A DNA stretch of 50,499 nucleotides from an uncultured Alphaproteobacteria bacterium. GTDB taxonomy: Bacteria > Pseudomonadota > Alphaproteobacteria > Rs-D84. Made by a program: the position numbers and the translations under genes. The notes under the pieces are model-generated. The model was not told the origin of the DNA, did not search any database, and saw only the letters and a program-made list of their open reading frames with translations. This document shows positions 1 to 50,499 of the stretch, piece by piece (position 1 is the first letter of the stretch; every line of letters starts with the position of its first letter). The stretch covers positions 1 to 50,499 of the forward strand of contig CALXML010000008.1 in assembly GCA_944389465.1 (NCBI GenBank), given 5' to 3'.

Positions 1-76
1 GGGGTTGTAGCTCAGTTGATAGAGCGCTACGTTCGCATCGTAGAGGTCGTGGGTTTGAGTCCCATCAGCTCCACCA
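1..76 (+). tRNA. tRNA-Ala (anticodon CGC)
   Basis: A full cloverleaf can be drawn. The 7-bp acceptor stem pairs GGGGTTG with CAGCTCC, the D arm is closed by GCTC/GAGC, the anticodon stem is CTACG/CGTAG around loop TTCGCAT, and the T arm carries TTTGAGT. The encoded 3' end is A-CCA. The anticodon CGC reads the alanine codon GCG, and the G3:U70 wobble pair, the alanine identity element, is present. It starts at the first base of the window, so its promoter lies outside. Confidence 0.95.
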
Positions 77-87
77 AGATTTTTACA

Positions 88-108
88 CCACCATTATGGT
101 GGTTTTTT
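88..108 (+). terminator. Rho-independent terminator of tRNA-Ala
   Basis: A 6-bp hairpin CCACCA/TGGTGG with a TTA loop is followed directly by six T residues. It lies 12 nt after the tRNA-Ala CCA end. Confidence 0.85.
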
Positions 109-211
109 ATTTTTTACATATATACATATTTAACGAAAGGTAAATTGAACAATTTTAATCATTGAAAAACATAAAAAATCTAATTAGTATTATAAAAGAT
201 GGAAAGGAAAA

Positions 212-1096
212 ATGAATACAAACAAGGGGCTTATACAAAATATTGACTGTTTGATTGGAATGAAAGAACTTCCAGATAACAGTATAGATATAATTATTGC
301 TGACCCCCCATATAATATCGGAAAAGATTTTGGTAATGATTCAGACAAGCAAACTTATCCCGACTATATAGAATGGGTTAAGTTATGGTTAATAGAATGC
401 CAAAGATTATTAAAACCGACAGGAACCATGTTTATATACGGTTTTGATGAAATCCTTGCCCATATTTCCGTACTATTACCAATAAAACAACATAGATGGT
501 TGACATGGTATTATACTAATAAAAACGTAGCATCACTTAATTTTTGGCAACGAAGTCACGAATCTATAATATGTTATTGGAAAAACACCCCATTATTTAA
601 CAGGGATGCGGTCAGAGAACCCTACACAGAAGATTTTATAAAAGGCAGTGCCGGCAGAGTCAGACCTGTTGGGTTAACCGGCAGGGGCGGCAAAAAGGAA
701 TCCATTTATAACGCCAATCCGCTGGGCGCACTGCCTAGGGATGTGATAAAAGTTTCTACACTTGCTGGGGGCAGGTCATTACAAGAAAGAATCATTTATT
801 GTAAAACATGCAAAAAAATTATAAGCCCAAAAGATAGAAAAGCACATTTAACCCATGATTTAATTATACACCCAACACAAAAACCAATGGACCTAACAGA
901 TAAACTAATAAAATCTTGCAAGCCAGACGGGAATTTTACCGTTTTAATTCCTTTTTGTGGCAGTGGTTCGGAATGTATAGTGACACTAATGAATAATGGC
1001 ACATATATTGCATATGAAATAAATCCAGATTATGTTTTACTGGCACAAGAAAATATCAAAGTATATAATAATATAAAACATAATTTATTTAATTAA
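212..1096 (+). CDS. Type II DNA methyltransferase, beta class (N6-adenine or N4-cytosine)
   Basis: Predicted site-specific DNA methyltransferase of 294 aa using S-adenosylmethionine, the protective half of a restriction-modification system. The catalytic motif IV DPPYN is near the N-terminus (residues 31-35). The SAM-binding motif FCGSGSE comes near the C-terminus, preceded by HPTQKP. This circular order defines the beta class (N6_N4_Mtase family). A CxxC pair (YCKTC) lies near residue 200. The ATG has a clear AAGGA-type site a few bases upstream. It overlaps by 4 nt, tail to tail, with the endonuclease gene. Both genes are AT-richer than their neighbours and sit between two tRNA genes, which suggests acquisition by transfer. 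Specificity TCGA is inferred from the partner enzyme; the sequence does not distinguish N6A from N4C. Confidence 0.9.
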   Translation: MNTNKGLIQNIDCLIGMKELPDNSIDIIIADPPYNIGKDFGNDSDKQTYPDYIEWVKLWLIECQRLLKPTGTMFIYGFDEILAHISVLLPIKQHRWLTWYYTNKNVASLNFWQRSHESIICYWKNTPLFNRDAVREPYTEDFIKGSAGRVRPVGLTGRGGKKESIYNANPLGALPRDVIKVSTLAGGRSLQERIIYCKTCKKIISPKDRKAHLTHDLIIHPTQKPMDLTDKLIKSCKPDGNFTVLIPFCGSGSECIVTLMNNGTYIAYEINPDYVLLAQENIKVYNNIKHNLFN

Positions 1097-1830
1097 ATTA
1101 AACCCGTAAAAGCATTTTTTGTAAATATTATAAATCCATTGTCTAAACGATTCATAGTGCCAGATTCTGGATTCCATTTTACAAAATCTTTCACAAAAGG
1201 CTTAAAATCACCTGCTTTGAAATTTTTACCATTAACTTTGTATCTCGGATTTTCATAATCTTTTGCGGTTGGAACAATATAGTAAACATCCACAACGCCA
1301 TTTTCATTTGCTACATTTTTCTGCATTCGTGCAATTTCTGGCCGATGCGTTTCTTTTTTTATCTGGATTTTTAATTTTTCTTGCTTGGTCGTTGGGTCTA
1401 TGATTAGCATATCAATATTTTGATGGTCTAATTCGGGGCTCATTTGAACACTATTTTTTCCAAAAACAGTTTCTGCGACATATCCCCCATGAATTTGAGT
1501 TATTAAAGACGCCCACGTTCTATATATTCTTGCTTTTAAACCATTTTGAAAGCAATCACATGTTTTACCATATCCACTGTTATTCCAAAATGTTTCAATA
1601 TCCTGTTTATTAGTATTCCAGTATAATTCATAATAATCATCAAAATTCAGTGGCTCTTGCAGGGAATCTATATTATCCCAATATTGTTCATAAATAGTTT
1701 TTAACGCTTGTATAGATTTAGGTAAATCCATTTCCACAGTTTTTATTTTGGAAAATCTTTCTCTATAAGCATTCAAATCAATATTTTTTAAAAAATTTTC
1801 AAATTGTTGCAGTGTAAATTTTGTACCCAT
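1093..1830 (-). CDS. TaqI-like type II restriction endonuclease (predicted target TCGA)
   Basis: A 245-aa protein whose first third (KIKTVEMDLP, then YEQYW) and centre (RTWASLITQIHGGYVAE, then MSPELDHQNIDM) match what I remember of R.TaqI from Thermus, which cuts T^CGA. A PD-(D/E)xK-like core is visible: an acidic D in IDMLIID, then about 12 residues later IQIKK. It is convergent with the methyltransferase and has its own GGAAG site upstream of the ATG, so the two genes have separate promoters. TaqI's own methyltransferase is of the gamma class, so the beta-class partner here is unusual. TCGA is extremely rare in the window, as expected if the enzyme is active. Family assignment is from memory of the sequence, not a search. 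Confidence 0.75.
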   Translation of the reverse strand: MGTKFTLQQFENFLKNIDLNAYRERFSKIKTVEMDLPKSIQALKTIYEQYWDNIDSLQEPLNFDDYYELYWNTNKQDIETFWNNSGYGKTCDCFQNGLKARIYRTWASLITQIHGGYVAETVFGKNSVQMSPELDHQNIDMLIIDPTTKQEKLKIQIKKETHRPEIARMQKNVANENGVVDVYYIVPTAKDYENPRYKVNGKNFKAGDFKPFVKDFVKWNPESGTMNRLDNGFIIFTKNAFTGLI

Positions 1831-1953
1831 ATGTTATTACTTCCTTTTTGATAAGAATATTATCAAAATTTTGTGCGCACTACAATGATTCGTTATTTTT
1901 TGTTTATGCAAAACCGCACCCGTAAAAAAATTAAATACAATATAAGAAAAATA

Positions 1954-1986
1954 TTGACAACAGCACACTGTACGCGATAGTATACT
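1954..1986 (+). promoter_or_regulatory. Promoter of tRNA-Leu
   Basis: A perfect -35 TTGACA (1954-1959) is followed by overlapping -10 candidates in GATAGTATACT. TATACT itself (1981-1986) is 21 nt away; TAGTAT (1978-1983) gives an 18-nt spacer. The tRNA begins 20 nt further on. Confidence 0.6.
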
Positions 1987-2005
1987 TGGCAGGTTTGTTA
2001 AGTCT

Positions 2006-2092
2006 GGGGATATGGCGGAATGGTAGACGCTGAGGACTTAAAATCCTTTGGTTATTGCAACCGTGTGGGTTCGAGTCCCACTATCCCCACCA
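2006..2092 (+). tRNA. tRNA-Leu (anticodon TAA)
   Basis: An 87-nt class II tRNA with a long variable arm. The acceptor stem pairs GGGGATA with TATCCCC, the anticodon loop is CTTAAAA (anticodon TAA, leucine UUA), and the T arm is GTGGG-TTCGAGT-CCCAC. CCA is encoded. The T loop contains one of the few TCGA sites in the window. Confidence 0.95.
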
Positions 2093-2103
2093 CAAATAAA
2101 TAA

Positions 2104-2137
2104 AATCAGGGGCGGATATTTTTCCCCTGATTTTTTT
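2104..2137 (+). terminator. Rho-independent terminator of tRNA-Leu
   Basis: A 9-bp stem AATCAGGGG (2104-2112) / CCCCTGATT (2124-2132), followed by a T run. Confidence 0.85.
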
Positions 2138-2224
2138 ATACTTGTTATTTTTTACAAATTTCAAACCACAAACACACAAAAACACTTGCCCTGAATTTTA
2201 CAATTTTGCTAGTATTTAATAGAG

Positions 2225-4972
2225 ATGAAGAAAATTCTGCATTTTCTGGGGATTTTGACTATCTGTATTGGCACTGCCAGTGCGGCTGTGCGTGATGAAA
2301 ACGCAACAAATCGTGACGGCACGACGTCCACCATGTCGCAATCATCAAATGTATTATCACGTACCGCCACCGCGCAAAAGGGCGTCACCCGCACAACAAA
2401 TCCGCGCACAACCACACCCGTTGTGTCCAGAACATCCGGCAATTCTGTAACATCACGTGTAACGGATGCCGCTGTTTCACGCAGTGCCACAACACGCGCG
2501 GCCACACCAAACCAAACCGTCACAACAAACAATCGCAACACAAAAAAATCTGTTTCACGCGCGGCCACCACCACGCGGGCGGCCACACCAAAAACAACCG
2601 CCAGAACCGCATCATCCATTGTTTCACGTGCGGCAATTGACGGCATATCCGACGTAATGTCTGAAACCACCACCGGTGCAGAATACGAACAATGCAAAAG
2701 TGCATATTTCACATGTATGGACCAATTTTGCGAATTAAAAAACGACGATTATCGCAGATGTTCCTGCAGCAACCGTGTTTTTGATTTGGACGAGGTTCGC
2801 GATGTAATGCAGGACGCCAGCGACCAATTAACTGTATTTACAGAAAATCTGGACGTTGTTGGTATGACGGCTGAACAGGCCACCGCAATGAAAACCGCGA
2901 CCGAGGGCGAAAATGCCCTGACTGCGGATACATCTGCATCCAAACAATTGTTACAGGCGATTATGAATTCCATCCGTGGCGACGACGCAACCGTTGGCGG
3001 AAAATATTCAGGTTTAAACAGTATTACTTTATCATTTGATACGGTAAATGCCTTTGGCACGGCAGATGCCGGACAAATAATCGCAACATATAACGGCCAA
3101 AATCTGTATAACGCAGTATACCCCCAATGTCGCGAGGCCGTACGTGCCGACTGTACCGATGCACAATTACAGCGTGCCATAAATGCATATTTAATGGCAA
3201 TTGAACAGGACTGTAACGCGGTGCAAAGCGCGATTGAAAATCAACAAAAACAAATGAAGGCGGCCGTCCGCGAAAGCAGTGCCATGTTGGATTTGGCCCG
3301 TGTGGAAAACAGACAAAACCATAATTCGGACGATATGGCGACCTGTCTGGCCAACGTGGAACAGGCCGTATTAAGTGAAGAGGTTTGCGGCGCGGATTAT
3401 CACAAATGTTTGGACAACGGCGAATTTATTGATGTTTCAACCGGTGCACCAATTGCAGGTGTTGAAAACTTCTATGAATTGGGTAATTTGTTAAAGTTTG
3501 CAGATGGTGTTGATGCCGCAGACCAAAAACTGTCCAAGATAAATTCAAATCGTTCTTTTGTTAACAATTTTGAAAATCGTGTTAAAAAATTTGCAGAACC
3601 CGCACTGGATAAATGTACGGAAATCGCAGACGAAGTATGGTCAGAATATCTGGACAAGGCCATGTTGGACATATATTACGCCCAACAGTCCAAGGTTGCA
3701 GAAATCAAACAGGGGTGCTTTGATTTTGTATCGGCATGTTATATGAACGGCGACACGGCCCTGACGGCGGCCATGGCCGAATTAACGGGCGATGACACGG
3801 TTGTATTACAACCTGACAAGGTTACATTATCCACCGAAATGTGCCGTGATTACATTGATTCTTGTAATATGATGTTTTATGAACAAACAGATGGTCAAAA
3901 CATCGTAACAGATTATATTAACAACCGCCAAGAAACAGATACTTTAACCGCCTGTCGTGCCGTGGTAAAGCAATGTTTTGACAATTTCGGTGGTACAAAT
4001 TATGAAAACTTCTATTATCCGTACAGTGGACTGTTCAAAACAGGCGAAGCCCTAGAATGGTTTACATTATACGAATATGATGAAAACGGTAACCAAATCA
4101 CAGATACCCCCGTATCAAAATGCGCACAACAGTTAAAGGACATAGAATCTTGCAGTTCGCCTGAAATAATGGAAACTGCATTTGGTGGATTTGATGTTAT
4201 CACCGCGTCCAAGGGGATATATAACAACCAAACAGTATTCTATTTTAACAAAGATGGAGAATATAAAGAAAATGGCGATGCCGGCAAACACAGAAAATAC
4301 GGCCTGTTGGACGCAACAAAAACAGAAAATGTTACTCTTACAGGTGGGCAAACAACCGGTGACGTACGCCTGCTGGCGCATCACACACCACGTTCAATTG
4401 GTGTCGCCACGGAAATATACAACCAGATTGTGGACTCTTTGACAACACAATGTTCAAACTTGCAGGGGCGTTTCATAGAATTACAATTTATTAAAAACGA
4501 ATTGTACCAAGAAGCCGCCCTGTGTTTGGCAAATTTTGAAAACTCTGTGGAATATGGTGGTGGGGGATTGGCACCATCCTTAACAGTTTTGTATGGCATC
4601 AAAAATGGCGAGGATATGTGTCCACGCGAATACGATTTAAATGTGGATACACAATCATGGGGCGCATGCCTGTGCTGGGAAAACGGTGGCCGTCGCAGTA
4701 AATGGGGCACCAGTCCGAAATGCATGGCCGTATTACCCACAACATCTGTTGTTAATGACGCGGCATGCAGCACCGGCCATATGGTCAGTTCTGCAAATGC
4801 AACCGATACAACCAAATGGTGCACGGTTACCCCAAATTCAAACAATCAGGTTTGTTCTGGGACATCCACCATAAACGGATTCTCTTTATACATTGATTAT
4901 GAAACTGGCGCATGCACTGACGGTCAAACTACACCTACAATTTTGAACTATCTGCCAGAGGGATTAAAGTAA
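2225..4972 (+). CDS. Large secreted Thr/Ala/Arg-rich protein with Cys-rich domain
   Basis: A 915-aa exported protein of unknown function. Residues 1-20 form a signal peptide ending in ASA. Residues about 25-140 are low complexity (Thr, Ala, Arg, Ser, Asn) with recurring SRxATTRAAT-type units, so they are probably extended and disordered. From about residue 155 comes a Cys-containing helical region starting with CxxxYxxCMDxFC and RRCSCS, then further Cys pairs to the C-terminus. The same opening Cys pattern occurs in the 384-aa protein at 43235-44389, so the two are paralogues. The Shine-Dalgarno sequence is weak. The Cys pattern suggests disulfides formed in the periplasm or outside. No enzymatic motif is seen. 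A surface or cell-envelope structural role is a guess. Confidence 0.85.
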   Translation: MKKILHFLGILTICIGTASAAVRDENATNRDGTTSTMSQSSNVLSRTATAQKGVTRTTNPRTTTPVVSRTSGNSVTSRVTDAAVSRSATTRAATPNQTVTTNNRNTKKSVSRAATTTRAATPKTTARTASSIVSRAAIDGISDVMSETTTGAEYEQCKSAYFTCMDQFCELKNDDYRRCSCSNRVFDLDEVRDVMQDASDQLTVFTENLDVVGMTAEQATAMKTATEGENALTADTSASKQLLQAIMNSIRGDDATVGGKYSGLNSITLSFDTVNAFGTADAGQIIATYNGQNLYNAVYPQCREAVRADCTDAQLQRAINAYLMAIEQDCNAVQSAIENQQKQMKAAVRESSAMLDLARVENRQNHNSDDMATCLANVEQAVLSEEVCGADYHKCLDNGEFIDVSTGAPIAGVENFYELGNLLKFADGVDAADQKLSKINSNRSFVNNFENRVKKFAEPALDKCTEIADEVWSEYLDKAMLDIYYAQQSKVAEIKQGCFDFVSACYMNGDTALTAAMAELTGDDTVVLQPDKVTLSTEMCRDYIDSCNMMFYEQTDGQNIVTDYINNRQETDTLTACRAVVKQCFDNFGGTNYENFYYPYSGLFKTGEALEWFTLYEYDENGNQITDTPVSKCAQQLKDIESCSSPEIMETAFGGFDVITASKGIYNNQTVFYFNKDGEYKENGDAGKHRKYGLLDATKTENVTLTGGQTTGDVRLLAHHTPRSIGVATEIYNQIVDSLTTQCSNLQGRFIELQFIKNELYQEAALCLANFENSVEYGGGGLAPSLTVLYGIKNGEDMCPREYDLNVDTQSWGACLCWENGGRRSKWGTSPKCMAVLPTTSVVNDAACSTGHMVSSANATDTTKWCTVTPNSNNQVCSGTSTINGFSLYIDYETGACTDGQTTPTILNYLPEGLK

Positions 4973-5018
4973 AACATTTGAACAACAGAACAAAAACAGT
5001 ATTTATAACACAAACAAA

Positions 5019-5046
5019 TAAATCGCCATACATATGGCGATTTATT
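5019..5046. terminator. Bidirectional terminator between convergent genes
   Basis: A near-perfect stem TAAATCGCCAT / ATGGCGATTTA with a 4-nt loop, T-rich on both sides. It separates the plus-strand secreted gene from lpxB. Confidence 0.75.
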
Positions 5047-5068
5047 TTAAAACATTATAAAAAACTGT

Positions 5069-6211
5069 TTACTTTTTAATTGCATTACGCACAGATGTGG
5101 CAATCAACTGTGACGGTGCGCCATCCGGACGACGCCACACGGTGTCCGCAGACCTCAATTCTGCAATCATACTGTCACGCACCGCTGGTATTGTTAATTG
5201 GTGCGCCGCCGCCAATACGTTTTCAGCCCGCGCATCCGCCCCCAAAAATTCAGGATATACACCACGATTTAATAAAATATTTACCAATGATACCCATTTA
5301 ACACGAATAACCTGACGCACCAGCCACGATGTTACAGGATTCATTTTATAAACAACGATTGTTGGAATATGCAACATCGCCAATTCGGCCGATACAGTCC
5401 CACTGGCAACAATCGCGATATATGTTTTTGCGTATAAATCATATCGCTGGTCTGCGGCAACCAATTCCGGTTTAACGTCCCATTGGCTGATATTATCACG
5501 CACATATTGCACGGTTGTTTCAACAACAGGTATAACAAATTTATAATCCACATTTTCCGTTGCCAATTTATGCGCCACATCCCTGAAAATTGGTAACAGG
5601 CGTTTTACTTCTGACATACGACTGCCGGGGACCAATGTGATTATTTTTTCATCTGTTTGTGATTTTTTCTGCCCATATTCCAATAATCCATCCGCGATTG
5701 GATGCCCAACCGCAACAGTATCCAAACCATATTTCGTGAAATAGGGCACTTCAAAATCAAAAAAAGCATACAATTTATCAAATGTACGCGCATATTTTTT
5801 TGCACGTCCCGCACGCCACGCCCAAACCTGTGGCGCAACAACATGATGAAATTTTAAACCATTTGCGATTAATTCACGCCCCGCGGTCGATTTGCGTAAT
5901 CCATTAATAACACTGTGGGCAAAGCCGGGGGAATCAATAGTTAAAACAATATCAGGTCGCATTGCAATTATCGCACCAACGGTTTGCTTTATACGTTTGG
6001 TTAATGTTTTTGCATGGGCAATAACCTCTATGACACCCATAACTGACAAATCAGACATGGGAAACAAAGATCCCAGCCCCGCCGCAACCATATTTTCACC
6101 GCCGATACCGACAAATTCAGCATCCTGCATTTCGCGCATTATATGCGCACCCAAAACATCACCGGAAACTTCACCGGCAATAATAAATATCTTTGATTTT
6201 TTATTCTGCAT
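5069..6211 (-). CDS. lpxB: Lipid-A-disaccharide synthase LpxB
   Basis: Glycosyltransferase that joins UDP-2,3-diacylglucosamine to lipid X to make the lipid A disaccharide at the inner membrane. The 380-aa product shows the family landmarks GEVSGD near the N-terminus, VAPQVWAWR mid-protein, PGSRMSEV, and ASGTVSAELAM in the nucleotide-binding half. I choose the ATG at 6211 (MQNKKSKIFII), which overlaps the lpxA stop by 11 nt and matches the family start. An in-frame upstream ATG at 6250 would add 13 residues inside lpxA. Translation is probably coupled to lpxA. It contains one of only two TCGA sites found in protein-coding genes of the window. Confidence 0.95.
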   Translation of the reverse strand: MQNKKSKIFIIAGEVSGDVLGAHIMREMQDAEFVGIGGENMVAAGLGSLFPMSDLSVMGVIEVIAHAKTLTKRIKQTVGAIIAMRPDIVLTIDSPGFAHSVINGLRKSTAGRELIANGLKFHHVVAPQVWAWRAGRAKKYARTFDKLYAFFDFEVPYFTKYGLDTVAVGHPIADGLLEYGQKKSQTDEKIITLVPGSRMSEVKRLLPIFRDVAHKLATENVDYKFVIPVVETTVQYVRDNISQWDVKPELVAADQRYDLYAKTYIAIVASGTVSAELAMLHIPTIVVYKMNPVTSWLVRQVIRVKWVSLVNILLNRGVYPEFLGADARAENVLAAAHQLTIPAVRDSMIAELRSADTVWRRPDGAPSQLIATSVRNAIKK

Positions 6212-6995
6212 TTTTAGATGTACCAATGCCACGTTTGGAACGATTTTCAATAAAATCTATGGCATCCATTGCGTATTTGTTATTTTTAACTTCTTTACGT
6301 ACACGGGCCAACCGTTCGGAAACAGTTCCATCAGTTTCACGAAAAACCGCTGAATATACAGAATGAATCGCATGCATATCTTCGTTGGTAAAACCATGAC
6401 GCATTAATCCAACGCGATTAATAGTGCGATATACCGCACGCGGCCCATCATATATTGCATATGGTAAAACATCATTACCAACCCCCGACATTCCACCAAT
6501 AAATGCATTGCGCCCAATACGTGCAAATTGCAGAACCATAACGCCACCAGACAAGATAGCAAAATCTTCTATTTCCACGTGACCAGCAACCTGAACCAGA
6601 TTGGACATAACAACACTGTTTCCAACCTTGCAATCATGGCCAACGTGCGCATTAACCATAATTTGACAATCATCGCCAATCACCGTTCCATCAGATGCCG
6701 GTGTCCCAGAATGAATTGTCACATATTCACGAATTTTGCAACGCTTGCCAATACGCAGGCCGGTCATGGCGGATTCATCCTGCCATTTTAAATCCTGACT
6801 CATCACGCCCAAAACGGCAAAAGGATAAACAATAGAATCATCACCAATAGATGTTTTTCCATCAATAACGACATTGGACACCAATTCCACACGGTCGCCC
6901 AAAACGACATTTGGACCAACCATACAAAAAGGTCCTATTTTACAATCTGCACCCAAAACAGCATTCGGATGCACAATAGCAGTTGGATGTATCAT
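6201..6995 (-). CDS. lpxA: UDP-N-acetylglucosamine acyltransferase LpxA
   Basis: First enzyme of lipid A synthesis, moving an acyl chain from acyl carrier protein to UDP-GlcNAc. The 264-aa protein is a left-handed beta helix built of hexapeptide repeats (for example IHPTAIVHPNAVLG). It has the family segment NAHVGHDCKVGN around residue 120, which holds the catalytic His region, then AGHV. The position usually occupied by a His in VHQF reads VLQF here. The C-terminal helical part contains HGFTNEDM. It is upstream of lpxB with overlapping stop and start; the other lipid A genes often found alongside are not in the window. Confidence 0.95.
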   Translation of the reverse strand: MIHPTAIVHPNAVLGADCKIGPFCMVGPNVVLGDRVELVSNVVIDGKTSIGDDSIVYPFAVLGVMSQDLKWQDESAMTGLRIGKRCKIREYVTIHSGTPASDGTVIGDDCQIMVNAHVGHDCKVGNSVVMSNLVQVAGHVEIEDFAILSGGVMVLQFARIGRNAFIGGMSGVGNDVLPYAIYDGPRAVYRTINRVGLMRHGFTNEDMHAIHSVYSAVFRETDGTVSERLARVRKEVKNNKYAMDAIDFIENRSKRGIGTSKNAE

Positions 6996-7081
6996 ATTTA
7001 CAGGCCTATATTTTCCTTAATATTATCGCCTGAAATAATACATTATCTGCAAATAAATTTGTATTCATTAAATATAACAAA

Positions 7082-8089
7082 TTATAACAGGAATTTTAAC
7101 TGTTGCCAAACATTTGCATGGGGCAGGGATACATAATAAACAATCCCCAACGCGGTCAGTACAGGCATTGTTGTTATGATTCCAAACACCATCAAGGTAA
7201 TTGCAAACATAATTTCGTCCAAATGCTGTGCCAAGCGTTCCTGATGCGCCACCGACATTGCAAACATCACAAACATTACCACCATCATCCCCAAATAAAC
7301 AGGCACAGATTCAGTCATCACAAACAATCCCATACATAACGCCGTAATAAACCGTAACAACCATTTTAATTTAACATATGCACTGTGTCTGATAATACCG
7401 CGCGGACGCACATTGCGCATTGCAACCGTGGCGGCAATTACAATCGCCATTAAAATCAACGCCAGCAAATGCACCGGTGTCAACGCCCCCAACTGGCCAA
7501 ATCTGAAAAATTCAGGCTGCATCAACATTGCAATTGTCAACGCAAACATAATTAAAACAGTTCCCGCCACAGGCCGCATTTCACACCGCGCGAACCGCCC
7601 CACAATCAGGCCCAACAGAAACGCACCAATTTGCAATATTGGTCCCCACCATGCGTGCAAGTCAGACAATCCAATTGCCATCAACACAACAATCCATGCG
7701 CAAACTATGCCTGTTTTTGTTTTACGTGTTGCCCCACGAAATCGTGGTAATTTCAGCGTATTGTAATTAGACCCCACAAACACACTGGCCACAAAAATTA
7801 TTGTTGCAATCATAAATGGCAAAACCGTCACTGCATCGCGCAAAACAGCATAATTACCACCAAACAACACCACCCACGCCAACATCATAATTACCGCGGT
7901 CAGCGACACCCGTGACAGAATATTTTGTGCATTCCATCCAAATTTTGATATAAATGCCCCACCATAAAAATACACCATAACAAATAAAGGAATGGTTAAT
8001 AACGCAGTCCACAAAAAACTGGGGGCAACCAGCGCAGCATTATTAAACGCGCTGACCGCACTTTGCACAATCATGGTATTTTCAAACAT
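7082..8089 (-). CDS. Polytopic inner-membrane protein, function unknown
   Basis: A 335-aa protein made almost entirely of hydrophobic segments; I count about nine or ten likely membrane spans with short Arg/Lys-rich loops (for example RFRGATRKTK). I see no transporter signature, no catalytic motif and no recognisable family. It is transcribed toward lpxA (86-nt gap) and may be in the same transcript. Its start codon is only 38 nt from the start of the divergent methyltransferase gene, so the two promoters must overlap. A role in envelope biogenesis is suggested only by position. Confidence 0.75.
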   Translation of the reverse strand: MFENTMIVQSAVSAFNNAALVAPSFLWTALLTIPLFVMVYFYGGAFISKFGWNAQNILSRVSLTAVIMMLAWVVLFGGNYAVLRDAVTVLPFMIATIIFVASVFVGSNYNTLKLPRFRGATRKTKTGIVCAWIVVLMAIGLSDLHAWWGPILQIGAFLLGLIVGRFARCEMRPVAGTVLIMFALTIAMLMQPEFFRFGQLGALTPVHLLALILMAIVIAATVAMRNVRPRGIIRHSAYVKLKWLLRFITALCMGLFVMTESVPVYLGMMVVMFVMFAMSVAHQERLAQHLDEIMFAITLMVFGIITTMPVLTALGIVYYVSLPHANVWQQLKFLL

Positions 8090-8127
8090 AAACTTGCCTT
8101 TTTATTTTGTTGAATTATTATATAGAC

Positions 8128-8805
8128 ATGGCAGAAAAACAAGCAATTTTTACCCTGATTGGGGGGCGTGTGAAAATATTCCGCGGCCGATATAACCCAA
8201 CATCTGATGCAGTATGGTTGGCTGCATTTATTCCAACACGCAATATAAAAACTATGCTGGATGTCGGCATCGGTACTGGCGGGGTTGCACTGTGCGCCGC
8301 AACACATAATCCAACATTGTCTGTTACAGGAATTGATACGTCAAATGAAATGCTGGATGAATGCGCACAAAACGCAAAATTAAACAATCGCGACATTAAA
8401 TTAATAAATTCAGACATAACAAATTGGCGTACTGCACAAACATTTGACGTGGTTGCCACCAATCCGCCATACTTTCGCGGTACACCGGCCAAACATAACG
8501 CCCATCATAATGCAGACCTGACGCTGTGGACGCGTAAAAGCATTGCCCGCGTGCGCCCAAACGGATATTTTTGCATCATTGTGTCTGCCGACCGCATGGC
8601 CGAGGTTATATCTGAAATCACCCGCCATTGCGGCAACATTGAAATATTCCCGCTGTTTGGCGCAAAACACACCGCAGAACGCGTACTGATACGCGCCCAA
8701 TTAAACGCACACGGTGGCACGACATTGTATTCAGGCCTGTCAATGAATTACGAACCGGTTTTGCGTGATGGCTTGACTATTGATGCAACTTTGGCTAACC
8801 TGTAA
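8128..8805 (+). CDS. TrmN6/YfiC-like SAM-dependent methyltransferase
   Basis: A Rossmann-fold methyltransferase of 225 aa from the chosen ATG at 8128. The N-terminus GGRVKIFRGRYNPTSDAVWL resembles the opening of the tRNA(Val) A37 N6-methyltransferase family. Motif I is DVGIGTGGVAL and the catalytic motif is NPPY (in VATNPPYFRG), typical of N6-adenine or glutamine N5 methylation. An upstream ATG at 8107 would add seven residues close to the divergent gene. The M23 peptidase gene follows within 5 nt. Substrate assignment to tRNA is by family resemblance; another RNA or protein substrate is possible. Confidence 0.75.
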   Translation: MAEKQAIFTLIGGRVKIFRGRYNPTSDAVWLAAFIPTRNIKTMLDVGIGTGGVALCAATHNPTLSVTGIDTSNEMLDECAQNAKLNNRDIKLINSDITNWRTAQTFDVVATNPPYFRGTPAKHNAHHNADLTLWTRKSIARVRPNGYFCIIVSADRMAEVISEITRHCGNIEIFPLFGAKHTAERVLIRAQLNAHGGTTLYSGLSMNYEPVLRDGLTIDATLANL

Positions 8806-8809
8806 CGAT

Positions 8810-10087
8810 ATGATAAATTTTATAACCAGATATTTTACATCCCTGTGGGCATTTATAACATCACCATTTCGTGCGATGTGGCGTGTTATATGCCGTGTTT
8901 TTCCACCACGTGAATTTACGGTTATGGACACCCCCCGCGGGAATGTTTACACATTCCGACAAAGCAGTTTTTGGCGTTTTACAAAATTCTGCGGCAAAGT
9001 GGGACTGGTTTTATGGGCGGCATGGTCAACATACGTATTTGTTTATCACAGACCTTTATTACAAAAAAGAACCCAAGAATTGGAAGAAGCAAAATCCCTG
9101 CACGCCCGCCAAATGACCGACCTGCAGGTGTATTTACAGAAATACAATGATTTAACCCGTGATTTAAATGTAACAGATGATAAAATCCTGAATGCTTCTG
9201 ATTTAACAGACACACAAAAAGAAGAATTAATGAACAACCGTTTAAAAACATGGGGCGAATTGGACTTTTTACGCACACGCCTGACAGAAATGTTTACAAA
9301 CGATGAACATACCGCCGAATATACAAAACTGTCTGAATTATCAACAGAATACGAATTAACACGTGCAGAAAATGAAATGCTGAAAAAACAAAACGCCCAA
9401 CTGGTGGAATCTATGCAGCGTGTTGCAACGGCGGACATACAAATCGTTGATGCGGTATCAAAACTGGCAACTGACAACATTGACGCATTGCGTGATAACA
9501 TAAAAAATATCAGCGGCACAATTGCGTCATTGGGGCTGACACAAAAGAAATTGGTAAACAGCGCAAATAAATTTTCCAATCCAATTGTTGGCGCAGCATT
9601 CAGCCCAATTGAATTTGACAAGGATATGGATGAAAAATACCAAAAATTGGCCGATGATTTAGAATTATGGAATGGCTTGGCCAAATTAAATAAAATATTG
9701 CCATTGGGCGCACCGGTTGAAAAAATGCGTGTTACATCTAACTTTGGTGTGCGTAACGACCCATTCACCGGCGAACCAAAACGTCACCGCGGAATTGACT
9801 TTGCCGGCAAAATAGGAACTGAATTAATGGCTGTTGCACCGGGGCGCGTGGTATCCGCGGGCGAACGTGTCGGATATGGCACAACCGTTGAAATAGACCA
9901 CGGACTGGGATTCACAACATTGTATGCGCACCTGTCGCAAATATTGGTTTCACGTGGCGATTGGGTTCGCCCCGGCACAGTTATCGGATTGGCCGGCTCA
10001 ACCGGTCGTTCAACAGGTCCGCATTTGCACTATGAAATTCGGTACAAGGGCGTCCCATTTGACCCCGCAAAATTTGTAAAGGAATAA
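8810..10087 (+). CDS. M23 (LytM-type) peptidoglycan endopeptidase, membrane anchored
   Basis: A 425-aa protein with one membrane segment near residues 62-80, a long periplasmic coiled-coil region (about 85-290) and a C-terminal M23 zinc-peptidase domain. The metal-binding and catalytic motifs are intact: HRGIDF (about 326-331), YAH (about 372-374) and HLHYE (about 405-409). Enzymes of this kind cut peptide cross-links in the cell wall. I start at the ATG just after the preceding stop rather than the ATG at 8780, which would overlap it. It is followed 3 nt later by a bactofilin gene, a pairing known from bacteria where the two together set cell shape. Confidence 0.9.
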   Translation: MINFITRYFTSLWAFITSPFRAMWRVICRVFPPREFTVMDTPRGNVYTFRQSSFWRFTKFCGKVGLVLWAAWSTYVFVYHRPLLQKRTQELEEAKSLHARQMTDLQVYLQKYNDLTRDLNVTDDKILNASDLTDTQKEELMNNRLKTWGELDFLRTRLTEMFTNDEHTAEYTKLSELSTEYELTRAENEMLKKQNAQLVESMQRVATADIQIVDAVSKLATDNIDALRDNIKNISGTIASLGLTQKKLVNSANKFSNPIVGAAFSPIEFDKDMDEKYQKLADDLELWNGLAKLNKILPLGAPVEKMRVTSNFGVRNDPFTGEPKRHRGIDFAGKIGTELMAVAPGRVVSAGERVGYGTTVEIDHGLGFTTLYAHLSQILVSRGDWVRPGTVIGLAGSTGRSTGPHLHYEIRYKGVPFDPAKFVKE

Positions 10088-10090
10088 AAG

Positions 10091-10444
10091 ATGTTGGCAT
10101 TTACAAACGCAAAAGAAAAACAATCACCAACAATCATTGGTGCTGGCTGCAAATTAACCGGCGATATGAAAACAGACCACACCGTGCAAATACACGGACA
10201 CGTTGTTGGAAATATAACGGCAGAAACCGTTGTCATTGGCCGCGGCGGGCGTGTTGTCGGCAAAGTAAATGCGACAAATTTGTTCCTGCACGGCACATTG
10301 GACGGACCGGCCGTTGTAAATACTGCAAATATATTCAGCAACGCGCAAATGACCGGCACATTGTCATACTTTACATTAAACATAACCGGCAATACGGGGC
10401 TGGAATGCAAACTGGCAAAACGCAAGGATAAAAGAAATGAATAA
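10091..10444 (+). CDS. Bactofilin (polymer-forming cytoskeletal protein)
   Basis: A 117-aa protein with a short N-terminal tail and a central run of beta-helix repeats (VQIHGHVVGNITAETVVIG, then GRVVGKVNATNLFLHGTLDG). That is the bactofilin DUF583 fold, which self-assembles into filaments without nucleotide. It lies 3 nt after an M23 peptidase and overlaps the start of rpiB by 8 nt, so the three are one operon. By analogy with other M23-bactofilin operons, it probably localises the peptidase to a membrane site to shape the cell. Confidence 0.9.
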   Translation: MLAFTNAKEKQSPTIIGAGCKLTGDMKTDHTVQIHGHVVGNITAETVVIGRGGRVVGKVNATNLFLHGTLDGPAVVNTANIFSNAQMTGTLSYFTLNITGNTGLECKLAKRKDKRNE

Positions 10445-10883
10445 AACAATATCAAAGGTATACATTGCTGCCGACCACCGCGGGGTGGGGGTAAAATTGT
10501 ATTTAATTGAAATGTTATCAGCGGTTGGATACAACGTTGTAAATTTGGGGACTGACGATATAAATACACCCGTTGATTTCCCAGACGTTGCAAAAACATT
10601 GGCCGACACCATGGCAACCGACGAAAAATCCCGCGGTATTTTAATTTGCGGCACGGGGGCAGGGATGCAAATCGCGGCAAACCGTTATCGCCACATACGC
10701 GCATCACGTTGTGACCGACCGAATCAGGCCCGCGAAGACAGATTCCACGACGATATAAATGTTTTGGCATTGTCCGCTGATGATATTGATATAGAGGTAT
10801 CATTTCTGGTCACACGTGCATTTTTGGAAAGCCCATTTGACGATTCCGAACGCCGTGTCCGCAGATTAAAAAAGATTTCATAA
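10437..10883 (+). CDS. rpiB: Ribose-5-phosphate isomerase B
   Basis: Interconverts ribose-5-phosphate and ribulose-5-phosphate in the pentose phosphate pathway. The 148-aa length is normal for RpiB. The N-terminal AADHRGVGVK loop, the active-site cysteine loop LICGTGAGMQIAANR and the RHIRAS segment are present. The start overlaps the bactofilin gene, so translation is likely coupled. Transketolase, the next enzyme of the pathway, is at 29237-31021. A promoter begins 25 nt after its stop, so transcription restarts there for the downstream leader. Confidence 0.9.
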   Translation: MNKTISKVYIAADHRGVGVKLYLIEMLSAVGYNVVNLGTDDINTPVDFPDVAKTLADTMATDEKSRGILICGTGAGMQIAANRYRHIRASRCDRPNQAREDRFHDDINVLALSADDIDIEVSFLVTRAFLESPFDDSERRVRRLKKIS

Positions 10884-10907
10884 CCATATAAAATTACAAA
10901 AATAATA

Positions 10908-11060
10908 TTGACGTAAAAGTATGATATAAGGTAAAATACAGCATATAAACAAATGCCGAAAATAAACCACCGATTAATATCGGTGTTTTTATTTTTGAAA
11001 AAATCCCAGATTTCTGCATTTTTTTGTTCCCCCATTTCGCCGAAATAAATCGGTGGTTTA
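10908..11060 (+). promoter_or_regulatory. Leader X1: promoter, terminator hairpin and competing helix
   Basis: First copy of repeat family X. The promoter is TTGACG (10908-10913), an 18-nt spacer, TAAAAT (10932-10937). The RNA would carry a terminator hairpin CACCGAT (10968-10974) / ATCGGTG (10979-10985) followed by a T run. A longer alternative helix TAAACCACCGATT (10963-10975) / AATCGGTGGTTTA (11048-11060) would disrupt it. A 31-codon open frame, 10953-11048, starts MPKINHRL. It is nearly identical to the copy at 24622-24802. This is the layout of a transcription attenuator; the signal it senses is unknown. Confidence 0.7.
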
Positions 11061-11108
11061 ATTCTTGCCACGACACTGTCATTTAACGCAAGGGCTGATA
11101 ATATTACT

Positions 11109-11978
11109 TTGTCCACATATAACTCTGACTATGATTATTCATCCACTGTTGCAGCAAGCATTTCTGCTTTTAGCGGCTTTGATATATGCAGTCGCGACCC
11201 AGACGCTGTTTATATATCTGGGGGTCAAGATAGATTTTGCAAAGTAATGTTAAAAAACGACCCACAACCATACTATTGTCGTACAACCGCCAGTATGGGG
11301 TATGGTTCAAATTGGGAACCGGGGGATTCAGATGGTGTATTAATAGATTGTTCTAATTTATTATGCAACAGCGGATACACAGCAGTATGGAATGACGATA
11401 TGCAAACTGTATATGGCTGTGCAAGATATCATCCAAATTCAAATTGTTGGGAACATGGTGGCGACACTGGAGTTTCTGTAAATCCATCACAATATTCAAA
11501 TATTATTACAAATTATAAAAGTATGAACGATGGTGCATTAGAGTGTGATTTTAATAGACGTGCCCGTCCAAGTACTAATGGGAATTGTGCAAACCCAAAT
11601 CTGGGCGAACTTTTAAAATGCTATTGCGCATATGATGAATCATATTATGTTTCTGGCAATGAAGCACCAAACGAGAATGGCCAAATAACAATTCTTTGTG
11701 CACCTTGTCCAGCCTATGCAGACTGCAACGGCCAGCGTGACCGCTTTCGTTGCCGTGCTGGTTACTATGATTATGACCCAAATTTATCGGGACGTGGTGC
11801 AAATTGCGTTCCTTGTCCCAGTGCATCATCAAATATTATTGATTTCTGTGACACACAGCCAACATCGCCAAGGGCGGCAACCAGTATAACACAATGCTAT
11901 CTGCCAACAGGCACTATGTGCAAAGACGTATACGGCACATTCAGCATTGTAAACAGAAATTGTTATTATTTAAACTAG
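11109..11978 (+). CDS. Secreted Cys-rich protein, start region apparently damaged
   Basis: A 289-residue reading frame from a TTG, rich in Cys, Tyr, Gly and Asn, with EGF- or TNFR-like CxxCP...GYY spacing and the C-terminal motif shared by this zone (ITQCYLPTGT ... NCYYLN). The frame is open back to 11049. Upstream of the TTG it encodes GGLILATTLSFNARAD, the core and cleavage site of a signal peptide, but no ATG, GTG or credible ribosome-binding site precedes it. The signal peptide abuts the leader X1 directly, whereas in other copies about 40 nt with the ribosome site and start lie between. The small ORF of X1 is in the same frame, separated by one TAA at 11046. It is probably a 5'-damaged gene, or one expressed from an unusual start. 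Confidence 0.6.
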   Translation: MSTYNSDYDYSSTVAASISAFSGFDICSRDPDAVYISGGQDRFCKVMLKNDPQPYYCRTTASMGYGSNWEPGDSDGVLIDCSNLLCNSGYTAVWNDDMQTVYGCARYHPNSNCWEHGGDTGVSVNPSQYSNIITNYKSMNDGALECDFNRRARPSTNGNCANPNLGELLKCYCAYDESYYVSGNEAPNENGQITILCAPCPAYADCNGQRDRFRCRAGYYDYDPNLSGRGANCVPCPSASSNIIDFCDTQPTSPRAATSITQCYLPTGTMCKDVYGTFSIVNRNCYYLN

Positions 11979-12009
11979 AACAACGGTTTCATATCTTTAA
12001 GGACTCAAT

Positions 12010-12037
12010 AAAAAACGCCCAACTGGGCGTTTTTTTA
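12010..12037 (+). terminator. Rho-independent terminator
   Basis: CGCCC/GGGCG stem flanked by A and T runs, 31 nt after the Cys-rich gene. Confidence 0.85.
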
Positions 12038-12038
12038 T

Positions 12039-12318
12039 TTGTATTTGATTTTTTACTGATATATAATAAATGGTGTCAGCAGGTGTTCTGCTTGATGGGG
12101 TGTGAGAACCCGTTCACAAGCGTCGAAATAGATACTTATGGCGCAAGTAATGGCGCCGTTTTAAATATTACGACGAAAAATAAATCTCCTGATTTACGTC
12201 AGGAGGGCATGCGAATATATTGAATAAGCAGCACAATTCTTGTGATTGTTCTCAACCTCCTGACCACCAATTAAACATCGGTGGTTTTTTGTTTGTACAA
12301 AATCAGGAGATTGAAATT
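12039..12318 (+). promoter_or_regulatory. Leader Y-A: structured RNA with terminator, copy A
   Basis: Promoter TTGTAT (12039-12044), N17, TATAAT (12062-12067). Helices visible: P1 TCAGCA (12076-12081) / TGCTTGA (12089-12095); long-range GAGAAC (12104-12109) / GTTCTC (12248-12253); CGTCG (12121-12125) / CGACG (12171-12175); GGCGC / GCGCC within it. GTCAGGAGG (12198-12206) can pair either with the preceding CTCCTGA or with CCTCCTGAC (12256-12264). The terminator is CCACC (12264-12268) / GGTGG (12280-12284) with six T. ATCAGGAGATT (12302-12312), which contains the ribosome site of the next gene, is exactly complementary to 12183-12193. See the findings for compensatory changes between copies. 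Confidence 0.75.
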
Positions 12319-13002
12319 ATGCGAGCCTATTTTTACATTGTACCAATAATCGCCTTATGGGCAAAAAGCGCAATAGCTGTAGATTATTACTACGGATACT
12401 CTTGTCAAACAACGTGCGATTGTTGTCAAGTAATGATGCAAAATTTTGAACACTTTGGCAAAGTGACAAGTGAATTAGATGGAGATACAGTACTTGCGAA
12501 TTACGCAACTCAGTACCCTATACCAAATTCGCGAACGATTTTTCAGGAAATACGCTATTCACATGATTCGTATGCCTTGGCAAGAGCTTGGTTATATGGT
12601 AATAGCGACTTAACAACAAAAGAGCTATGCGATTGGGGAAGTGATGGTTTAATATGCGATGCAGGGTGCGTAGATAATGCATACAATCCGATAATATGTC
12701 CATATACATGGACTAAAAAAAGTACAAGTGTGGAACAAGCAACTATAAAAGACTCTAAATGTAAATGTGATGACGCTTACGCACAAAATGCACGAACTAT
12801 TTATAGATGCGCAGCTGGTTATTACGGGAACCCTGCAAGCGGTTCTTGTTCTAAATGTACTTCCCCAGGCACAACAGATCCATTCAATGAAGCGTATACT
12901 AAATCAATAAGTATTACATCTTGCTACATACCGTCAGGAACTTCTTTTTCTGACACAAAAGGCATCGGGACATACACAAACGACTGTTATTATAGTAACT
13001 AA
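12319..13002 (+). CDS. Secreted Cys-rich protein behind leader Y-A
   Basis: A 227-aa protein of unknown function. The ATG at 12319 has an AGGAG site 9 nt upstream and opens a signal peptide (MRAYFYIVPIIALWA ... AIA). The mature part begins with a Cys cluster (CQTTCDCC) and has CAAGYYGNPASGSCSKC in its last third. It ends in the shared C-terminal motif ITSCYIPSGT ... DCYYSN. A longer frame from 12220 would run through the leader and is rejected. Codon choice differs from neighbours: several AGCT tetramers, rare elsewhere in the window, cluster here, which may mean recent acquisition. Confidence 0.8.
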   Translation: MRAYFYIVPIIALWAKSAIAVDYYYGYSCQTTCDCCQVMMQNFEHFGKVTSELDGDTVLANYATQYPIPNSRTIFQEIRYSHDSYALARAWLYGNSDLTTKELCDWGSDGLICDAGCVDNAYNPIICPYTWTKKSTSVEQATIKDSKCKCDDAYAQNARTIYRCAAGYYGNPASGSCSKCTSPGTTDPFNEAYTKSISITSCYIPSGTSFSDTKGIGTYTNDCYYSN

Positions 13003-13026
13003 AAAACGCCCATTCGGGCGTTTTTT
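13001..13026. terminator. Bidirectional terminator
   Basis: Stem CGCCC/GGGCG with six A before and six T after, between the convergent secreted gene and leuS. Confidence 0.85.
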
Positions 13027-15421
13027 ATTTCTTTATAACAAAGTTCACTAACTTATTCGGAACAATGATTGTTTTTACAATTTCAGCCCCTTCCAACTTA
13101 CGCGCCGCTGCCGCTTTGGCTGCCTCGGTAAGTTCTTCGTTAGTGGCATCAACACCAATCTGGAAATCTGCCGCACGTTTACCGTTCACTGACGCAACCA
13201 TAGTCATTGTTGTTTTAACTAACTTTGACGCGTCATATGTCGGCCACGGCTGAAACACCAACATATCATCGTGCCCCAAACGCTGCCAAATTTCTTCGGT
13301 CAGATGCGGCGCAAACGGGTTCAGAACTTGAACCAGAACCTCATACGCAGGGCGGGGCATTTTGCCGTCAAACTGATTGATAAATTCCATCATCGCGGAA
13401 ATCGCCGTATTAAAGCGCATATTTTCCAAACGGTCGGTCATATCTGCAATTAACTGATTCACCAAACGTTCGGATTCCGCATCCATTGGCGCATCAGTTA
13501 AATTATCCGCCATATTTTCCACACGTTTCAGGAATCTTTGCACACCGGCCAGCGCACCATCAGACCAATTTACATTTGTATCCCACGGCCCCAGCGATAA
13601 CACCGTCGTACGTGCGGCATCCGCGCCAACACGCGCAACCATATCATCCACCTGAAATCCATTGCCGGCGGACTTGGACATTTTTTTACCATCCGAACCC
13701 ATCAGCAACCCATTCGTGGTGCGTTTTTTATATGGCTCGGGCGTATTTACCAATCCCAAATCATATAACGCCTTGTGCCAGAAGCGCGAATAAATCAAGT
13801 GACGTGTGTTATGTTCATTTCCACCGTTATAGTGATTTACCGGCATCCATTTTTCCATCTGGTCACGTGAACAAAATTCTTTATCATTACGCGGGTCCAG
13901 ATACCGCATATAATACCACGACGAACCCGCCCATTGCGGCATGGTATCCGTTTCACGTTTTGCCGGCGCACCACATTTTGGACAGGTGGTATTCACCCAA
14001 TCGGTTGCACGCGCCAACGGACTTTCACCATCCTCGGTTGGACGATAATCTTCCATATACGGCTGCATTAACGGCAATTCAGATTCCGGCACCGGCACCC
14101 AACCGCACTTTTCACAATACACCAATGGTATTGGTTCGCCCCAATACATTTGACGTGAAAAGCCCCAATCACTCATTCTGAATTGTGTTTTTGGACGCGC
14201 AAACCCGTGTTCCACGCCATACTTGATGGCGGCGGCAATCGCATCAGCCTTGTTTAATCCGTCCAAGAATCCAGAATTAATATGCGCACCATCACCGGTC
14301 CAAACCTTGTCCGCCTCGCCACCGTCAATAACAGGAATAATTTTCAAATCAAATTTCTTTGCAAAATCCCAGTCACGTTCATCATGCGCCGGCACGGCCA
14401 TAATCGTACCATGTGCATAATTTACCAAAACATAATCCGCCACAAACACCGGTATTTCATCGCCTGTAAATGGATTACGTGCCATTATACCGTCCAAACG
14501 CACACCTGTTTTTTCCTTTGTTGCGTCCGTCCGGTCAAATTCAGATTTTTCGGCCGATTGTTTTATATACGCACGCACCGCGTCAGCATTTTTAATGCGA
14601 CCATCCGCCAACCATTTGGCAACCAATTTATGTTCCGGCGCAATTGCACAGAATGTTGCACCAAATATAGTATCCACACGCGTGGTGTACACGGTCATAA
14701 CATCATCACCAACCATAAAATCAACATCTGCACCCGTGGATTTACCAATCCAGTTTATCTGGTCGCGCTTTACACGTTCCGGATAATCAACCAACGCCAA
14801 ATCATCCAACAAACGTTCGGCATATTTAGTAATCGCCAGATTCCACTGCATTTTTTCACGAATTTCAACCGGCCCATGACAACGATTGCATTTGCCATCT
14901 TCCAATTCTTCGTTGGTCAATGTGGTGCGACAATTGGGACACCAGTTCATCGGCAACATAGATTTATAAGCCAACCCCGCATTAAAAAACTGAATAAACA
15001 TCCATTGTGTCCATTTAATGTATTCGGGGTCAGACGTCGCAATTTGCGATTTCAAATCAATGGACCAACCCATTTCAACCATATTTGCGGTAAACTTTTT
15101 TACTAAATCACGCACAACAACAGATGGATGCTTGCCAATTTTGGTTGCGTAATTTTCAGCAGAAATCCCCAATGAATCAAACCCCAGCGGATACAAAACA
15201 TCATAACCCTGCATACGGCGAAAACGGGCCATAACATCACATCCAGTATAATTTAACATATGCCCGCCATGCAACCCTGTACCCGATGGAAACGGAAATT
15301 CCGCCAACATATAGAACGGCGTCTTGCTGCCATCATTTTTTGGGGTAAACACGCCAGCATCCGCCCAGCGGCGTTGCCATTTTTCCTCGCGTTCATGAAT
15401 TTTTGTAATATCATCTGCCAT
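13025..15421 (-). CDS. leuS: Leucyl-tRNA synthetase
   Basis: Charges tRNA-Leu with leucine; class I synthetase, 798 aa, slightly shorter than the usual 850-880. The HIGH-type signature is LHGGHMLNY near residue 50 after PFPSGTG. A zinc-type CPNC...CNRC segment follows the first catalytic part. The CP1 editing region contains the GTIMAVPAHDERD motif with the conserved Asp used to edit mischarged tRNA. KMSKS occurs near residue 578 (GKKMSKSAGNG). The anticodon-binding and C-terminal domains are complete. It is the first gene of its strand block after tlyA. Confidence 0.97.
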   Translation of the reverse strand: MADDITKIHEREEKWQRRWADAGVFTPKNDGSKTPFYMLAEFPFPSGTGLHGGHMLNYTGCDVMARFRRMQGYDVLYPLGFDSLGISAENYATKIGKHPSVVVRDLVKKFTANMVEMGWSIDLKSQIATSDPEYIKWTQWMFIQFFNAGLAYKSMLPMNWCPNCRTTLTNEELEDGKCNRCHGPVEIREKMQWNLAITKYAERLLDDLALVDYPERVKRDQINWIGKSTGADVDFMVGDDVMTVYTTRVDTIFGATFCAIAPEHKLVAKWLADGRIKNADAVRAYIKQSAEKSEFDRTDATKEKTGVRLDGIMARNPFTGDEIPVFVADYVLVNYAHGTIMAVPAHDERDWDFAKKFDLKIIPVIDGGEADKVWTGDGAHINSGFLDGLNKADAIAAAIKYGVEHGFARPKTQFRMSDWGFSRQMYWGEPIPLVYCEKCGWVPVPESELPLMQPYMEDYRPTEDGESPLARATDWVNTTCPKCGAPAKRETDTMPQWAGSSWYYMRYLDPRNDKEFCSRDQMEKWMPVNHYNGGNEHNTRHLIYSRFWHKALYDLGLVNTPEPYKKRTTNGLLMGSDGKKMSKSAGNGFQVDDMVARVGADAARTTVLSLGPWDTNVNWSDGALAGVQRFLKRVENMADNLTDAPMDAESERLVNQLIADMTDRLENMRFNTAISAMMEFINQFDGKMPRPAYEVLVQVLNPFAPHLTEEIWQRLGHDDMLVFQPWPTYDASKLVKTTMTMVASVNGKRAADFQIGVDATNEELTEAAKAAAARKLEGAEIVKTIIVPNKLVNFVIKK

Positions 15422-15495
15422 TTTTTATAACCTATTGTTAAATTCCGAAAAATTTTATACATAAAATATACTTAATTCAAGGGGTAAATTAATAA

Positions 15496-16212
15496 TCACT
15501 GCGCCACGTGGCGCAAGTACGCCAAATATTCCACATTGCCACTGCCACCGCGGATGGGTGATTCAATGATACCAGATTGTTTATAGCCAACTTTTTCAAA
15601 GTTTTGAACAACTGTATTTATCGCATTTTGCCGGTCATTTTCACTTTTTATAACCCCGTGCGCACGTGCGGCAATACTGCGCGGAACTTCAAACTGTGGT
15701 TTAACCAGCGCAATTATCTGTGGCGCACGCCATGCGGCCAGTGCATCACTGATGTTGGTTAATGAAATAAAAGATACATCAACCACAATCAAATCAACCG
15801 GTCGCATCGGGGACAAATCACGAATATCAGTTTGTTCCAACACGGTTACACGCACGTCATTTCTTAACGAATCCGCCAATTGATTTGTGCCAACATCAAC
15901 CGCAATTACATGCGCCGCACCACGCGATAATAACGTTTCTGTAAACCCGCCCGTACTGGCACCAACATCCAAACAAACATATCCTGTGGGATTGACACCA
16001 AACGCATCCAGTGCGGCCGCCAATTTCAAACTGCCACGCCCAGTGGAATAGGGCAACGCCCCACCAACAATAACATCTGTATCAGAAATCTGTTGACTGG
16101 GCTTGTGCACCACCACCCCATTAACAGAAACCAGCCCCGCCTTAATCGCGGCGACGGCCTTGGCCCGTGTGGGATAAAATTTTTGCGACACCAGTGCCCA
16201 ATCTAATCTCAT
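15496..16212 (-). CDS. tlyA: TlyA-family rRNA 2'-O-methyltransferase
   Basis: A 238-aa protein with an N-terminal S4 RNA-binding domain (MRLDWALV ... RAKAVAAIKAGLVSVNG) and an FtsJ-like methyltransferase domain (DVGASTGGFTETLL, then VDVSFISL, then VKPQFE). TlyA enzymes methylate ribose of cytidines in 16S and 23S rRNA, and this affects capreomycin sensitivity. The name also reflects haemolysin reports in some species, which are not supported by the sequence itself. It is transcribed toward leuS with a 74-nt gap. Confidence 0.9.
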   Translation of the reverse strand: MRLDWALVSQKFYPTRAKAVAAIKAGLVSVNGVVVHKPSQQISDTDVIVGGALPYSTGRGSLKLAAALDAFGVNPTGYVCLDVGASTGGFTETLLSRGAAHVIAVDVGTNQLADSLRNDVRVTVLEQTDIRDLSPMRPVDLIVVDVSFISLTNISDALAAWRAPQIIALVKPQFEVPRSIAARAHGVIKSENDRQNAINTVVQNFEKVGYKQSGIIESPIRGGSGNVEYLAYLRHVAQ

Positions 16213-16304
16213 ATTAAATTATGTTACACCGCATACGCGGTAAAATCAATATTATGTTCTTAAAAAACTTGAAACATCAGCCAACGAAAGACCACAAAAC
16301 CCTG

Positions 16305-16450
16305 TTGACACACCCATGAAATTAAAGTAAAATAAAATTAAATAAATGCCGAAAATAAACCACCGATTAATGTCGGTGTTTTTATTTTAGAAAAAATCCC
16401 AGATTTCTGCATTTTTTTATTCCCCCATTTTGCCGAAATAAATCGGTCAT
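16305..16450 (+). promoter_or_regulatory. Leader X2: promoter and terminator hairpin, family X
   Basis: Promoter TTGACA (16305-16310), N17, TAAAAT (16328-16333), with a perfect -35. The body from ATGCCGAAAATAAACC onward follows X1 and X3 closely. It keeps the terminator hairpin ACCGATT/GTCGGT with a T-rich tail and the conserved stretch from TCCCAGATTTCTGC to CCGAAATAAATCGG. The downstream complementary arm is shortened here (AATCGGT only). The small ORF ends early, after 14 codons, so peptide coding is not conserved. Confidence 0.65.
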
Positions 16451-16479
16451 TTTTTCTTTTAAGCCAAGGGGACAAAAAT

Positions 16480-16836
16480 ATGAAAAAACATCAACTGTAT
16501 TGTATAGCCACACTTTCTGCTGTGGTATTTACTGTGCCATTACCTGCGCTGTCATTATCACTGGCCTGTCGCAGCAGTACAGAATGTTACAAAATGCTTT
16601 TAAGCAGTGGTTGTTGCTGTCCAAATGGGCAAACGGGCACATCATACACATGCCCTGACGGCTGGACTTATAACAATCTCCAAAAATTATGTATCCGCAC
16701 CGCCACCAGCGGCAGCGACAGCACCGGATATTACAACCAAACATACGGAACATGTGCCGGCACGGCCAGTACGCATGATTGCTATGTGGTTACCAGTAAC
16801 CCGTCGGATTCAACACAATGCTTATGCAAACGTTAA
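16480..16836 (+). CDS. Secreted Cys-rich protein, first gene of a two-gene cassette
   Basis: A 118-aa exported protein of unknown function. A signal peptide of about 28 residues is followed by CRSSTECYKML, then CCCPNGQTGTSYTCPDGW and a C-terminal CLCK. The start has a GGGG ribosome site. It is the paralogue of the minus-strand gene at 23282-23683, sharing CCCPxGxTGTSYxCPxGW and ATxGSDxxGxYxQxYGTC. A second secreted gene follows within 12 nt, as it does at the paralogous locus. Spacing of cysteines suggests disulfide-bonded extracellular domains. Confidence 0.8.
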   Translation: MKKHQLYCIATLSAVVFTVPLPALSLSLACRSSTECYKMLLSSGCCCPNGQTGTSYTCPDGWTYNNLQKLCIRTATSGSDSTGYYNQTYGTCAGTASTHDCYVVTSNPSDSTQCLCKR

Positions 16837-16848
16837 ATGGGGGCAGGG

Positions 16849-17121
16849 ATGAAAAAATTTAATTATTTTATAGTGCCCCTGTTGGGGATTATGCTGGCGT
16901 TTAATGCAAATGCGGCATGTACAGCAGACGCAAAAACATACACGGCATGCAAAACCGGATACTATTTATCCGGCGGCATATGTTATTCTTGCCCCAGTGG
17001 TGGCACATCCGCGGACCAAAACAGTGGCGGCATTACGGATTGCTATTTACCGTCTGGAACAACCGGTTCTGATTCCACCGGCAGTTATACATATACATCA
17101 AATTGCCATTACAGCAATTAA
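16849..17121 (+). CDS. Secreted Cys-rich protein, second gene of the cassette
   Basis: A 90-aa exported protein. The signal peptide ends in ANA. The mature part is ACTADAKTYTACKTGYYLSG, then CYSCPSGG, then the shared C-terminal motif ITDCYLPSGT ... TYTSNCHYSN. I use the ATG at 16849, which has GGGGGC upstream, rather than the ATG at 16837. It is the intact paralogue of the frameshifted gene at 23004-23271. It can be read as a single GYY/CxxC repeat unit plus the zone's C-terminal module. Confidence 0.8.
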   Translation: MKKFNYFIVPLLGIMLAFNANAACTADAKTYTACKTGYYLSGGICYSCPSGGTSADQNSGGITDCYLPSGTTGSDSTGSYTYTSNCHYSN

Positions 17122-17187
17122 ATACCTAAAAAAACTCCATTACTGCCAACTATATAAAACGGGACACCGACGCCCCATTTTATACCA

Positions 17188-17285
17188 TTAATTACTGTAA
17201 TAACACCAGTTATTACCCACCATACTGCTGTGGCCACGGTCAAATACGTATGTGACAGAAATCACAACCCAAAACGCGTTGGACG
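17188..17285 (-). pseudogene. Remnant of a secreted Cys-rich gene behind leader Y-B
   Basis: Downstream of leader Y-B on the minus strand a short open frame ends in NNWCYYSN and a stop. That is the C-terminal signature of the neighbouring secreted proteins, but there is no start codon, signal peptide or cysteine framework before it. I read it as the 3' end of a gene whose body has been deleted. Confidence 0.45.
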
Positions 17286-17291
17286 ACAAAC

Positions 17292-17536
17292 AAAAACCAC
17301 CAATTTTTTTGGTGGTCAGGAGGTTGAGAACAATCCAATGAATTGTGTCGTTTATTTGATATTCACGACCCTCCTGACAGAAATCAGGAGTTTATTTTTC
17401 GTCATAATATTAAAACCGGCGCATACACGCGCCACGTAATTACATTCTGACGCATTGGAACGGGTTTTCTCACACCCCATCAATGGGAACACCCACTGAC
17501 AATTATTATAATATCGTGTAAAACACCTTAATGCAA
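17292..17536 (-). promoter_or_regulatory. Leader Y-B: structured RNA copy B, no intact gene downstream
   Basis: Promoter on the minus strand: TTGCAT (17536-17531), N17, TATTAT (17513-17508). P1 reads TCAGTGGG/CCCATTGA. The long-range helix is GAGAA (in 17462-17473) with TTCTC (complement of 17326-17331). The CGTCA/TGACG helix differs from CGTCG/CGACG in copy A by a paired change. The CTCCTGA hairpin and its alternative partner CCTCCTGAC are present. The terminator stem is at 17297-17315, ending in a T run on the minus strand. No ribosome-binding site follows. Confidence 0.7.
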
Positions 17537-19451
17537 GGGGATAATGGTACAAACTCCGTTTATTTTACTTTGGATTGTGCCGCAATTCCGCAGCACAAAC
17601 ACAAATGCGTTTGTATGCGTGGGGGGGTGGTGACGGTCACAGGACATGAATTATTTAACGTCCACGCAAAGACATGCTGCGTATCCTTATTAAGCCAAAT
17701 TCCTGTGTTTCAAACACCGGAATGATAAAATAATGACACCACCACCGCCATTTTTGTTTCCGGCCCCGCCCGCGCGCACCAGCCGGTCCAATGTACGGAC
17801 GCATCGTTATTTGTGTGTGAAAACAACATTGTCATTCCCGCAACTTCGCCCCCACAAACATAAATATGTTTGTGGGATGATATAGGCAGGAACAGAACAG
17901 AGTCTGTTAAATTTGTATCGCGGATGTTTAAGAAAACGACCCGCGCCAAAACATCATAATATTTTACTTTAAAATCATAAAATAACAATTTGTTTATTAA
18001 ATATTAATTTGATTTTTATATCCATACAAATACAATCCGTTTTCCGGCCATTTTTATAACATTTTCCACACAAAAACACAACATCACCCCCAACGCCAAT
18101 TTTTACGCCACATCCGCCACCCAAAACCAGACAAAAAAGCATTTGATTATACACTAAAATCAAAATATTATTAAAATAATATTACAAAACACATTACCAT
18201 ATTAAGAAGCCCCTTTAAAACACGCCAAAACCCGCAGAAATCCGCCATTTTTTCACATTTTTGGATACAGAATAGGGCACAAAACCCATTTTTTACCGCA
18301 AAAAATCGGTAACCAACACCGACAAAACACACCAACGCACACAATAATGATAAAATTTATTATAAATCTAAATACAAAATATTATTTTAATAATATGATA
18401 ATTAATTTTAATATTTTTAATACCAAATTTTCAGCACAAAAACACCACTAAAAAAACACAAAACCCGACAACGCCGATAATCAGCCGAACATTTATTTTC
18501 ACGCACACAAAAATCTGCGGTCACCACAAAAAAAACATCGTCACGATGCAATCAGGTCCATTTATCATATATTTATACAGCCATCTTTATCACAACGACA
18601 AAAATTTATATATAAGAGCATCATTTTGAAAACACCCGACAACAACACAACAAAACCATCAATTATTTATACGCTGGCAAAAATCCCCAACAAAACGCTG
18701 TAACCAATAAACATTTTTACAACATACACAAAATCACAAAAACCAGAAAGAAACAACACATCTAATCGTGAAACACGGTCCAAAACCACACCAAAAACCC
18801 AAATACAAACACACAAAACACAATAAAACATACAAAACCCACAACAAAATAAAAAAATACACAACAATGAAACATCTCACAAATGACAAATGATACACTC
18901 CACATTCTTATTCAAAAACACCCATTTCCCCCACTATCATATACCAAACTATACATAATATACATTATACGCCTTTGCGGTGTCGCGCCCTGCGGGTTTA
19001 AAAATGAACAAAAACAACAAATAAAAATAAAGGCAATAACAATATGAAACACCCAACAAAGCCAAACAAATATCAGATACCAAATCCGTACAGCCCCGCG
19101 TTGCAATTCGCACAATTAAAATTATTCATATTTTCATTAACAACAAATAATTCTTTGCGCAAACCATCGCCAATTTTATTATGCCTGATATTCGTTTATA
19201 TCTGTTTGTATTATTAACAAAATAAACGCACCCGCCGCGGGCCCGCCCGACACACCCGACAACACAAAACAACAATCACAAATCACAACATTAAAACACC
19301 ACCCGCACACACAGCAAAAACGTTTTACCCCACAAATTTCCGCCCCGCCCCATACCCATAAAAAACTTAATATATTATTTTAACTTACTATACATAATAC
19401 TTTGTTTTTTATTTATGTTTTTTAATTTTTATAAAATCGTGAAAAAACAAT
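17537..19451. other. Gene-poor, A/C-rich region of about 1.9 kb
   Basis: No open frame here has a plausible start, signal or motif, and all are short. From about 18.0 to 19.35 kb the plus strand is strongly enriched in A and C with few G, unlike the coding blocks. Two similar CACAAACA-containing hairpins occur at about 17596-17618 and 17852-17877 (the second, CCCACAAACAT/ATGTTTGTGGG, is perfect). I see no tRNA, rRNA, CRISPR or transposase. It may be decayed sequence, or template for an RNA I cannot recognise. Confidence 0.6.
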
Positions 19452-19487
19452 AAAAAACACGAAACCATATTCCATATTTCGTGTTTT
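19452..19487 (-). terminator. Rho-independent terminator of the chitin-binding-type gene
   Basis: An 11-bp stem AAAACACGAAA (19454-19464) / TTTCGTGTTTT (19477-19487); read on the minus strand it ends in a T run 28 nt after the stop codon. Confidence 0.75.
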
Positions 19488-19515
19488 AACCCAACCAAAA
19501 TCGTATTCGCATTCA

Positions 19516-20328
19516 TCAGTCAGACCAATGACAATCCCCAACAATTTTAAACGTACCTGTTTCATTGTTATATTCCGTACCGCCGTTTTCATTTATTGGA
19601 TTCGCCACACAGTCATATCTACTTGTTGCCGCCCCGTCGGGTACAGACATCGCCCACGCCCCCAGTTCAAACGACTCGCCATTTTCACCCATCAGCGGAC
19701 ATTCCACACACGAAGAACCATTGGAATACGTTCCACCATCACAGGCCGCACAAGAACAATTTTCTTGCGTTTGATTTTGAACAATATATCCCTCGTCACA
19801 CGTACAAATATATGATGTAAAAGTTCCACTGCAACTGGCGTCACAACACCCTGTTTTGCTGCAACGTTTTGTATATGTGCTTATCCTGCGTTCACCATTT
19901 GACAATGGTACAGTATTAACGACAGGCTCTGACTCTATACAATACGCACCCGCACAGCTTGCCCGTTTCCACCACCACCGATATCGCCACCACCATCACA
20001 GGCAAATCCGCCATAAAACTGGGACGGAATTTCTTCGGTTTGCAAATCGCAAAAATCAAAAGTTACATTCCATTCCCAATCACAATAATTCAAATTGGGA
20101 TTCCAATACATTCCATCCGAACACGCATACGCATACAATTTTCCATTATCACATTCATAATACATTCGGCAATCACTTGACACCGGATAATACCGTATAT
20201 CCGTTAACCCTGTTGGACATTCTATTCCATCATTACAAACCCTATCAAATGCAGCGAAAGCATTGCTCGTCACCCCAACCATTAAATCCGCACCCGAAAC
20301 AAAATGCAAAAAATCTTATATTTTTCAT
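19516..20328 (-). pseudogene. Frameshifted secreted gene with peritrophin-A-like (CBM14) domain
   Basis: Three consecutive minus-strand frames join into one gene of about 270 codons. It starts at an ATG (20328) with a GGGGGA ribosome site (MKNIRFFAF). It shifts frame near a run of six T to continue as the rest of the signal peptide (TSNAFA) and a domain with cysteine spacing C-x15-C-x5-C-x9-C-x12-C-x10-C, containing YYPVSSDCRMYYECDNG and WNPNLNYCDW. This is the pattern of chitin-binding peritrophin-A domains. A Gly-rich linker follows. A second one-base shift near 19950-19975 leads into an EGF-like Cys-rich part (SKTGCCDASC, then CTCDEGY) and an ending TGTFKIVGDCHWSD. It may be a pseudogene, an assembly error, or phase variation. 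Confidence 0.65.
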
Positions 20329-20460
20329 ATTTCCCCCATTTATACCGAACCCAAACGAACCATTAGATTCGGCATTTTTATGGTTGACACAATCACGAAA
20401 ATCCCGATAAAATACATTCAGAATACAAAAACAAAAAAACGGTTCGTTTATTTTCGGCAT
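20329..20460 (-). promoter_or_regulatory. Leader X4: diverged copy of family X
   Basis: On the minus strand it begins ATGCCGAAAATAAACGAACCG like the other X leaders. AAACGAACC (20449-20441) is exactly complementary to GGTTCGTTT (20361-20353). In X1 and X3 the corresponding arms are TAAACCACCGATT and AATCGGTGGTTTA, so the sequence changed while pairing was kept. No separate promoter is seen; the mscL terminator lies directly upstream. The small ORF here reads in frame into the start of the secreted gene. Confidence 0.5.
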
Positions 20461-20487
20461 AAAAAACGGGGCTCTGCCCCATTTTTT
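20461..20487 (-). terminator. Rho-independent terminator after mscL
   Basis: GGGGC/GCCCC stem with a 3-nt loop and six T on both strands, 63 nt after the mscL stop codon. Confidence 0.75.
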
Positions 20488-20549
20488 ACACAAAAATCAA
20501 TAGGTTATCAGATTAAGATTTTTGATAATTTACCCATTAAAAAAATCAA

Positions 20550-21137
20550 TTATTTTTTACCGCGTTTTACCCCGCCAACCAATGTATCAACCGAATTTTT
20601 TGCGATTTTGGCCACCTGCGCCCCCGCGATTTCCGATATTTTCTTTAAATGTACCTCTAAATCACTGGCTTGGGCGGGGATAATTTCCGCGGGCGCAACC
20701 TTGGAACAACAATTGGGGCATTTTGTCGCACTGGCATTAATATCAGTTTTACAATACGGACACACACGCGTGGTAACCGCCTTTTTAGCACGCACCTTGT
20801 TCATAATTTTTACCAACATAAATACCGCGAACATAGTAATAAAGAAACTGACCACAGTATTTAAAAACACGCCTATATTCATTGTTGCAGCACCTGCGGC
20901 CTGTGCTTCGGCCACGGTGTTATAATGCGCGCCGGCCTGTCCACCCGACAAAACGATAAAAAATTGAGAAAAATCAATATCCCCGACCAGCATCCCAATT
21001 GGTGGCATAATAATATCTTTGACCAACGAATTAACCATTGTTGTCATAACACTGCCGACAATGATACCAACAGCCATATCAATAGCACTGCCACGTTCCA
21101 AAAAAGTTCTAAATTCCTTGAAAAATTTACTGGCCAT
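20550..21137 (-). CDS. mscL: MscL mechanosensitive channel with C-terminal zinc-ribbon extension
   Basis: A large-conductance mechanosensitive channel that releases solutes on osmotic downshock. The family start FFKEFRTFLERGSAIDMAVGIIVG and first membrane helix are clear, followed by IIMPPIGMLVG, a periplasmic loop and a second helix (FFITMFAVFMLVKIMNKV). The usual protein ends near residue 136. This one continues to 195 with CPYCKTDINASATKCPNC, a four-cysteine zinc ribbon, then a Lys-rich helix. Its start overlaps the aroK end by 11 nt, so the two are co-translated. Confidence 0.92.
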   Translation of the reverse strand: MASKFFKEFRTFLERGSAIDMAVGIIVGSVMTTMVNSLVKDIIMPPIGMLVGDIDFSQFFIVLSGGQAGAHYNTVAEAQAAGAATMNIGVFLNTVVSFFITMFAVFMLVKIMNKVRAKKAVTTRVCPYCKTDINASATKCPNCCSKVAPAEIIPAQASDLEVHLKKISEIAGAQVAKIAKNSVDTLVGGVKRGKK

Positions 21138-21690
21138 TACTTGTTCCTTTTGTCTTTTGGTATTCTTTTATTGCATTAATAACCTTGTCCAACGTTTTGC
21201 GCAAACTTTCGTCACGTGTTTCCACGGTTATATCGGCCATAGCATAAATATCATAGCGTTCATCAATTAATTGCGCCAAAATTTTCCGACTGTCCGTATG
21301 CAGCAATTGCGGGCGCGTATTACGAAAATTAGTCCGCTTTACCAACAAATCCAAATCCGCCCGCAGCCATATTGATAACGCCCGTTGCAAAACCATATCC
21401 CGCACAGCGGGCGTGATAAACGCGCCCTCGCCCGTGGAAATAACCTTTACCGCCGGTGCAGTATCAAACAAACGCGCAATTATACGCTGTTCTGCACGCC
21501 GAAATTCAGCCTCGCCATACATGGCAAAAATATCAACCACACTGCAACCGGCCGCGGCCTCTATTTCCTTGTCAGAATCAACAAAGGGCACGCCCAATCG
21601 CCGTGCCAATGCGCGGCCAACACTTGTTTTCCCTGCCCCCATCAGGCCAACCATAACAATTGGTTTATCCAGTTTTATATTTTCTTTCAT
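21127..21690 (-). CDS. aroK: Shikimate kinase
   Basis: Phosphorylates shikimate with ATP in aromatic amino acid synthesis. The 187-aa protein has the P-loop GLMGAGKTSVG, the substrate-binding DSDKEIE, the GEGAF loop, and the lid Arg region (RTNFRNTRPQL). I start at the ATG at 21690 (MKENIKLDKP); an upstream start at 21729 adds a non-conserved segment. It is followed by mscL with an 11-nt overlap. The gene usually next to aroK (aroB) is not here. Confidence 0.92.
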   Translation of the reverse strand: MKENIKLDKPIVMVGLMGAGKTSVGRALARRLGVPFVDSDKEIEAAAGCSVVDIFAMYGEAEFRRAEQRIIARLFDTAPAVKVISTGEGAFITPAVRDMVLQRALSIWLRADLDLLVKRTNFRNTRPQLLHTDSRKILAQLIDERYDIYAMADITVETRDESLRKTLDKVINAIKEYQKTKGTSNGQ

Positions 21691-21760
21691 ACCCCGAATT
21701 TTACTAAAAAAAGTGCATATTCTCAACAAAAATTCTGCACAGGACTTTTTTGCTTTTTAT

Positions 21761-21790
21761 TTTTCAAAACACTAAAAAATATGATATAAT
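21761..21790 (+). promoter_or_regulatory. Promoter of outer-membrane barrel gene
   Basis: TTTTCA (21761-21766), an 18-nt spacer and a perfect TATAAT (21785-21790), 37 nt before the ATG. Confidence 0.55.
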
Positions 21791-21827
21791 CAAAAACGAA
21801 AAGCATATAAAAAACTGGGGAAGAGAG

Positions 21828-22943
21828 ATGAAAAAAATATCATTATTGGCACTGTCTGTATTTATGTTATCGGCGAACGGCGCACTTGCCGCCGGCCCGC
21901 ATATTTATGCGAATAAAATTACAGCAAATAACATAACCGCAATCCAGCATTCAATTATGTCCAACGCAATGCAAACGTTTGAGGGTACTGCCGCAGCGGC
22001 ATTGGGTGGGCGTGCAAAATTGGTCAAACAAACCGAAGATTCTAAATTTTTATACGGCACAACGCCAATGTACGGTTGGCCACGCCTGTATGGTGAATAT
22101 GGCGATGACGACACAGCACAACGGGGCCGCAATGGTGGTGATGACGACATAAACGAATTGGAACGCACCGACAACCGCCCTGTTCTGAACAGTGTCTGGT
22201 TAAATTGGCAACACGTAAACGATGATGTAAAATTCAAGGGCTATGATGAATTAAGTACCAACACAGATTTAATATCATTTGGTTTGGCCGGTGGCGAGGC
22301 CCAACGTGGCATCGGCATATCTGAATGGGGAATTTTTGGCGGATATATTGGTGGCGACCAAGAAAATAAATTTATCAGTATTGATGAACGTGGCGGATAT
22401 GTCGGTTTGTATACCGGATATAATATACAGCTATTTAATATGTCCTTGGCCGCGGATTTCGGAACATTATATAATAATGCGGAACACCAATATGGCAATG
22501 ATGAATTTGCAAATATGTGGGCGGGCGCGGCATTAAATATGACATATAACATTGCGCTGGACAACACATTTACAATTCAACCGGGGGTATACGCCGGTTA
22601 CACTTGGATAAGTGGCGCAAACTATATGTCCATGTCTGGCGATGCTGTTGCCAATCAAAACTTTAATTCGTTTGAAATTGCCCCAGAAATCCGTGCAATT
22701 AAACACATTGGTCGTGGCTGGTTTGGATTTATCAATTTCAAATATGCGTTTATGATGGGCCACGGCGGCGACGTGGTTGTTAACGGAATGAAATACGATG
22801 ATTTGGATATGCGCGATTATGCGGAATATGGAATTGGAATTGAAAAATCCATAGACAGATTTAATATCGCATTAAATCTGAACCGTCGTGACGGCGGCCG
22901 TGCCGGATGGAATGGTGGTTTTAATGTAAAATATATATTCTAA
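21828..22943 (+). CDS. Outer-membrane beta-barrel protein (autotransporter-barrel-like)
   Basis: A 371-aa exported protein. A 21-residue signal peptide (LSANGALA) precedes a short acidic linker (GDDDTAQRGRNGGDDDINE) and a chain of alternating hydrophobic, aromatic-rich strands (for example GGYVGLYTGYNIQLF, WAGAALNMTYNIAL). It ends in a strand terminating with Phe (GFNVKYIF), the signal used by the BAM machinery. The pattern fits the C-terminal barrel of autotransporters, but almost no passenger domain is present. The ATG at 21828 has a strong GGGGAAGAG site. Substrate or adhesion function is unknown. Confidence 0.8.
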   Translation: MKKISLLALSVFMLSANGALAAGPHIYANKITANNITAIQHSIMSNAMQTFEGTAAAALGGRAKLVKQTEDSKFLYGTTPMYGWPRLYGEYGDDDTAQRGRNGGDDDINELERTDNRPVLNSVWLNWQHVNDDVKFKGYDELSTNTDLISFGLAGGEAQRGIGISEWGIFGGYIGGDQENKFISIDERGGYVGLYTGYNIQLFNMSLAADFGTLYNNAEHQYGNDEFANMWAGAALNMTYNIALDNTFTIQPGVYAGYTWISGANYMSMSGDAVANQNFNSFEIAPEIRAIKHIGRGWFGFINFKYAFMMGHGGDVVVNGMKYDDLDMRDYAEYGIGIEKSIDRFNIALNLNRRDGGRAGWNGGFNVKYIF

Positions 22944-22961
22944 AACAAATAAAACATAAAC

Positions 22962-22987
22962 AAAATCCGCCATTTGGCGGATTTTTT
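22962..22987. terminator. Bidirectional terminator
   Basis: AATCCGCC (22964-22971) / GGCGGATT (22976-22983) with a T run, between the barrel gene and the convergent secreted gene. Confidence 0.8.
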
Positions 22988-23003
22988 ACTACACATAATT
23001 ATA

Positions 23004-23271
23004 TCAGTTACTGTAATAACAATTTGATGTATATGTATAACTGCCGGTGGAATCAGAACCGGTTGTCCCAGACGGTAAATAACAACTGGTTATACTGGTT
23101 GCACCTGCGGCCGACGCCCCCCCCACTGGGACAGGTCAAACACAGCCCACCCGATAAATAATACCCTGCATTACAAGAAGTATATGTTTTTGCGCCCGCG
23201 ACACACGCGGCATACGCATTGCCAATTAATAACGAACATAAAAATATCGGAAAAATTAAAACGCGTTTCAT
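23004..23271 (-). pseudogene. Secreted Cys-rich gene out of frame at an 8-G tract
   Basis: Paralogue of 16849-17121. The frame starts MKRVLIFPIFLCSLL with signal peptide end AYA, then CVAGAKTYTSCNAGYYLSGG and CLTCPSGG. At a run of eight G on the coding strand (plus-strand C tract around 23117-23124) the frame is lost and stops at 23053. Removing one G restores a reading frame that ends in the shared motif SITSCYLPSGTTG ... SNCYYSN and stops at 23004. The 3' part is thus preserved out of frame, as in slippage-controlled genes. A sequencing error in the homopolymer would give the same picture. Confidence 0.7.
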
Positions 23272-23281
23272 CTTTGCCCCC

Positions 23282-23683
23282 CTAATTTATCGCTGTACAA
23301 AAACAGCTACGTCCACCTTGACCTTGGTCTTCACGACGAACAGCTTCATAACAGTTATATGTGGATGCTGTCGGGGCACAAGTTCCGTATTCTTGGGTAT
23401 ATGTACCCTTTATATCACTGCCGGTTGTCGCCCGACGCGTGCACGTACCGGCATCATCAGGGTCCGAAACATTCACCTGTCTGGCCCACCCCGTTGGACA
23501 AGAATACGACGTTCCCGTTTCACCTGTTGGACAACAACATGGGAATGTAGCATTGGCTATATTACGACAGGTCTCGCTGGTCCTGCATGTAATTGAAACC
23601 AATGCATTTGACGGAAACGCAAACATCAAAATCGCGCCCCCCAGCACAAAAGCAAAGCAATATTTTTTATTGTTGTTTTTCAT
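23282..23683 (-). CDS. Secreted Cys-rich protein behind leader Y-C
   Basis: A 133-aa exported protein; paralogue of 16480-16836. The ATG at 23683 has CAGGAGATTG just upstream and begins a signal peptide (MKNNNKKYCFAFVLGG ... SNA). The mature part has CRTSETC, CCCPTGETGTSYSCPTGW and a C-terminal CFC. A longer frame from 23728 runs into the leader and is rejected. The second gene of the cassette follows after 10 nt. Function unknown. Confidence 0.8.
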   Translation of the reverse strand: MKNNNKKYCFAFVLGGAILMFAFPSNALVSITCRTSETCRNIANATFPCCCPTGETGTSYSCPTGWARQVNVSDPDDAGTCTRRATTGSDIKGTYTQEYGTCAPTASTYNCYEAVRREDQGQGGRSCFCTAIN

Positions 23684-23958
23684 TTGTTCAATCTCCTGTT
23701 TTTGTTTTTCGTAATGAAAAACCACCAAAAAATTGGTGGTCAGGAGGTTGATGACAATTACTGGAATTGTGTTGCGTATTTAATATTTCGCAACCCTCCT
23801 GACCGAAATCAGGAGTTGTTATTTATCGTCGCAATAATAAAACCAGCGCAAATGCGCGCCACATTATTTATTCCGACGCCAGTACACGGGTCATCACACC
23901 CCATCAATGGAACACCCATTGACATAATTATGTTATCGCGCACAGCAAAACAATGCAA
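23684..23958 (-). promoter_or_regulatory. Leader Y-C: structured RNA copy C
   Basis: Minus-strand promoter TTGCAT (23958-23953), N17, TAACAT (23935-23930). P1 reads TCAATG/CATTGA. The long-range helix reads TGATGAC (complement of 23890-23896) with GTCATCA (complement of 23749-23755), a full exchange of bases relative to copies A, D and E with pairing kept. The CGTCGgAATAA/TTATTgCGACG helix is the longest of the set. The terminator is CCACCAA/TTGGTGG followed by T. CAGGAG of the ribosome site (complement of 23693-23698) can pair with CTCCTG in the leader. Confidence 0.75.
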
Positions 23959-23963
23959 GAATT

Positions 23964-23990
23964 AAAAAATCGCCCATTCGGGCGATTTTT
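23964..23990. terminator. Rho-independent terminator
   Basis: CGCCC (23971-23975) / GGGCG (23980-23984) with A and T runs on each side. It ends the minus-strand gene at 23989 and lies just upstream of the leader Y-C promoter. Confidence 0.8.
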
Positions 23991-24621
23991 ATTCAGTGTA
24001 ATAACAATTTTGCGTATACGTCAACGCACCTGTATCATCCCTGCCTATTGTACCGGCGGCTATATAGCATTCAGAAATACTGGTCGCACCAACATCCGCG
24101 GTTGTGCCATACATCCCATCCATGGCGGGGCAACGTGTACATGTATCAGCTATGCCAGAAATTGTACCCCAATACCCACGCTGACAAACACATTGTGTAA
24201 CATCCGTCGCACCATCTGGACTGGTTGCACCCGATGGGCAACTTTGACATGAAAAAATTGGCGGATTTGTTTCAGTATTCACCGTGCCATACGTTCCGGC
24301 CCAGCATTCTTCACGTGGAACACATGTATCTATGTAAACTGTGTCACATCCAAAATCTTCAAAATGTGCGGCATCCATTGTAACATTTTGTGTTGTTTTT
24401 GTTGTGCTGGACGGACAAGAACCACATTCCATTATACAGACTTTTTCACCAGTTAACTTGTAATATCCACCCGCCTCTACATATGTGGCACAAAACGTAC
24501 CAATGCGGTCATATTCAACAACACCCGAACACGATGGCGTCAAAGTACACGATACCGCCGCGCGCGCATTTTCAACCGCACAGCCAACACATAACACAGC
24601 AAAAAATATTATCTTTTTCAT
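23989..24621 (-). CDS. Secreted Cys-rich protein behind leader X3
   Basis: A 210-aa exported protein of unknown function. The ATG at 24621 has GGGGGA upstream; the signal peptide ends in ARA. The mature region has regularly spaced CxxC pairs (CGSCPSSTTK; CQSCPSGATSPDGATDVTQC; CQRGYWGT; CTRCPAMDG), like EGF/TNFR-type modules. It ends with ISECYIAAGTIGRD ... QNCYYTE, the C-terminal motif shared in this zone. Upstream ATGs (24657, 24633) are in the leader and lack ribosome sites. Confidence 0.8.
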   Translation of the reverse strand: MKKIIFFAVLCVGCAVENARAAVSCTLTPSCSGVVEYDRIGTFCATYVEAGGYYKLTGEKVCIMECGSCPSSTTKTTQNVTMDAAHFEDFGCDTVYIDTCVPREECWAGTYGTVNTETNPPIFSCQSCPSGATSPDGATDVTQCVCQRGYWGTISGIADTCTRCPAMDGMYGTTADVGATSISECYIAAGTIGRDDTGALTYTQNCYYTE

Positions 24622-24802
24622 ACAATCCCCCATTATTTCATTACGCAAATAAACCACCGATTTATTTCGGCAAAATGGGGGAACAAAAAAATGCAGAAAT
24701 CTGGGATTTTTTCAAAAATAAAAACACCGACATTAATCGGTGGTTTATTTTCGGCATTTGTTTATATGCTGTATTTTACCTTATATCATACTTTTACGTC
24801 AA
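24622..24802 (-). promoter_or_regulatory. Leader X3: promoter and attenuator-like hairpins, family X
   Basis: Almost identical to X1 but on the other strand. Promoter TTGACG (24802-24797), 18-nt spacer, TAAAAT (24778-24773). It has the terminator hairpin CACCGATT/GTCGGTG with a T-rich tail and the competing helix TAAACCACCGATT/AATCGGTGGTTTA. The small ORF 24757-24662 (MPKINHRL, 31 codons) is not in frame with the secreted gene. It lies back to back with leader Y-D, and the two promoters face away from each other. Confidence 0.7.
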
Positions 24803-24858
24803 TATTATTTTTTTCGCACAACGTTCGCACGTTATCATTTCAGGCAAATATTAAGCCC

Positions 24859-25120
24859 TTGCATTAATAAATTTAACACGATATTATAACAATTGTCAGT
24901 GGGTGTTTCACTGATGGGGTGTCGAAACCTCTATACCAGCGTCGGAATAAACATTGGCGCGGTTTGCGCTGTTTTTATTAAGACGAAAAACAAACTCCTG
25001 ACCTTGGTCAGGAGGGTCACGAATATTAAATAAGTGACACAATTCTGGTAATTGTTTCGAACCTCCTGACCACCAACAAATTTGGTGGTTTTCTTATTCA
25101 GAAAAAACAGGAGTTTGAAA
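24859..25120 (+). promoter_or_regulatory. Leader Y-D: structured RNA copy D
   Basis: Promoter TTGCAT (24859-24864), N17, TATTAT (24882-24887). P1 reads TCAGTG/CACTGA. Long-range helix TCGAAAC (24922-24928) / GTTTCGA (25054-25060). Hairpin CTCCTGACC/GGTCAGGAG (24995-25014), whose 3' arm GGTCAGGAGG (25006-25015) is also complementary to CCTCCTGACC (25062-25071). Terminator CCACCAA (25070-25076) / TTGGTGG (25082-25088). The ribosome site CAGGAGTTTG (25108-25117) is exactly complementary to CAAACTCCTG (24991-25000). Two of the window's rare TCGA sites are the two arms of the long-range helix. Confidence 0.75.
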
Positions 25121-25543
25121 ATGAAAAAACATTTATTAATCACTGGCCTGATTTGTATGGCCATAAATCCACCGGCCATGGCCGTCACCAAATGCGTGAA
25201 ACAGCCGTCATCATCATCAACGTGTTCCAATTATTCCAGCGAACGAGGTCAGTCAAATTGGTCCGCAACCTGTGACGGTGTATCAGTACAGGGTGTTGCA
25301 TTTTGTGGTTCGCAAGACGGCGGTTCAATTGGCGCAACCACCACCGCTGTCACAACCGGTACAACCGACGATAGTAATAAATATTGTTGGTGCAAAATGA
25401 CATCTCCTGCGGTGTCGCGCTGGGTTTTTATAGCCGCACAAGCGTCGCCCATCCTTTGCGACTACCAATGCGCAGCCGTCTGCTCAAACGGTGTTCGCAT
25501 CCAGTCTGTCCTGTCCGCAATGTTCAGCAATCTGTCCGATTAA
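25121..25543 (+). CDS. Secreted Cys-rich protein behind leader Y-D
   Basis: A 140-aa exported protein. The ATG at 25121 follows CAGGAG by 7 nt; the signal peptide ends in AMA. Mature features: CVKQ, a Ser-rich stretch, CDGVSVQGVAFCG, a Thr-rich linker, CWCKMTSPAVSRWVF and CDYQCAAVC. The CWCKM and CxxxCAxxC pattern recurs at the end of a two-gene cassette layout like those at 16.5 and 23.5 kb, although the sequence is different. No enzyme motif. A second secreted gene follows after 14 nt. Confidence 0.78.
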   Translation: MKKHLLITGLICMAINPPAMAVTKCVKQPSSSSTCSNYSSERGQSNWSATCDGVSVQGVAFCGSQDGGSIGATTTAVTTGTTDDSNKYCWCKMTSPAVSRWVFIAAQASPILCDYQCAAVCSNGVRIQSVLSAMFSNLSD

Positions 25544-25557
25544 ATGTGGGGGCAAAT

Positions 25558-25836
25558 ATGAAACGAATTTTTATATTATTTTTTGCAATTACGCCGTGTG
25601 CATCATTTGCCGCCGCACCGTCAACATCATGCCCATCTGGTTATATCACGGTGGTGGAAGAATATATGAATATTGCGGACGGTTCGTGCCCATCTGGATA
25701 CACATCCGTCGGCACGGCAACCAGTTGTCTGGTGACATCGCCATCTGGTTCGTGCATTATGTACGCGCCGGCAAACACGCAATACACCGACGAATACGGC
25801 ACATATGAATATACCGCCGCCTGTCCACTGGAATAA
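25558..25836 (+). CDS. Small secreted Cys-rich protein, second gene of the Y-D unit
   Basis: A 92-aa exported protein; the ATG at 25558 has a GGGGGC site. After the signal peptide (CASFAAA) come two CPSGYxxV units (SCPSGYITVVEEY and SCPSGYTSVGTA), then CLVTSPSGSC and the ending DEYGTYEYTAACPLE, a weaker version of the shared C-terminal motif. Unknown function; organisation mirrors the other two-gene units. Confidence 0.75.
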   Translation: MKRIFILFFAITPCASFAAAPSTSCPSGYITVVEEYMNIADGSCPSGYTSVGTATSCLVTSPSGSCIMYAPANTQYTDEYGTYEYTAACPLE

Positions 25837-25867
25837 CCATGTCATACTTGTGACGCGTGCCCCCCTT

Positions 25868-25906
25868 GTCATTGCGAGCCGTGCATACCGCACGGCGCGG
25901 CAATCC
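25868..25906. repeat. Interspersed palindromic repeat (GTCATTGCGAGC type)
   Basis: Nested inverted repeats ATTGC (25871-25875) / GCAAT (25900-25904) and GCCGTGC (25878-25884) / GCACGGC (25890-25896). The outer sequence resembles palindromic intergenic repeats common in proteobacteria. One clear copy in the window. Confidence 0.5.
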
Positions 25907-25931
25907 ATAAAAAAGAAACACGAGTAACCAG

Positions 25932-25957
25932 AAAAAACGGGGCTTTGTCCCGTTTTT
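25932..25957. terminator. Bidirectional terminator
   Basis: AACGGG (25936-25941) / CCCGTT (25949-25954) with A and T runs, between the secreted gene and prfA. Confidence 0.8.
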
Positions 25958-27020
25958 AATCCATATTGGCCAAACGTTCCAATTGGTCGGCTGCGGTTAA
26001 TGCATCTATCATTTCATCCAACGCGGGGCCACCGGCCAAAATGTCATCCAATTTATACAATGTTAATTTAATACGATGGTCGGTAACACGCTGTTCCGGA
26101 AAATTATAGGTGCGAATTTTTTCACTGCGGTCACCGGACCCAACCATACTTTTACGTGCAGAATTACTGGCGTTAACCTGCTCTTCCCGTTGTTTTTCAT
26201 ATAATTTTGAACGCAAAACGTCCATTGCGGCGGCCTTGTTCTGAAATTGACTGCGTTCATTTTGACATGTTACAACAATACCCGTTGGAAAGTGCGTAAT
26301 GCGTACCGCACTGTCGGTTTTATTAACATGCTGGCCACCCGCACCAGACGCACGAAATACATCAATACGAATATCTTTGTCATCAATAACAATGTCAATA
26401 TCCTTGGCCTCGGGCATAACGGCCACAGATGCGGCACTGGTATGAATGCGACCGCCGGCCTCGGTTTCAGGCACACGTTGAACACGATGAATGCCTGATT
26501 CAAATTTCATACGCGCATACGCACCAACGCCATCTATTTTGAAAATGATTTCCTTATATCCATGCAGTGATGTTGCGTTTTCCTCTATGACCTCTACTTT
26601 CCATCCATGACGCAGCGCATATGATTTATATTGGTTATATAAATCACCAGCAAACAATGCAGATTCTTCGCCACCAACACCTGCGCGAATTTCCATAATG
26701 ACACCATTGTCATCAGCCTCGTCACGGGGCAACAACGCAATTTGCAATTTTTTTTCAATATCTGGCAACCGATGATTTAATTCCGCCAATTGTTCGGCGG
26801 CAATAGATTTCAATTCCGCATCATGCAGCATTTCATTTGCATCATCAATGCCCTGCTTTACAGAAAAGTATTCATCAATTAATGGTAATATTTCACTTAA
26901 TTGAGAATATTCCTTGGACAATCGGGTTAATTCAGCCCCCGACACATTGCCATCATTCATCTGGCCTGCAATGTCGGCAGCGTGCTGCTTAATTTCCTTT
27001 AATTTATCGTCTATTATCAT
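25956..27020 (-). CDS. prfA: Peptide chain release factor 1
   Basis: Recognises UAA and UAG and releases the finished peptide. The 354-aa protein carries the catalytic GGQ motif (ASGAGGQHVNKTDS) and the RF1-type P-x-T codon-recognition tripeptide, here PET in QRVPETEAGGRIHTS (RF2 would have SPF). MEIRAGVGGEES is the usual family segment before it. The start is 2 nt from the hisS stop, so the two are one operon; the methyltransferase prmC that often follows prfA is absent. Confidence 0.95.
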   Translation of the reverse strand: MIIDDKLKEIKQHAADIAGQMNDGNVSGAELTRLSKEYSQLSEILPLIDEYFSVKQGIDDANEMLHDAELKSIAAEQLAELNHRLPDIEKKLQIALLPRDEADDNGVIMEIRAGVGGEESALFAGDLYNQYKSYALRHGWKVEVIEENATSLHGYKEIIFKIDGVGAYARMKFESGIHRVQRVPETEAGGRIHTSAASVAVMPEAKDIDIVIDDKDIRIDVFRASGAGGQHVNKTDSAVRITHFPTGIVVTCQNERSQFQNKAAAMDVLRSKLYEKQREEQVNASNSARKSMVGSGDRSEKIRTYNFPEQRVTDHRIKLTLYKLDDILAGGPALDEMIDALTAADQLERLANMD

Positions 27021-27022
27021 TT

Positions 27023-28321
27023 TTAATCACGTACTTGTTTCATTAATTTTAATAAATCATCTGTGTTCAAACTTTGCTGTTCACCAGATTGCATATCTTT
27101 CACGGTCAGCAATCCGGAATTTTTTTCATTTTCACCAATAATTATGCTGAAATCAGCATTAATTTTATCGGCAAATTCAATTTGATTTTTGAACTTTTTA
27201 TTCGCATCCAAATAAGGCACAGAAACAATCCCTGCCCCACGTAATGCGGCCAACACACCCATTGCATACGCAACCTGTGCGCCACCCATAACCAACACCG
27301 CCGCACGAACAGGCCGCGCAAACGGGGTTAAATCTATGCGATTATCGTCCAACAACGCAACCATCAGGCGCGAAAAACCAACCGCCGCCCCAACCCCAAT
27401 TATTTTAGTCTTGGAAAATTTAGATGCCAAATCTTCGTACCGGCCACCACCACCAATTGCGCCCAGTTCAGGAAAATTATTCAGGAAAAATTCAAACACT
27501 ATTCCGGTATAATACGCATGCCCACGCATAATGCCCAAATCAATCACAGCATTTTGAATACCCATTGATTTTAACAATTCCATAAATGCATCTATTTCAT
27601 TTATGGCTGCGTCCAACGTATCCGACACGCCGGCACAGGATTTATAACCATTTGAAAATACGTTATTTATTTTATCTGCCGCATTTTTACCAACGGTTTC
27701 AACCAAACCATCATAGAAATCAGAAATTTTATCTTTCTTGTCAATCAATACAAACGCCGCACGACTTTGTTCGGCATTCAACCCCAGATATTCAAACATC
27801 GCGTTCCAAAATCTGCGGTTACCAATACGAATATTTACCGGTCCAATAAATTCAGCAATTGATTCATATGCACGTGCCAACGTCGCCACAATTTCAGCAT
27901 CATAGTTTTCGGACAATGAATCAATACCCATTATATCCAAATCCATCTGATAAAATTCGCGATACCGGCCACGTTGCGGGCGTTCACCACGGTAATTGCG
28001 CGCAAATTGATACGCACGAAACGGGAACGCCAAATCATTCAAATGCCCCGCCACATATCGCGACAAACCAACCGTCCCGTCATAGCGCAATCCCATTTTA
28101 GTATCGCCCTTTTGAAACAGGAACATTTGTGTTTCAATTTCATCCCAATTGTCTTTGTCGGTTAAAACCTCGGCCCGTTCAATGGCTGGCAAATCCAAAT
28201 GTGCAAAACCGGCTGTTTTTAATACACGCTGCATACGCGCGGCGCATTCGTCAAAGCACCGCTGTTGCGTTGGCAACAATTCTATAAATCCAGATAAAGT
28301 TTTCGTCGGTTTTAATTCCAT
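27023..28321 (-). CDS. hisS: Histidyl-tRNA synthetase
   Basis: Class II synthetase of 432 aa. Motif 2 is in FARNYRGERPQRGRYREFYQ. The histidine-binding motifs are present as RGHAYYTGIVFE (usually RGLDYYTGTVFE) and GGGGRYEDL. The C-terminal anticodon-binding domain (VLVMGG ... ADFSIIIGE) shows it is a tRNA synthetase and not the HisZ paralogue. The LDYY to HAYY change is a divergent feature; it may fit the separate alphaproteobacterial HisRS type that tolerates unusual tRNA-His, but I cannot test that without the tRNA. Confidence 0.92.
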   Translation of the reverse strand: MELKPTKTLSGFIELLPTQQRCFDECAARMQRVLKTAGFAHLDLPAIERAEVLTDKDNWDEIETQMFLFQKGDTKMGLRYDGTVGLSRYVAGHLNDLAFPFRAYQFARNYRGERPQRGRYREFYQMDLDIMGIDSLSENYDAEIVATLARAYESIAEFIGPVNIRIGNRRFWNAMFEYLGLNAEQSRAAFVLIDKKDKISDFYDGLVETVGKNAADKINNVFSNGYKSCAGVSDTLDAAINEIDAFMELLKSMGIQNAVIDLGIMRGHAYYTGIVFEFFLNNFPELGAIGGGGRYEDLASKFSKTKIIGVGAAVGFSRLMVALLDDNRIDLTPFARPVRAAVLVMGGAQVAYAMGVLAALRGAGIVSVPYLDANKKFKNQIEFADKINADFSIIIGENEKNSGLLTVKDMQSGEQQSLNTDDLLKLMKQVRD

Positions 28322-28509
28322 TTTTTAATTCCTATTGTTCGCCCCATAAAAATATCAGGGACATTTTTTACGTCAAATTATTATATCATATGAAAGTATA
28401 AAACGCTATAAACAACCCGCCCGACGGGCGTGATGAAACACGACAAAGATAAATTTTTTATTGTTCACACATTGATAATACCGGAAATTCAGCACTTTTC
28501 AAGTATTAC

Positions 28510-29217
28510 TTAAAAATATTTATGCAATTCCGCACCATGCACATTTAACCACCGCCGCGCACGTTCAACGCCAAATCCGTACAGTTGCGACACAGTTTGC
28601 CAAAATTCTGGTGAATGGTCCATATGAACCATATGAGCCAATTCATGCATAACGACATATCGCATAACGTCATACGGCGCAAATGCCAACCGCCATGAAA
28701 AAGACATTGTTCCACTGGTTGAACAACTGCCCCACCGCGAAGACGTATCGCGAATCGCCACACGCCGCGGCCATAAATTGCGTGGCACAGTATGAATCAT
28801 TTGTTTTACAACACTTAAAAACTGGGCCTTTATAAAATCACGAACACGACGTTCAAACATATCCGCCCCACCGCCCACAATCAGCGTGGCTGAATTATCA
28901 TCATTTATAATAAAATCATTCAGCCGTTGCGCTGGGTTATGCTGCAACGTAACACGCCGGCCCAGAAATTCTATGACATCGCCAGATTTTATACATACTT
29001 TCTGTGGCGCAGTATCAAAAATTCTTTCGCACCAGCGACGCTTTTGTTCCAAAAATTTTAACGCTGTGGTCGTTGATGTCATCCATGGTTTTGATATATG
29101 AATTTCACGCGCCGGTCGCGTTTTTGGACGCAGTGTAATATTACGCAGCCCACGACGCGTTGTTATAACAATCGGGATTCTTTCACCCGACGATAAAACA
29201 AATTCATATTCAGACAT
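28510..29217 (-). CDS. YgjP-type (DUF45) metallopeptidase
   Basis: A 235-aa soluble protein of the YgjP/WLM family. The zinc site is HELAHMVHMDHSPEFW (HExxH plus a third His seven residues on), preceded by the family segment RDTSSRWGSCS and LAFAPYDVMRYVVMHE. N-terminal half beta-rich. Members are predicted metalloproteases, with roles reported in restriction-linked or regulatory contexts but no settled substrate. It is followed by a 188-nt gap before hisS, which contains only a small GC-rich hairpin near 28420. Confidence 0.88.
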   Translation of the reverse strand: MSEYEFVLSSGERIPIVITTRRGLRNITLRPKTRPAREIHISKPWMTSTTTALKFLEQKRRWCERIFDTAPQKVCIKSGDVIEFLGRRVTLQHNPAQRLNDFIINDDNSATLIVGGGADMFERRVRDFIKAQFLSVVKQMIHTVPRNLWPRRVAIRDTSSRWGSCSTSGTMSFSWRLAFAPYDVMRYVVMHELAHMVHMDHSPEFWQTVSQLYGFGVERARRWLNVHGAELHKYF

Positions 29218-29236
29218 AATTTTCTTAATACAGATA

Positions 29237-31021
29237 TTATTTTAATTTTTTCAAAATATCGCGCACAATCGCGTCCGTGTCAAATCCAAAATGCGCATAC
29301 ACATCATGCCCCGCCCCAGACACACCAAACGAATCAATACCAACAACCGCGTCGGCAAATTCAAACCATGGGGCTGTGGCTGCGGCCTCTATGGCAACAA
29401 CAAAGCCCGCCAAAACACTATTTTTATATTTTTTATCTTGGCGTCTAAAATCCGCAACAGATGGCATACTGACCACCTGAACCGCATTCCCCAATTTTTT
29501 GGCAACAGCCACCGCCAACGGTACTTCTGAACCGGTTGCAATAATTGTCACACGTACACGCCGCGCAGTGGCCGGATAAATAATATACGCACCACGGGAA
29601 ATATCAGCCGTTTTTGGTGTTGCAACCTGTTCAAATTTCTGACGCGATAAAATAATTGCGGATGGATGCGCCGAATCCCGCAGGGCCGATTGCCATGCAT
29701 ACGCAACCTCAACCCCGTTACATGGCCTGTAAACATTCAGTTTTGGAATTAACCGCAATGATGGCAATTGTTCCACCGGCTGATGTGTTGCCCCATCCGC
29801 CCCCACGGCAACACTGTCGTGCGTGAATACATAAATCACCGGCAAGCCGGACATTGCCGCCAAACGAATACTGGGCCGCATATAGTCACTAAACACCAAA
29901 AATGTTGAACCATATGGCCGCAGTCCCGCCGCCGCCATACCATTCATTATTGCCCCCATTGCATGTTCGCGCACGCCATAGTTTATATAATTACCACGAT
30001 ATTTTGGTGGCATAATATCAATACTGGCCGCCACTTTGGAATTAGTACTGTGACCTAAATCAGCACTGCCCCCAATTAAATCGCACCCCGCAGTAATCAA
30101 TGATTGCAAATACGCACCCGACAATTCACGTGTGGATGCCATATCACCCAAATCTGGCACTGGCACATCCGCCACACAAATTTGCGGTGTGTGCAGTGCA
30201 TATTTCGCCACCGCATCAGACGCAACCGTCGCCCACAAATCATCCCCCATTTGCGAAATATTTTTTTCAACCAATTGCATCATTTCCGCATCAGACAGCG
30301 CAAACCCATGCGCCGCGGACGTCCCCGCCAAACTGGAATCACGACCAATAATTGTTTTTGCGTCAATAAATGTTGGCATATGTTTTTCGCCAGCCCGTTG
30401 CAGCACACGGTTTAATTTATTAAAATCATTACCAGAAACACCCATCACATTCCATCCAGCCGCCCGCATGCGCATTGGCACATTTATATCCGTCACAGCC
30501 ACACCATCAATGCTGACGCCATTATCATCCCAAATCAGAACCAAATTATCCAACTTGTACCGGCCGGCAAATACGATTGCTTCGGCTGCGATGCCCTCAC
30601 TCAAATCGCCATCACTGCACAAACAATACACCACACCATCAGTACCACGGATTTTTTCAGCCAACGCCAACCCAACGGCATTGCCAACGCCCTGTCCCAA
30701 CGGGCCAGTTGTTGCGCAAACGCCATCTGTTCCAAATTCAGGATGTCCCGCCAATCCACCCAATTTGCGAAAACTGTCCAATTCACCAATATTATAACCG
30801 GCCAATTTTAATACAGAATACAACAACGCACTGCCGTGCCCCGCAGACAAAACGAACCTGTCGCGACCCCGTCTTAAAAAATTAGCATAAATTGTTGTAA
30901 CAATATCAGCCGCCCCCAACACAATACCAATATGCCCCGAACCCGCGCATCGCACAGCATTCAACGCGTGCGCCCGCACGGACCGTGACATTTCGTGTAA
31001 TTGTTTGGCATCAAATCTCAT
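29237..31021 (-). CDS. tkt: Transketolase
   Basis: Thiamine-diphosphate enzyme moving two-carbon units in the pentose phosphate pathway. 594 aa, shorter than the usual 650-670. Landmarks: GSGHIG (substrate His), SAGHGSALLY, TGPLGQGVGNAVG, the ThDP/metal motif SDGDLSEG, and the second-half REHAMGAIMNG with the catalytic Glu, then FTHDSVAVGADGATHQPVEQL. The C-terminal domain is compact. The YgjP gene follows in the same direction after 19 nt. It is divergent from rnhA with a 36-nt gap. Confidence 0.93.
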   Translation of the reverse strand: MRFDAKQLHEMSRSVRAHALNAVRCAGSGHIGIVLGAADIVTTIYANFLRRGRDRFVLSAGHGSALLYSVLKLAGYNIGELDSFRKLGGLAGHPEFGTDGVCATTGPLGQGVGNAVGLALAEKIRGTDGVVYCLCSDGDLSEGIAAEAIVFAGRYKLDNLVLIWDDNGVSIDGVAVTDINVPMRMRAAGWNVMGVSGNDFNKLNRVLQRAGEKHMPTFIDAKTIIGRDSSLAGTSAAHGFALSDAEMMQLVEKNISQMGDDLWATVASDAVAKYALHTPQICVADVPVPDLGDMASTRELSGAYLQSLITAGCDLIGGSADLGHSTNSKVAASIDIMPPKYRGNYINYGVREHAMGAIMNGMAAAGLRPYGSTFLVFSDYMRPSIRLAAMSGLPVIYVFTHDSVAVGADGATHQPVEQLPSLRLIPKLNVYRPCNGVEVAYAWQSALRDSAHPSAIILSRQKFEQVATPKTADISRGAYIIYPATARRVRVTIIATGSEVPLAVAVAKKLGNAVQVVSMPSVADFRRQDKKYKNSVLAGFVVAIEAAATAPWFEFADAVVGIDSFGVSGAGHDVYAHFGFDTDAIVRDILKKLK

Positions 31022-31057
31022 TTTATGATATTATATCACAAAACGGATTGATAAAAA

Positions 31058-31486
31058 ATGTTAAAAATTTGGACAGATGGCAGTTGTTTGGGCAACCCCG
31101 GTGCGGGCGGATGGGCATTCATCGCAACAGATGGACAAAATGTTGCCGAACGCAGTGGCGGTGCACACAACACAACAAACAATCAAATGGAATTAACGGC
31201 GGTTATTCGCGCACTGGCTGCAACCCGCCATCACAATGAAATTGAAATACATACCGACAGTCAATATGTAAAAAACGGTATGCAGGTCTGGGTTCCACAG
31301 TGGAAAAATAATAATTGGAAAACTGCCGCGAAAAAGCCCGTTAAAAACAAAGAATTATGGCAACAATTGGATGAATTGGCCACATCACGCAAAATTCATT
31401 GGGTTTGGGTACGGGGGCATGCTGGCAATCCATACAATGAACGCTGTGATGAATTGGCACGCAATGCGGCCGAAAAAATGAAATAA
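31058..31486 (+). CDS. rnhA: Ribonuclease HI
   Basis: Cleaves RNA in RNA-DNA hybrids. The 142-aa length is typical. The metal-binding DEDD residues are in IWTDGSCLGNPG (Asp7), NNQMELTA (Glu), HTDSQYV (Asp) and the last Asp in ERCDELAR, with the handle loop (VWVPQWKNNNWKT) and catalytic His region VRGHAGNPYNE. It is a single gene ended by a strong terminator shared with the convergent rlmE. Confidence 0.95.
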   Translation: MLKIWTDGSCLGNPGAGGWAFIATDGQNVAERSGGAHNTTNNQMELTAVIRALAATRHHNEIEIHTDSQYVKNGMQVWVPQWKNNNWKTAAKKPVKNKELWQQLDELATSRKIHWVWVRGHAGNPYNERCDELARNAAEKMK

Positions 31487-31512
31487 AAATCGCCATTTTG
31501 GCGATTTTTATT
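31484..31512. terminator. Bidirectional terminator
   Basis: AAAAATCGCCA/TGGCGATTTTT stem between convergent rnhA and rlmE. Confidence 0.8.
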
Positions 31513-32171
31513 TAACCACGAAATCCCAATGCAACGATGAACATTTCAACGCTGTCCTTGCGTGATGCGGGCGGTTTAATATGATGCACCGATTCGAATT
31601 TTCCACGAATTTGTTTTAATAATTCGTTTGTTGTTCCACCTGTAAAAGATTTTGCCACAAACACGCCACCGGTCTTTAACGCACGACACGCAAAATCAAA
31701 CGCATATTCCAATAACACCATTTGACGAATATGGTCAGTTTTTTTATGCCCAACAGTATTTGGTGCCATATCAGATAAAACAACATCCACCGTGCCATGC
31801 GCCGCACCATCAGCCGGCAAATTTAATTTTTGCACCAACCAATCCAGCGCATCATCTGTTGTAAAATCGCCCTGATAAAATTCCACCCCATCAATAGGCG
31901 TAATTTCCAATAAATCCATTGCAAACACACGCGACCGCGGGAACGCGCGCATAACATACTGTGACCAAGACCCCGGTGCCGCACCCAAATCAACAACAAC
32001 CTGACCATTTTTCAAGAAATGATATTTTTCATTCATTTCAATTAATTTATATGCAGCCCGCGCCCGATACCCATCACGATGCGCACGCGCAACATATGGG
32101 TCAGCCGCCTGACGTTGAATCCACGCCGCCGAAGATTTTTTACCAGCAATTTTTTTATTTAAAATTTTCAT
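31512..32171 (-). CDS. rlmE: 23S rRNA 2'-O-methyltransferase RlmE (FtsJ)
   Basis: Methylates the ribose of U2552 in the A loop of 23S rRNA. The 219-aa protein has motif I DLGAAPGSWSQYV, the catalytic Asp in LSDMAPNTVGHKKTDH and the catalytic Lys in VAKSFTGG. The N-terminal RAAYKLIEMNEKY segment carries the first catalytic Lys. Together they give the K-D-K-E tetrad. It contains the second of only two protein-coding TCGA sites in the window. Confidence 0.94.
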   Translation of the reverse strand: MKILNKKIAGKKSSAAWIQRQAADPYVARAHRDGYRARAAYKLIEMNEKYHFLKNGQVVVDLGAAPGSWSQYVMRAFPRSRVFAMDLLEITPIDGVEFYQGDFTTDDALDWLVQKLNLPADGAAHGTVDVVLSDMAPNTVGHKKTDHIRQMVLLEYAFDFACRALKTGGVFVAKSFTGGTTNELLKQIRGKFESVHHIKPPASRKDSVEMFIVALGFRG

Positions 32172-32180
32172 ATTAAAAAT

Positions 32181-32465
32181 TTATCTTTGATAAATACCGC
32201 TTTGTTTTTGCTGTTGCAACGCCTGCTTGTTACGCATTTTATTTACAAATATTCGTGCAGCCCGCAAAGGATGTTCATACATTATCCATAATTGTTCAGA
32301 ATCAATATCAAAGAAAACATTTTGTTTCCCATGATATTTATATGTTACAACAACTTTATACCCAGACAATTGATTTCCGCGAAATAATTCATTGTCATAA
32401 ACAGGCACAGGGTCAGCAACATTGCTGATATCCCAATTAAATATTTTTCTAAAGTTTAATTTCAT
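32181..32465 (-). CDS. Small hypothetical protein, tandem paralogue 2
   Basis: A 94-aa basic soluble protein with no recognised family. The central part GYKVVVTYKYHGKQNVFFDI aligns with GYEVEVQYLYHGNKKHLFAT of the next gene upstream, so the two arose by tandem duplication. The start overlaps the upstream stop by 4 nt. No signal peptide or membrane segment. Confidence 0.65.
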   Translation of the reverse strand: MKLNFRKIFNWDISNVADPVPVYDNELFRGNQLSGYKVVVTYKYHGKQNVFFDIDSEQLWIMYEHPLRAARIFVNKMRNKQALQQQKQSGIYQR

Positions 32466-32758
32466 TTTTCGCGCCCCTTGTTGTATTTCAAGACTTTGGA
32501 TTTTGTATTTTTATAAAAACAAATCGCATTTGCCAGCGCACGCCGCGAAGAAACCAATGCCAGTTTTTCTTCATCCGTCGCAAACAAATGCTTTTTATTG
32601 CCGTGGTACAGGTATTGAACTTCTACCTCGTACCCCAGCAATATTCGTCCAACATCTTTATAAACCGTATATCGTGGGCGTGGTGCTTTCACGGCCACGG
32701 GCGTCCAGTCAAATTTTTGTTTTATTTTTTCTATACTGAACAAATTTTTCCAATTCAT
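32462..32758 (-). CDS. Small hypothetical protein, tandem paralogue 1
   Basis: A 98-aa basic soluble protein of unknown function, paralogous to the following gene over about 45 residues (GYEVEVQYLYHG ... SSRRALANAICFY). It begins right after the stop of the SRP M-domain gene and overlaps the next start by 4 nt, so the three appear to be one transcript. No catalytic motif seen. Confidence 0.65.
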   Translation of the reverse strand: MNWKNLFSIEKIKQKFDWTPVAVKAPRPRYTVYKDVGRILLGYEVEVQYLYHGNKKHLFATDEEKLALVSSRRALANAICFYKNTKSKVLKYNKGREK

Positions 32759-33277
32759 TTAATTTCCAGTTTTTTTCATTTTCTGCATAACGGCCTCCAT
32801 TCCCCCCATTTTCTGTAACATAGCCATTTGTTGATGCATTTTTGTATATTGTTTAATAATATGTTCCACGTCACGCACAGTGCAACCCGCCGTTTCCGCA
32901 ATTCGCGCCTTGGCATTGGCAAATATTTTTTCAGGTTCTGCGCGTTCCTGTACGGTCATTGCTTCCAGTATTTTAATTTGCGCATCAACACTGCCGTCTT
33001 TGATTTTTTCTTTCATTGCGGCCACCGCCCCAGACATCCCCGGAACCATTTTCAGCAACCCGCTAAAATTACTCATCTTTTTAATTTGTTTTAATTGGGC
33101 CAACATATCATTCATATCAAATTGCCCCGCCATCATACGTTGCGCAGATTCTTTCATACCACTGGGCATTTTGGCTTCTAATTTTTTTAATTCTTTTTCA
33201 TCTAATTCTGGGGTAACTGTTTCAGTTGCTGTTGTATCAACTGTTTTATCCATCTTTTTTTTACCGAACCCAAACAT
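32759..33277 (-). CDS. Stand-alone SRP54/Ffh M-domain protein
   Basis: A 172-aa protein consisting of only the methionine-rich M domain of the signal recognition particle protein Ffh, which binds 4.5S RNA and signal peptides. After a charged N-terminus (MFGFGKKKMDK) comes GQFDMNDMLAQLKQIKKM, then LLKMVPGM, then EPEKIFANAKARIAETAGC and a Met-rich helical end. The NG GTPase domain that normally precedes this is absent: upstream is the complete, unrelated uvrA gene after 30 nt. So this is either a split SRP or an additional M-domain protein. Start ATG has an AAGGAG-like site. Confidence 0.85.
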   Translation of the reverse strand: MFGFGKKKMDKTVDTTATETVTPELDEKELKKLEAKMPSGMKESAQRMMAGQFDMNDMLAQLKQIKKMSNFSGLLKMVPGMSGAVAAMKEKIKDGSVDAQIKILEAMTVQERAEPEKIFANAKARIAETAGCTVRDVEHIIKQYTKMHQQMAMLQKMGGMEAVMQKMKKTGN

Positions 33278-33307
33278 ATTTACTCCTTTTTGCTTTATTA
33301 TAAAACT

Positions 33308-36166
33308 TTATTTTTTCTTTTTGCCATTGTCCAGATACTTTTTCAAATATTTACCAGTCAATGATTCCGGATTTTCCGCCACCTGTTCCGGCGTACCAAC
33401 GGCAACAACACGGCCGCCACCGGCCCCACCATTTGGCCCCAAATCAATAATCCAATCGGCTGTTTTAATCACTTCTAAATTATGTTCAATAACAATCACG
33501 GTATTACCCTGTTCAACCAATTCATGCAATACCGATAACAGTAATTTAATATCTGCAAAATGCAAACCAGTTGTTGGTTCATCCAAAATGTATATGGTCT
33601 GGCCAGTACTGCGTGCCGCCAGTTCCTTGGACAATTTGATACGTTGCGCTTCGCCACCGGACAAATCCAGTGAACTTTGTCCCAGTTTTATATAATCCAG
33701 ACCAACACGCTTTAACAATTCCAATTTGCGTGCAATTTGTGGCACATTACTGAAGAAACGATACGCTTCTTCCACGGTCATATTTAATACATCAGCAATT
33801 GATTTACCCTTGTACTTAACCGCCAACGTTTCATCATTATACCGTGCGCCATGGCATTTATCGCATTCTACATACACATCAGCCAAGAAATTCATTTCTA
33901 TTTTAATTTGGCCATCGCCCTGACAGGCCTCGCACCGGCCCCCTTTTACATTAAAAGAAAAGCGTCCTGCACTGTATCCGCGTGCCTTGGCCTCGGGCAG
34001 GCCAGCAAAGAAATCACGAATATTTGAAAACACACCCGTATAAGTTGCAGGATTACTGCGTGGCGTACGCCCAATTGGCGATTGGTCAATATCAACAACC
34101 TTGTCCACATTTTCCATACCACGAATAATATCGTGTGCACCAACCTCTATTTTTGAATTATACAGTGCCCGCATTAACGCCGGATATAAAGTATCCAACA
34201 ACAATGTTGATTTCCCAGAACCAGACACACCCGTCAGTGCAACAAATTTGCCCAATGGAAAATCCACATTTAGATTTTTCAGATTATTTTCACGCGCACC
34301 CTGAATTGAAATCATCTGGCCATTGCCGGCACGGCGCACTTTTGGTACTTCTATTTTACGTTTACCGGATAAATATTGTCCAGTCAGCGAATCTTTGTTT
34401 TTAATAACTTGCTCTGGTGTACCGGCCGCAACGACATGCCCACCATTAATTCCGGCCCCCGGCCCAATATCAACCAAAAAATCAGCCGCGCGCATTGCGT
34501 CTTCGTCATGTTCAACAACAATAACACTGTTATCCTTGTCACGCAGCATTTTTAATGTATCCAATAATTTGTCATTATCACTTTGATGCAATCCGATTGA
34601 CGGTTCGTCCAAAACATATAATACCCCAGACAGCCCACTGCCAATTTGTGATGCCAATCTGATACGTTGTGCCTCGCCACCGGACAAAGTTCCTGACATA
34701 CGCGATAACGTTAAATACCCCAACCCAACATTTTGCAAAAATTGCAAACGACTGGTAATTTCGCGCAAAATAACACGCGCAATGTCATTTTCTTTTTGTG
34801 ACAAATGCTGTGGCAAATCAGTAAACCATTTCAACGATTGGTCCACCGCCATATCACAGGCATCCATAATATCCAAACCATAAATTTTTACACACAATGC
34901 CTGAATATTTAATCGTTTGCCATGACACATTGGACACGGCGTTTCAGTCTGGTACTTGGCCAATTCCGCCCGCACAGATTCAGAATCCGATTCGCGCCAG
35001 CGGCGTTCTATGTTCGGAATTACACCCTCGTACGGTTTTTCATAAACAAAACCATTCCAGTTTATTTTTATTGGTTCATCACCACTGCCGTATAAAATAA
35101 TATCTTTCTGTTGCTGGGTCAGTGTATGCCACGGTTTTGACAATGGAATTTTATATTTTTTATGTAACGCATCTAACAGGTGGTCAAATTGACTTAACAT
35201 TCCACCACGCGACCACGGTGCAATTGCACCATCCAATATTGATTTAGACGGGTCAGGCACAACCAAATCAGGCGACATATTTAATTGCACCCCCAATCCA
35301 TCACACGCAGGACACGCCCCCATTGGCGCATTAAAGGAAAATAATCGCGGTTCTATCTTTGGTACAGTAAAACCACTGACCGGACAGGCATAATTTTGCG
35401 AATATAAAATATCTTCGTTCGTATCCAAACGACGCACCAACACAGACCCCGCCACCAAACGCAAAGAACCTTCAAAAGATGCATACATACGCGACCGAAA
35501 TTCTTCAACATCTGAATCAGACGCATCCGTCGCCGGCATTTGCAAACGGTCAATAATAACAAATATTGTATGCTTTTTATTTTTATCCAACGGTGGCACA
35601 GCGGACAAATCATACAATTCGCCATCAATTATGGCACGCTGATACCCCTGTTTAACCAGAAAAGCAATTTCTTTTTTATATTCACCTTTGCGTTCACGCA
35701 CCAATGGGGCCATTATGAACAATCGCGTACCGGCCGGTATTTTCATGGTCCAATCAACCATTTCCGCAACAGTTTGTGATTTAATCGGCAACCCCGTCAC
35801 CGGCGAATGCGGCACACCAATACGTGCCCACAGCAAACGCAAATAGTCATAAATTTCAGTAACCGTCCCAACCGTTGAACGCGGATTCTTGGACGTTGTT
35901 TTTTGCTCAATGGAAATGGCGGGGGATAATCCCTCTATCAAATCAACATCAGGCTTTTTCTGCATATCCAAAAATTGCCGTGCATACGCAGACAGCGATT
36001 CAACATAACGACGCTGACCCTCGGCATAAATGGTGTTAAACGCCAATGATGATTTTCCAGAACCAGACACGCCAGTAAAGACCACCAATTTATTTTTTGG
36101 TATGTCCAAATCAATATTTTTAAGATTATTTTCGCGCGCGCCGCGAATTTTTATTATCCCAGCCAT
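33308..36166 (-). CDS. uvrA: Excinuclease ABC subunit A
   Basis: Damage-recognition ATPase of nucleotide excision repair; 952 aa, full length. Two ABC modules: Walker [15 protein letters not shown] near residue 35 and [14 protein letters not shown] in the second half. Signature motifs are [19 protein letters not shown] and [19 protein letters not shown]. Zinc fingers are visible as CPMCHGKR and CEACQGDGQ ... CDKCHG. It is preceded by a possible family-X-like promoter-hairpin segment and followed by the SRP M-domain gene. Confidence 0.97.
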
Positions 36167-36214
36167 AGCAAGGATAAATATAGAAAATTTCCAGAAAAAT
36201 GCAACCCCAACAAT

Positions 36215-36293
36215 AAAATAAAAAACACCGATATTAATCGGTATTTATTCTGGGTATTTTTCCAGCATTATATTTCACCTTATTACCAGTAAA
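36215..36293 (-). promoter_or_regulatory. Promoter and hairpin before uvrA, weakly like family X
   Basis: On the minus strand a TATAAT (36272-36267) lies 15 nt after TTTACT (36293-36288). A hairpin ACCGATT/ATCGGT with a T-rich tail follows, similar to the first half of leaders X1 and X3. The downstream complementary arm is not seen. It may be a degenerate copy, or simply a promoter plus hairpin. Confidence 0.35.
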
Positions 36294-36294
36294 T

Positions 36295-36324
36295 AAAAAA
36301 CGGGGACCTGCCCCGTTTTTTATT
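36295..36324. terminator. Rho-independent terminator of the rodZ-like gene
   Basis: AAAAAACGGGG (36295-36305) / CCCCGTTTTTT (36311-36321), 5-nt loop; overlaps the end of the minus-strand gene. Confidence 0.75.
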
Positions 36325-37192
36325 CTGTAACTGTTGCTGTTTCTGGTAATAAATCATCCGGCGACAGTGAAATATCAGCCACACGCACATGGTCCGCGCC
36401 CTGCTTTTCCGCCAACACACCGTTAACCCAAACATCAACACCACCGGCATTACCAAACACAGCGGTATACCCGTCACCCGCCGGCACATAATAAACATCC
36501 CCCGATACCAAAACGCGACTGAACACAGTATTCCCACGTCTGTCTTCTACCTTTACCCAAGATTCTTGAATCGCCTGTAATATAACAGATGCGTTTTCTG
36601 CATTATCAGTACCAAAACGTTCGCGAACATCAACATTATATTTTGGTTCAGTGGTTGTATTTACTGAAACAACCGCCGTTTCCGGTTGAACAGCATCATT
36701 TATGCCCGTTTGCGTTTGTTGCAATGTTAAACCAATTATACCACCAATAATCAGCAAAATAACAACAAAACCAATCAAGCACCATTTCCAGTTATTGCGA
36801 ACAAATTTTACGCTGCGCCCCAAAATGTGGCGATACCATTTTTCACCATCCACGCCCGCACCGGCATCTGAATTATCAGTGTTTTCCTTATCCTCGTCAT
36901 CATTTTCATCAGATACTAATCCCATTTCTCGCTTTATCTTTGCAATAATTTCATCCGGATTCAGTCCCAATTCCATTGCATAATTACGTGCAAAACCCAA
37001 AATATAAACAGTTTCTGGTATTGCCTTGTAATTACCGTCTTCTAATGCCTGTAAAAATTCCTCGCGTATACATAACTGTTTTGCAATTGTTTGTATTTCA
37101 CGCTTGCGCCGGCCGGTTGTACGCGCATTGCGCAAAATTTCGCCGACACTCATTTCATTGTGTAATTCTGTCTGTTGTTCATTTTCGTTCAT
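36320..37192 (-). CDS. RodZ-like helix-turn-helix membrane protein
   Basis: A 290-aa protein with a cytoplasmic Xre-type helix-turn-helix domain (VGEILRNARTTGRRKREIQ ... LCIREEFLQALEDGNYKAIPE) and a charged linker. A single membrane helix (CLIGFVVILLIIGGIIGL, about 135-155) and a periplasmic DUF4115-type beta domain (ESWVKVEDRRGNTVFSRVL ... VNGV) follow. This is the architecture of RodZ, which links MreB to the wall synthesis machinery. mreB itself is not in the window. Together with the bactofilin operon it suggests controlled cell shape. Confidence 0.85.
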   Translation of the reverse strand: MNENEQQTELHNEMSVGEILRNARTTGRRKREIQTIAKQLCIREEFLQALEDGNYKAIPETVYILGFARNYAMELGLNPDEIIAKIKREMGLVSDENDDEDKENTDNSDAGAGVDGEKWYRHILGRSVKFVRNNWKWCLIGFVVILLIIGGIIGLTLQQTQTGINDAVQPETAVVSVNTTTEPKYNVDVRERFGTDNAENASVILQAIQESWVKVEDRRGNTVFSRVLVSGDVYYVPAGDGYTAVFGNAGGVDVWVNGVLAEKQGADHVRVADISLSPDDLLPETATVTE

Positions 37193-37230
37193 ATCAATAC
37201 GTCCCTTTTCTTGTTAATTTATCATAGAAT

Positions 37231-38157
37231 CTATATATTCACTTCGCAACCCCAAAATTTACAAATTTCCATTCTTAATTCTGCTGCGCTGGTTATGGTA
37301 TTAACACGTATTCTAAAATCCGCTGAATTTGGCATCCCAGCAGAATACCACGCCACATGTTTACGAAACATCGGAATTGCATTTTTTTCGCCATAATATT
37401 CCAACATATATTCCAAATGCAGTAAAACAATCGCGCCAATATTTTGTGGCACATCGCAGACACCAGTCAACACACCAAAAATCCACGGTTGCCCCAACAT
37501 TCCACGCCCAATCATTGCGCCACTGTATCCTTGTTCCAATACGCGCCTTACATCATCAGACGTTTTAATATCACCATTGCCAATTATCGGTATTTTTATA
37601 TCATCGGTTATTACCGGTAATTCAGATTTCCCAGTATACAATTGCGCCCGTGTGCGCCCATGCAAGGCAGCAAACCGCACCCCACAATCGGTGGCAATAT
37701 TTATTAAATCCGCCCAGTCACGATGCGCATCATCCCACCCCAATCGCGTTTTTATTGAAACCGGTATTTGAACGCTGCGCACAACCGCCCGCATAATTTT
37801 TTCAGCCAACCCATGGTCACGCATTAAATTAGCCCCCGCCCCGCTGCGTGTGGCAACCTTTGGCACAGGACATCCCATATTTATATCAATCCATGATGCA
37901 CCGGCATCCTGTAAAATTTTTGCAGCATCAGCCATCAAATTCGCATCTGCGCCAAAAATTTGTGCACCGGTATTGGGCTCGGCCCTGTAATCATCAAAAT
38001 TACGTAAACAATTTTTATGCGCCCCCACCAATGAATGACAGGAAATCATTTCAGTATACATTGGTGTATTTGGTGAAAACATACGAACGATACGCCGGAA
38101 TGGCCTGTCGGTAATTCCAGCCAGCGGTGCAGCAAAAATTTGATTAACAGCAGTCAT
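37231..38157 (-). CDS. dus: tRNA-dihydrouridine synthase (DusB-like)
   Basis: FMN enzyme reducing uridine to dihydrouridine in tRNA; 308 aa from the ATG at 38157 (MTAVNQIFAAPLAGITDRPFRRI). The catalytic Cys is in INMGCPVPKVATRSGAGANLM, followed by IKTRLGWD, ALHGRTRAQLYTG and the phosphate-binding IGNGDIKTSDD ... GAMIGRGMLGQPWIF. A longer frame reaching 38253 would overlap the divergent FtsB-like gene and is rejected. Assignment to DusB rather than DusA or DusC is by overall resemblance. Confidence 0.9.
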   Translation of the reverse strand: MTAVNQIFAAPLAGITDRPFRRIVRMFSPNTPMYTEMISCHSLVGAHKNCLRNFDDYRAEPNTGAQIFGADANLMADAAKILQDAGASWIDINMGCPVPKVATRSGAGANLMRDHGLAEKIMRAVVRSVQIPVSIKTRLGWDDAHRDWADLINIATDCGVRFAALHGRTRAQLYTGKSELPVITDDIKIPIIGNGDIKTSDDVRRVLEQGYSGAMIGRGMLGQPWIFGVLTGVCDVPQNIGAIVLLHLEYMLEYYGEKNAIPMFRKHVAWYSAGMPNSADFRIRVNTITSAAELRMEICKFWGCEVNI

Positions 38158-38167
38158 TTGTGATATA

Positions 38168-38503
38168 ATGCCACCGATGAAACAGAAAATCAAAAATTTA
38201 TTCAGTTTTATTGGCCGCGCTTGGTCAGATGGCATATATGGCAAATTTGGCATTTTACTGCTGATATTTGCAATCTATATGTTTATACGTATGTTTTGGG
38301 GCGATGTTAACGTACAAAAATTGATAATTAATACATGGCGACTGCACGGGGAACAGGAACAATTGGCCACCGAACAGGCAAAATTACAAAAAATCAACCG
38401 CCATATTGAATTATTACAGGGCTACAGTGCTGATTATGTACAGGAATTGGGATTAAAATACCTGAACATTGGCGACCCTAAATTCAAAATATTAAAAATA
38501 TAA
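38168..38503 (+). CDS. FtsB/DivIC-family cell division protein
   Basis: A 111-aa bitopic protein: short cytoplasmic N-terminus, one membrane helix (GILLLIFAIYMFIRMFWG), then a periplasmic coiled coil (EQEQLATEQAKLQKINRHIELLQ) and the ending YVQELGLKYLNIGDPKFKIL. This matches septum-formation initiator proteins, which hold the FtsQLB complex together. Start could be 38168 or the second ATG at 38177. Only 10 nt separates it from the divergent dus gene. Confidence 0.82.
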   Translation: MPPMKQKIKNLFSFIGRAWSDGIYGKFGILLLIFAIYMFIRMFWGDVNVQKLIINTWRLHGEQEQLATEQAKLQKINRHIELLQGYSADYVQELGLKYLNIGDPKFKILKI

Positions 38504-38534
38504 ATCAGACCACCAAAATTGGCGGCCTGATTTT
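38502..38534. terminator. Bidirectional terminator
   Basis: AAATCAG (38502-38508) / CTGATTTT (38527-38534) extended by a CCACCAA/TTGGCGG inner stem, between convergent genes. Confidence 0.75.
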
Positions 38535-38540
38535 GTCCAA

Positions 38541-39011
38541 TTAATTCAGGAATAATACCGAACCATTTAAATACAGCGCAAACACCAACCATATTATATA
38601 TGGCCATATCAGATAATATGCAGGCTTGCTGATTTGCGCAAACGCGCGCATCATCCATATTATAATCCCTATTAATGCCATCAATACGATTAACGCGGCC
38701 CCAATTAAATTCACACCAAAGAATAAATAGGACCACAACGCATTCAACACCATATGCCCTGCAAACAATGCATAACATTTTGTTTTGCTGTAACGAGTTT
38801 TATCCACAATAATCAAATACAATGCAATACCCAAAATAAAATATAAAATCGGCCAAACAACTGCAAACACCCAACCATCAGGCGTTAAGAACGGCTTGTT
38901 TAACGCATTATACCATAAATCAGACGCCCCATCTGGCGAAAACAGCATCCCAATCACCGCCGGCAGGAAAGAAATTACAATTGCCAAAACAAATAATAAA
39001 AATTTTTTCAT
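38541..39011 (-). CDS. tspO: TspO/MBR-family membrane protein
   Basis: A 156-aa five-helix protein of the translocator (tryptophan-rich sensory) family, which binds porphyrins and cholesterol-like ligands. Family residues are seen in WYNALNKPFLTPDGWVFAVV, then WPILYFILGIALYL, ALWSYLFFGV and the C-terminal PYIIWLVFALYLNGSV. The chosen ATG at 39011 (MKKFLLFVLAIVISF) has an AAGGGAG site; the longer frame from 39083 has none. Role in porphyrin or stress response is by family only. Confidence 0.9.
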   Translation of the reverse strand: MKKFLLFVLAIVISFLPAVIGMLFSPDGASDLWYNALNKPFLTPDGWVFAVVWPILYFILGIALYLIIVDKTRYSKTKCYALFAGHMVLNALWSYLFFGVNLIGAALIVLMALIGIIIWMMRAFAQISKPAYYLIWPYIIWLVFALYLNGSVLFLN

Positions 39012-39089
39012 CAAAAACTCCCTTTGTGCTATGCACCACACTATATCACAAACCACCGCCCCGCCCCACAGGAACGATTTCATACAATA

Positions 39090-39116
39090 AACAGCCTGCC
39101 AAATTGGCGGGCTGTT
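39090..39116. terminator. Terminator between secreted gene and tspO
   Basis: AACAGCC/GGCTGTT outer stem with GCCAA/TTGGC inner stem; modest T run. Confidence 0.55.
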
Positions 39117-39131
39117 TCACAATAAATCTGT

Positions 39132-39488
39132 TTATTCACAAAAACCATTGGCATACATTTGTTCGCCATCAATTACCGGATTTTTAACCAATACCCTGTA
39201 CCCAATTGTATCCGGCCCACATTCATTTGGAACTATATTAACATAAATATTTTCTGTATCTTGTAACATTTCATCCGACGGTGCAATTGATAAAAACATA
39301 GAGTTTGCAACCCCATCACGCTTTTGCAGCAATTCCGCACTGGCAGGACAACGAACTATGACTTCGCCTGAATTATCAGACGTCACAGCAACCTGTTCGC
39401 AAACCTGTCCCATAACAGTAAAATTTTCCGCGCCATTTGCCACACCGATAAAACAAGTTCCTAATAAACAAAACAGATATTTTTTCAT
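39132..39488 (-). CDS. Small secreted protein behind leader Y-E
   Basis: A 118-aa exported protein of unknown function. The signal peptide MKKYLFCLLGTCFIGVANG ends before AENFTV. The mature part has four cysteines (VCEQVAV, VRCPAS, NECGPD, GFCE) and predicted beta strands, without the GYY/CxxC repeats of the other secreted proteins. The ribosome site AAGGAAGGG is 4-5 nt from the ATG. It is the gene downstream of the most diverged Y leader. Confidence 0.75.
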   Translation of the reverse strand: MKKYLFCLLGTCFIGVANGAENFTVMGQVCEQVAVTSDNSGEVIVRCPASAELLQKRDGVANSMFLSIAPSDEMLQDTENIYVNIVPNECGPDTIGYRVLVKNPVIDGEQMYANGFCE

Positions 39489-39694
39489 TTTTCCCTTCCT
39501 TTAGTTAGTATTTATAAAAACAAACCACCGATACTTAAATCAGTGGCTGGAGGTTAAGAACTATAATTCACGGAAAATAGCGGGCTTATTCAAATATATC
39601 ACCCCCTCCAACCAAATAAATTGGAGGTTTTTTATGTCCCCACGGACACCGTGAATTTATGGGTTCTTACGCCCGCGCACCGAAAAAACGGTGC
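39489..39694 (-). promoter_or_regulatory. Leader Y-E: diverged structured RNA copy E
   Basis: Same order of elements as copies A-D but with different sequence. P1 GCACCG/CGGTGC with a six-T loop (39694-39677). GGGCGTAAGAACCC holds one arm of the long-range helix TAAGAAC (complement of 39663-39669), pairing GTTCTTA (complement of 39555-39561). Hairpin CCTCCAA/TTGGAGG (39627-39605). GGTTGGAGG can also pair CCTCCAGCC. The terminator CCACTGAT/ATCGGTGG (39546-39525) has a T-rich tail. CCGTGAAT (39649-39656) pairs ATTCACGG (39566-39573). No promoter like the others is seen; it follows tRNA-Arg on the same strand, so co-transcription is possible. Confidence 0.6.
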
Positions 39695-39745
39695 ATTTTA
39701 TTTCAAAAATCCAACCATTGGCATATTCCACACTGGTTAAATTTT

Positions 39746-39822
39746 TGGCGCGCCCTGCAGGATTCGAACCTGCGACCTGCGGATTAGAAATCCGATGCTC
39801 TATCCAGCTGGGCTAAGGGCGC
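39746..39822 (-). tRNA. tRNA-Arg (anticodon TCT)
   Basis: 77 nt on the minus strand. Acceptor GCGCCCT/AGGGCGC, anticodon loop TTTCTAA (TCT, reading AGA), T arm GCAGG-TTCGAAT-CCTGC, CCA encoded. One anticodon-stem pair (27-43) is mismatched. Confidence 0.93.
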
Positions 39823-39916
39823 GTTGCGCATATATTATATCATAATTATATAAATTTCAAGCAATCAAAACATACCGCCGTATCAATAACATATTTTACA
39901 CATTCAACATTAACCA

Positions 39917-39950
39917 ATAAGAAACCGCCATTATAAATGGCGGGCTCTTA
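39917..39950 (-). terminator. Rho-independent terminator of the HdeD-type gene
   Basis: CCGCCATT (39925-39932) / AATGGCGG (39936-39943), followed on the minus strand by TTTCTT, 18 nt after the stop. Confidence 0.65.
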
Positions 39951-39967
39951 TCTCTCCTCTGGACCGA

Positions 39968-40600
39968 TTAATCATTTACCAATCTTTTCAAGCGTAATAT
40001 TTCTATATACATATACACATCCGCCGCGGCATACAGCAGCAAAGTCACTGCCAAATAATAAATCATCACAACCGCGCCCGCCATTGGATAAAACATCAGG
40101 AATATTGCCAAGCCAATCAATATAATTGACATAATTAAATCAAACCAATAATGCCCAACACGTGCCCGAATCATATTTATTGAAAAGATTAACGACAACA
40201 ACGCACGCAACATAAACAGTATTACAAAGATGTAAACCATTGCGGCCACCGACCCAACAGGATATATACAGAACAATACACCCAACACAACTGTCAGCAA
40301 ACCAAACAATACATCAAACCATCCACCACCCGCATCACGCGAAACAACGAACCCAGCAATGGTGCGATACAAACCAAACAATACCAACGCAATACCAATC
40401 ACGAATGTCAGCGCGGTTAAAATCGCCACAGGCTTAATAATCATTAATATCGCAGCAATACCAAATAATAATGCTTCGCATATTAACAGTGGTGCACTTT
40501 TGTTATACAAACGCTTTACCGACGACGCAATTGGATTATAATTAGCACGCGATGCGCGTTTACTGGATTTTTTATTATTTTCAGATTTTACTGATGGCAT
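39968..40600 (-). CDS. HdeD/DUF308-family membrane protein
   Basis: A 210-aa membrane protein: a basic N-terminal tail (NNKKSSKRASRAN), then six hydrophobic helices arranged as a repeat of hairpins (LLICEALLFGIAAILMII; VIGIALVLFGLYRTIAGF; WFDVLFGLLTVVLGVLF ...). This is the pattern of the HdeD/DUF308 family, linked to acid resistance in enterobacteria; the function here is unknown. A single gene, divergent from rfbC. Confidence 0.8.
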   Translation of the reverse strand: MPSVKSENNKKSSKRASRANYNPIASSVKRLYNKSAPLLICEALLFGIAAILMIIKPVAILTALTFVIGIALVLFGLYRTIAGFVVSRDAGGGWFDVLFGLLTVVLGVLFCIYPVGSVAAMVYIFVILFMLRALLSLIFSINMIRARVGHYWFDLIMSIILIGLAIFLMFYPMAGAVVMIYYLAVTLLLYAAADVYMYIEILRLKRLVND

Positions 40601-40735
40601 TTAAATCTCCCTTCTATTTATGTATAATATTATAGTACCTTGGAACAAACAATTCAATAAAACTTTTTTCCGCACTTGCGCCAAATCAGCAAATATGATT
40701 ACATACATAATATGATTAAACCACAGGGGGAAACT

Positions 40736-41287
40736 ATGAATTTTATAAAAACAGAAATTGACGGTGTTATAATCATAGAACCCAAAATATTCACCGATGC
40801 CCGTGGATATTTTTTTGAAAGTTATAATGAAAACGAATTTGTAAAAAATGGCATTCCAAACCATTTTGTACAGGACAACCAATCTAAATCATCATATGGC
40901 GTTATACGTGGCCTGCATTGCCAATTGGGCGAACACGCACAGGCAAAATTGGTTCGTGTACTGCACGGTACAGTACTGGATGTGGCGGTTGACGTGCGTA
41001 AAAATTCGCCCACTTTCGGTCATCACGTGGCGGTGGAATTATCCGCCGACAATCAGCGTCAATTATTTATACCACGTGGATTTCTGCACGGATTTTCTGT
41101 ATTAAGTGATACCGCAATATTTGCATATAAATGTGATAATTTTTATCACCCAGAATCAGAATTTGGCATCAGATATGATGACCCTGAAATCGGAATAGAC
41201 TGGCGTATACCAGCAGATAAAATTATAACTTCAGACAAAGACAGAATAGCCAAAGGATTAGCAGATGTACCTGATAACTGGATGTAA
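40736..41287 (+). CDS. rfbC: dTDP-4-dehydrorhamnose 3,5-epimerase
   Basis: Third step of dTDP-L-rhamnose synthesis. 183 aa from the ATG at 40736, which has AGGGGG upstream; the earlier ATG at 40676 has no ribosome site. Cupin-type features: FTDARGYFFESY, the catalytic His in VIRGLHCQ, VAVDVRKNSPTFG, FIPRGFLHGFSVLSD and the Tyr/Asp region RYDDPEIGIDW. The end overlaps rfbD by 23 nt. rfbA and rfbB are not in the window. Confidence 0.93.
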   Translation: MNFIKTEIDGVIIIEPKIFTDARGYFFESYNENEFVKNGIPNHFVQDNQSKSSYGVIRGLHCQLGEHAQAKLVRVLHGTVLDVAVDVRKNSPTFGHHVAVELSADNQRQLFIPRGFLHGFSVLSDTAIFAYKCDNFYHPESEFGIRYDDPEIGIDWRIPADKIITSDKDRIAKGLADVPDNWM

Positions 41288-42092
41288 TGGCCAATTGGGA
41301 CGTGAATTAACCGCCCGCCTGCAAAATGCAATTGCGACCGACGCAGACGCACTGGATATTACTGATTTTGATGCAGTAAAAAAATTTGTTACCACAAATA
41401 ACATAGATACAATTATAAACTGTGCGGCATATACGGCCGTTGACCGCGCAGAATCAGATGCGGATTTGGCCACACGCGTAAATGTTATCGGTCCTGAAAA
41501 TCTGGCAAAAACAGGATGTAAACTGGCACATATTTCCACAGATTATGTATTTGATGGCACATCCCACACGCCATACAAAACAACAGATACCCCAAACCCA
41601 ACGTCTGTATATGGCAAAACTAAATTGGCGGGGGAACGTGCAATATTACAAAACAACAGCAATGCCATCATTATTCGCACGGCTTGGCTGTATTCAACAC
41701 ATGGAAATAACTTTGTAAAAACAATGTTGCGCTTGGGCGCGGAACGTGAAACAATAAACGTCGTATGCGACCAAATCGGCACACCAACATATGCGGGTGA
41801 CTTGGCCGACGCGATTGTAAAAATATTGCCACAAATAAATCATGAAACCGCTGGCATATATCATTATACAAATATGGGTGTATGCTCTTGGTATGATTTT
41901 GCAACCGCAATTATGGAACTGGGCGGTCGCAAATGCACTGTAAACGCAATTCCAACATCGGAATATCCAACCCCCGCCACGCGCCCGTTTTACAGCGTGC
42001 TGGATAAAACAAAAATTATAAAAACATTCGGCATAACAATCCCACATTGGCACGATGCCCTGCGCCGCTGCCTGCCCCAGATACAAGAATAA
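41265..42092 (+). CDS. rfbD: dTDP-4-dehydrorhamnose reductase
   Basis: NAD(P)H-dependent last step of dTDP-L-rhamnose synthesis, giving the sugar donor for O-antigen or other surface polysaccharide. 275 aa, short-chain dehydrogenase fold: TGCNGQLGREL cofactor loop, NCAAYTAVDRAE, HISTDYVFDG, and the catalytic Tyr and Lys in VYGKTKLAGE. Translationally coupled to rfbC through an overlap of 23 nt. The next gene begins 22 nt after its stop. Confidence 0.93.
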   Translation: MYLITGCNGQLGRELTARLQNAIATDADALDITDFDAVKKFVTTNNIDTIINCAAYTAVDRAESDADLATRVNVIGPENLAKTGCKLAHISTDYVFDGTSHTPYKTTDTPNPTSVYGKTKLAGERAILQNNSNAIIIRTAWLYSTHGNNFVKTMLRLGAERETINVVCDQIGTPTYAGDLADAIVKILPQINHETAGIYHYTNMGVCSWYDFATAIMELGGRKCTVNAIPTSEYPTPATRPFYSVLDKTKIIKTFGITIPHWHDALRRCLPQIQE

Positions 42093-42114
42093 TACGTATG
42101 GAGTAGTAATACTG

Positions 42115-42918
42115 ATGAAATATATACCTGATTTAACTTTGCTGGATTCTTGGTCAGATGTAAAACCGCATTTACATTCGCCAGCGTTGGCTGTGTTTGA
42201 ATTTGATAATAAAAAATTAATTTATTGTGGAACGAAGCACGGCGCGGATAAATCTTTTCAATTGATAGATAAATGTTTTTCTGATTTTGACATTGATTGT
42301 GTTGTCACGGAATACAGCCGTAAAGCAATATTGACGCCAAATTCTGATAAAATCATAACTAAAAATGAATTGGAATATGCGGCATTGCGTGGTATGCGTG
42401 CGGGCGCGGATGTCGTTTTTGCTGATACAGATAAAACAGACTGGATTTCTGATTTAGTTGCACTGTCGTCAGATTATGCACATAAAATGCAAACCCTTTT
42501 TATGTTGGATGATGCGTATCTTTATAAAAAAACATTTAATGAAAATTTTTCTATTAATCGCGCGATAAAAAATGTTATTCATAAATTTTGGAATGATGAT
42601 TTTCCAAAACCAATGAATGAATCTGCATTCAAAAAATACTTTTTACAGAATTTTGGCATGGAAATCACGGACGATAATATCAGTGATATACTGGCCGAAT
42701 ATCCAAAGTGGAACGAACCAAATAAACGGGGTAACATAATAAATAAATTGCATGCCGATATAAATTTATATTCGCGCGACCCGTATATGATAAGGTGCAT
42801 TTTTAATGCGGTGAATACTCATAATTGCGTACTGGCGACGTTTGGTGCGGGGCATTTTGATGATGCACGCCGCGTTTTAGAACATGCATTTGGTGCGGCA
42901 AAGATAATCCTTCATTAA
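42115..42918 (+). CDS. Hypothetical protein, weakly TraB/ChaN-like
   Basis: A 267-aa soluble protein, no signal peptide. The order of a GTKHG motif (KLIYCGTKHGADKS) early, DIDCVVTEYS soon after, and a C-terminal ATFGAGHFDDAR resembles TraB/ChaN-type proteins, where His and Glu residues bind metal or haem; this is a weak resemblance. ATG at 42115 with GGAG upstream; the upstream start at 42055 lies inside rfbD. The gene prefers T-ending codons and is AT-richer than rfbC and rfbD, a possible sign of separate origin. Confidence 0.55.
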   Translation: MKYIPDLTLLDSWSDVKPHLHSPALAVFEFDNKKLIYCGTKHGADKSFQLIDKCFSDFDIDCVVTEYSRKAILTPNSDKIITKNELEYAALRGMRAGADVVFADTDKTDWISDLVALSSDYAHKMQTLFMLDDAYLYKKTFNENFSINRAIKNVIHKFWNDDFPKPMNESAFKKYFLQNFGMEITDDNISDILAEYPKWNEPNKRGNIINKLHADINLYSRDPYMIRCIFNAVNTHNCVLATFGAGHFDDARRVLEHAFGAAKIILH

Positions 42919-43060
42919 AACACCGACCACCAATACCCTATTCCTTAAAACTAATTTTCAAACCAGCGCGTTCCAAACAGAAAATTAAAACCGCCGCAAA
43001 TGCGACGAGCTTAATATATTACACTTGTACCAATCTCGCTATAGCGCAAGCGCAAGCGGA

Positions 43061-43137
43061 TGGTCGGGGCGAAAGGATTCGAACCTTCGACATCTTGCTC
43101 CCAAAGCAAGCACTCTACCAGACTGAGCTACGCCCCG
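43061..43137 (-). tRNA. tRNA-Pro (anticodon TGG)
   Basis: 77 nt on the minus strand. Acceptor CGGGGCG/CGCCCCG, anticodon stem TTGCT/AGCAA around loop TTGGGAG (anticodon TGG), T loop TTCGAAT, CCA encoded. It contains two TCGA sites. Confidence 0.93.
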
Positions 43138-43234
43138 AAACGAAGCCTATTATAACAGCATTTTTTCAAATTGCAAATTTTTATATTTATTTTATGCTTG
43201 TCTGAATTAAATAAAATTTTTACAATGTTGATAT

Positions 43235-44389
43235 ATGTTAAGGAAGTTTTTATTTTCAGTAATCTGTATTATCGCGCTGTCCTGTGTAAACGGGACGATG
43301 GCTGCCACGCGTGCATCGGATTATGTCAGTGAAAACACATACAACAATTTATACCCATATATGAACAATACCATGCGGACCAACCTGAATCCGGGGGTTA
43401 CACCATCACAATCAAACGCACAAATAAACGTATTGGCTCGCACTAAAAACACAAATTCATCAAACACACGTAACGTTGTTTCACGCAGTGCGACGACAAG
43501 CAACACCGCAACTGCACGCCGTGCCACAACAACATCTGCCGCGCCACGGGCGGCCACAACTGGCACATCTGTATCCGCGCGTGGGGCAACGAACGCGACC
43601 AACACACGTACCGCACGTGCGGCAACAAACGCCACGCCGACACGCAATGTATCACAACGCAGGGCAACATCTGGGACAACAACGGCACGCGCCGCCACAT
43701 CAAACAGAAATAATACCGCCCGTGTTGCCACATCCATTGCCCAACAAAGTGCCAGTCCAACCCGACGCGCCGTAACCCGTTCTGCAACAAACAGTACCAG
43801 AATGCAATCCGGCACATCGCGTTCATCCCGCGCGGACGGCAACGTATCAACCGCCCGCCAAACATCAACCGATGCTGTTTATACAACATCGGACGAAGCG
43901 GTATCATCTGCGCGTTGCATGGCGGATTATGTTGATTGTATGAACGATTATTGTGAACGTGCGGACACAGAATACAACCGCTGTTATTGCAGTTCACAAT
44001 TGGCACAAATTGATTCCATGTATCAGCCTGCAATTGACAGTTTAATAAAAGAAATTTTAACAATTCGTAATGAAAGTTATTGGACCGCCGAAGAAATGGA
44101 TGAATACTGGATGGAAACAGTCGGCCAATACACTGGTGGAAATTCTTGGGCCAATCTAGAAGATGCGCTGGACATTGACTGGGCCGGCACAGAAAGCCGC
44201 GTTCGCGGACAACAGGCATTTGCCATGGGTCATCAATATTGCGTGCAACATCTGCGTGGATGTTCATATATGCAAACGAATATGCGCGATGCATACCGTT
44301 CTGAAATCGCCCGTGACTGTGCCGCATATGAAACTTCACTACAAAAATTAAAAAATGCTGCTGAAAGTATAGTAGAGGCATATAAATGA
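43235..44389 (+). CDS. Secreted Thr/Ala/Arg-rich protein, paralogue of the 2.2-kb gene
   Basis: A 384-aa exported protein. A signal peptide (MLRKFLFSVICIIALSCVNG ... MAA) is followed by a disordered Thr/Ala/Arg/Asn-rich region (about residues 60-215) with SRSATT, RAATN and similar units. A C-terminal helical domain opens CMADYVDCMNDYCERADTEY and CYCSS, and ends CVQHLRGCSYM ... RDCAAY. The 915-aa protein at 2225-4972 has the same low-complexity composition and CxxxYxxCMDxxCE domain. No ribosome site is evident at the ATG. The arginase-family gene starts inside its last codons (ATGA overlap). Confidence 0.82.
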   Translation: MLRKFLFSVICIIALSCVNGTMAATRASDYVSENTYNNLYPYMNNTMRTNLNPGVTPSQSNAQINVLARTKNTNSSNTRNVVSRSATTSNTATARRATTTSAAPRAATTGTSVSARGATNATNTRTARAATNATPTRNVSQRRATSGTTTARAATSNRNNTARVATSIAQQSASPTRRAVTRSATNSTRMQSGTSRSSRADGNVSTARQTSTDAVYTTSDEAVSSARCMADYVDCMNDYCERADTEYNRCYCSSQLAQIDSMYQPAIDSLIKEILTIRNESYWTAEEMDEYWMETVGQYTGGNSWANLEDALDIDWAGTESRVRGQQAFAMGHQYCVQHLRGCSYMQTNMRDAYRSEIARDCAAYETSLQKLKNAAESIVEAYK

Positions 44390-45231
44390 AAAACATAATG
44401 GGCATAGAATATGGCCGTTCTGCAACGGCCAAAATTGTTACGCACGGCGGACCGGCGTTGGCACCTGCGGCTGTAAAGGAAATGTACCCAGATGCAGATT
44501 GGACAACTGTTGTTGCCGACCCGTACGATGCCAACCTGTGTGCCACAGACAGGTTTGGTGACTGTTTCCAAATTCAAAAGAAAATTGTTGCCGCCACACC
44601 ATTTGAACATCACATAATGATTGGGGGCGACCATTCTGTAAACTTTGGCCATTTCACAGCATTGGCGAATCGGTTACCGAACGAAGATTTATGCCTGATA
44701 TACATTGATGCACATTTGGATATACACACGCCCGAATCTTCACAGGCCGAAGCATCCGGCGCACCACACGGCACAAACGTTCGCGCATTATTGGGCGATG
44801 GTGACCAACGTTGGTTATCATTACAAATGCAGCGTCCTGCACTGCGCCCAGAAAATATTTTTTATTTGGGCACACGTTCATACGAACCATCTGAAATAAA
44901 TTTTGTTACCCAGAAAAATATTTATACACGCAGTGCTGACGATTTAAAAACTGTTGACGCCTGTATTTATGCAGCCGATGAAATAAAGCGCAAAATTGGT
45001 GACCGCCAATATGTTGTGTCATTTGATTTTGACGCCATTGACCCGCAAATATTCCGCGATGTGTTGGTGCCTGAACCAAATGGATTAACACTGGACGCGG
45101 CCGAATATTTTATTCGCACATTTGCACCCGACGCACACAGTTTTGAATTTGTGGAATACGCCCCAACTGGCGACGTGCGCAGTGCGGACATAGTAAAAAA
45201 ATTGGTCGGAATCACATTGGACGCAGACTAA
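44386..45231 (+). CDS. Arginase/agmatinase-family ureohydrolase
   Basis: A 281-aa cytoplasmic enzyme with the binuclear manganese site of ureohydrolases: GGDHSVNFGH, YIDAHLDIHTP and SFDFDAIDPQ. A substrate loop (SGAPHGTNVRAL) lies between. Members hydrolyse guanidino compounds (arginine, agmatine, guanidinobutyrate, formiminoglutamate); the sequence does not tell me which. Its start overlaps the upstream secreted-protein stop by 4 nt (ATGA), implying coupled translation, a surprising partnership. The end overlaps the convergent lipoprotein gene by 4 nt. Confidence 0.88.
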   Translation: MKNIMGIEYGRSATAKIVTHGGPALAPAAVKEMYPDADWTTVVADPYDANLCATDRFGDCFQIQKKIVAATPFEHHIMIGGDHSVNFGHFTALANRLPNEDLCLIYIDAHLDIHTPESSQAEASGAPHGTNVRALLGDGDQRWLSLQMQRPALRPENIFYLGTRSYEPSEINFVTQKNIYTRSADDLKTVDACIYAADEIKRKIGDRQYVVSFDFDAIDPQIFRDVLVPEPNGLTLDAAEYFIRTFAPDAHSFEFVEYAPTGDVRSADIVKKLVGITLDAD

Positions 45232-45422
45232 AATTCACCCAATTCATCACATAATAAATTATGCCGATAAATATTACGGGCCAAATCATCACTGATTATT
45301 TCCCAATCAGATGCACGCCCGTAAATCGGCACACATGGCACACATACATTATTCTGCAATGGTGTATTTTTCGCGCAAGATGCGACGAATATCGCACACC
45401 CCAGTATTAACAACTTTTTCAT
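45228..45422 (-). CDS. Small lipoprotein, o-spanin-like
   Basis: A 64-aa protein with a lipoprotein signal (MKKLLILGCAIFVASC; lipobox VASC). The mature part is short with CVPCVP and a final Cys. Its first 74 nt overlap the 3' end of the preceding gene in another reading frame. This nested arrangement of a small lipoprotein within a bitopic membrane protein gene is that of phage Rz/Rz1 spanins. A host lipoprotein unrelated to lysis is the alternative. Confidence 0.6.
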   Translation of the reverse strand: MKKLLILGCAIFVASCAKNTPLQNNVCVPCVPIYGRASDWEIISDDLARNIYRHNLLCDELGEF

Positions 45423-45579
45423 TTACACTGCCCATTTGTTCAATAATTATACGCTGTTGCGACGCACTGGATTCATTAATCAGCGCATTACATTTTTGCC
45501 GCGCAACCTGCCCGCCTGCCCAATATGCGAACAAAATAACCGCGACAAATCCCAAAAGTAAAAATAAATATTTTTTCAT
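45349..45579 (-). CDS. Small bitopic membrane protein, i-spanin-like
   Basis: A 76-aa protein from the ATG at 45579 (GGGGACAGG upstream): one N-terminal membrane helix (YLFLLLGFVAVILFAYWAGG), then a helical periplasmic part with two Cys, ending DIRRILREKYTIAE. Size, topology and the overlapping lipoprotein gene resemble phage inner-membrane spanins. A terminator-like hairpin separates it from the upstream 861-aa gene. No other phage gene is nearby. Confidence 0.6.
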   Translation of the reverse strand: MKKYLFLLLGFVAVILFAYWAGGQVARQKCNALINESSASQQRIIIEQMGSVNEKVVNTGVCDIRRILREKYTIAE

Positions 45580-45591
45580 CCTGTCCCCATT

Positions 45592-45613
45592 AAAAACGGG
45601 GCAAAATGCCCCG
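45592..45613 (-). terminator. Rho-independent terminator or attenuator
   Basis: CGGGGC (45597-45602) / GCCCCG (45608-45613), followed on the minus strand by five T. It lies between the 861-aa gene and the spanin-like pair, just before their ribosome site. Confidence 0.65.
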
Positions 45614-45634
45614 CATATAAATATACAATATAAT

Positions 45635-48220
45635 TTATTCACACCATGAACTTGTCCCGCCCTTTTGGTACAGTTCATCACACAAATCAGATAATTTTTC
45701 CATGGATTCAGCATACTCACGCCGTTCTGTTTCAGACATTTGTGAATATAATAACTCTATTTCATCCAACGATTTCTGTCCCATAACTTTACCACCAATC
45801 AGGCGGTTACCGAACAATTCCATAATGCCAACACCCAATCCGGCACCACCAACAGCACCACCCACACTGGCCCATACGCGTCCTGATTTACGTGCATCCA
45901 ACGCCCGTTTACGCAAAGTATCACGATTTGTCCACGCGCCACACGTAATTCTTTGTCCCACCATAAACCAGCGCGATGGAATATCAGATACTTTTATTTT
46001 GATATTGTCAGATTCAATATCAACACGCACCCAACAAGCATTATTTTGTGGGTTATTCACGTCTTCTATCATACGCGCATAATCAGTTCCATCACTGTTT
46101 TGTGCGGCCCACACAAACACATTGCCATATCCGACATTATTACCAACACATCCATCTTTATCAACCGCACCATTTATTGTAAACACATCATCAAAGTCAG
46201 CAATTTTTTCACCATCTATGGCACATCCCAATTCTTCAAAACCGGTTTCAATATGCTTGTCTTTAACAATCTTGTTCACAACCAAACCACCAACCGTCCC
46301 CAGCGCAACCCCAGCAATAGAATCAGACAACAAACGCGACGTATTGAATTTCCCTTCTGCATTTTTCCATACAGAAACCTTGTCATCAGCATGCGCATCT
46401 TCTATATCCTGAATCTTGCCGGCATATCTGTTAATTTGCGATTGCAAATTTGCAATTTCAGTTGCGGCCTGTTGCTGAGCAGATTGCGCGGCACGTTGCG
46501 ATAAAATCTGTTGCATTTGTGTCGTCGGCATACACACACCTTCAAATACAATATACCCTGTAACACCACGTTCACATTCATTACGTGTATCCGTGCCTAC
46601 AAAACATTTTGCGTTTTCACCAGTGCCCTCTAAACGATAACCATCTTTACACGCAGTCGGCACACAGTCATCAATAGTTTGGTTATATACCGCCGCGGTT
46701 GCATTTAATCTGTCCAATGTTGCATTACTGCACGCAATAACGACAACCTCGTCCAATTCACCGCCAAAGACAACATCATTCGCAATACATTGCAAATCAG
46801 TTTTATTTCCATCAATAATATTCAAATGACTATTCGCATCAGTGCAATATGTTGATGCCACACACCAACCCTGTGATGCCCCAGATGAATTTACCACCAA
46901 ATAAGTCCCATTTTGACACGCGGTCGCGGCACACACCACCCCAATACCATTATCAATATAAGTACCGGCCGTGGCATATTGTGGTAAATCAGCAGGCTCA
47001 CAATTTGTGCCAATTACATTATTTTTAATCACCCCGTTTACACCTCCACTGCCACCGGATGATTTTGCCCCATCATTATCGGCAACGCATTTTCCACCAA
47101 CACGTGTATATCCCGCATCCGCGCATTCCCACATCCAACAAAATCCAACATTTGCGTCATTGGCGGCATATAATTGTATATGTGTTTCTTCCTGATTTTC
47201 CGGCACAGAATACCCCGGACATAAACCAATCTCGGTATTTGCAGACCAATGGTCATCCAAAAAGCGGCCCTTTAACCATGGTTGTTCTTCCTTATATTCT
47301 TTCTTGCCTTGGACACAGTAACGAACATATGGAAATTCAGCAAACATTTTGTCCCCTATTTCGGCGCGATATGCATCAATATTACTTAATTTTGAAATAT
47401 TACAGCATGCATAAATCCCCAACACTGGGTCACGTTCGCAATCAGTTTCGGAAAACATTTCTGCACCCGCCCCCAATGTGCCAACAACCGAACCAACCAA
47501 CAATGCACCACCATATGCAATCTGGCCACCAACAGGAATTGCATTAACAAATGCGGCGGCACCTGCGGCAAAACTGGCACCCGATAAAGCACCTGCACCA
47601 ACATCACCCCATGTGGCTTTGTCCGTTCCTGCAACACTTTCATACAATCCGACGCCACCGCCAACCATACCCAAAACACCCAACGCAGCACCACCAACAT
47701 TCACGCGCGACGCCGCAGATGCACCAGATGTACCACCACTATTACCACCGCCACCGGTACTGCCACCAGAGCCAGTGTTACCACCAGAACCGCCGCCAGC
47801 ACCCCCAGTGGCATTACCACCCGTTGTTGCTGGCAAATTTGAACCACCGCCCGTTGTTGTAACAGCGGTCCCAGCAGAACCACCAGTAATCTGGCGTGGC
47901 ACCGAACCACCACCAGTCAACTGGCGTGACGTTGGAACGGTTGTATTGGATGTGGTTGTACCAGTTCCAGCCCCAGTCCCCATTCCACCAGTGGTGGTGA
48001 CCGTACTGGTACGCCAATTTATTTTCTGACCATTTTTAGCATAAATATCAGCAACTTTCTGTGCCTGTGCCCGTGTACCAACATTTCCAATAATATTGCC
48101 GGACGAATCTTGGATTCTGAAACCTGAACCAGTGGAAAAAATATCAATATCAGCCCACGCCCCTGTAAATATCATAAACAAAAACATACCGACAAAAAAA
48201 CCGACGTTTGTTTTCGGCAT
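45635..48220 (-). CDS. Large secreted Gly-rich and Cys-rich protein
   Basis: An 861-aa exported protein of unknown function. The chosen ATG at 48220 opens MPKTNVGFFVGMFLFMIFTG with cleavage after AWA. Then come a Thr/Gly linker (about residues 60-180; runs of GGG, TGG, GSGG) and hydrophobic Gly/Ala-rich segments (GGAALGVLGMVGGGVGLY; ALLVGSVVGTLGAGAEMF) that could insert in a membrane. A central Cys-rich part follows, then a coiled coil (QRAAQSAQQQAATEIANLQSQINRY), another Gly-rich hydrophobic hairpin and a helical C-terminus ending SSWCE. It is the last big gene before the spanin-like pair. Surface structure or secreted effector are possibilities only. Confidence 0.8.
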   Translation of the reverse strand: MPKTNVGFFVGMFLFMIFTGAWADIDIFSTGSGFRIQDSSGNIIGNVGTRAQAQKVADIYAKNGQKINWRTSTVTTTGGMGTGAGTGTTTSNTTVPTSRQLTGGGSVPRQITGGSAGTAVTTTGGGSNLPATTGGNATGGAGGGSGGNTGSGGSTGGGGNSGGTSGASAASRVNVGGAALGVLGMVGGGVGLYESVAGTDKATWGDVGAGALSGASFAAGAAAFVNAIPVGGQIAYGGALLVGSVVGTLGAGAEMFSETDCERDPVLGIYACCNISKLSNIDAYRAEIGDKMFAEFPYVRYCVQGKKEYKEEQPWLKGRFLDDHWSANTEIGLCPGYSVPENQEETHIQLYAANDANVGFCWMWECADAGYTRVGGKCVADNDGAKSSGGSGGVNGVIKNNVIGTNCEPADLPQYATAGTYIDNGIGVVCAATACQNGTYLVVNSSGASQGWCVASTYCTDANSHLNIIDGNKTDLQCIANDVVFGGELDEVVVIACSNATLDRLNATAAVYNQTIDDCVPTACKDGYRLEGTGENAKCFVGTDTRNECERGVTGYIVFEGVCMPTTQMQQILSQRAAQSAQQQAATEIANLQSQINRYAGKIQDIEDAHADDKVSVWKNAEGKFNTSRLLSDSIAGVALGTVGGLVVNKIVKDKHIETGFEELGCAIDGEKIADFDDVFTINGAVDKDGCVGNNVGYGNVFVWAAQNSDGTDYARMIEDVNNPQNNACWVRVDIESDNIKIKVSDIPSRWFMVGQRITCGAWTNRDTLRKRALDARKSGRVWASVGGAVGGAGLGVGIMELFGNRLIGGKVMGQKSLDEIELLYSQMSETERREYAESMEKLSDLCDELYQKGGTSSWCE

Positions 48221-48265
48221 AATACAAGTGGGAAATGCATGCAAATTTACGGGCAATCAGCAAAT

Positions 48266-48306
48266 AAAAAAATGCCGTCTAAAATCGTCCCTTTAAATTC
48301 GGCATC
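48266..48306 (-). terminator. Hairpin with T run upstream of the 861-aa gene
   Basis: ATGCCG (complement of 48300-48305) / CGGCAT (complement of 48272-48277) with a long loop, then six T on the minus strand, 45 nt before the gene. It could be a second rho terminator or a leader attenuator. Confidence 0.5.
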
Positions 48307-48346
48307 TTATTTGAATATATACTATCACATTTTTCAATATATTACA

Positions 48347-48378
48347 ATAATAAATCCCGCCGCTGCGGGATTTATTAT
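48347..48378 (-). terminator. Rho-independent terminator of rho
   Basis: A 14-bp stem ATAATAAATCCCGC (48347-48360) / GCGGGATTTATTAT (48365-48378), 4-nt loop, T-rich tail. Confidence 0.8.
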
Positions 48379-48394
48379 ACATATTATGCACCAC

Positions 48395-49663
48395 TTACTG
48401 ATTCATTGATGAAAAGAAATCATCATTTGTTTTTGTTAAACGCAATTTATCCAACAAAAACTCCATCGCCTCCAGCGTGCCCATTGGATTAATTATACGG
48501 CGCAGAACATACATTTTTGACAATGTATCTTTGCCAACCAATAAATCTTCCTTGCGCGTGCCAGATTTGGTTATATCAATCGCCGGATACACACGTTTAT
48601 CAGACAATTTTCTGTCTAAAATAATTTCGCTGTTACCCGTACCTTTAAACTCTTCAAAAATAACTTCGTCCATTTTTGAACCAGTATCAACCAACGCGGT
48701 TGCTATTATGGTTAATGAACCACCGCCCTCTATATTACGCGCCGCACCAAAGAAACGCTTTGGACGTTGCAACGCATATGCATCAACACCACCGGTTAAC
48801 ACCTTGCCACTGGATGGAACAACGGTATTATACGCACGTCCCAAACGGGTAATTGAATCCAACAGAATAACAACGTCTTGGCCGGCCTCTACCAAACGTT
48901 TGGCCTTTTCAATAACCATTTCAGCCACCTGAATATGACGCGCGGCCGGTTCATCAAACGTTGATGATATAACTTCGCCCTTTACACTGCGCTGCATATC
49001 AGTAACTTCCTCGGGTCGTTCATCAATCAATAAAACAATCAGTTTTACATCTGGATAATTGGTCGCAATTGAATGCGCAATATTTTGCAGCATAACAGTT
49101 TTACCCGTACGCGGTGGCGCAACAATCAAACTGCGCTGGCCCTTGCCTGTGGGCGCAATCAGGTCAATTACACGTGCGGACAAACTGCGCCCTTTGTCTT
49201 TGTCACCTACGACCTCCATCTTTAACATTTCGTCTGGATACAATGGGGTCATATCATCAAAAGACACACGATGACGCAATTTATCAGGTTCGCCCCCATT
49301 AACGCGTTCAATTGTTTCCAACGCAAAATAGCGTTCGGATTCGTTTTGGGGTGCTTGGATTTGCCCCTCTATATAATCGCCCGTTTTCAGACCATATTTT
49401 TTGATCAATGCCGGCGATACGTATAAATCATCTGGACCTGCCAAATAATTACTTTCCGGTGCACGCAGGAAACCAAAACCATCCTGCATACGTTCCAATA
49501 CACCATCACCAATTAATGTAACCTTTTTATCAGCCGCAAATACGCGCATAACCGCAAAACGTAATTGTTGCACGTTTAATTGCGCTGGGTTTTCAATACC
49601 CATATCTTCGGCCATTTTTAATAATTGCTGGGGCGATTTAGCCTTTAATTCATTAATATGCAT
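48395..49663 (-). CDS. rho: Transcription termination factor Rho
   Basis: Hexameric RNA helicase that ends transcription at non-coding RNA. 422 aa from the ATG at 49663 ([20 protein letters not shown]), with AAGGA upstream; an upstream frame to 49873 is non-conserved. Features: N-terminal helical domain, cold-shock-like RNA-binding region ([14 protein letters not shown]), Walker [11 protein letters not shown], Walker B with [13 protein letters not shown], and the R-loop [12 protein letters not shown]. Own promoter at 49725-49753. Confidence 0.97.
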
Positions 49664-49724
49664 AAAAAATCCTTTTGTGGGAATGATGGTCACAGACGCG
49701 TGCCATCCTTGATTGACGCAACAT

Positions 49725-49753
49725 ATTATACACATTTTTTGACAAAAAGTCAA
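49725..49753 (-). promoter_or_regulatory. Promoter of rho
   Basis: Minus strand TTGACT (49753-49748), 17-nt spacer, perfect TATAAT (49730-49725), about 60 nt before the ATG. Confidence 0.75.
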
Positions 49754-49795
49754 GTACAGCAAAAAAATCATATACCATCTGCATCGTGATTTTCC

Positions 49796-49824
49796 TTGCA
49801 TTTTGCGGTTTTTCTTGCTCAAAT
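49796..49824 (+). promoter_or_regulatory. Probable promoter of ssb
   Basis: TTGCAT (49796-49801), 17-nt spacer, TCAAAT (49819-49824), 29 nt before the ATG. The -35 is the same TTGCAT used by leaders Y-B, Y-C and Y-D. Confidence 0.45.
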
Positions 49825-49853
49825 TAAAGTAAGACAAAACGAAAGGACAAAAA

Positions 49854-50318
49854 ATGGCAGGCAGCATAAACAAAGTTATCTTGGTTGGTAACGTGGGTCA
49901 GGACCCACAGGTTCGCACAATGCAAAACGGACAAAAGGTGGTCAGTTTTTCATTGGCAACATCTGACCGTTGGCGCGACAGACAAACCGGTGAACAAAAG
50001 GAACAAACCGAATGGCATCGCATAGTTGTCTTTAATTCTAATCTGGCCGAGGTTGCCGAACGTATGTTACAAAAGGGAACCAAATTGTATATAGAGGGCT
50101 CTTTGCGTACACGTAAATGGCAAAACCAACAGGGTGCGGACGTTTATACAACCGAAGTTGTTTTAAATCAATTTGCGGGACAAATGGTAATATTGGCCGG
50201 CGCAAAAAGTTTGGACGGCACATCATCGGGTGGCGATTATGGCCAACCTGCATCCCAGCCATCTGCCCCACGTGAAGAAATGTCCGTCGCCGACATTGGT
50301 GATGACATTCCATTTTAA
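49854..50318 (+). CDS. ssb: Single-stranded DNA-binding protein
   Basis: Coats single-stranded DNA during replication and repair. 154 aa: an OB fold ([19 protein letters not shown] ... [20 protein letters not shown] ... [14 protein letters not shown]), a short flexible Gly/Ser/Gln-rich tail, and the acidic C-terminal tip DDIPF that recruits partner proteins. The ATG follows an AAAGGA site. Divergent from rho. Confidence 0.96.
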
Positions 50319-50347
50319 TGGAATGGCGTCACCACGGTGATGAATCC

Positions 50348-50499
50348 GAGTATATGAAAACAAGCGTCAGCGCAGTTTGAATAACTACGAGGATACCCGC
50401 AGGCGTAAGCCGAGGGAATAAAGAGTATATGAAAACAAGCGTCAGCGCAGTTTGAATAACTACGAGGATACCCGCAGGCGTAAGCCGAGGGAATAAAGA
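50348..50499. repeat. 75-bp tandem direct repeat, runs off the window end
   Basis: Two identical 75-bp units (50348-50422 and 50423-50497) with no spacer, and the first two bases of a third at the window edge. The unit contains GAGTATATGAAAACAAGC and GCGTAAGCCGAGGGAATAAA. No unique spacers, so not CRISPR. Composition is richer in G and C than the coding sequence nearby. Copy number beyond the window is unknown. Confidence 0.85.

Follow-up and report, generated by a model that had tools for sequence, protein, structure and literature searches.

An 84-bp DNA segment upstream of secreted-protein genes in a gut alphaproteobacterium is very probably an inversion switch

What is the function of the element that recurs before several genes in the window, the whole 50,499-nucleotide stretch of DNA analysed here? 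The host genus is Candidatus Enterousia or a close relative (Alphaproteobacteria); PMC12306168 places Candidatus Enterousia in the order Rs-D84 as a gut lineage with a reduced genome, and its main text makes no mention of inversion. A sequence-only reading had portrayed the element, termed X, as an RNA leader. The components it listed (a promoter, an intrinsic terminator, a conserved long-range pair and a conserved middle) are all present, but the roles it gave them, those of an antiterminator helix and a sensing segment in RNA, did not hold. The copies X1, X2 and X3 lie where that reading had placed them: X1 and X3 are 98% complementary over 166 nt, X2 and X3 are 95% complementary over 117 nt, and a conserved 21-mer has exactly three matches in the window against 0 expected. 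Each of the three carries, as had been claimed, a promoter-like TTGAC./TAAAAT pair with a spacing of 17–18, and a CACCGAT..ATCGGTG hairpin with a T run followed by the far complementary strand. The diverged X4 also exists, with AAACGAACC at 20353–20361 and GGTTCGTTT at 20441–20449, the centres being 85 bp apart and the promoter enclosed by the two repeats instead of preceding them. X5, the fifth copy in the window, has also diverged and lies on the minus strand at about 48190–48310, and blastn returned 16 full-length copies in the window's own genome (G000; 0.95 Mb, 99% complete). Another blastn match to X, at 36215–36259 on the minus strand, is apparently just a similar intrinsic terminator and no switch.

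We consider it highly probable that X is a DNA inversion (phase-variation) switch, likely flipped by an Mpi-type enzyme, a reading built on the anatomy of the sites, in-frame fusions, coding constraint, terminator asymmetry, the occurrence of both orientations in nature and co-occurrence with an Mpi orthologue. The features are named below according to this reading, the recombination sites and invertible segments being predicted.

10908–10937, plus strand: X1 promoter, TTGACG (10908–10913), 18 bp, TAAAAT (10932–10937), outside the invertible segment
10955–10975, plus strand: X1 left recombination site, with outer arm GCCGAAAATAAAC, core CACC and GATT; crossover centre between 10969 and 10970
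10968–10996, plus strand: X1 OFF-state intrinsic terminator, CACCGATTAATATCGGTG and TTTTTATTTTT; dG -8.8 in OFF, none found in ON
10970–11053, no strand: X1 invertible segment, 84 bp from one crossover centre to the other
10970–11019, minus strand in the OFF orientation: X1 start codon and codons MQKSGIFSKIKTPILI.., under codon constraint
11027–11033, minus strand: X1 Shine-Dalgarno sequence GGGGGAA, serving the invertible start codon (TTCCCCC in the earlier reading)
11048–11060, plus strand: X1 right recombination site AATCGGTGGTTTA, with its crossover centred between 11053 and 11054
11054–11978, plus strand: X1 gene, second signal-peptide half (GGLILATTLSFNARA) and Cys-rich secreted protein; no start codon in OFF
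16305–16333, plus strand: X2 promoter, TTGACA/TAAAAT
16363–16446, no strand: X2 invertible segment, 84 bp; the two cores, CACC on the left and GACC on the right, have the central AC in common
16480–16836, plus strand: X2 gene with its own Shine-Dalgarno sequence and ATG; Cys-rich secreted protein, 118 aa
19935–20328, minus strand: X4 gene, CBM_14 chitin-binding protein, start ATG at 20328
20359–20443, no strand: X4 invertible segment, 85 bp; its core is GAAC, which replaces CACC
20384–20389 and 20408–20413: X4 promoter (TTGACA and TAAAAT), inside the segment; as assembled, it reads into a terminator-like hairpin, in the direction opposite to the gene
23989–24621, minus strand: X3 gene with its own Shine-Dalgarno sequence and ATG; it encodes a 210-aa Cys-rich secreted protein with an Ephrin_rec_like domain
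24657–24740, no strand: X3 invertible segment, 84 bp
24773–24802, minus strand: X3 promoter, TTGACG/TAAAAT
45635–48203, minus strand: X5 gene; with the segment inverted, it encodes a secreted protein of 872 aa (MQIYGQSANKKMPSKIV, then GFFVGMFLFMIFTGAWA, then D)
48204–48288, no strand: X5 invertible segment, 85 bp; a diverged copy with GA at the centre and complementarity at 9 of 12 core positions

The conserved middle had been suggested as the sensing part. Read on the opposite strand, it consists instead of a Shine-Dalgarno sequence and an ATG, followed by an open reading frame that shows synonymous changes (codons MQKSGIFSKIKTP..IGG), that is, the antisense of the start of a codon-conserved peptide. 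On the 3' side of the right-hand repeat, many copies enter the second half of a signal peptide without a start codon; in X1 an in-frame TAA stands just before this half, and other copies have their own Shine-Dalgarno sequence and ATG. Flipping the 84 bp yields GGGGGAAC-AAAAAA-ATG CAG AAA TCT GGG ATT TTT TCA AAA ATA AAA ACA CCG .. ATC GGT GGT, in frame with the gene. Inversion therefore accounts at once for the antisense frame, for the start-less genes and for the separate start signals of the remaining copies. Inverted in silico, X1 gives MQKSGIFSKIKTPILIGGLILATTLSFNARA joined to DNITL... (324 aa, with a signal peptide) and X5 gives MQIYGQSANKKMPSKIVGFFVGMFLFMIFTGAWA joined to D... (872 aa). 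Since the genes behind X2 and X3 have starts of their own, inversion of these two copies creates just an upstream frame of 21 aa. We thus distinguish type B (X1, X5), where the segment supplies the start of the gene and holds the start codon and about 17 codons, from type A (X2, X3), where the gene keeps its own ribosome-binding site (RBS) and ATG.

The same pattern extends beyond the window. In 9 of the 16 copies of G000 the gene lacks a start codon until the segment is inverted, and inversion in silico produces signal-peptide fusions, the signal peptides being called by eye. Across 15 related genomes, inversion creates an in-frame fusion of at least 90 aa in 43 of 69 clean copies, a count that excludes the diverged copies L008, L012, L093 and L139, which the core-anchored site finder had mis-centred. 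When the frame was shifted by 1 or 2 at the junction, only 1 and 2 of those 43 fusions remained, and over all 69 copies the two shifts gave 12 and 4 fusions. Translational bypassing or stop read-through was also considered for the start-less signal peptides and was dropped, since inversion gives an in-frame fusion at 43 loci. The body of the segment behaves as coding sequence: in G000 and G058 we counted 185 synonymous and 109 non-synonymous single-difference codons, a synonymous fraction of 0.63 against a neutral expectation of 0.22, and in all genomes the fraction was 0.32, the other two reading frames giving 0.11 and 0.16; these pair counts are descriptive, the copies being related. Shine-Dalgarno function is kept despite sequence change, as in L013 and L016, where GGGGGAA has become AAAGGAA. 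In the type A copies L014 and L015 the invertible ATG is lost and a strong terminator is kept, as expected if the terminator alone matters there. The terminator itself depends on orientation, a hairpin plus T run with a dG of -6 or lower being found in 54 of 69 OFF forms versus 9 of 69 ON forms.

By this anatomy, inverted repeats flank a segment whose orientation alters the expression unit, and the promoter keeps the same side of the switch even in copies with a diverged promoter sequence. In the mechanism we propose, the outside promoter would always face the gene, with two inverted sites flanking 84 bp. At a type B locus in the OFF state, the transcript would meet the intrinsic terminator, and the gene would be left without an RBS, a start codon and the N-terminal half of its signal peptide; all three would be provided in frame by inversion, which would also move the T run away. 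At a type A locus, where the gene retains its own RBS and ATG, the terminator alone would be switched. Among the copies in the window, only X4, and not X1, X2, X3 or X5, has its promoter inside the segment, and it would be a classical invertible promoter with the same arms and a different core. We infer that the segments invert within one population, that gene expression is thereby turned ON and OFF, and that the Mpi of G000 is the catalyst.

Both orientations were found in nature. At a syntenic locus between pheT and nth (the nth side being an endonuclease-III-like gene named by eye), the switch is OFF in G000, G043 and G073 and ON in G012, G041 and G058. The product of this locus is a small secreted protein with two helices that resembles a VirB2/TrbC pilin, and a search of it against Pfam gave no match. 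Paralogues within one genome likewise differ in the direction of the body while their flanks are collinear (L093/L087 and L091/L090 in G045, L112/L130 in G041, L038/L044 in G020). An automatic rule comparing the promoter side with the gene side called 50 copies OFF and 5 ON, the rest being without a call, and inspection added at least six further ON copies (L028, L087, L130, L132, L139 and L140). All 16 copies of G000 are OFF, and the ON cases belong to other species or are paralogues. A sequence model, R1, built from 24 copies matched in 45 of the 59 genomes of the genus, the model having been trained almost solely on OFF copies so that ON copies are underweighted; scanning genome_contigs for an exact pattern gave 0 matches. 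Four alphaproteobacterial samples in an earlier genome-wide survey were reported to lack an inversion signature (PMC5903667).

The two strands that had been read as a competing helix, TAAACCACCGATT and AATCGGTGGTTTA, are better explained as a pair of inverted DNA recombination sites around a segment found both ways round. The arms, GCCGAA..TAAAC and GTTTA..TTCGGC, surround a central AC, and the segment measures 83–86 bp, mostly 84–85; in G012 (from L037) they form the palindrome GCCGAATCTAAAC-CACC-GTTTAGATTCGGC. The automatic site finder demanded identical central two bases in both sites, and given this match 24 of the 69 copies still differ in outer core positions. In the A1 alignment, which is independent of that rule, the central columns pair in 24 of 24 copies, once through a double change. 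The central dinucleotide differs among loci, being mostly AC, AA in X4, L042 and L112, and TC, GA or CC elsewhere. A match over 2 bp is a typical requirement of serine recombinases, and a central dinucleotide that is common to partner sites and changes jointly in variants is as expected for such an enzyme. The inner site, TAAACC-AC-CGTTTA, also resembles Hin/Gin/Cin sites (AAACC-AA-GGTTT). The earlier observation that pairing survives sequence change was borne out in the arms, where seven cells changed on both sides and covariation reached 0.062 against 0.020 in shuffles (0 of 500 as high). Together with the genus-wide spread, these co-varying arms speak against the view that the copies are recent duplicates only. 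Right-hand arms are degenerate in some copies (X2, L010, L011 and L015), so some copies could be locked. G000 has further switches, L133 (G000:C9:9083–9194) and L142 (G000:C1:94738–94850), with the cores GTCC and GGAC; because of these different cores they should not recombine with the CACC loci. Also in G000, L018 (G000:C1:32996–33029) appears to be an invertible segment that has the same arms and a promoter inside it, located before a secreted-protein gene (MQKSRNFLKVMLDIVCMLCVSNAFA) and 1.6 kb from a xerD-like gene.

G000 encodes two small serine recombinases. One, at G000:C3:83682–84311, scores 306.9 bits against the NCBIfam model NF009949 (Mpi master DNA invertase; cut-off 272). The other, Mpi-like, at G000:C6:18004 (C6:16500–20000, L148), scores 256.2 bits, below the cut-off, and lies on the same contig as a phage-type integrase (G000:C6:32661–33152, L022). 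The Mpi clade (at least 77% identity) is present in 23 of the 59 genomes, and at least three R1 matches occur in 22 of these 23 versus 6 of the 36 genomes without the clade (Fisher P 1.4e-9, uncorrected for phylogeny); G006, G023, G042 and G047 have switch matches without the clade. One Mpi relative in the named collection comes from Candidatus Enterousia excrementavium. Family membership and co-occurrence make the Mpi-family master DNA invertase the probable recombinase of the switches, and the enzyme at G000:C3:83682–84311 would likely act on all loci. IS110/Piv was considered as a source of the recombinase, and no IS110/Piv enzyme was found.

Flipping of the same switch by XerC/XerD instead of Mpi appears unlikely. 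These enzymes are present in nearly all genomes and a xerC-like gene is the immediate upstream neighbour of an X copy in G000 (L021/L004, G000:C9:35542–36253), but they also occur in genomes without switches, and it is the Mpi clade that tracks the switches. Partner sites, moreover, strictly share the central 2 bp only, and tyrosine recombinases need a longer matching overlap than this. In several switch-rich genomes, for example G058 and G018, the tyrosine recombinases number only two, read as XerC and XerD.

A cis-acting RNA attenuator, in which the terminator would compete with the long helix and the middle would sense a ligand, is very improbable, even though the promoter, the terminator and the conserved complementarity would all suit it. 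The competing strand lies 3' of the terminator and would therefore be transcribed solely after the terminator has been passed. Nor does an attenuator agree with the occurrence of both orientations, with the codon-constrained ORF that the middle forms on the other strand, or with genes that have no start codon in the OFF state. Among the paired arm variants there is one G-U alone, and an Rfam search matched tRNAs alone and no riboswitch or leader family. It is scarcely credible that X is a mobile palindromic element, of the MITE or Rickettsia-palindromic-element type, inserted before genes by chance: such an element would fit the many similar copies scattered over a small alphaproteobacterial genome, but the length is fixed at 83–86 bp, the context of promoter, element and secreted-protein gene is constant and in register with the signal peptide, and the same syntenic site is occupied in six species in two orientations. 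Equally remote is a type I toxin-antitoxin system with a small hydrophobic minus-strand peptide and an antisense RNA from the plus-strand promoter: the OFF minus strand does encode MQKSGIFSKIKTPILIGGLFSAFV.. with a Shine-Dalgarno sequence and ATG, but no conserved minus-strand promoter was seen, the length and C-terminus of the peptide vary with the flank, and in ON copies this ORF forms the N-terminus of complete secreted proteins.

The genes under the proposed inversion switch mostly encode secreted Cys-rich proteins of about 120–350 aa, and many of the proteins have a similar C-terminus (..ITQCYLPTGT..GTFSIVNRNCYY..). Pfam matches were scraps, namely Ephrin_rec_like in the X3 product, carboxypeptidase-regulatory-like repeats in L004 and CBM_14 in the X4 product; the X1 gene product had no Pfam match. 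At 20300–20330 (minus strand), the ATG and Shine-Dalgarno sequence of the CBM_14 gene are out of frame with the signal peptide, and the break, at a T6 run, could reflect slipped-strand variation, a pseudogene or an assembly error.

The design can be compared with several known systems. In cwpV of Clostridioides difficile, a surface-protein gene, the promoter lies outside a 195-bp segment without an ORF and a terminator has been proposed for the OFF transcript (PMC2784873). The promoter outside the inverted segment and the intrinsic terminator in the OFF orientation are shared by X, whereas type B packs an RBS, a start codon and half a signal peptide into 84 bp; type A resembles cwpV in having no part of the ORF in the segment, and type B differs in this respect. 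The C. difficile recombinase is RecV (PMC7446863), in contrast to the serine Mpi-family invertase implicated here. In Bacteroides fragilis, the single serine recombinase Mpi acts through promoter inversions on 13 dispersed regions controlling surface structures (PMC4747536). The candidate enzyme for X belongs to the same NCBIfam family, and one enzyme is likewise proposed to serve many dispersed sites; unlike those of B. fragilis, the X segments mostly carry start codons and terminators with the promoter outside, in an alphaproteobacterium with a genome below 1 Mb. In the mycoplasmas, the Vpma, Vsp and Vsa systems (M. agalactiae, M. bovis and M. pulmonis) join one unique promoter to silent genes at a single locus, and the Mpl genes of M. 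penetrans have invertible promoters (PMC2268961). All four resemble X in comprising surface-protein families with site-specific inversion, a conserved 5' end plus signal peptide, and small genomes, but each X gene, unlike those of Vpma, Vsp and Vsa, has its own small segment. Type B inversion changes the coding sequence, which it would share with the intragenic DNA inversions that Chanin et al. reportedly described in 2024 as altering the coding sequence itself. In the open-access papers searched, we found no description of a small standard cassette that switches a terminator, an RBS, a start codon and half a signal peptide together at many loci of a single genome.

The window holds other repeats as well. 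Members of a second family, at 12217–12275 (minus strand), 17293–17418 (plus), 23716–23800 (plus) and 24967–25093 (minus), have the sequence AAACCACCA..TTGGTGGTCAGGAGGTTG..AATTGTG..CCCTCCTGAC..ATCAGGAG and hold an SD-like AGGAGG together with its complement; this is probably another leader family. At the very end of the contig (50348–50497), a 75-nt unit is present in two perfect tandem copies.

An inversion switch explains the widespread repeated "leader" of Candidatus Enterousia. Its design is compact and would combine transcriptional with translational control, the OFF state having a terminator and the ON state an RBS, a start codon and a signal-peptide half. Genes of the X1 and X5 type are probably mis-annotated across the group because gene callers misplace the start or miss OFF genes. 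A broader reading, to which we give slightly less than even weight, is genome-wide antigenic variation, in which about 20 standardised 84-bp cassettes with the translation start and half the signal peptide of different secreted proteins would be flipped by a single Mpi-type invertase, and the all-OFF genome would reflect rare ON states; most cassettes have one common core, so recombination between loci might occur. The switch predicts which proteins are varied at the cell surface, and this gut bacterium with its tiny genome is probably able to switch many of its secreted proteins between on and off.

Follow-up and report, generated by a model that had tools for sequence, protein, structure and literature searches.

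Self-matching leader RNAs related to sRNA-Xcc1 as candidate attenuators of surface-protein and regulator genes in an uncultured Alphaproteobacteria bacterium

Several genes for small secreted proteins in the window, by which the whole analysed stretch of 50,499 nucleotides is meant, are preceded by a structured leader RNA with an intrinsic terminator. A first-pass annotation of this DNA proposed that such leaders sequester the ribosome-binding site (RBS) of their gene through a complementary arm that changed together with it, thereby linking transcription termination to ribosome access. This raises the question of which pairing the leaders are built around, and whether the Shine-Dalgarno (SD) region or another part of the transcript is its partner. 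As detailed below, dozens of surface-protein and regulator genes carry this leader, and an individual barcode in each copy probably decides on termination before the gene is reached.

Distribution and anatomy of the leader family

Five copies of the leader are located in the window and about 34 across its 0.95 Mb genome. Using a covariance model built from 26 leaders of this genome, the family was found in all 34 same-genus relatives searched (1 to 48 copies apiece) as well as outside the genus, in other families of the same order. Class-wide sampling recovered it in 18 of 276 genera (22 of 385 genomes), and a closed chromosome of Enterousia, a genus placed in the order Rs-D84 (PMC12306168), carries 25 copies at E<=1e-3, all but one of which reach E<=1e-14. 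HTH domains are encoded by 8 of the 31 genes downstream of own-genome leaders, while most of the others specify small Cys-rich proteins with N-termini that, judged by eye, look like signal peptides. Single leader-borne genes of other genomes match the OMP beta-barrel, surface antigen and PagL families.

The general layout comprises, from 5' to 3', a promoter, hairpin P0, a two-part seqA, an optional hairpin P2, arm a, arm b, hairpins P4 and P5, seqB, arm c and finally terminator, SD and gene. In 30 of 32 leaders from the window's genome, a hexamer resembling a -10 element occurs at constant spacing, around -30 from a GGGG motif, and the conserved elements include the P4 loop as well as GGGGTGT/AACC motifs. 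The parts of copy A and the positions of the other window copies are as follows:

12062..12067, + strand: copy A, promoter -10 hexamer TATAAT, at fixed spacing to the GGGG motif
12075..12096, + strand: copy A, hairpin P0 at the expected transcript start; stem retained, with altered sequence, in all relatives inspected
12103..12109, + strand: copy A, seqA part 1, TGAGAAC; partner 12248-12254 in a 7-bp helix
12114..12120, + strand: copy A, seqA part 2, TCACAAG; partner is the P5 loop (12239-12245); copy-specific and included in the self/non-self test
12183..12193, + strand: copy A, arm a, AATCTCCTGAT; partner b, possibly the SD
12198..12206, + strand: copy A, arm b, GTCAGGAGG; partner a or c, by covariation
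12207..12232, + strand: copy A, hairpin P4 with conserved loop GAATATATTGAATAA; kept throughout, with stem pairing at 84% and compensatory changes
12239..12254, + strand: copy A, seqB, made up of the P5 loop and the 3' strand of helix P1; complement of seqA
12256..12265, + strand: copy A, arm c, CCTCCTGACC; partner b, overlapping the 5' arm of the terminator; best predicted SD partner
12263..12290, + strand: copy A, intrinsic terminator ACCACC..GGTGGT with T-run, recognised from sequence; favoured at the decision point
12302..12312, + strand: copy A, Shine-Dalgarno region ATCAGGAGATT, complementary to arm a
12319..13002, + strand: copy A, gene for a secreted Cys-rich protein of 227 aa
17286..17510, - strand: copy B, leader and terminator with no ORF on its strand
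23687..23924, - strand: copy C, leader; gene for a secreted protein of 133 aa
24881..25120, + strand: copy D, leader; gene for a secreted protein of 140 aa
39541..39676, - strand: copy E, leader absent from the first-pass annotation; gene at 39132-39488 for a secreted protein of 118 aa

Copy B, which has no gene downstream on its own strand, may represent an independent RNA or else a degenerate copy.

Alternative folds and a copy-specific barcode

The two folds described in the first-pass annotation, a local hairpin of a with b and, beside the terminator, a pairing of b with c instead, are genuine and strongly covarying (for a:b, z=-14 on permutation across 118 leaders, in a test that controls shared descent only partly, as do all the leader permutations given here). 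The proposal that they are mutually exclusive folds adjoining a terminator is supported. The b:c helix is 92% paired with double (compensatory) changes in 8 of its 10 pairs, and none of 500 shuffles was as good. It forms the outer helix around two hairpins in set order (92, 84 and 82% of cells paired; double changes in 18 of 20 pairs) and overlaps the 5' arm of the terminator by 4 nt on average. The leaders fall into two main types, CTCCTGA and CTCCAAC, between which arms a, b and c were all switched jointly.

The dominant feature of these leaders was overlooked in the first-pass annotation. It consists of a hypervariable, self-matching long-range pairing between seqA and seqB, which vary between copies and are matched within each copy. 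Across the window's genome, self pairs reach -15.3 kcal/mol versus -6.7 kcal/mol for non-self pairs (z=-19), and a self pair is beaten by less than 1% of non-self pairs. Two further independent sets gave z=-30 (genus) and z=-19.5 (other genera). In 24 of 26 aligned copies from the window's genome, the 7-bp helix formed by seqA part 1 is unbroken, and compensatory changes in it are numerous.

Predicted energetics connect this barcode to the terminator. At the decision point, the terminator state is ahead of b:c by 10.1 kcal/mol; this advantage falls to 2.3 kcal/mol with seqA blocked, to 1.0 with arm a blocked and to -2.0 with both blocked (N=102; the fold energies leave aside pseudoknots and co-transcriptional kinetics). 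The energies with and without seqA predict an OFF state locked by the seqA:seqB helix. Only one own-genome copy, L009 (G000:C12:10337-10500, - strand), lacks a bias towards the terminator fold; its 5' half, seqA, is replaced, another TATA-like box lies upstream and the fold is balanced at -0.3.

Relationship to sRNA-Xcc1 and likeness to phage immunity RNAs

The leaders are related to sRNA-Xcc1 (RF02221), which has been reported from Xanthomonas and Xylella as an integron- or plasmid-borne trans-acting sRNA with no role assigned, and which is located upstream of symE in Xanthomonas, where no mechanism was given (PMC12444791). The window copies reach no Rfam gathering score, RF02221 included, and yield chance-level matches only at gathering and relaxed thresholds; the RF02221 model matches leader L193 of a relative above its gathering score (56.2 vs 53), and two loci in G120, a genome of the same genus, are common to RF02221 and the leader model R1. 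In the opposite direction, model R3, whose training set included no RF02221 locus, recovers 8 of 30 such loci in register (E 2e-10 to 6e-4, the E-values of R1 and R3 being rough). A further locus in the window's genome (G000:C1:142356-142446, + strand) scores 38.6 bits with RF02221 and is missed by R1; it may be a diverged copy or a nearer sRNA-Xcc1 relative.

Both groups share the 3' half from b to c, the order of helices and the conserved AATA-rich hairpin. Read by eye, the RF02221 loci also have the same 5' half with seqA, often with an a-like arm. This upstream half, previously unrecognised, carries a T-run terminator and is accompanied by a downstream RBS target (loci L316-L345), with z=-8.8 for the upstream seqA and z=-4.8 for the RBS-overlapping downstream seqC. 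The differences concern these last elements: a T-run terminator directly after seqA and a third target overlapping the RBS are found at RF02221 loci and are both missing in the window's genus, whose leaders place the terminator after c, serve host surface proteins and occur in many copies. For sRNA-Xcc1 itself, the comparison offers a testable function and a full anatomy, in which it makes up the 3' half of a leader that addresses itself and has its second target over the RBS of the next gene.

The same order of elements is seen in phage P1 (annotated a1/b1, C4, a2/b2) and phage P4, where GGGCGTGAGAACCCG..TTCACAGGCG corresponds to GGGGTGTGAGAACCCG..TTCACAAGCG of copy A. The C4 RNA of phages P1 and P7 (RF01695, with a1/b1 as RF03163, and a2/b2) and the CI RNA of phage P4 (seqA/seqB/seqC) share with the leaders the succession of promoter, first target, hairpin, antisense RNA with matching loop and flank, and gene, as well as self-recognition in two parts; the trait of C4 and P4-CI RNAs that was tested, an upstream two-part target complementary to the antisense loop and its flank, is present in the leaders (z=-19). 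They differ in that the window copies have no covariance-model match, that the genus has no RBS target and that the leaders do not serve phage immunity. Models RF01695, RF03163 and RF01394 gave no significant match to the leaders, and blastn against a phage collection gave no match. R3 likewise found no significant match at C4 of phages P1 and P4, and the link of the leaders to C4 and P4 is therefore one of layout only. Among open-licence papers, no link between sRNA-Xcc1 and C4 or phage P4 was found.

The c4 RNA stops translation around the ant RBS (PMC12197685). The first-pass annotation overlooked that RBS occlusion at the related sRNA-Xcc1, P4 and P1 loci is brought about by seqB acting on a separate target, which was lost in the window's genus. 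This second target at the downstream RBS is absent there, with a downstream:seqB z of -0.6 in the window's genome and -0.4 in the genus, as opposed to -4.8 at RF02221 loci, and an RBS target of the P4/P1 type was rejected on these grounds.

IsrK of Salmonella Gifsy-1 (RF01394), a structural homologue of phage P4 seqA (PMC4825925), resembles the leaders in combining a short terminated RNA with a read-through mRNA and in its alternative folds; it differs in acting on the following ORF by activation, and one window leader is weakly and non-significantly similar to it (18 bits). The RF01394 model matches the 5' half of phage P4. Searches with the isrK and c4-a1b1 models beside RF02221 loci found neither. 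The isrK model gives matches at E<=0.1 in 8 of 14 control genomes as well, so that weak isrK matches mean little. Genome G546 (6.7 Mb, same phylum) has about 40 c4-a1b1 and 29 isrK matches, apparently a further expansion of C4-type elements.

A proposed switch and its alternatives

We favour, at a probability of roughly 0.6, the reading that the leaders belong to the sRNA-Xcc1 superfamily, act in cis as attenuators, work like the self-targeting immunity RNAs of phage P4 (CI) and P1 (c4) and were adopted for host surface-protein and regulator genes. The transcript would begin with the copy-specific two-part seqA, and its exact complement seqB, in a hairpin loop and 3' flank, would be made later. 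With seqA and seqB paired, b would be held by a, c would stay free and the terminator would form, leaving the gene OFF. If seqA were otherwise occupied, most plausibly by a matching 3'-half RNA of the same copy, b would become free for c, and b:c pairing would break the 5' arm of the terminator, so that transcription could go on and the gene would be ON. Release of the OFF state would thus occur through a matching RNA in trans. In the read-through mRNA, c and sometimes a could additionally mask the SD.

How far RBS pairing is part of this switch depends on the complementarity from which the first-pass annotation started. In copy A, ATCAGGAGATT is the exact complement of 12183-12193, and the match runs to 13 nt, a length reached by 0 of 2000 dinucleotide shuffles; in copy D, CAGGAGTTTG (25108-25117) exactly complements 24991-25000 over 10 nt (p=0.0085). 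The 6-nt CAGGAG/CTCCTG core with a bulge described for copy C is present and no better than chance (p=0.64). A CAGGAG SD occurs in 23 of 44 CTCCTG-type leaders versus 1 of 60 of the CTCCAAC type (type II), and in 0 of 40 other window genes, the start codons having been picked by a simple score so that some SD assignments may be wrong; a within-type a:f permutation gave p=0.012. These observations speak for arm a as a dedicated anti-SD arm, with a:SD pairing as the selected output that ties termination to ribosome access. We nevertheless regard this as quite improbable. Over the 26 leaders with CAGG[A/G]G beside a matching arm, co-change of the flanks is not significant (p=0.06), RBS flanks starting with A facing 3 matched and 7 mismatched arm-a flanks, and the earlier statement that both partners changed together does not hold in general. 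In type II leaders the SD did not follow the change of the arm, and predicted folds of full-length transcripts place the SD on c (55%) much more than on a (9%). Moreover, SD and leader travel as one cassette, and shared descent therefore accounts for the association between CAGGAG and leader type. SD/arm-a covariation as the main signal was rejected on account of the type II leaders, the folding of the SD with c and the flank test. The potential for RBS sequestration is borne out, while arm a as its matched and selected partner is not supported, and sequestration in cis may occur as a secondary effect.

Two further explanations start from other properties of the family. The conserved loop, the GGGGTGT/AACC motifs and the multi-gene regulon with a terminator as expression platform would suit a small-molecule riboswitch, in which a metabolite bound to the P4 loop and its flanking motifs sets a:b versus b:c. 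This appears unlikely, since the longest helix is hypervariable among paralogues yet copy-matched, which an aptamer does not need, since RF02221 loci, which have the anatomy of an antisense RNA, show the conserved loop in register, and since no Rfam riboswitch matched the window leaders. Up to 48 copies per genome, the gene-less copy B and the joint movement of leader and SD might instead recall a spreading repeat or cassette devoid of a regulatory role and retained merely for its promoter and RBS. Neutral repeats would, however, lose both helices and matching, whereas compensatory changes are found in three helices (0 of 500 shuffles as good) and self-matching is maintained across genera, which makes the repeat explanation very improbable.

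If the leaders are attenuators of the proposed kind, a broader and more tentative suggestion can be made, namely that a phage-immunity-type RNA was turned by a reduced-genome gut lineage into 25-48 parallel orthogonal switches, each answering solely to its own 3'-half RNA, by which surface proteins and regulators might be switched individually, perhaps bistably, by RNA alone. Immunity-type RNAs would then have been multiplied into a genome-wide, protein-free set of orthogonal switches for surface proteins in bacteria stripped of most regulators.

Separately from the leaders, the window contains an unrelated dispersed repeat in three copies (10898-11063, 16339-16455 and 24647-24812), two pairs of which are 98% and 95% complementary and one of which overlaps a gene end.
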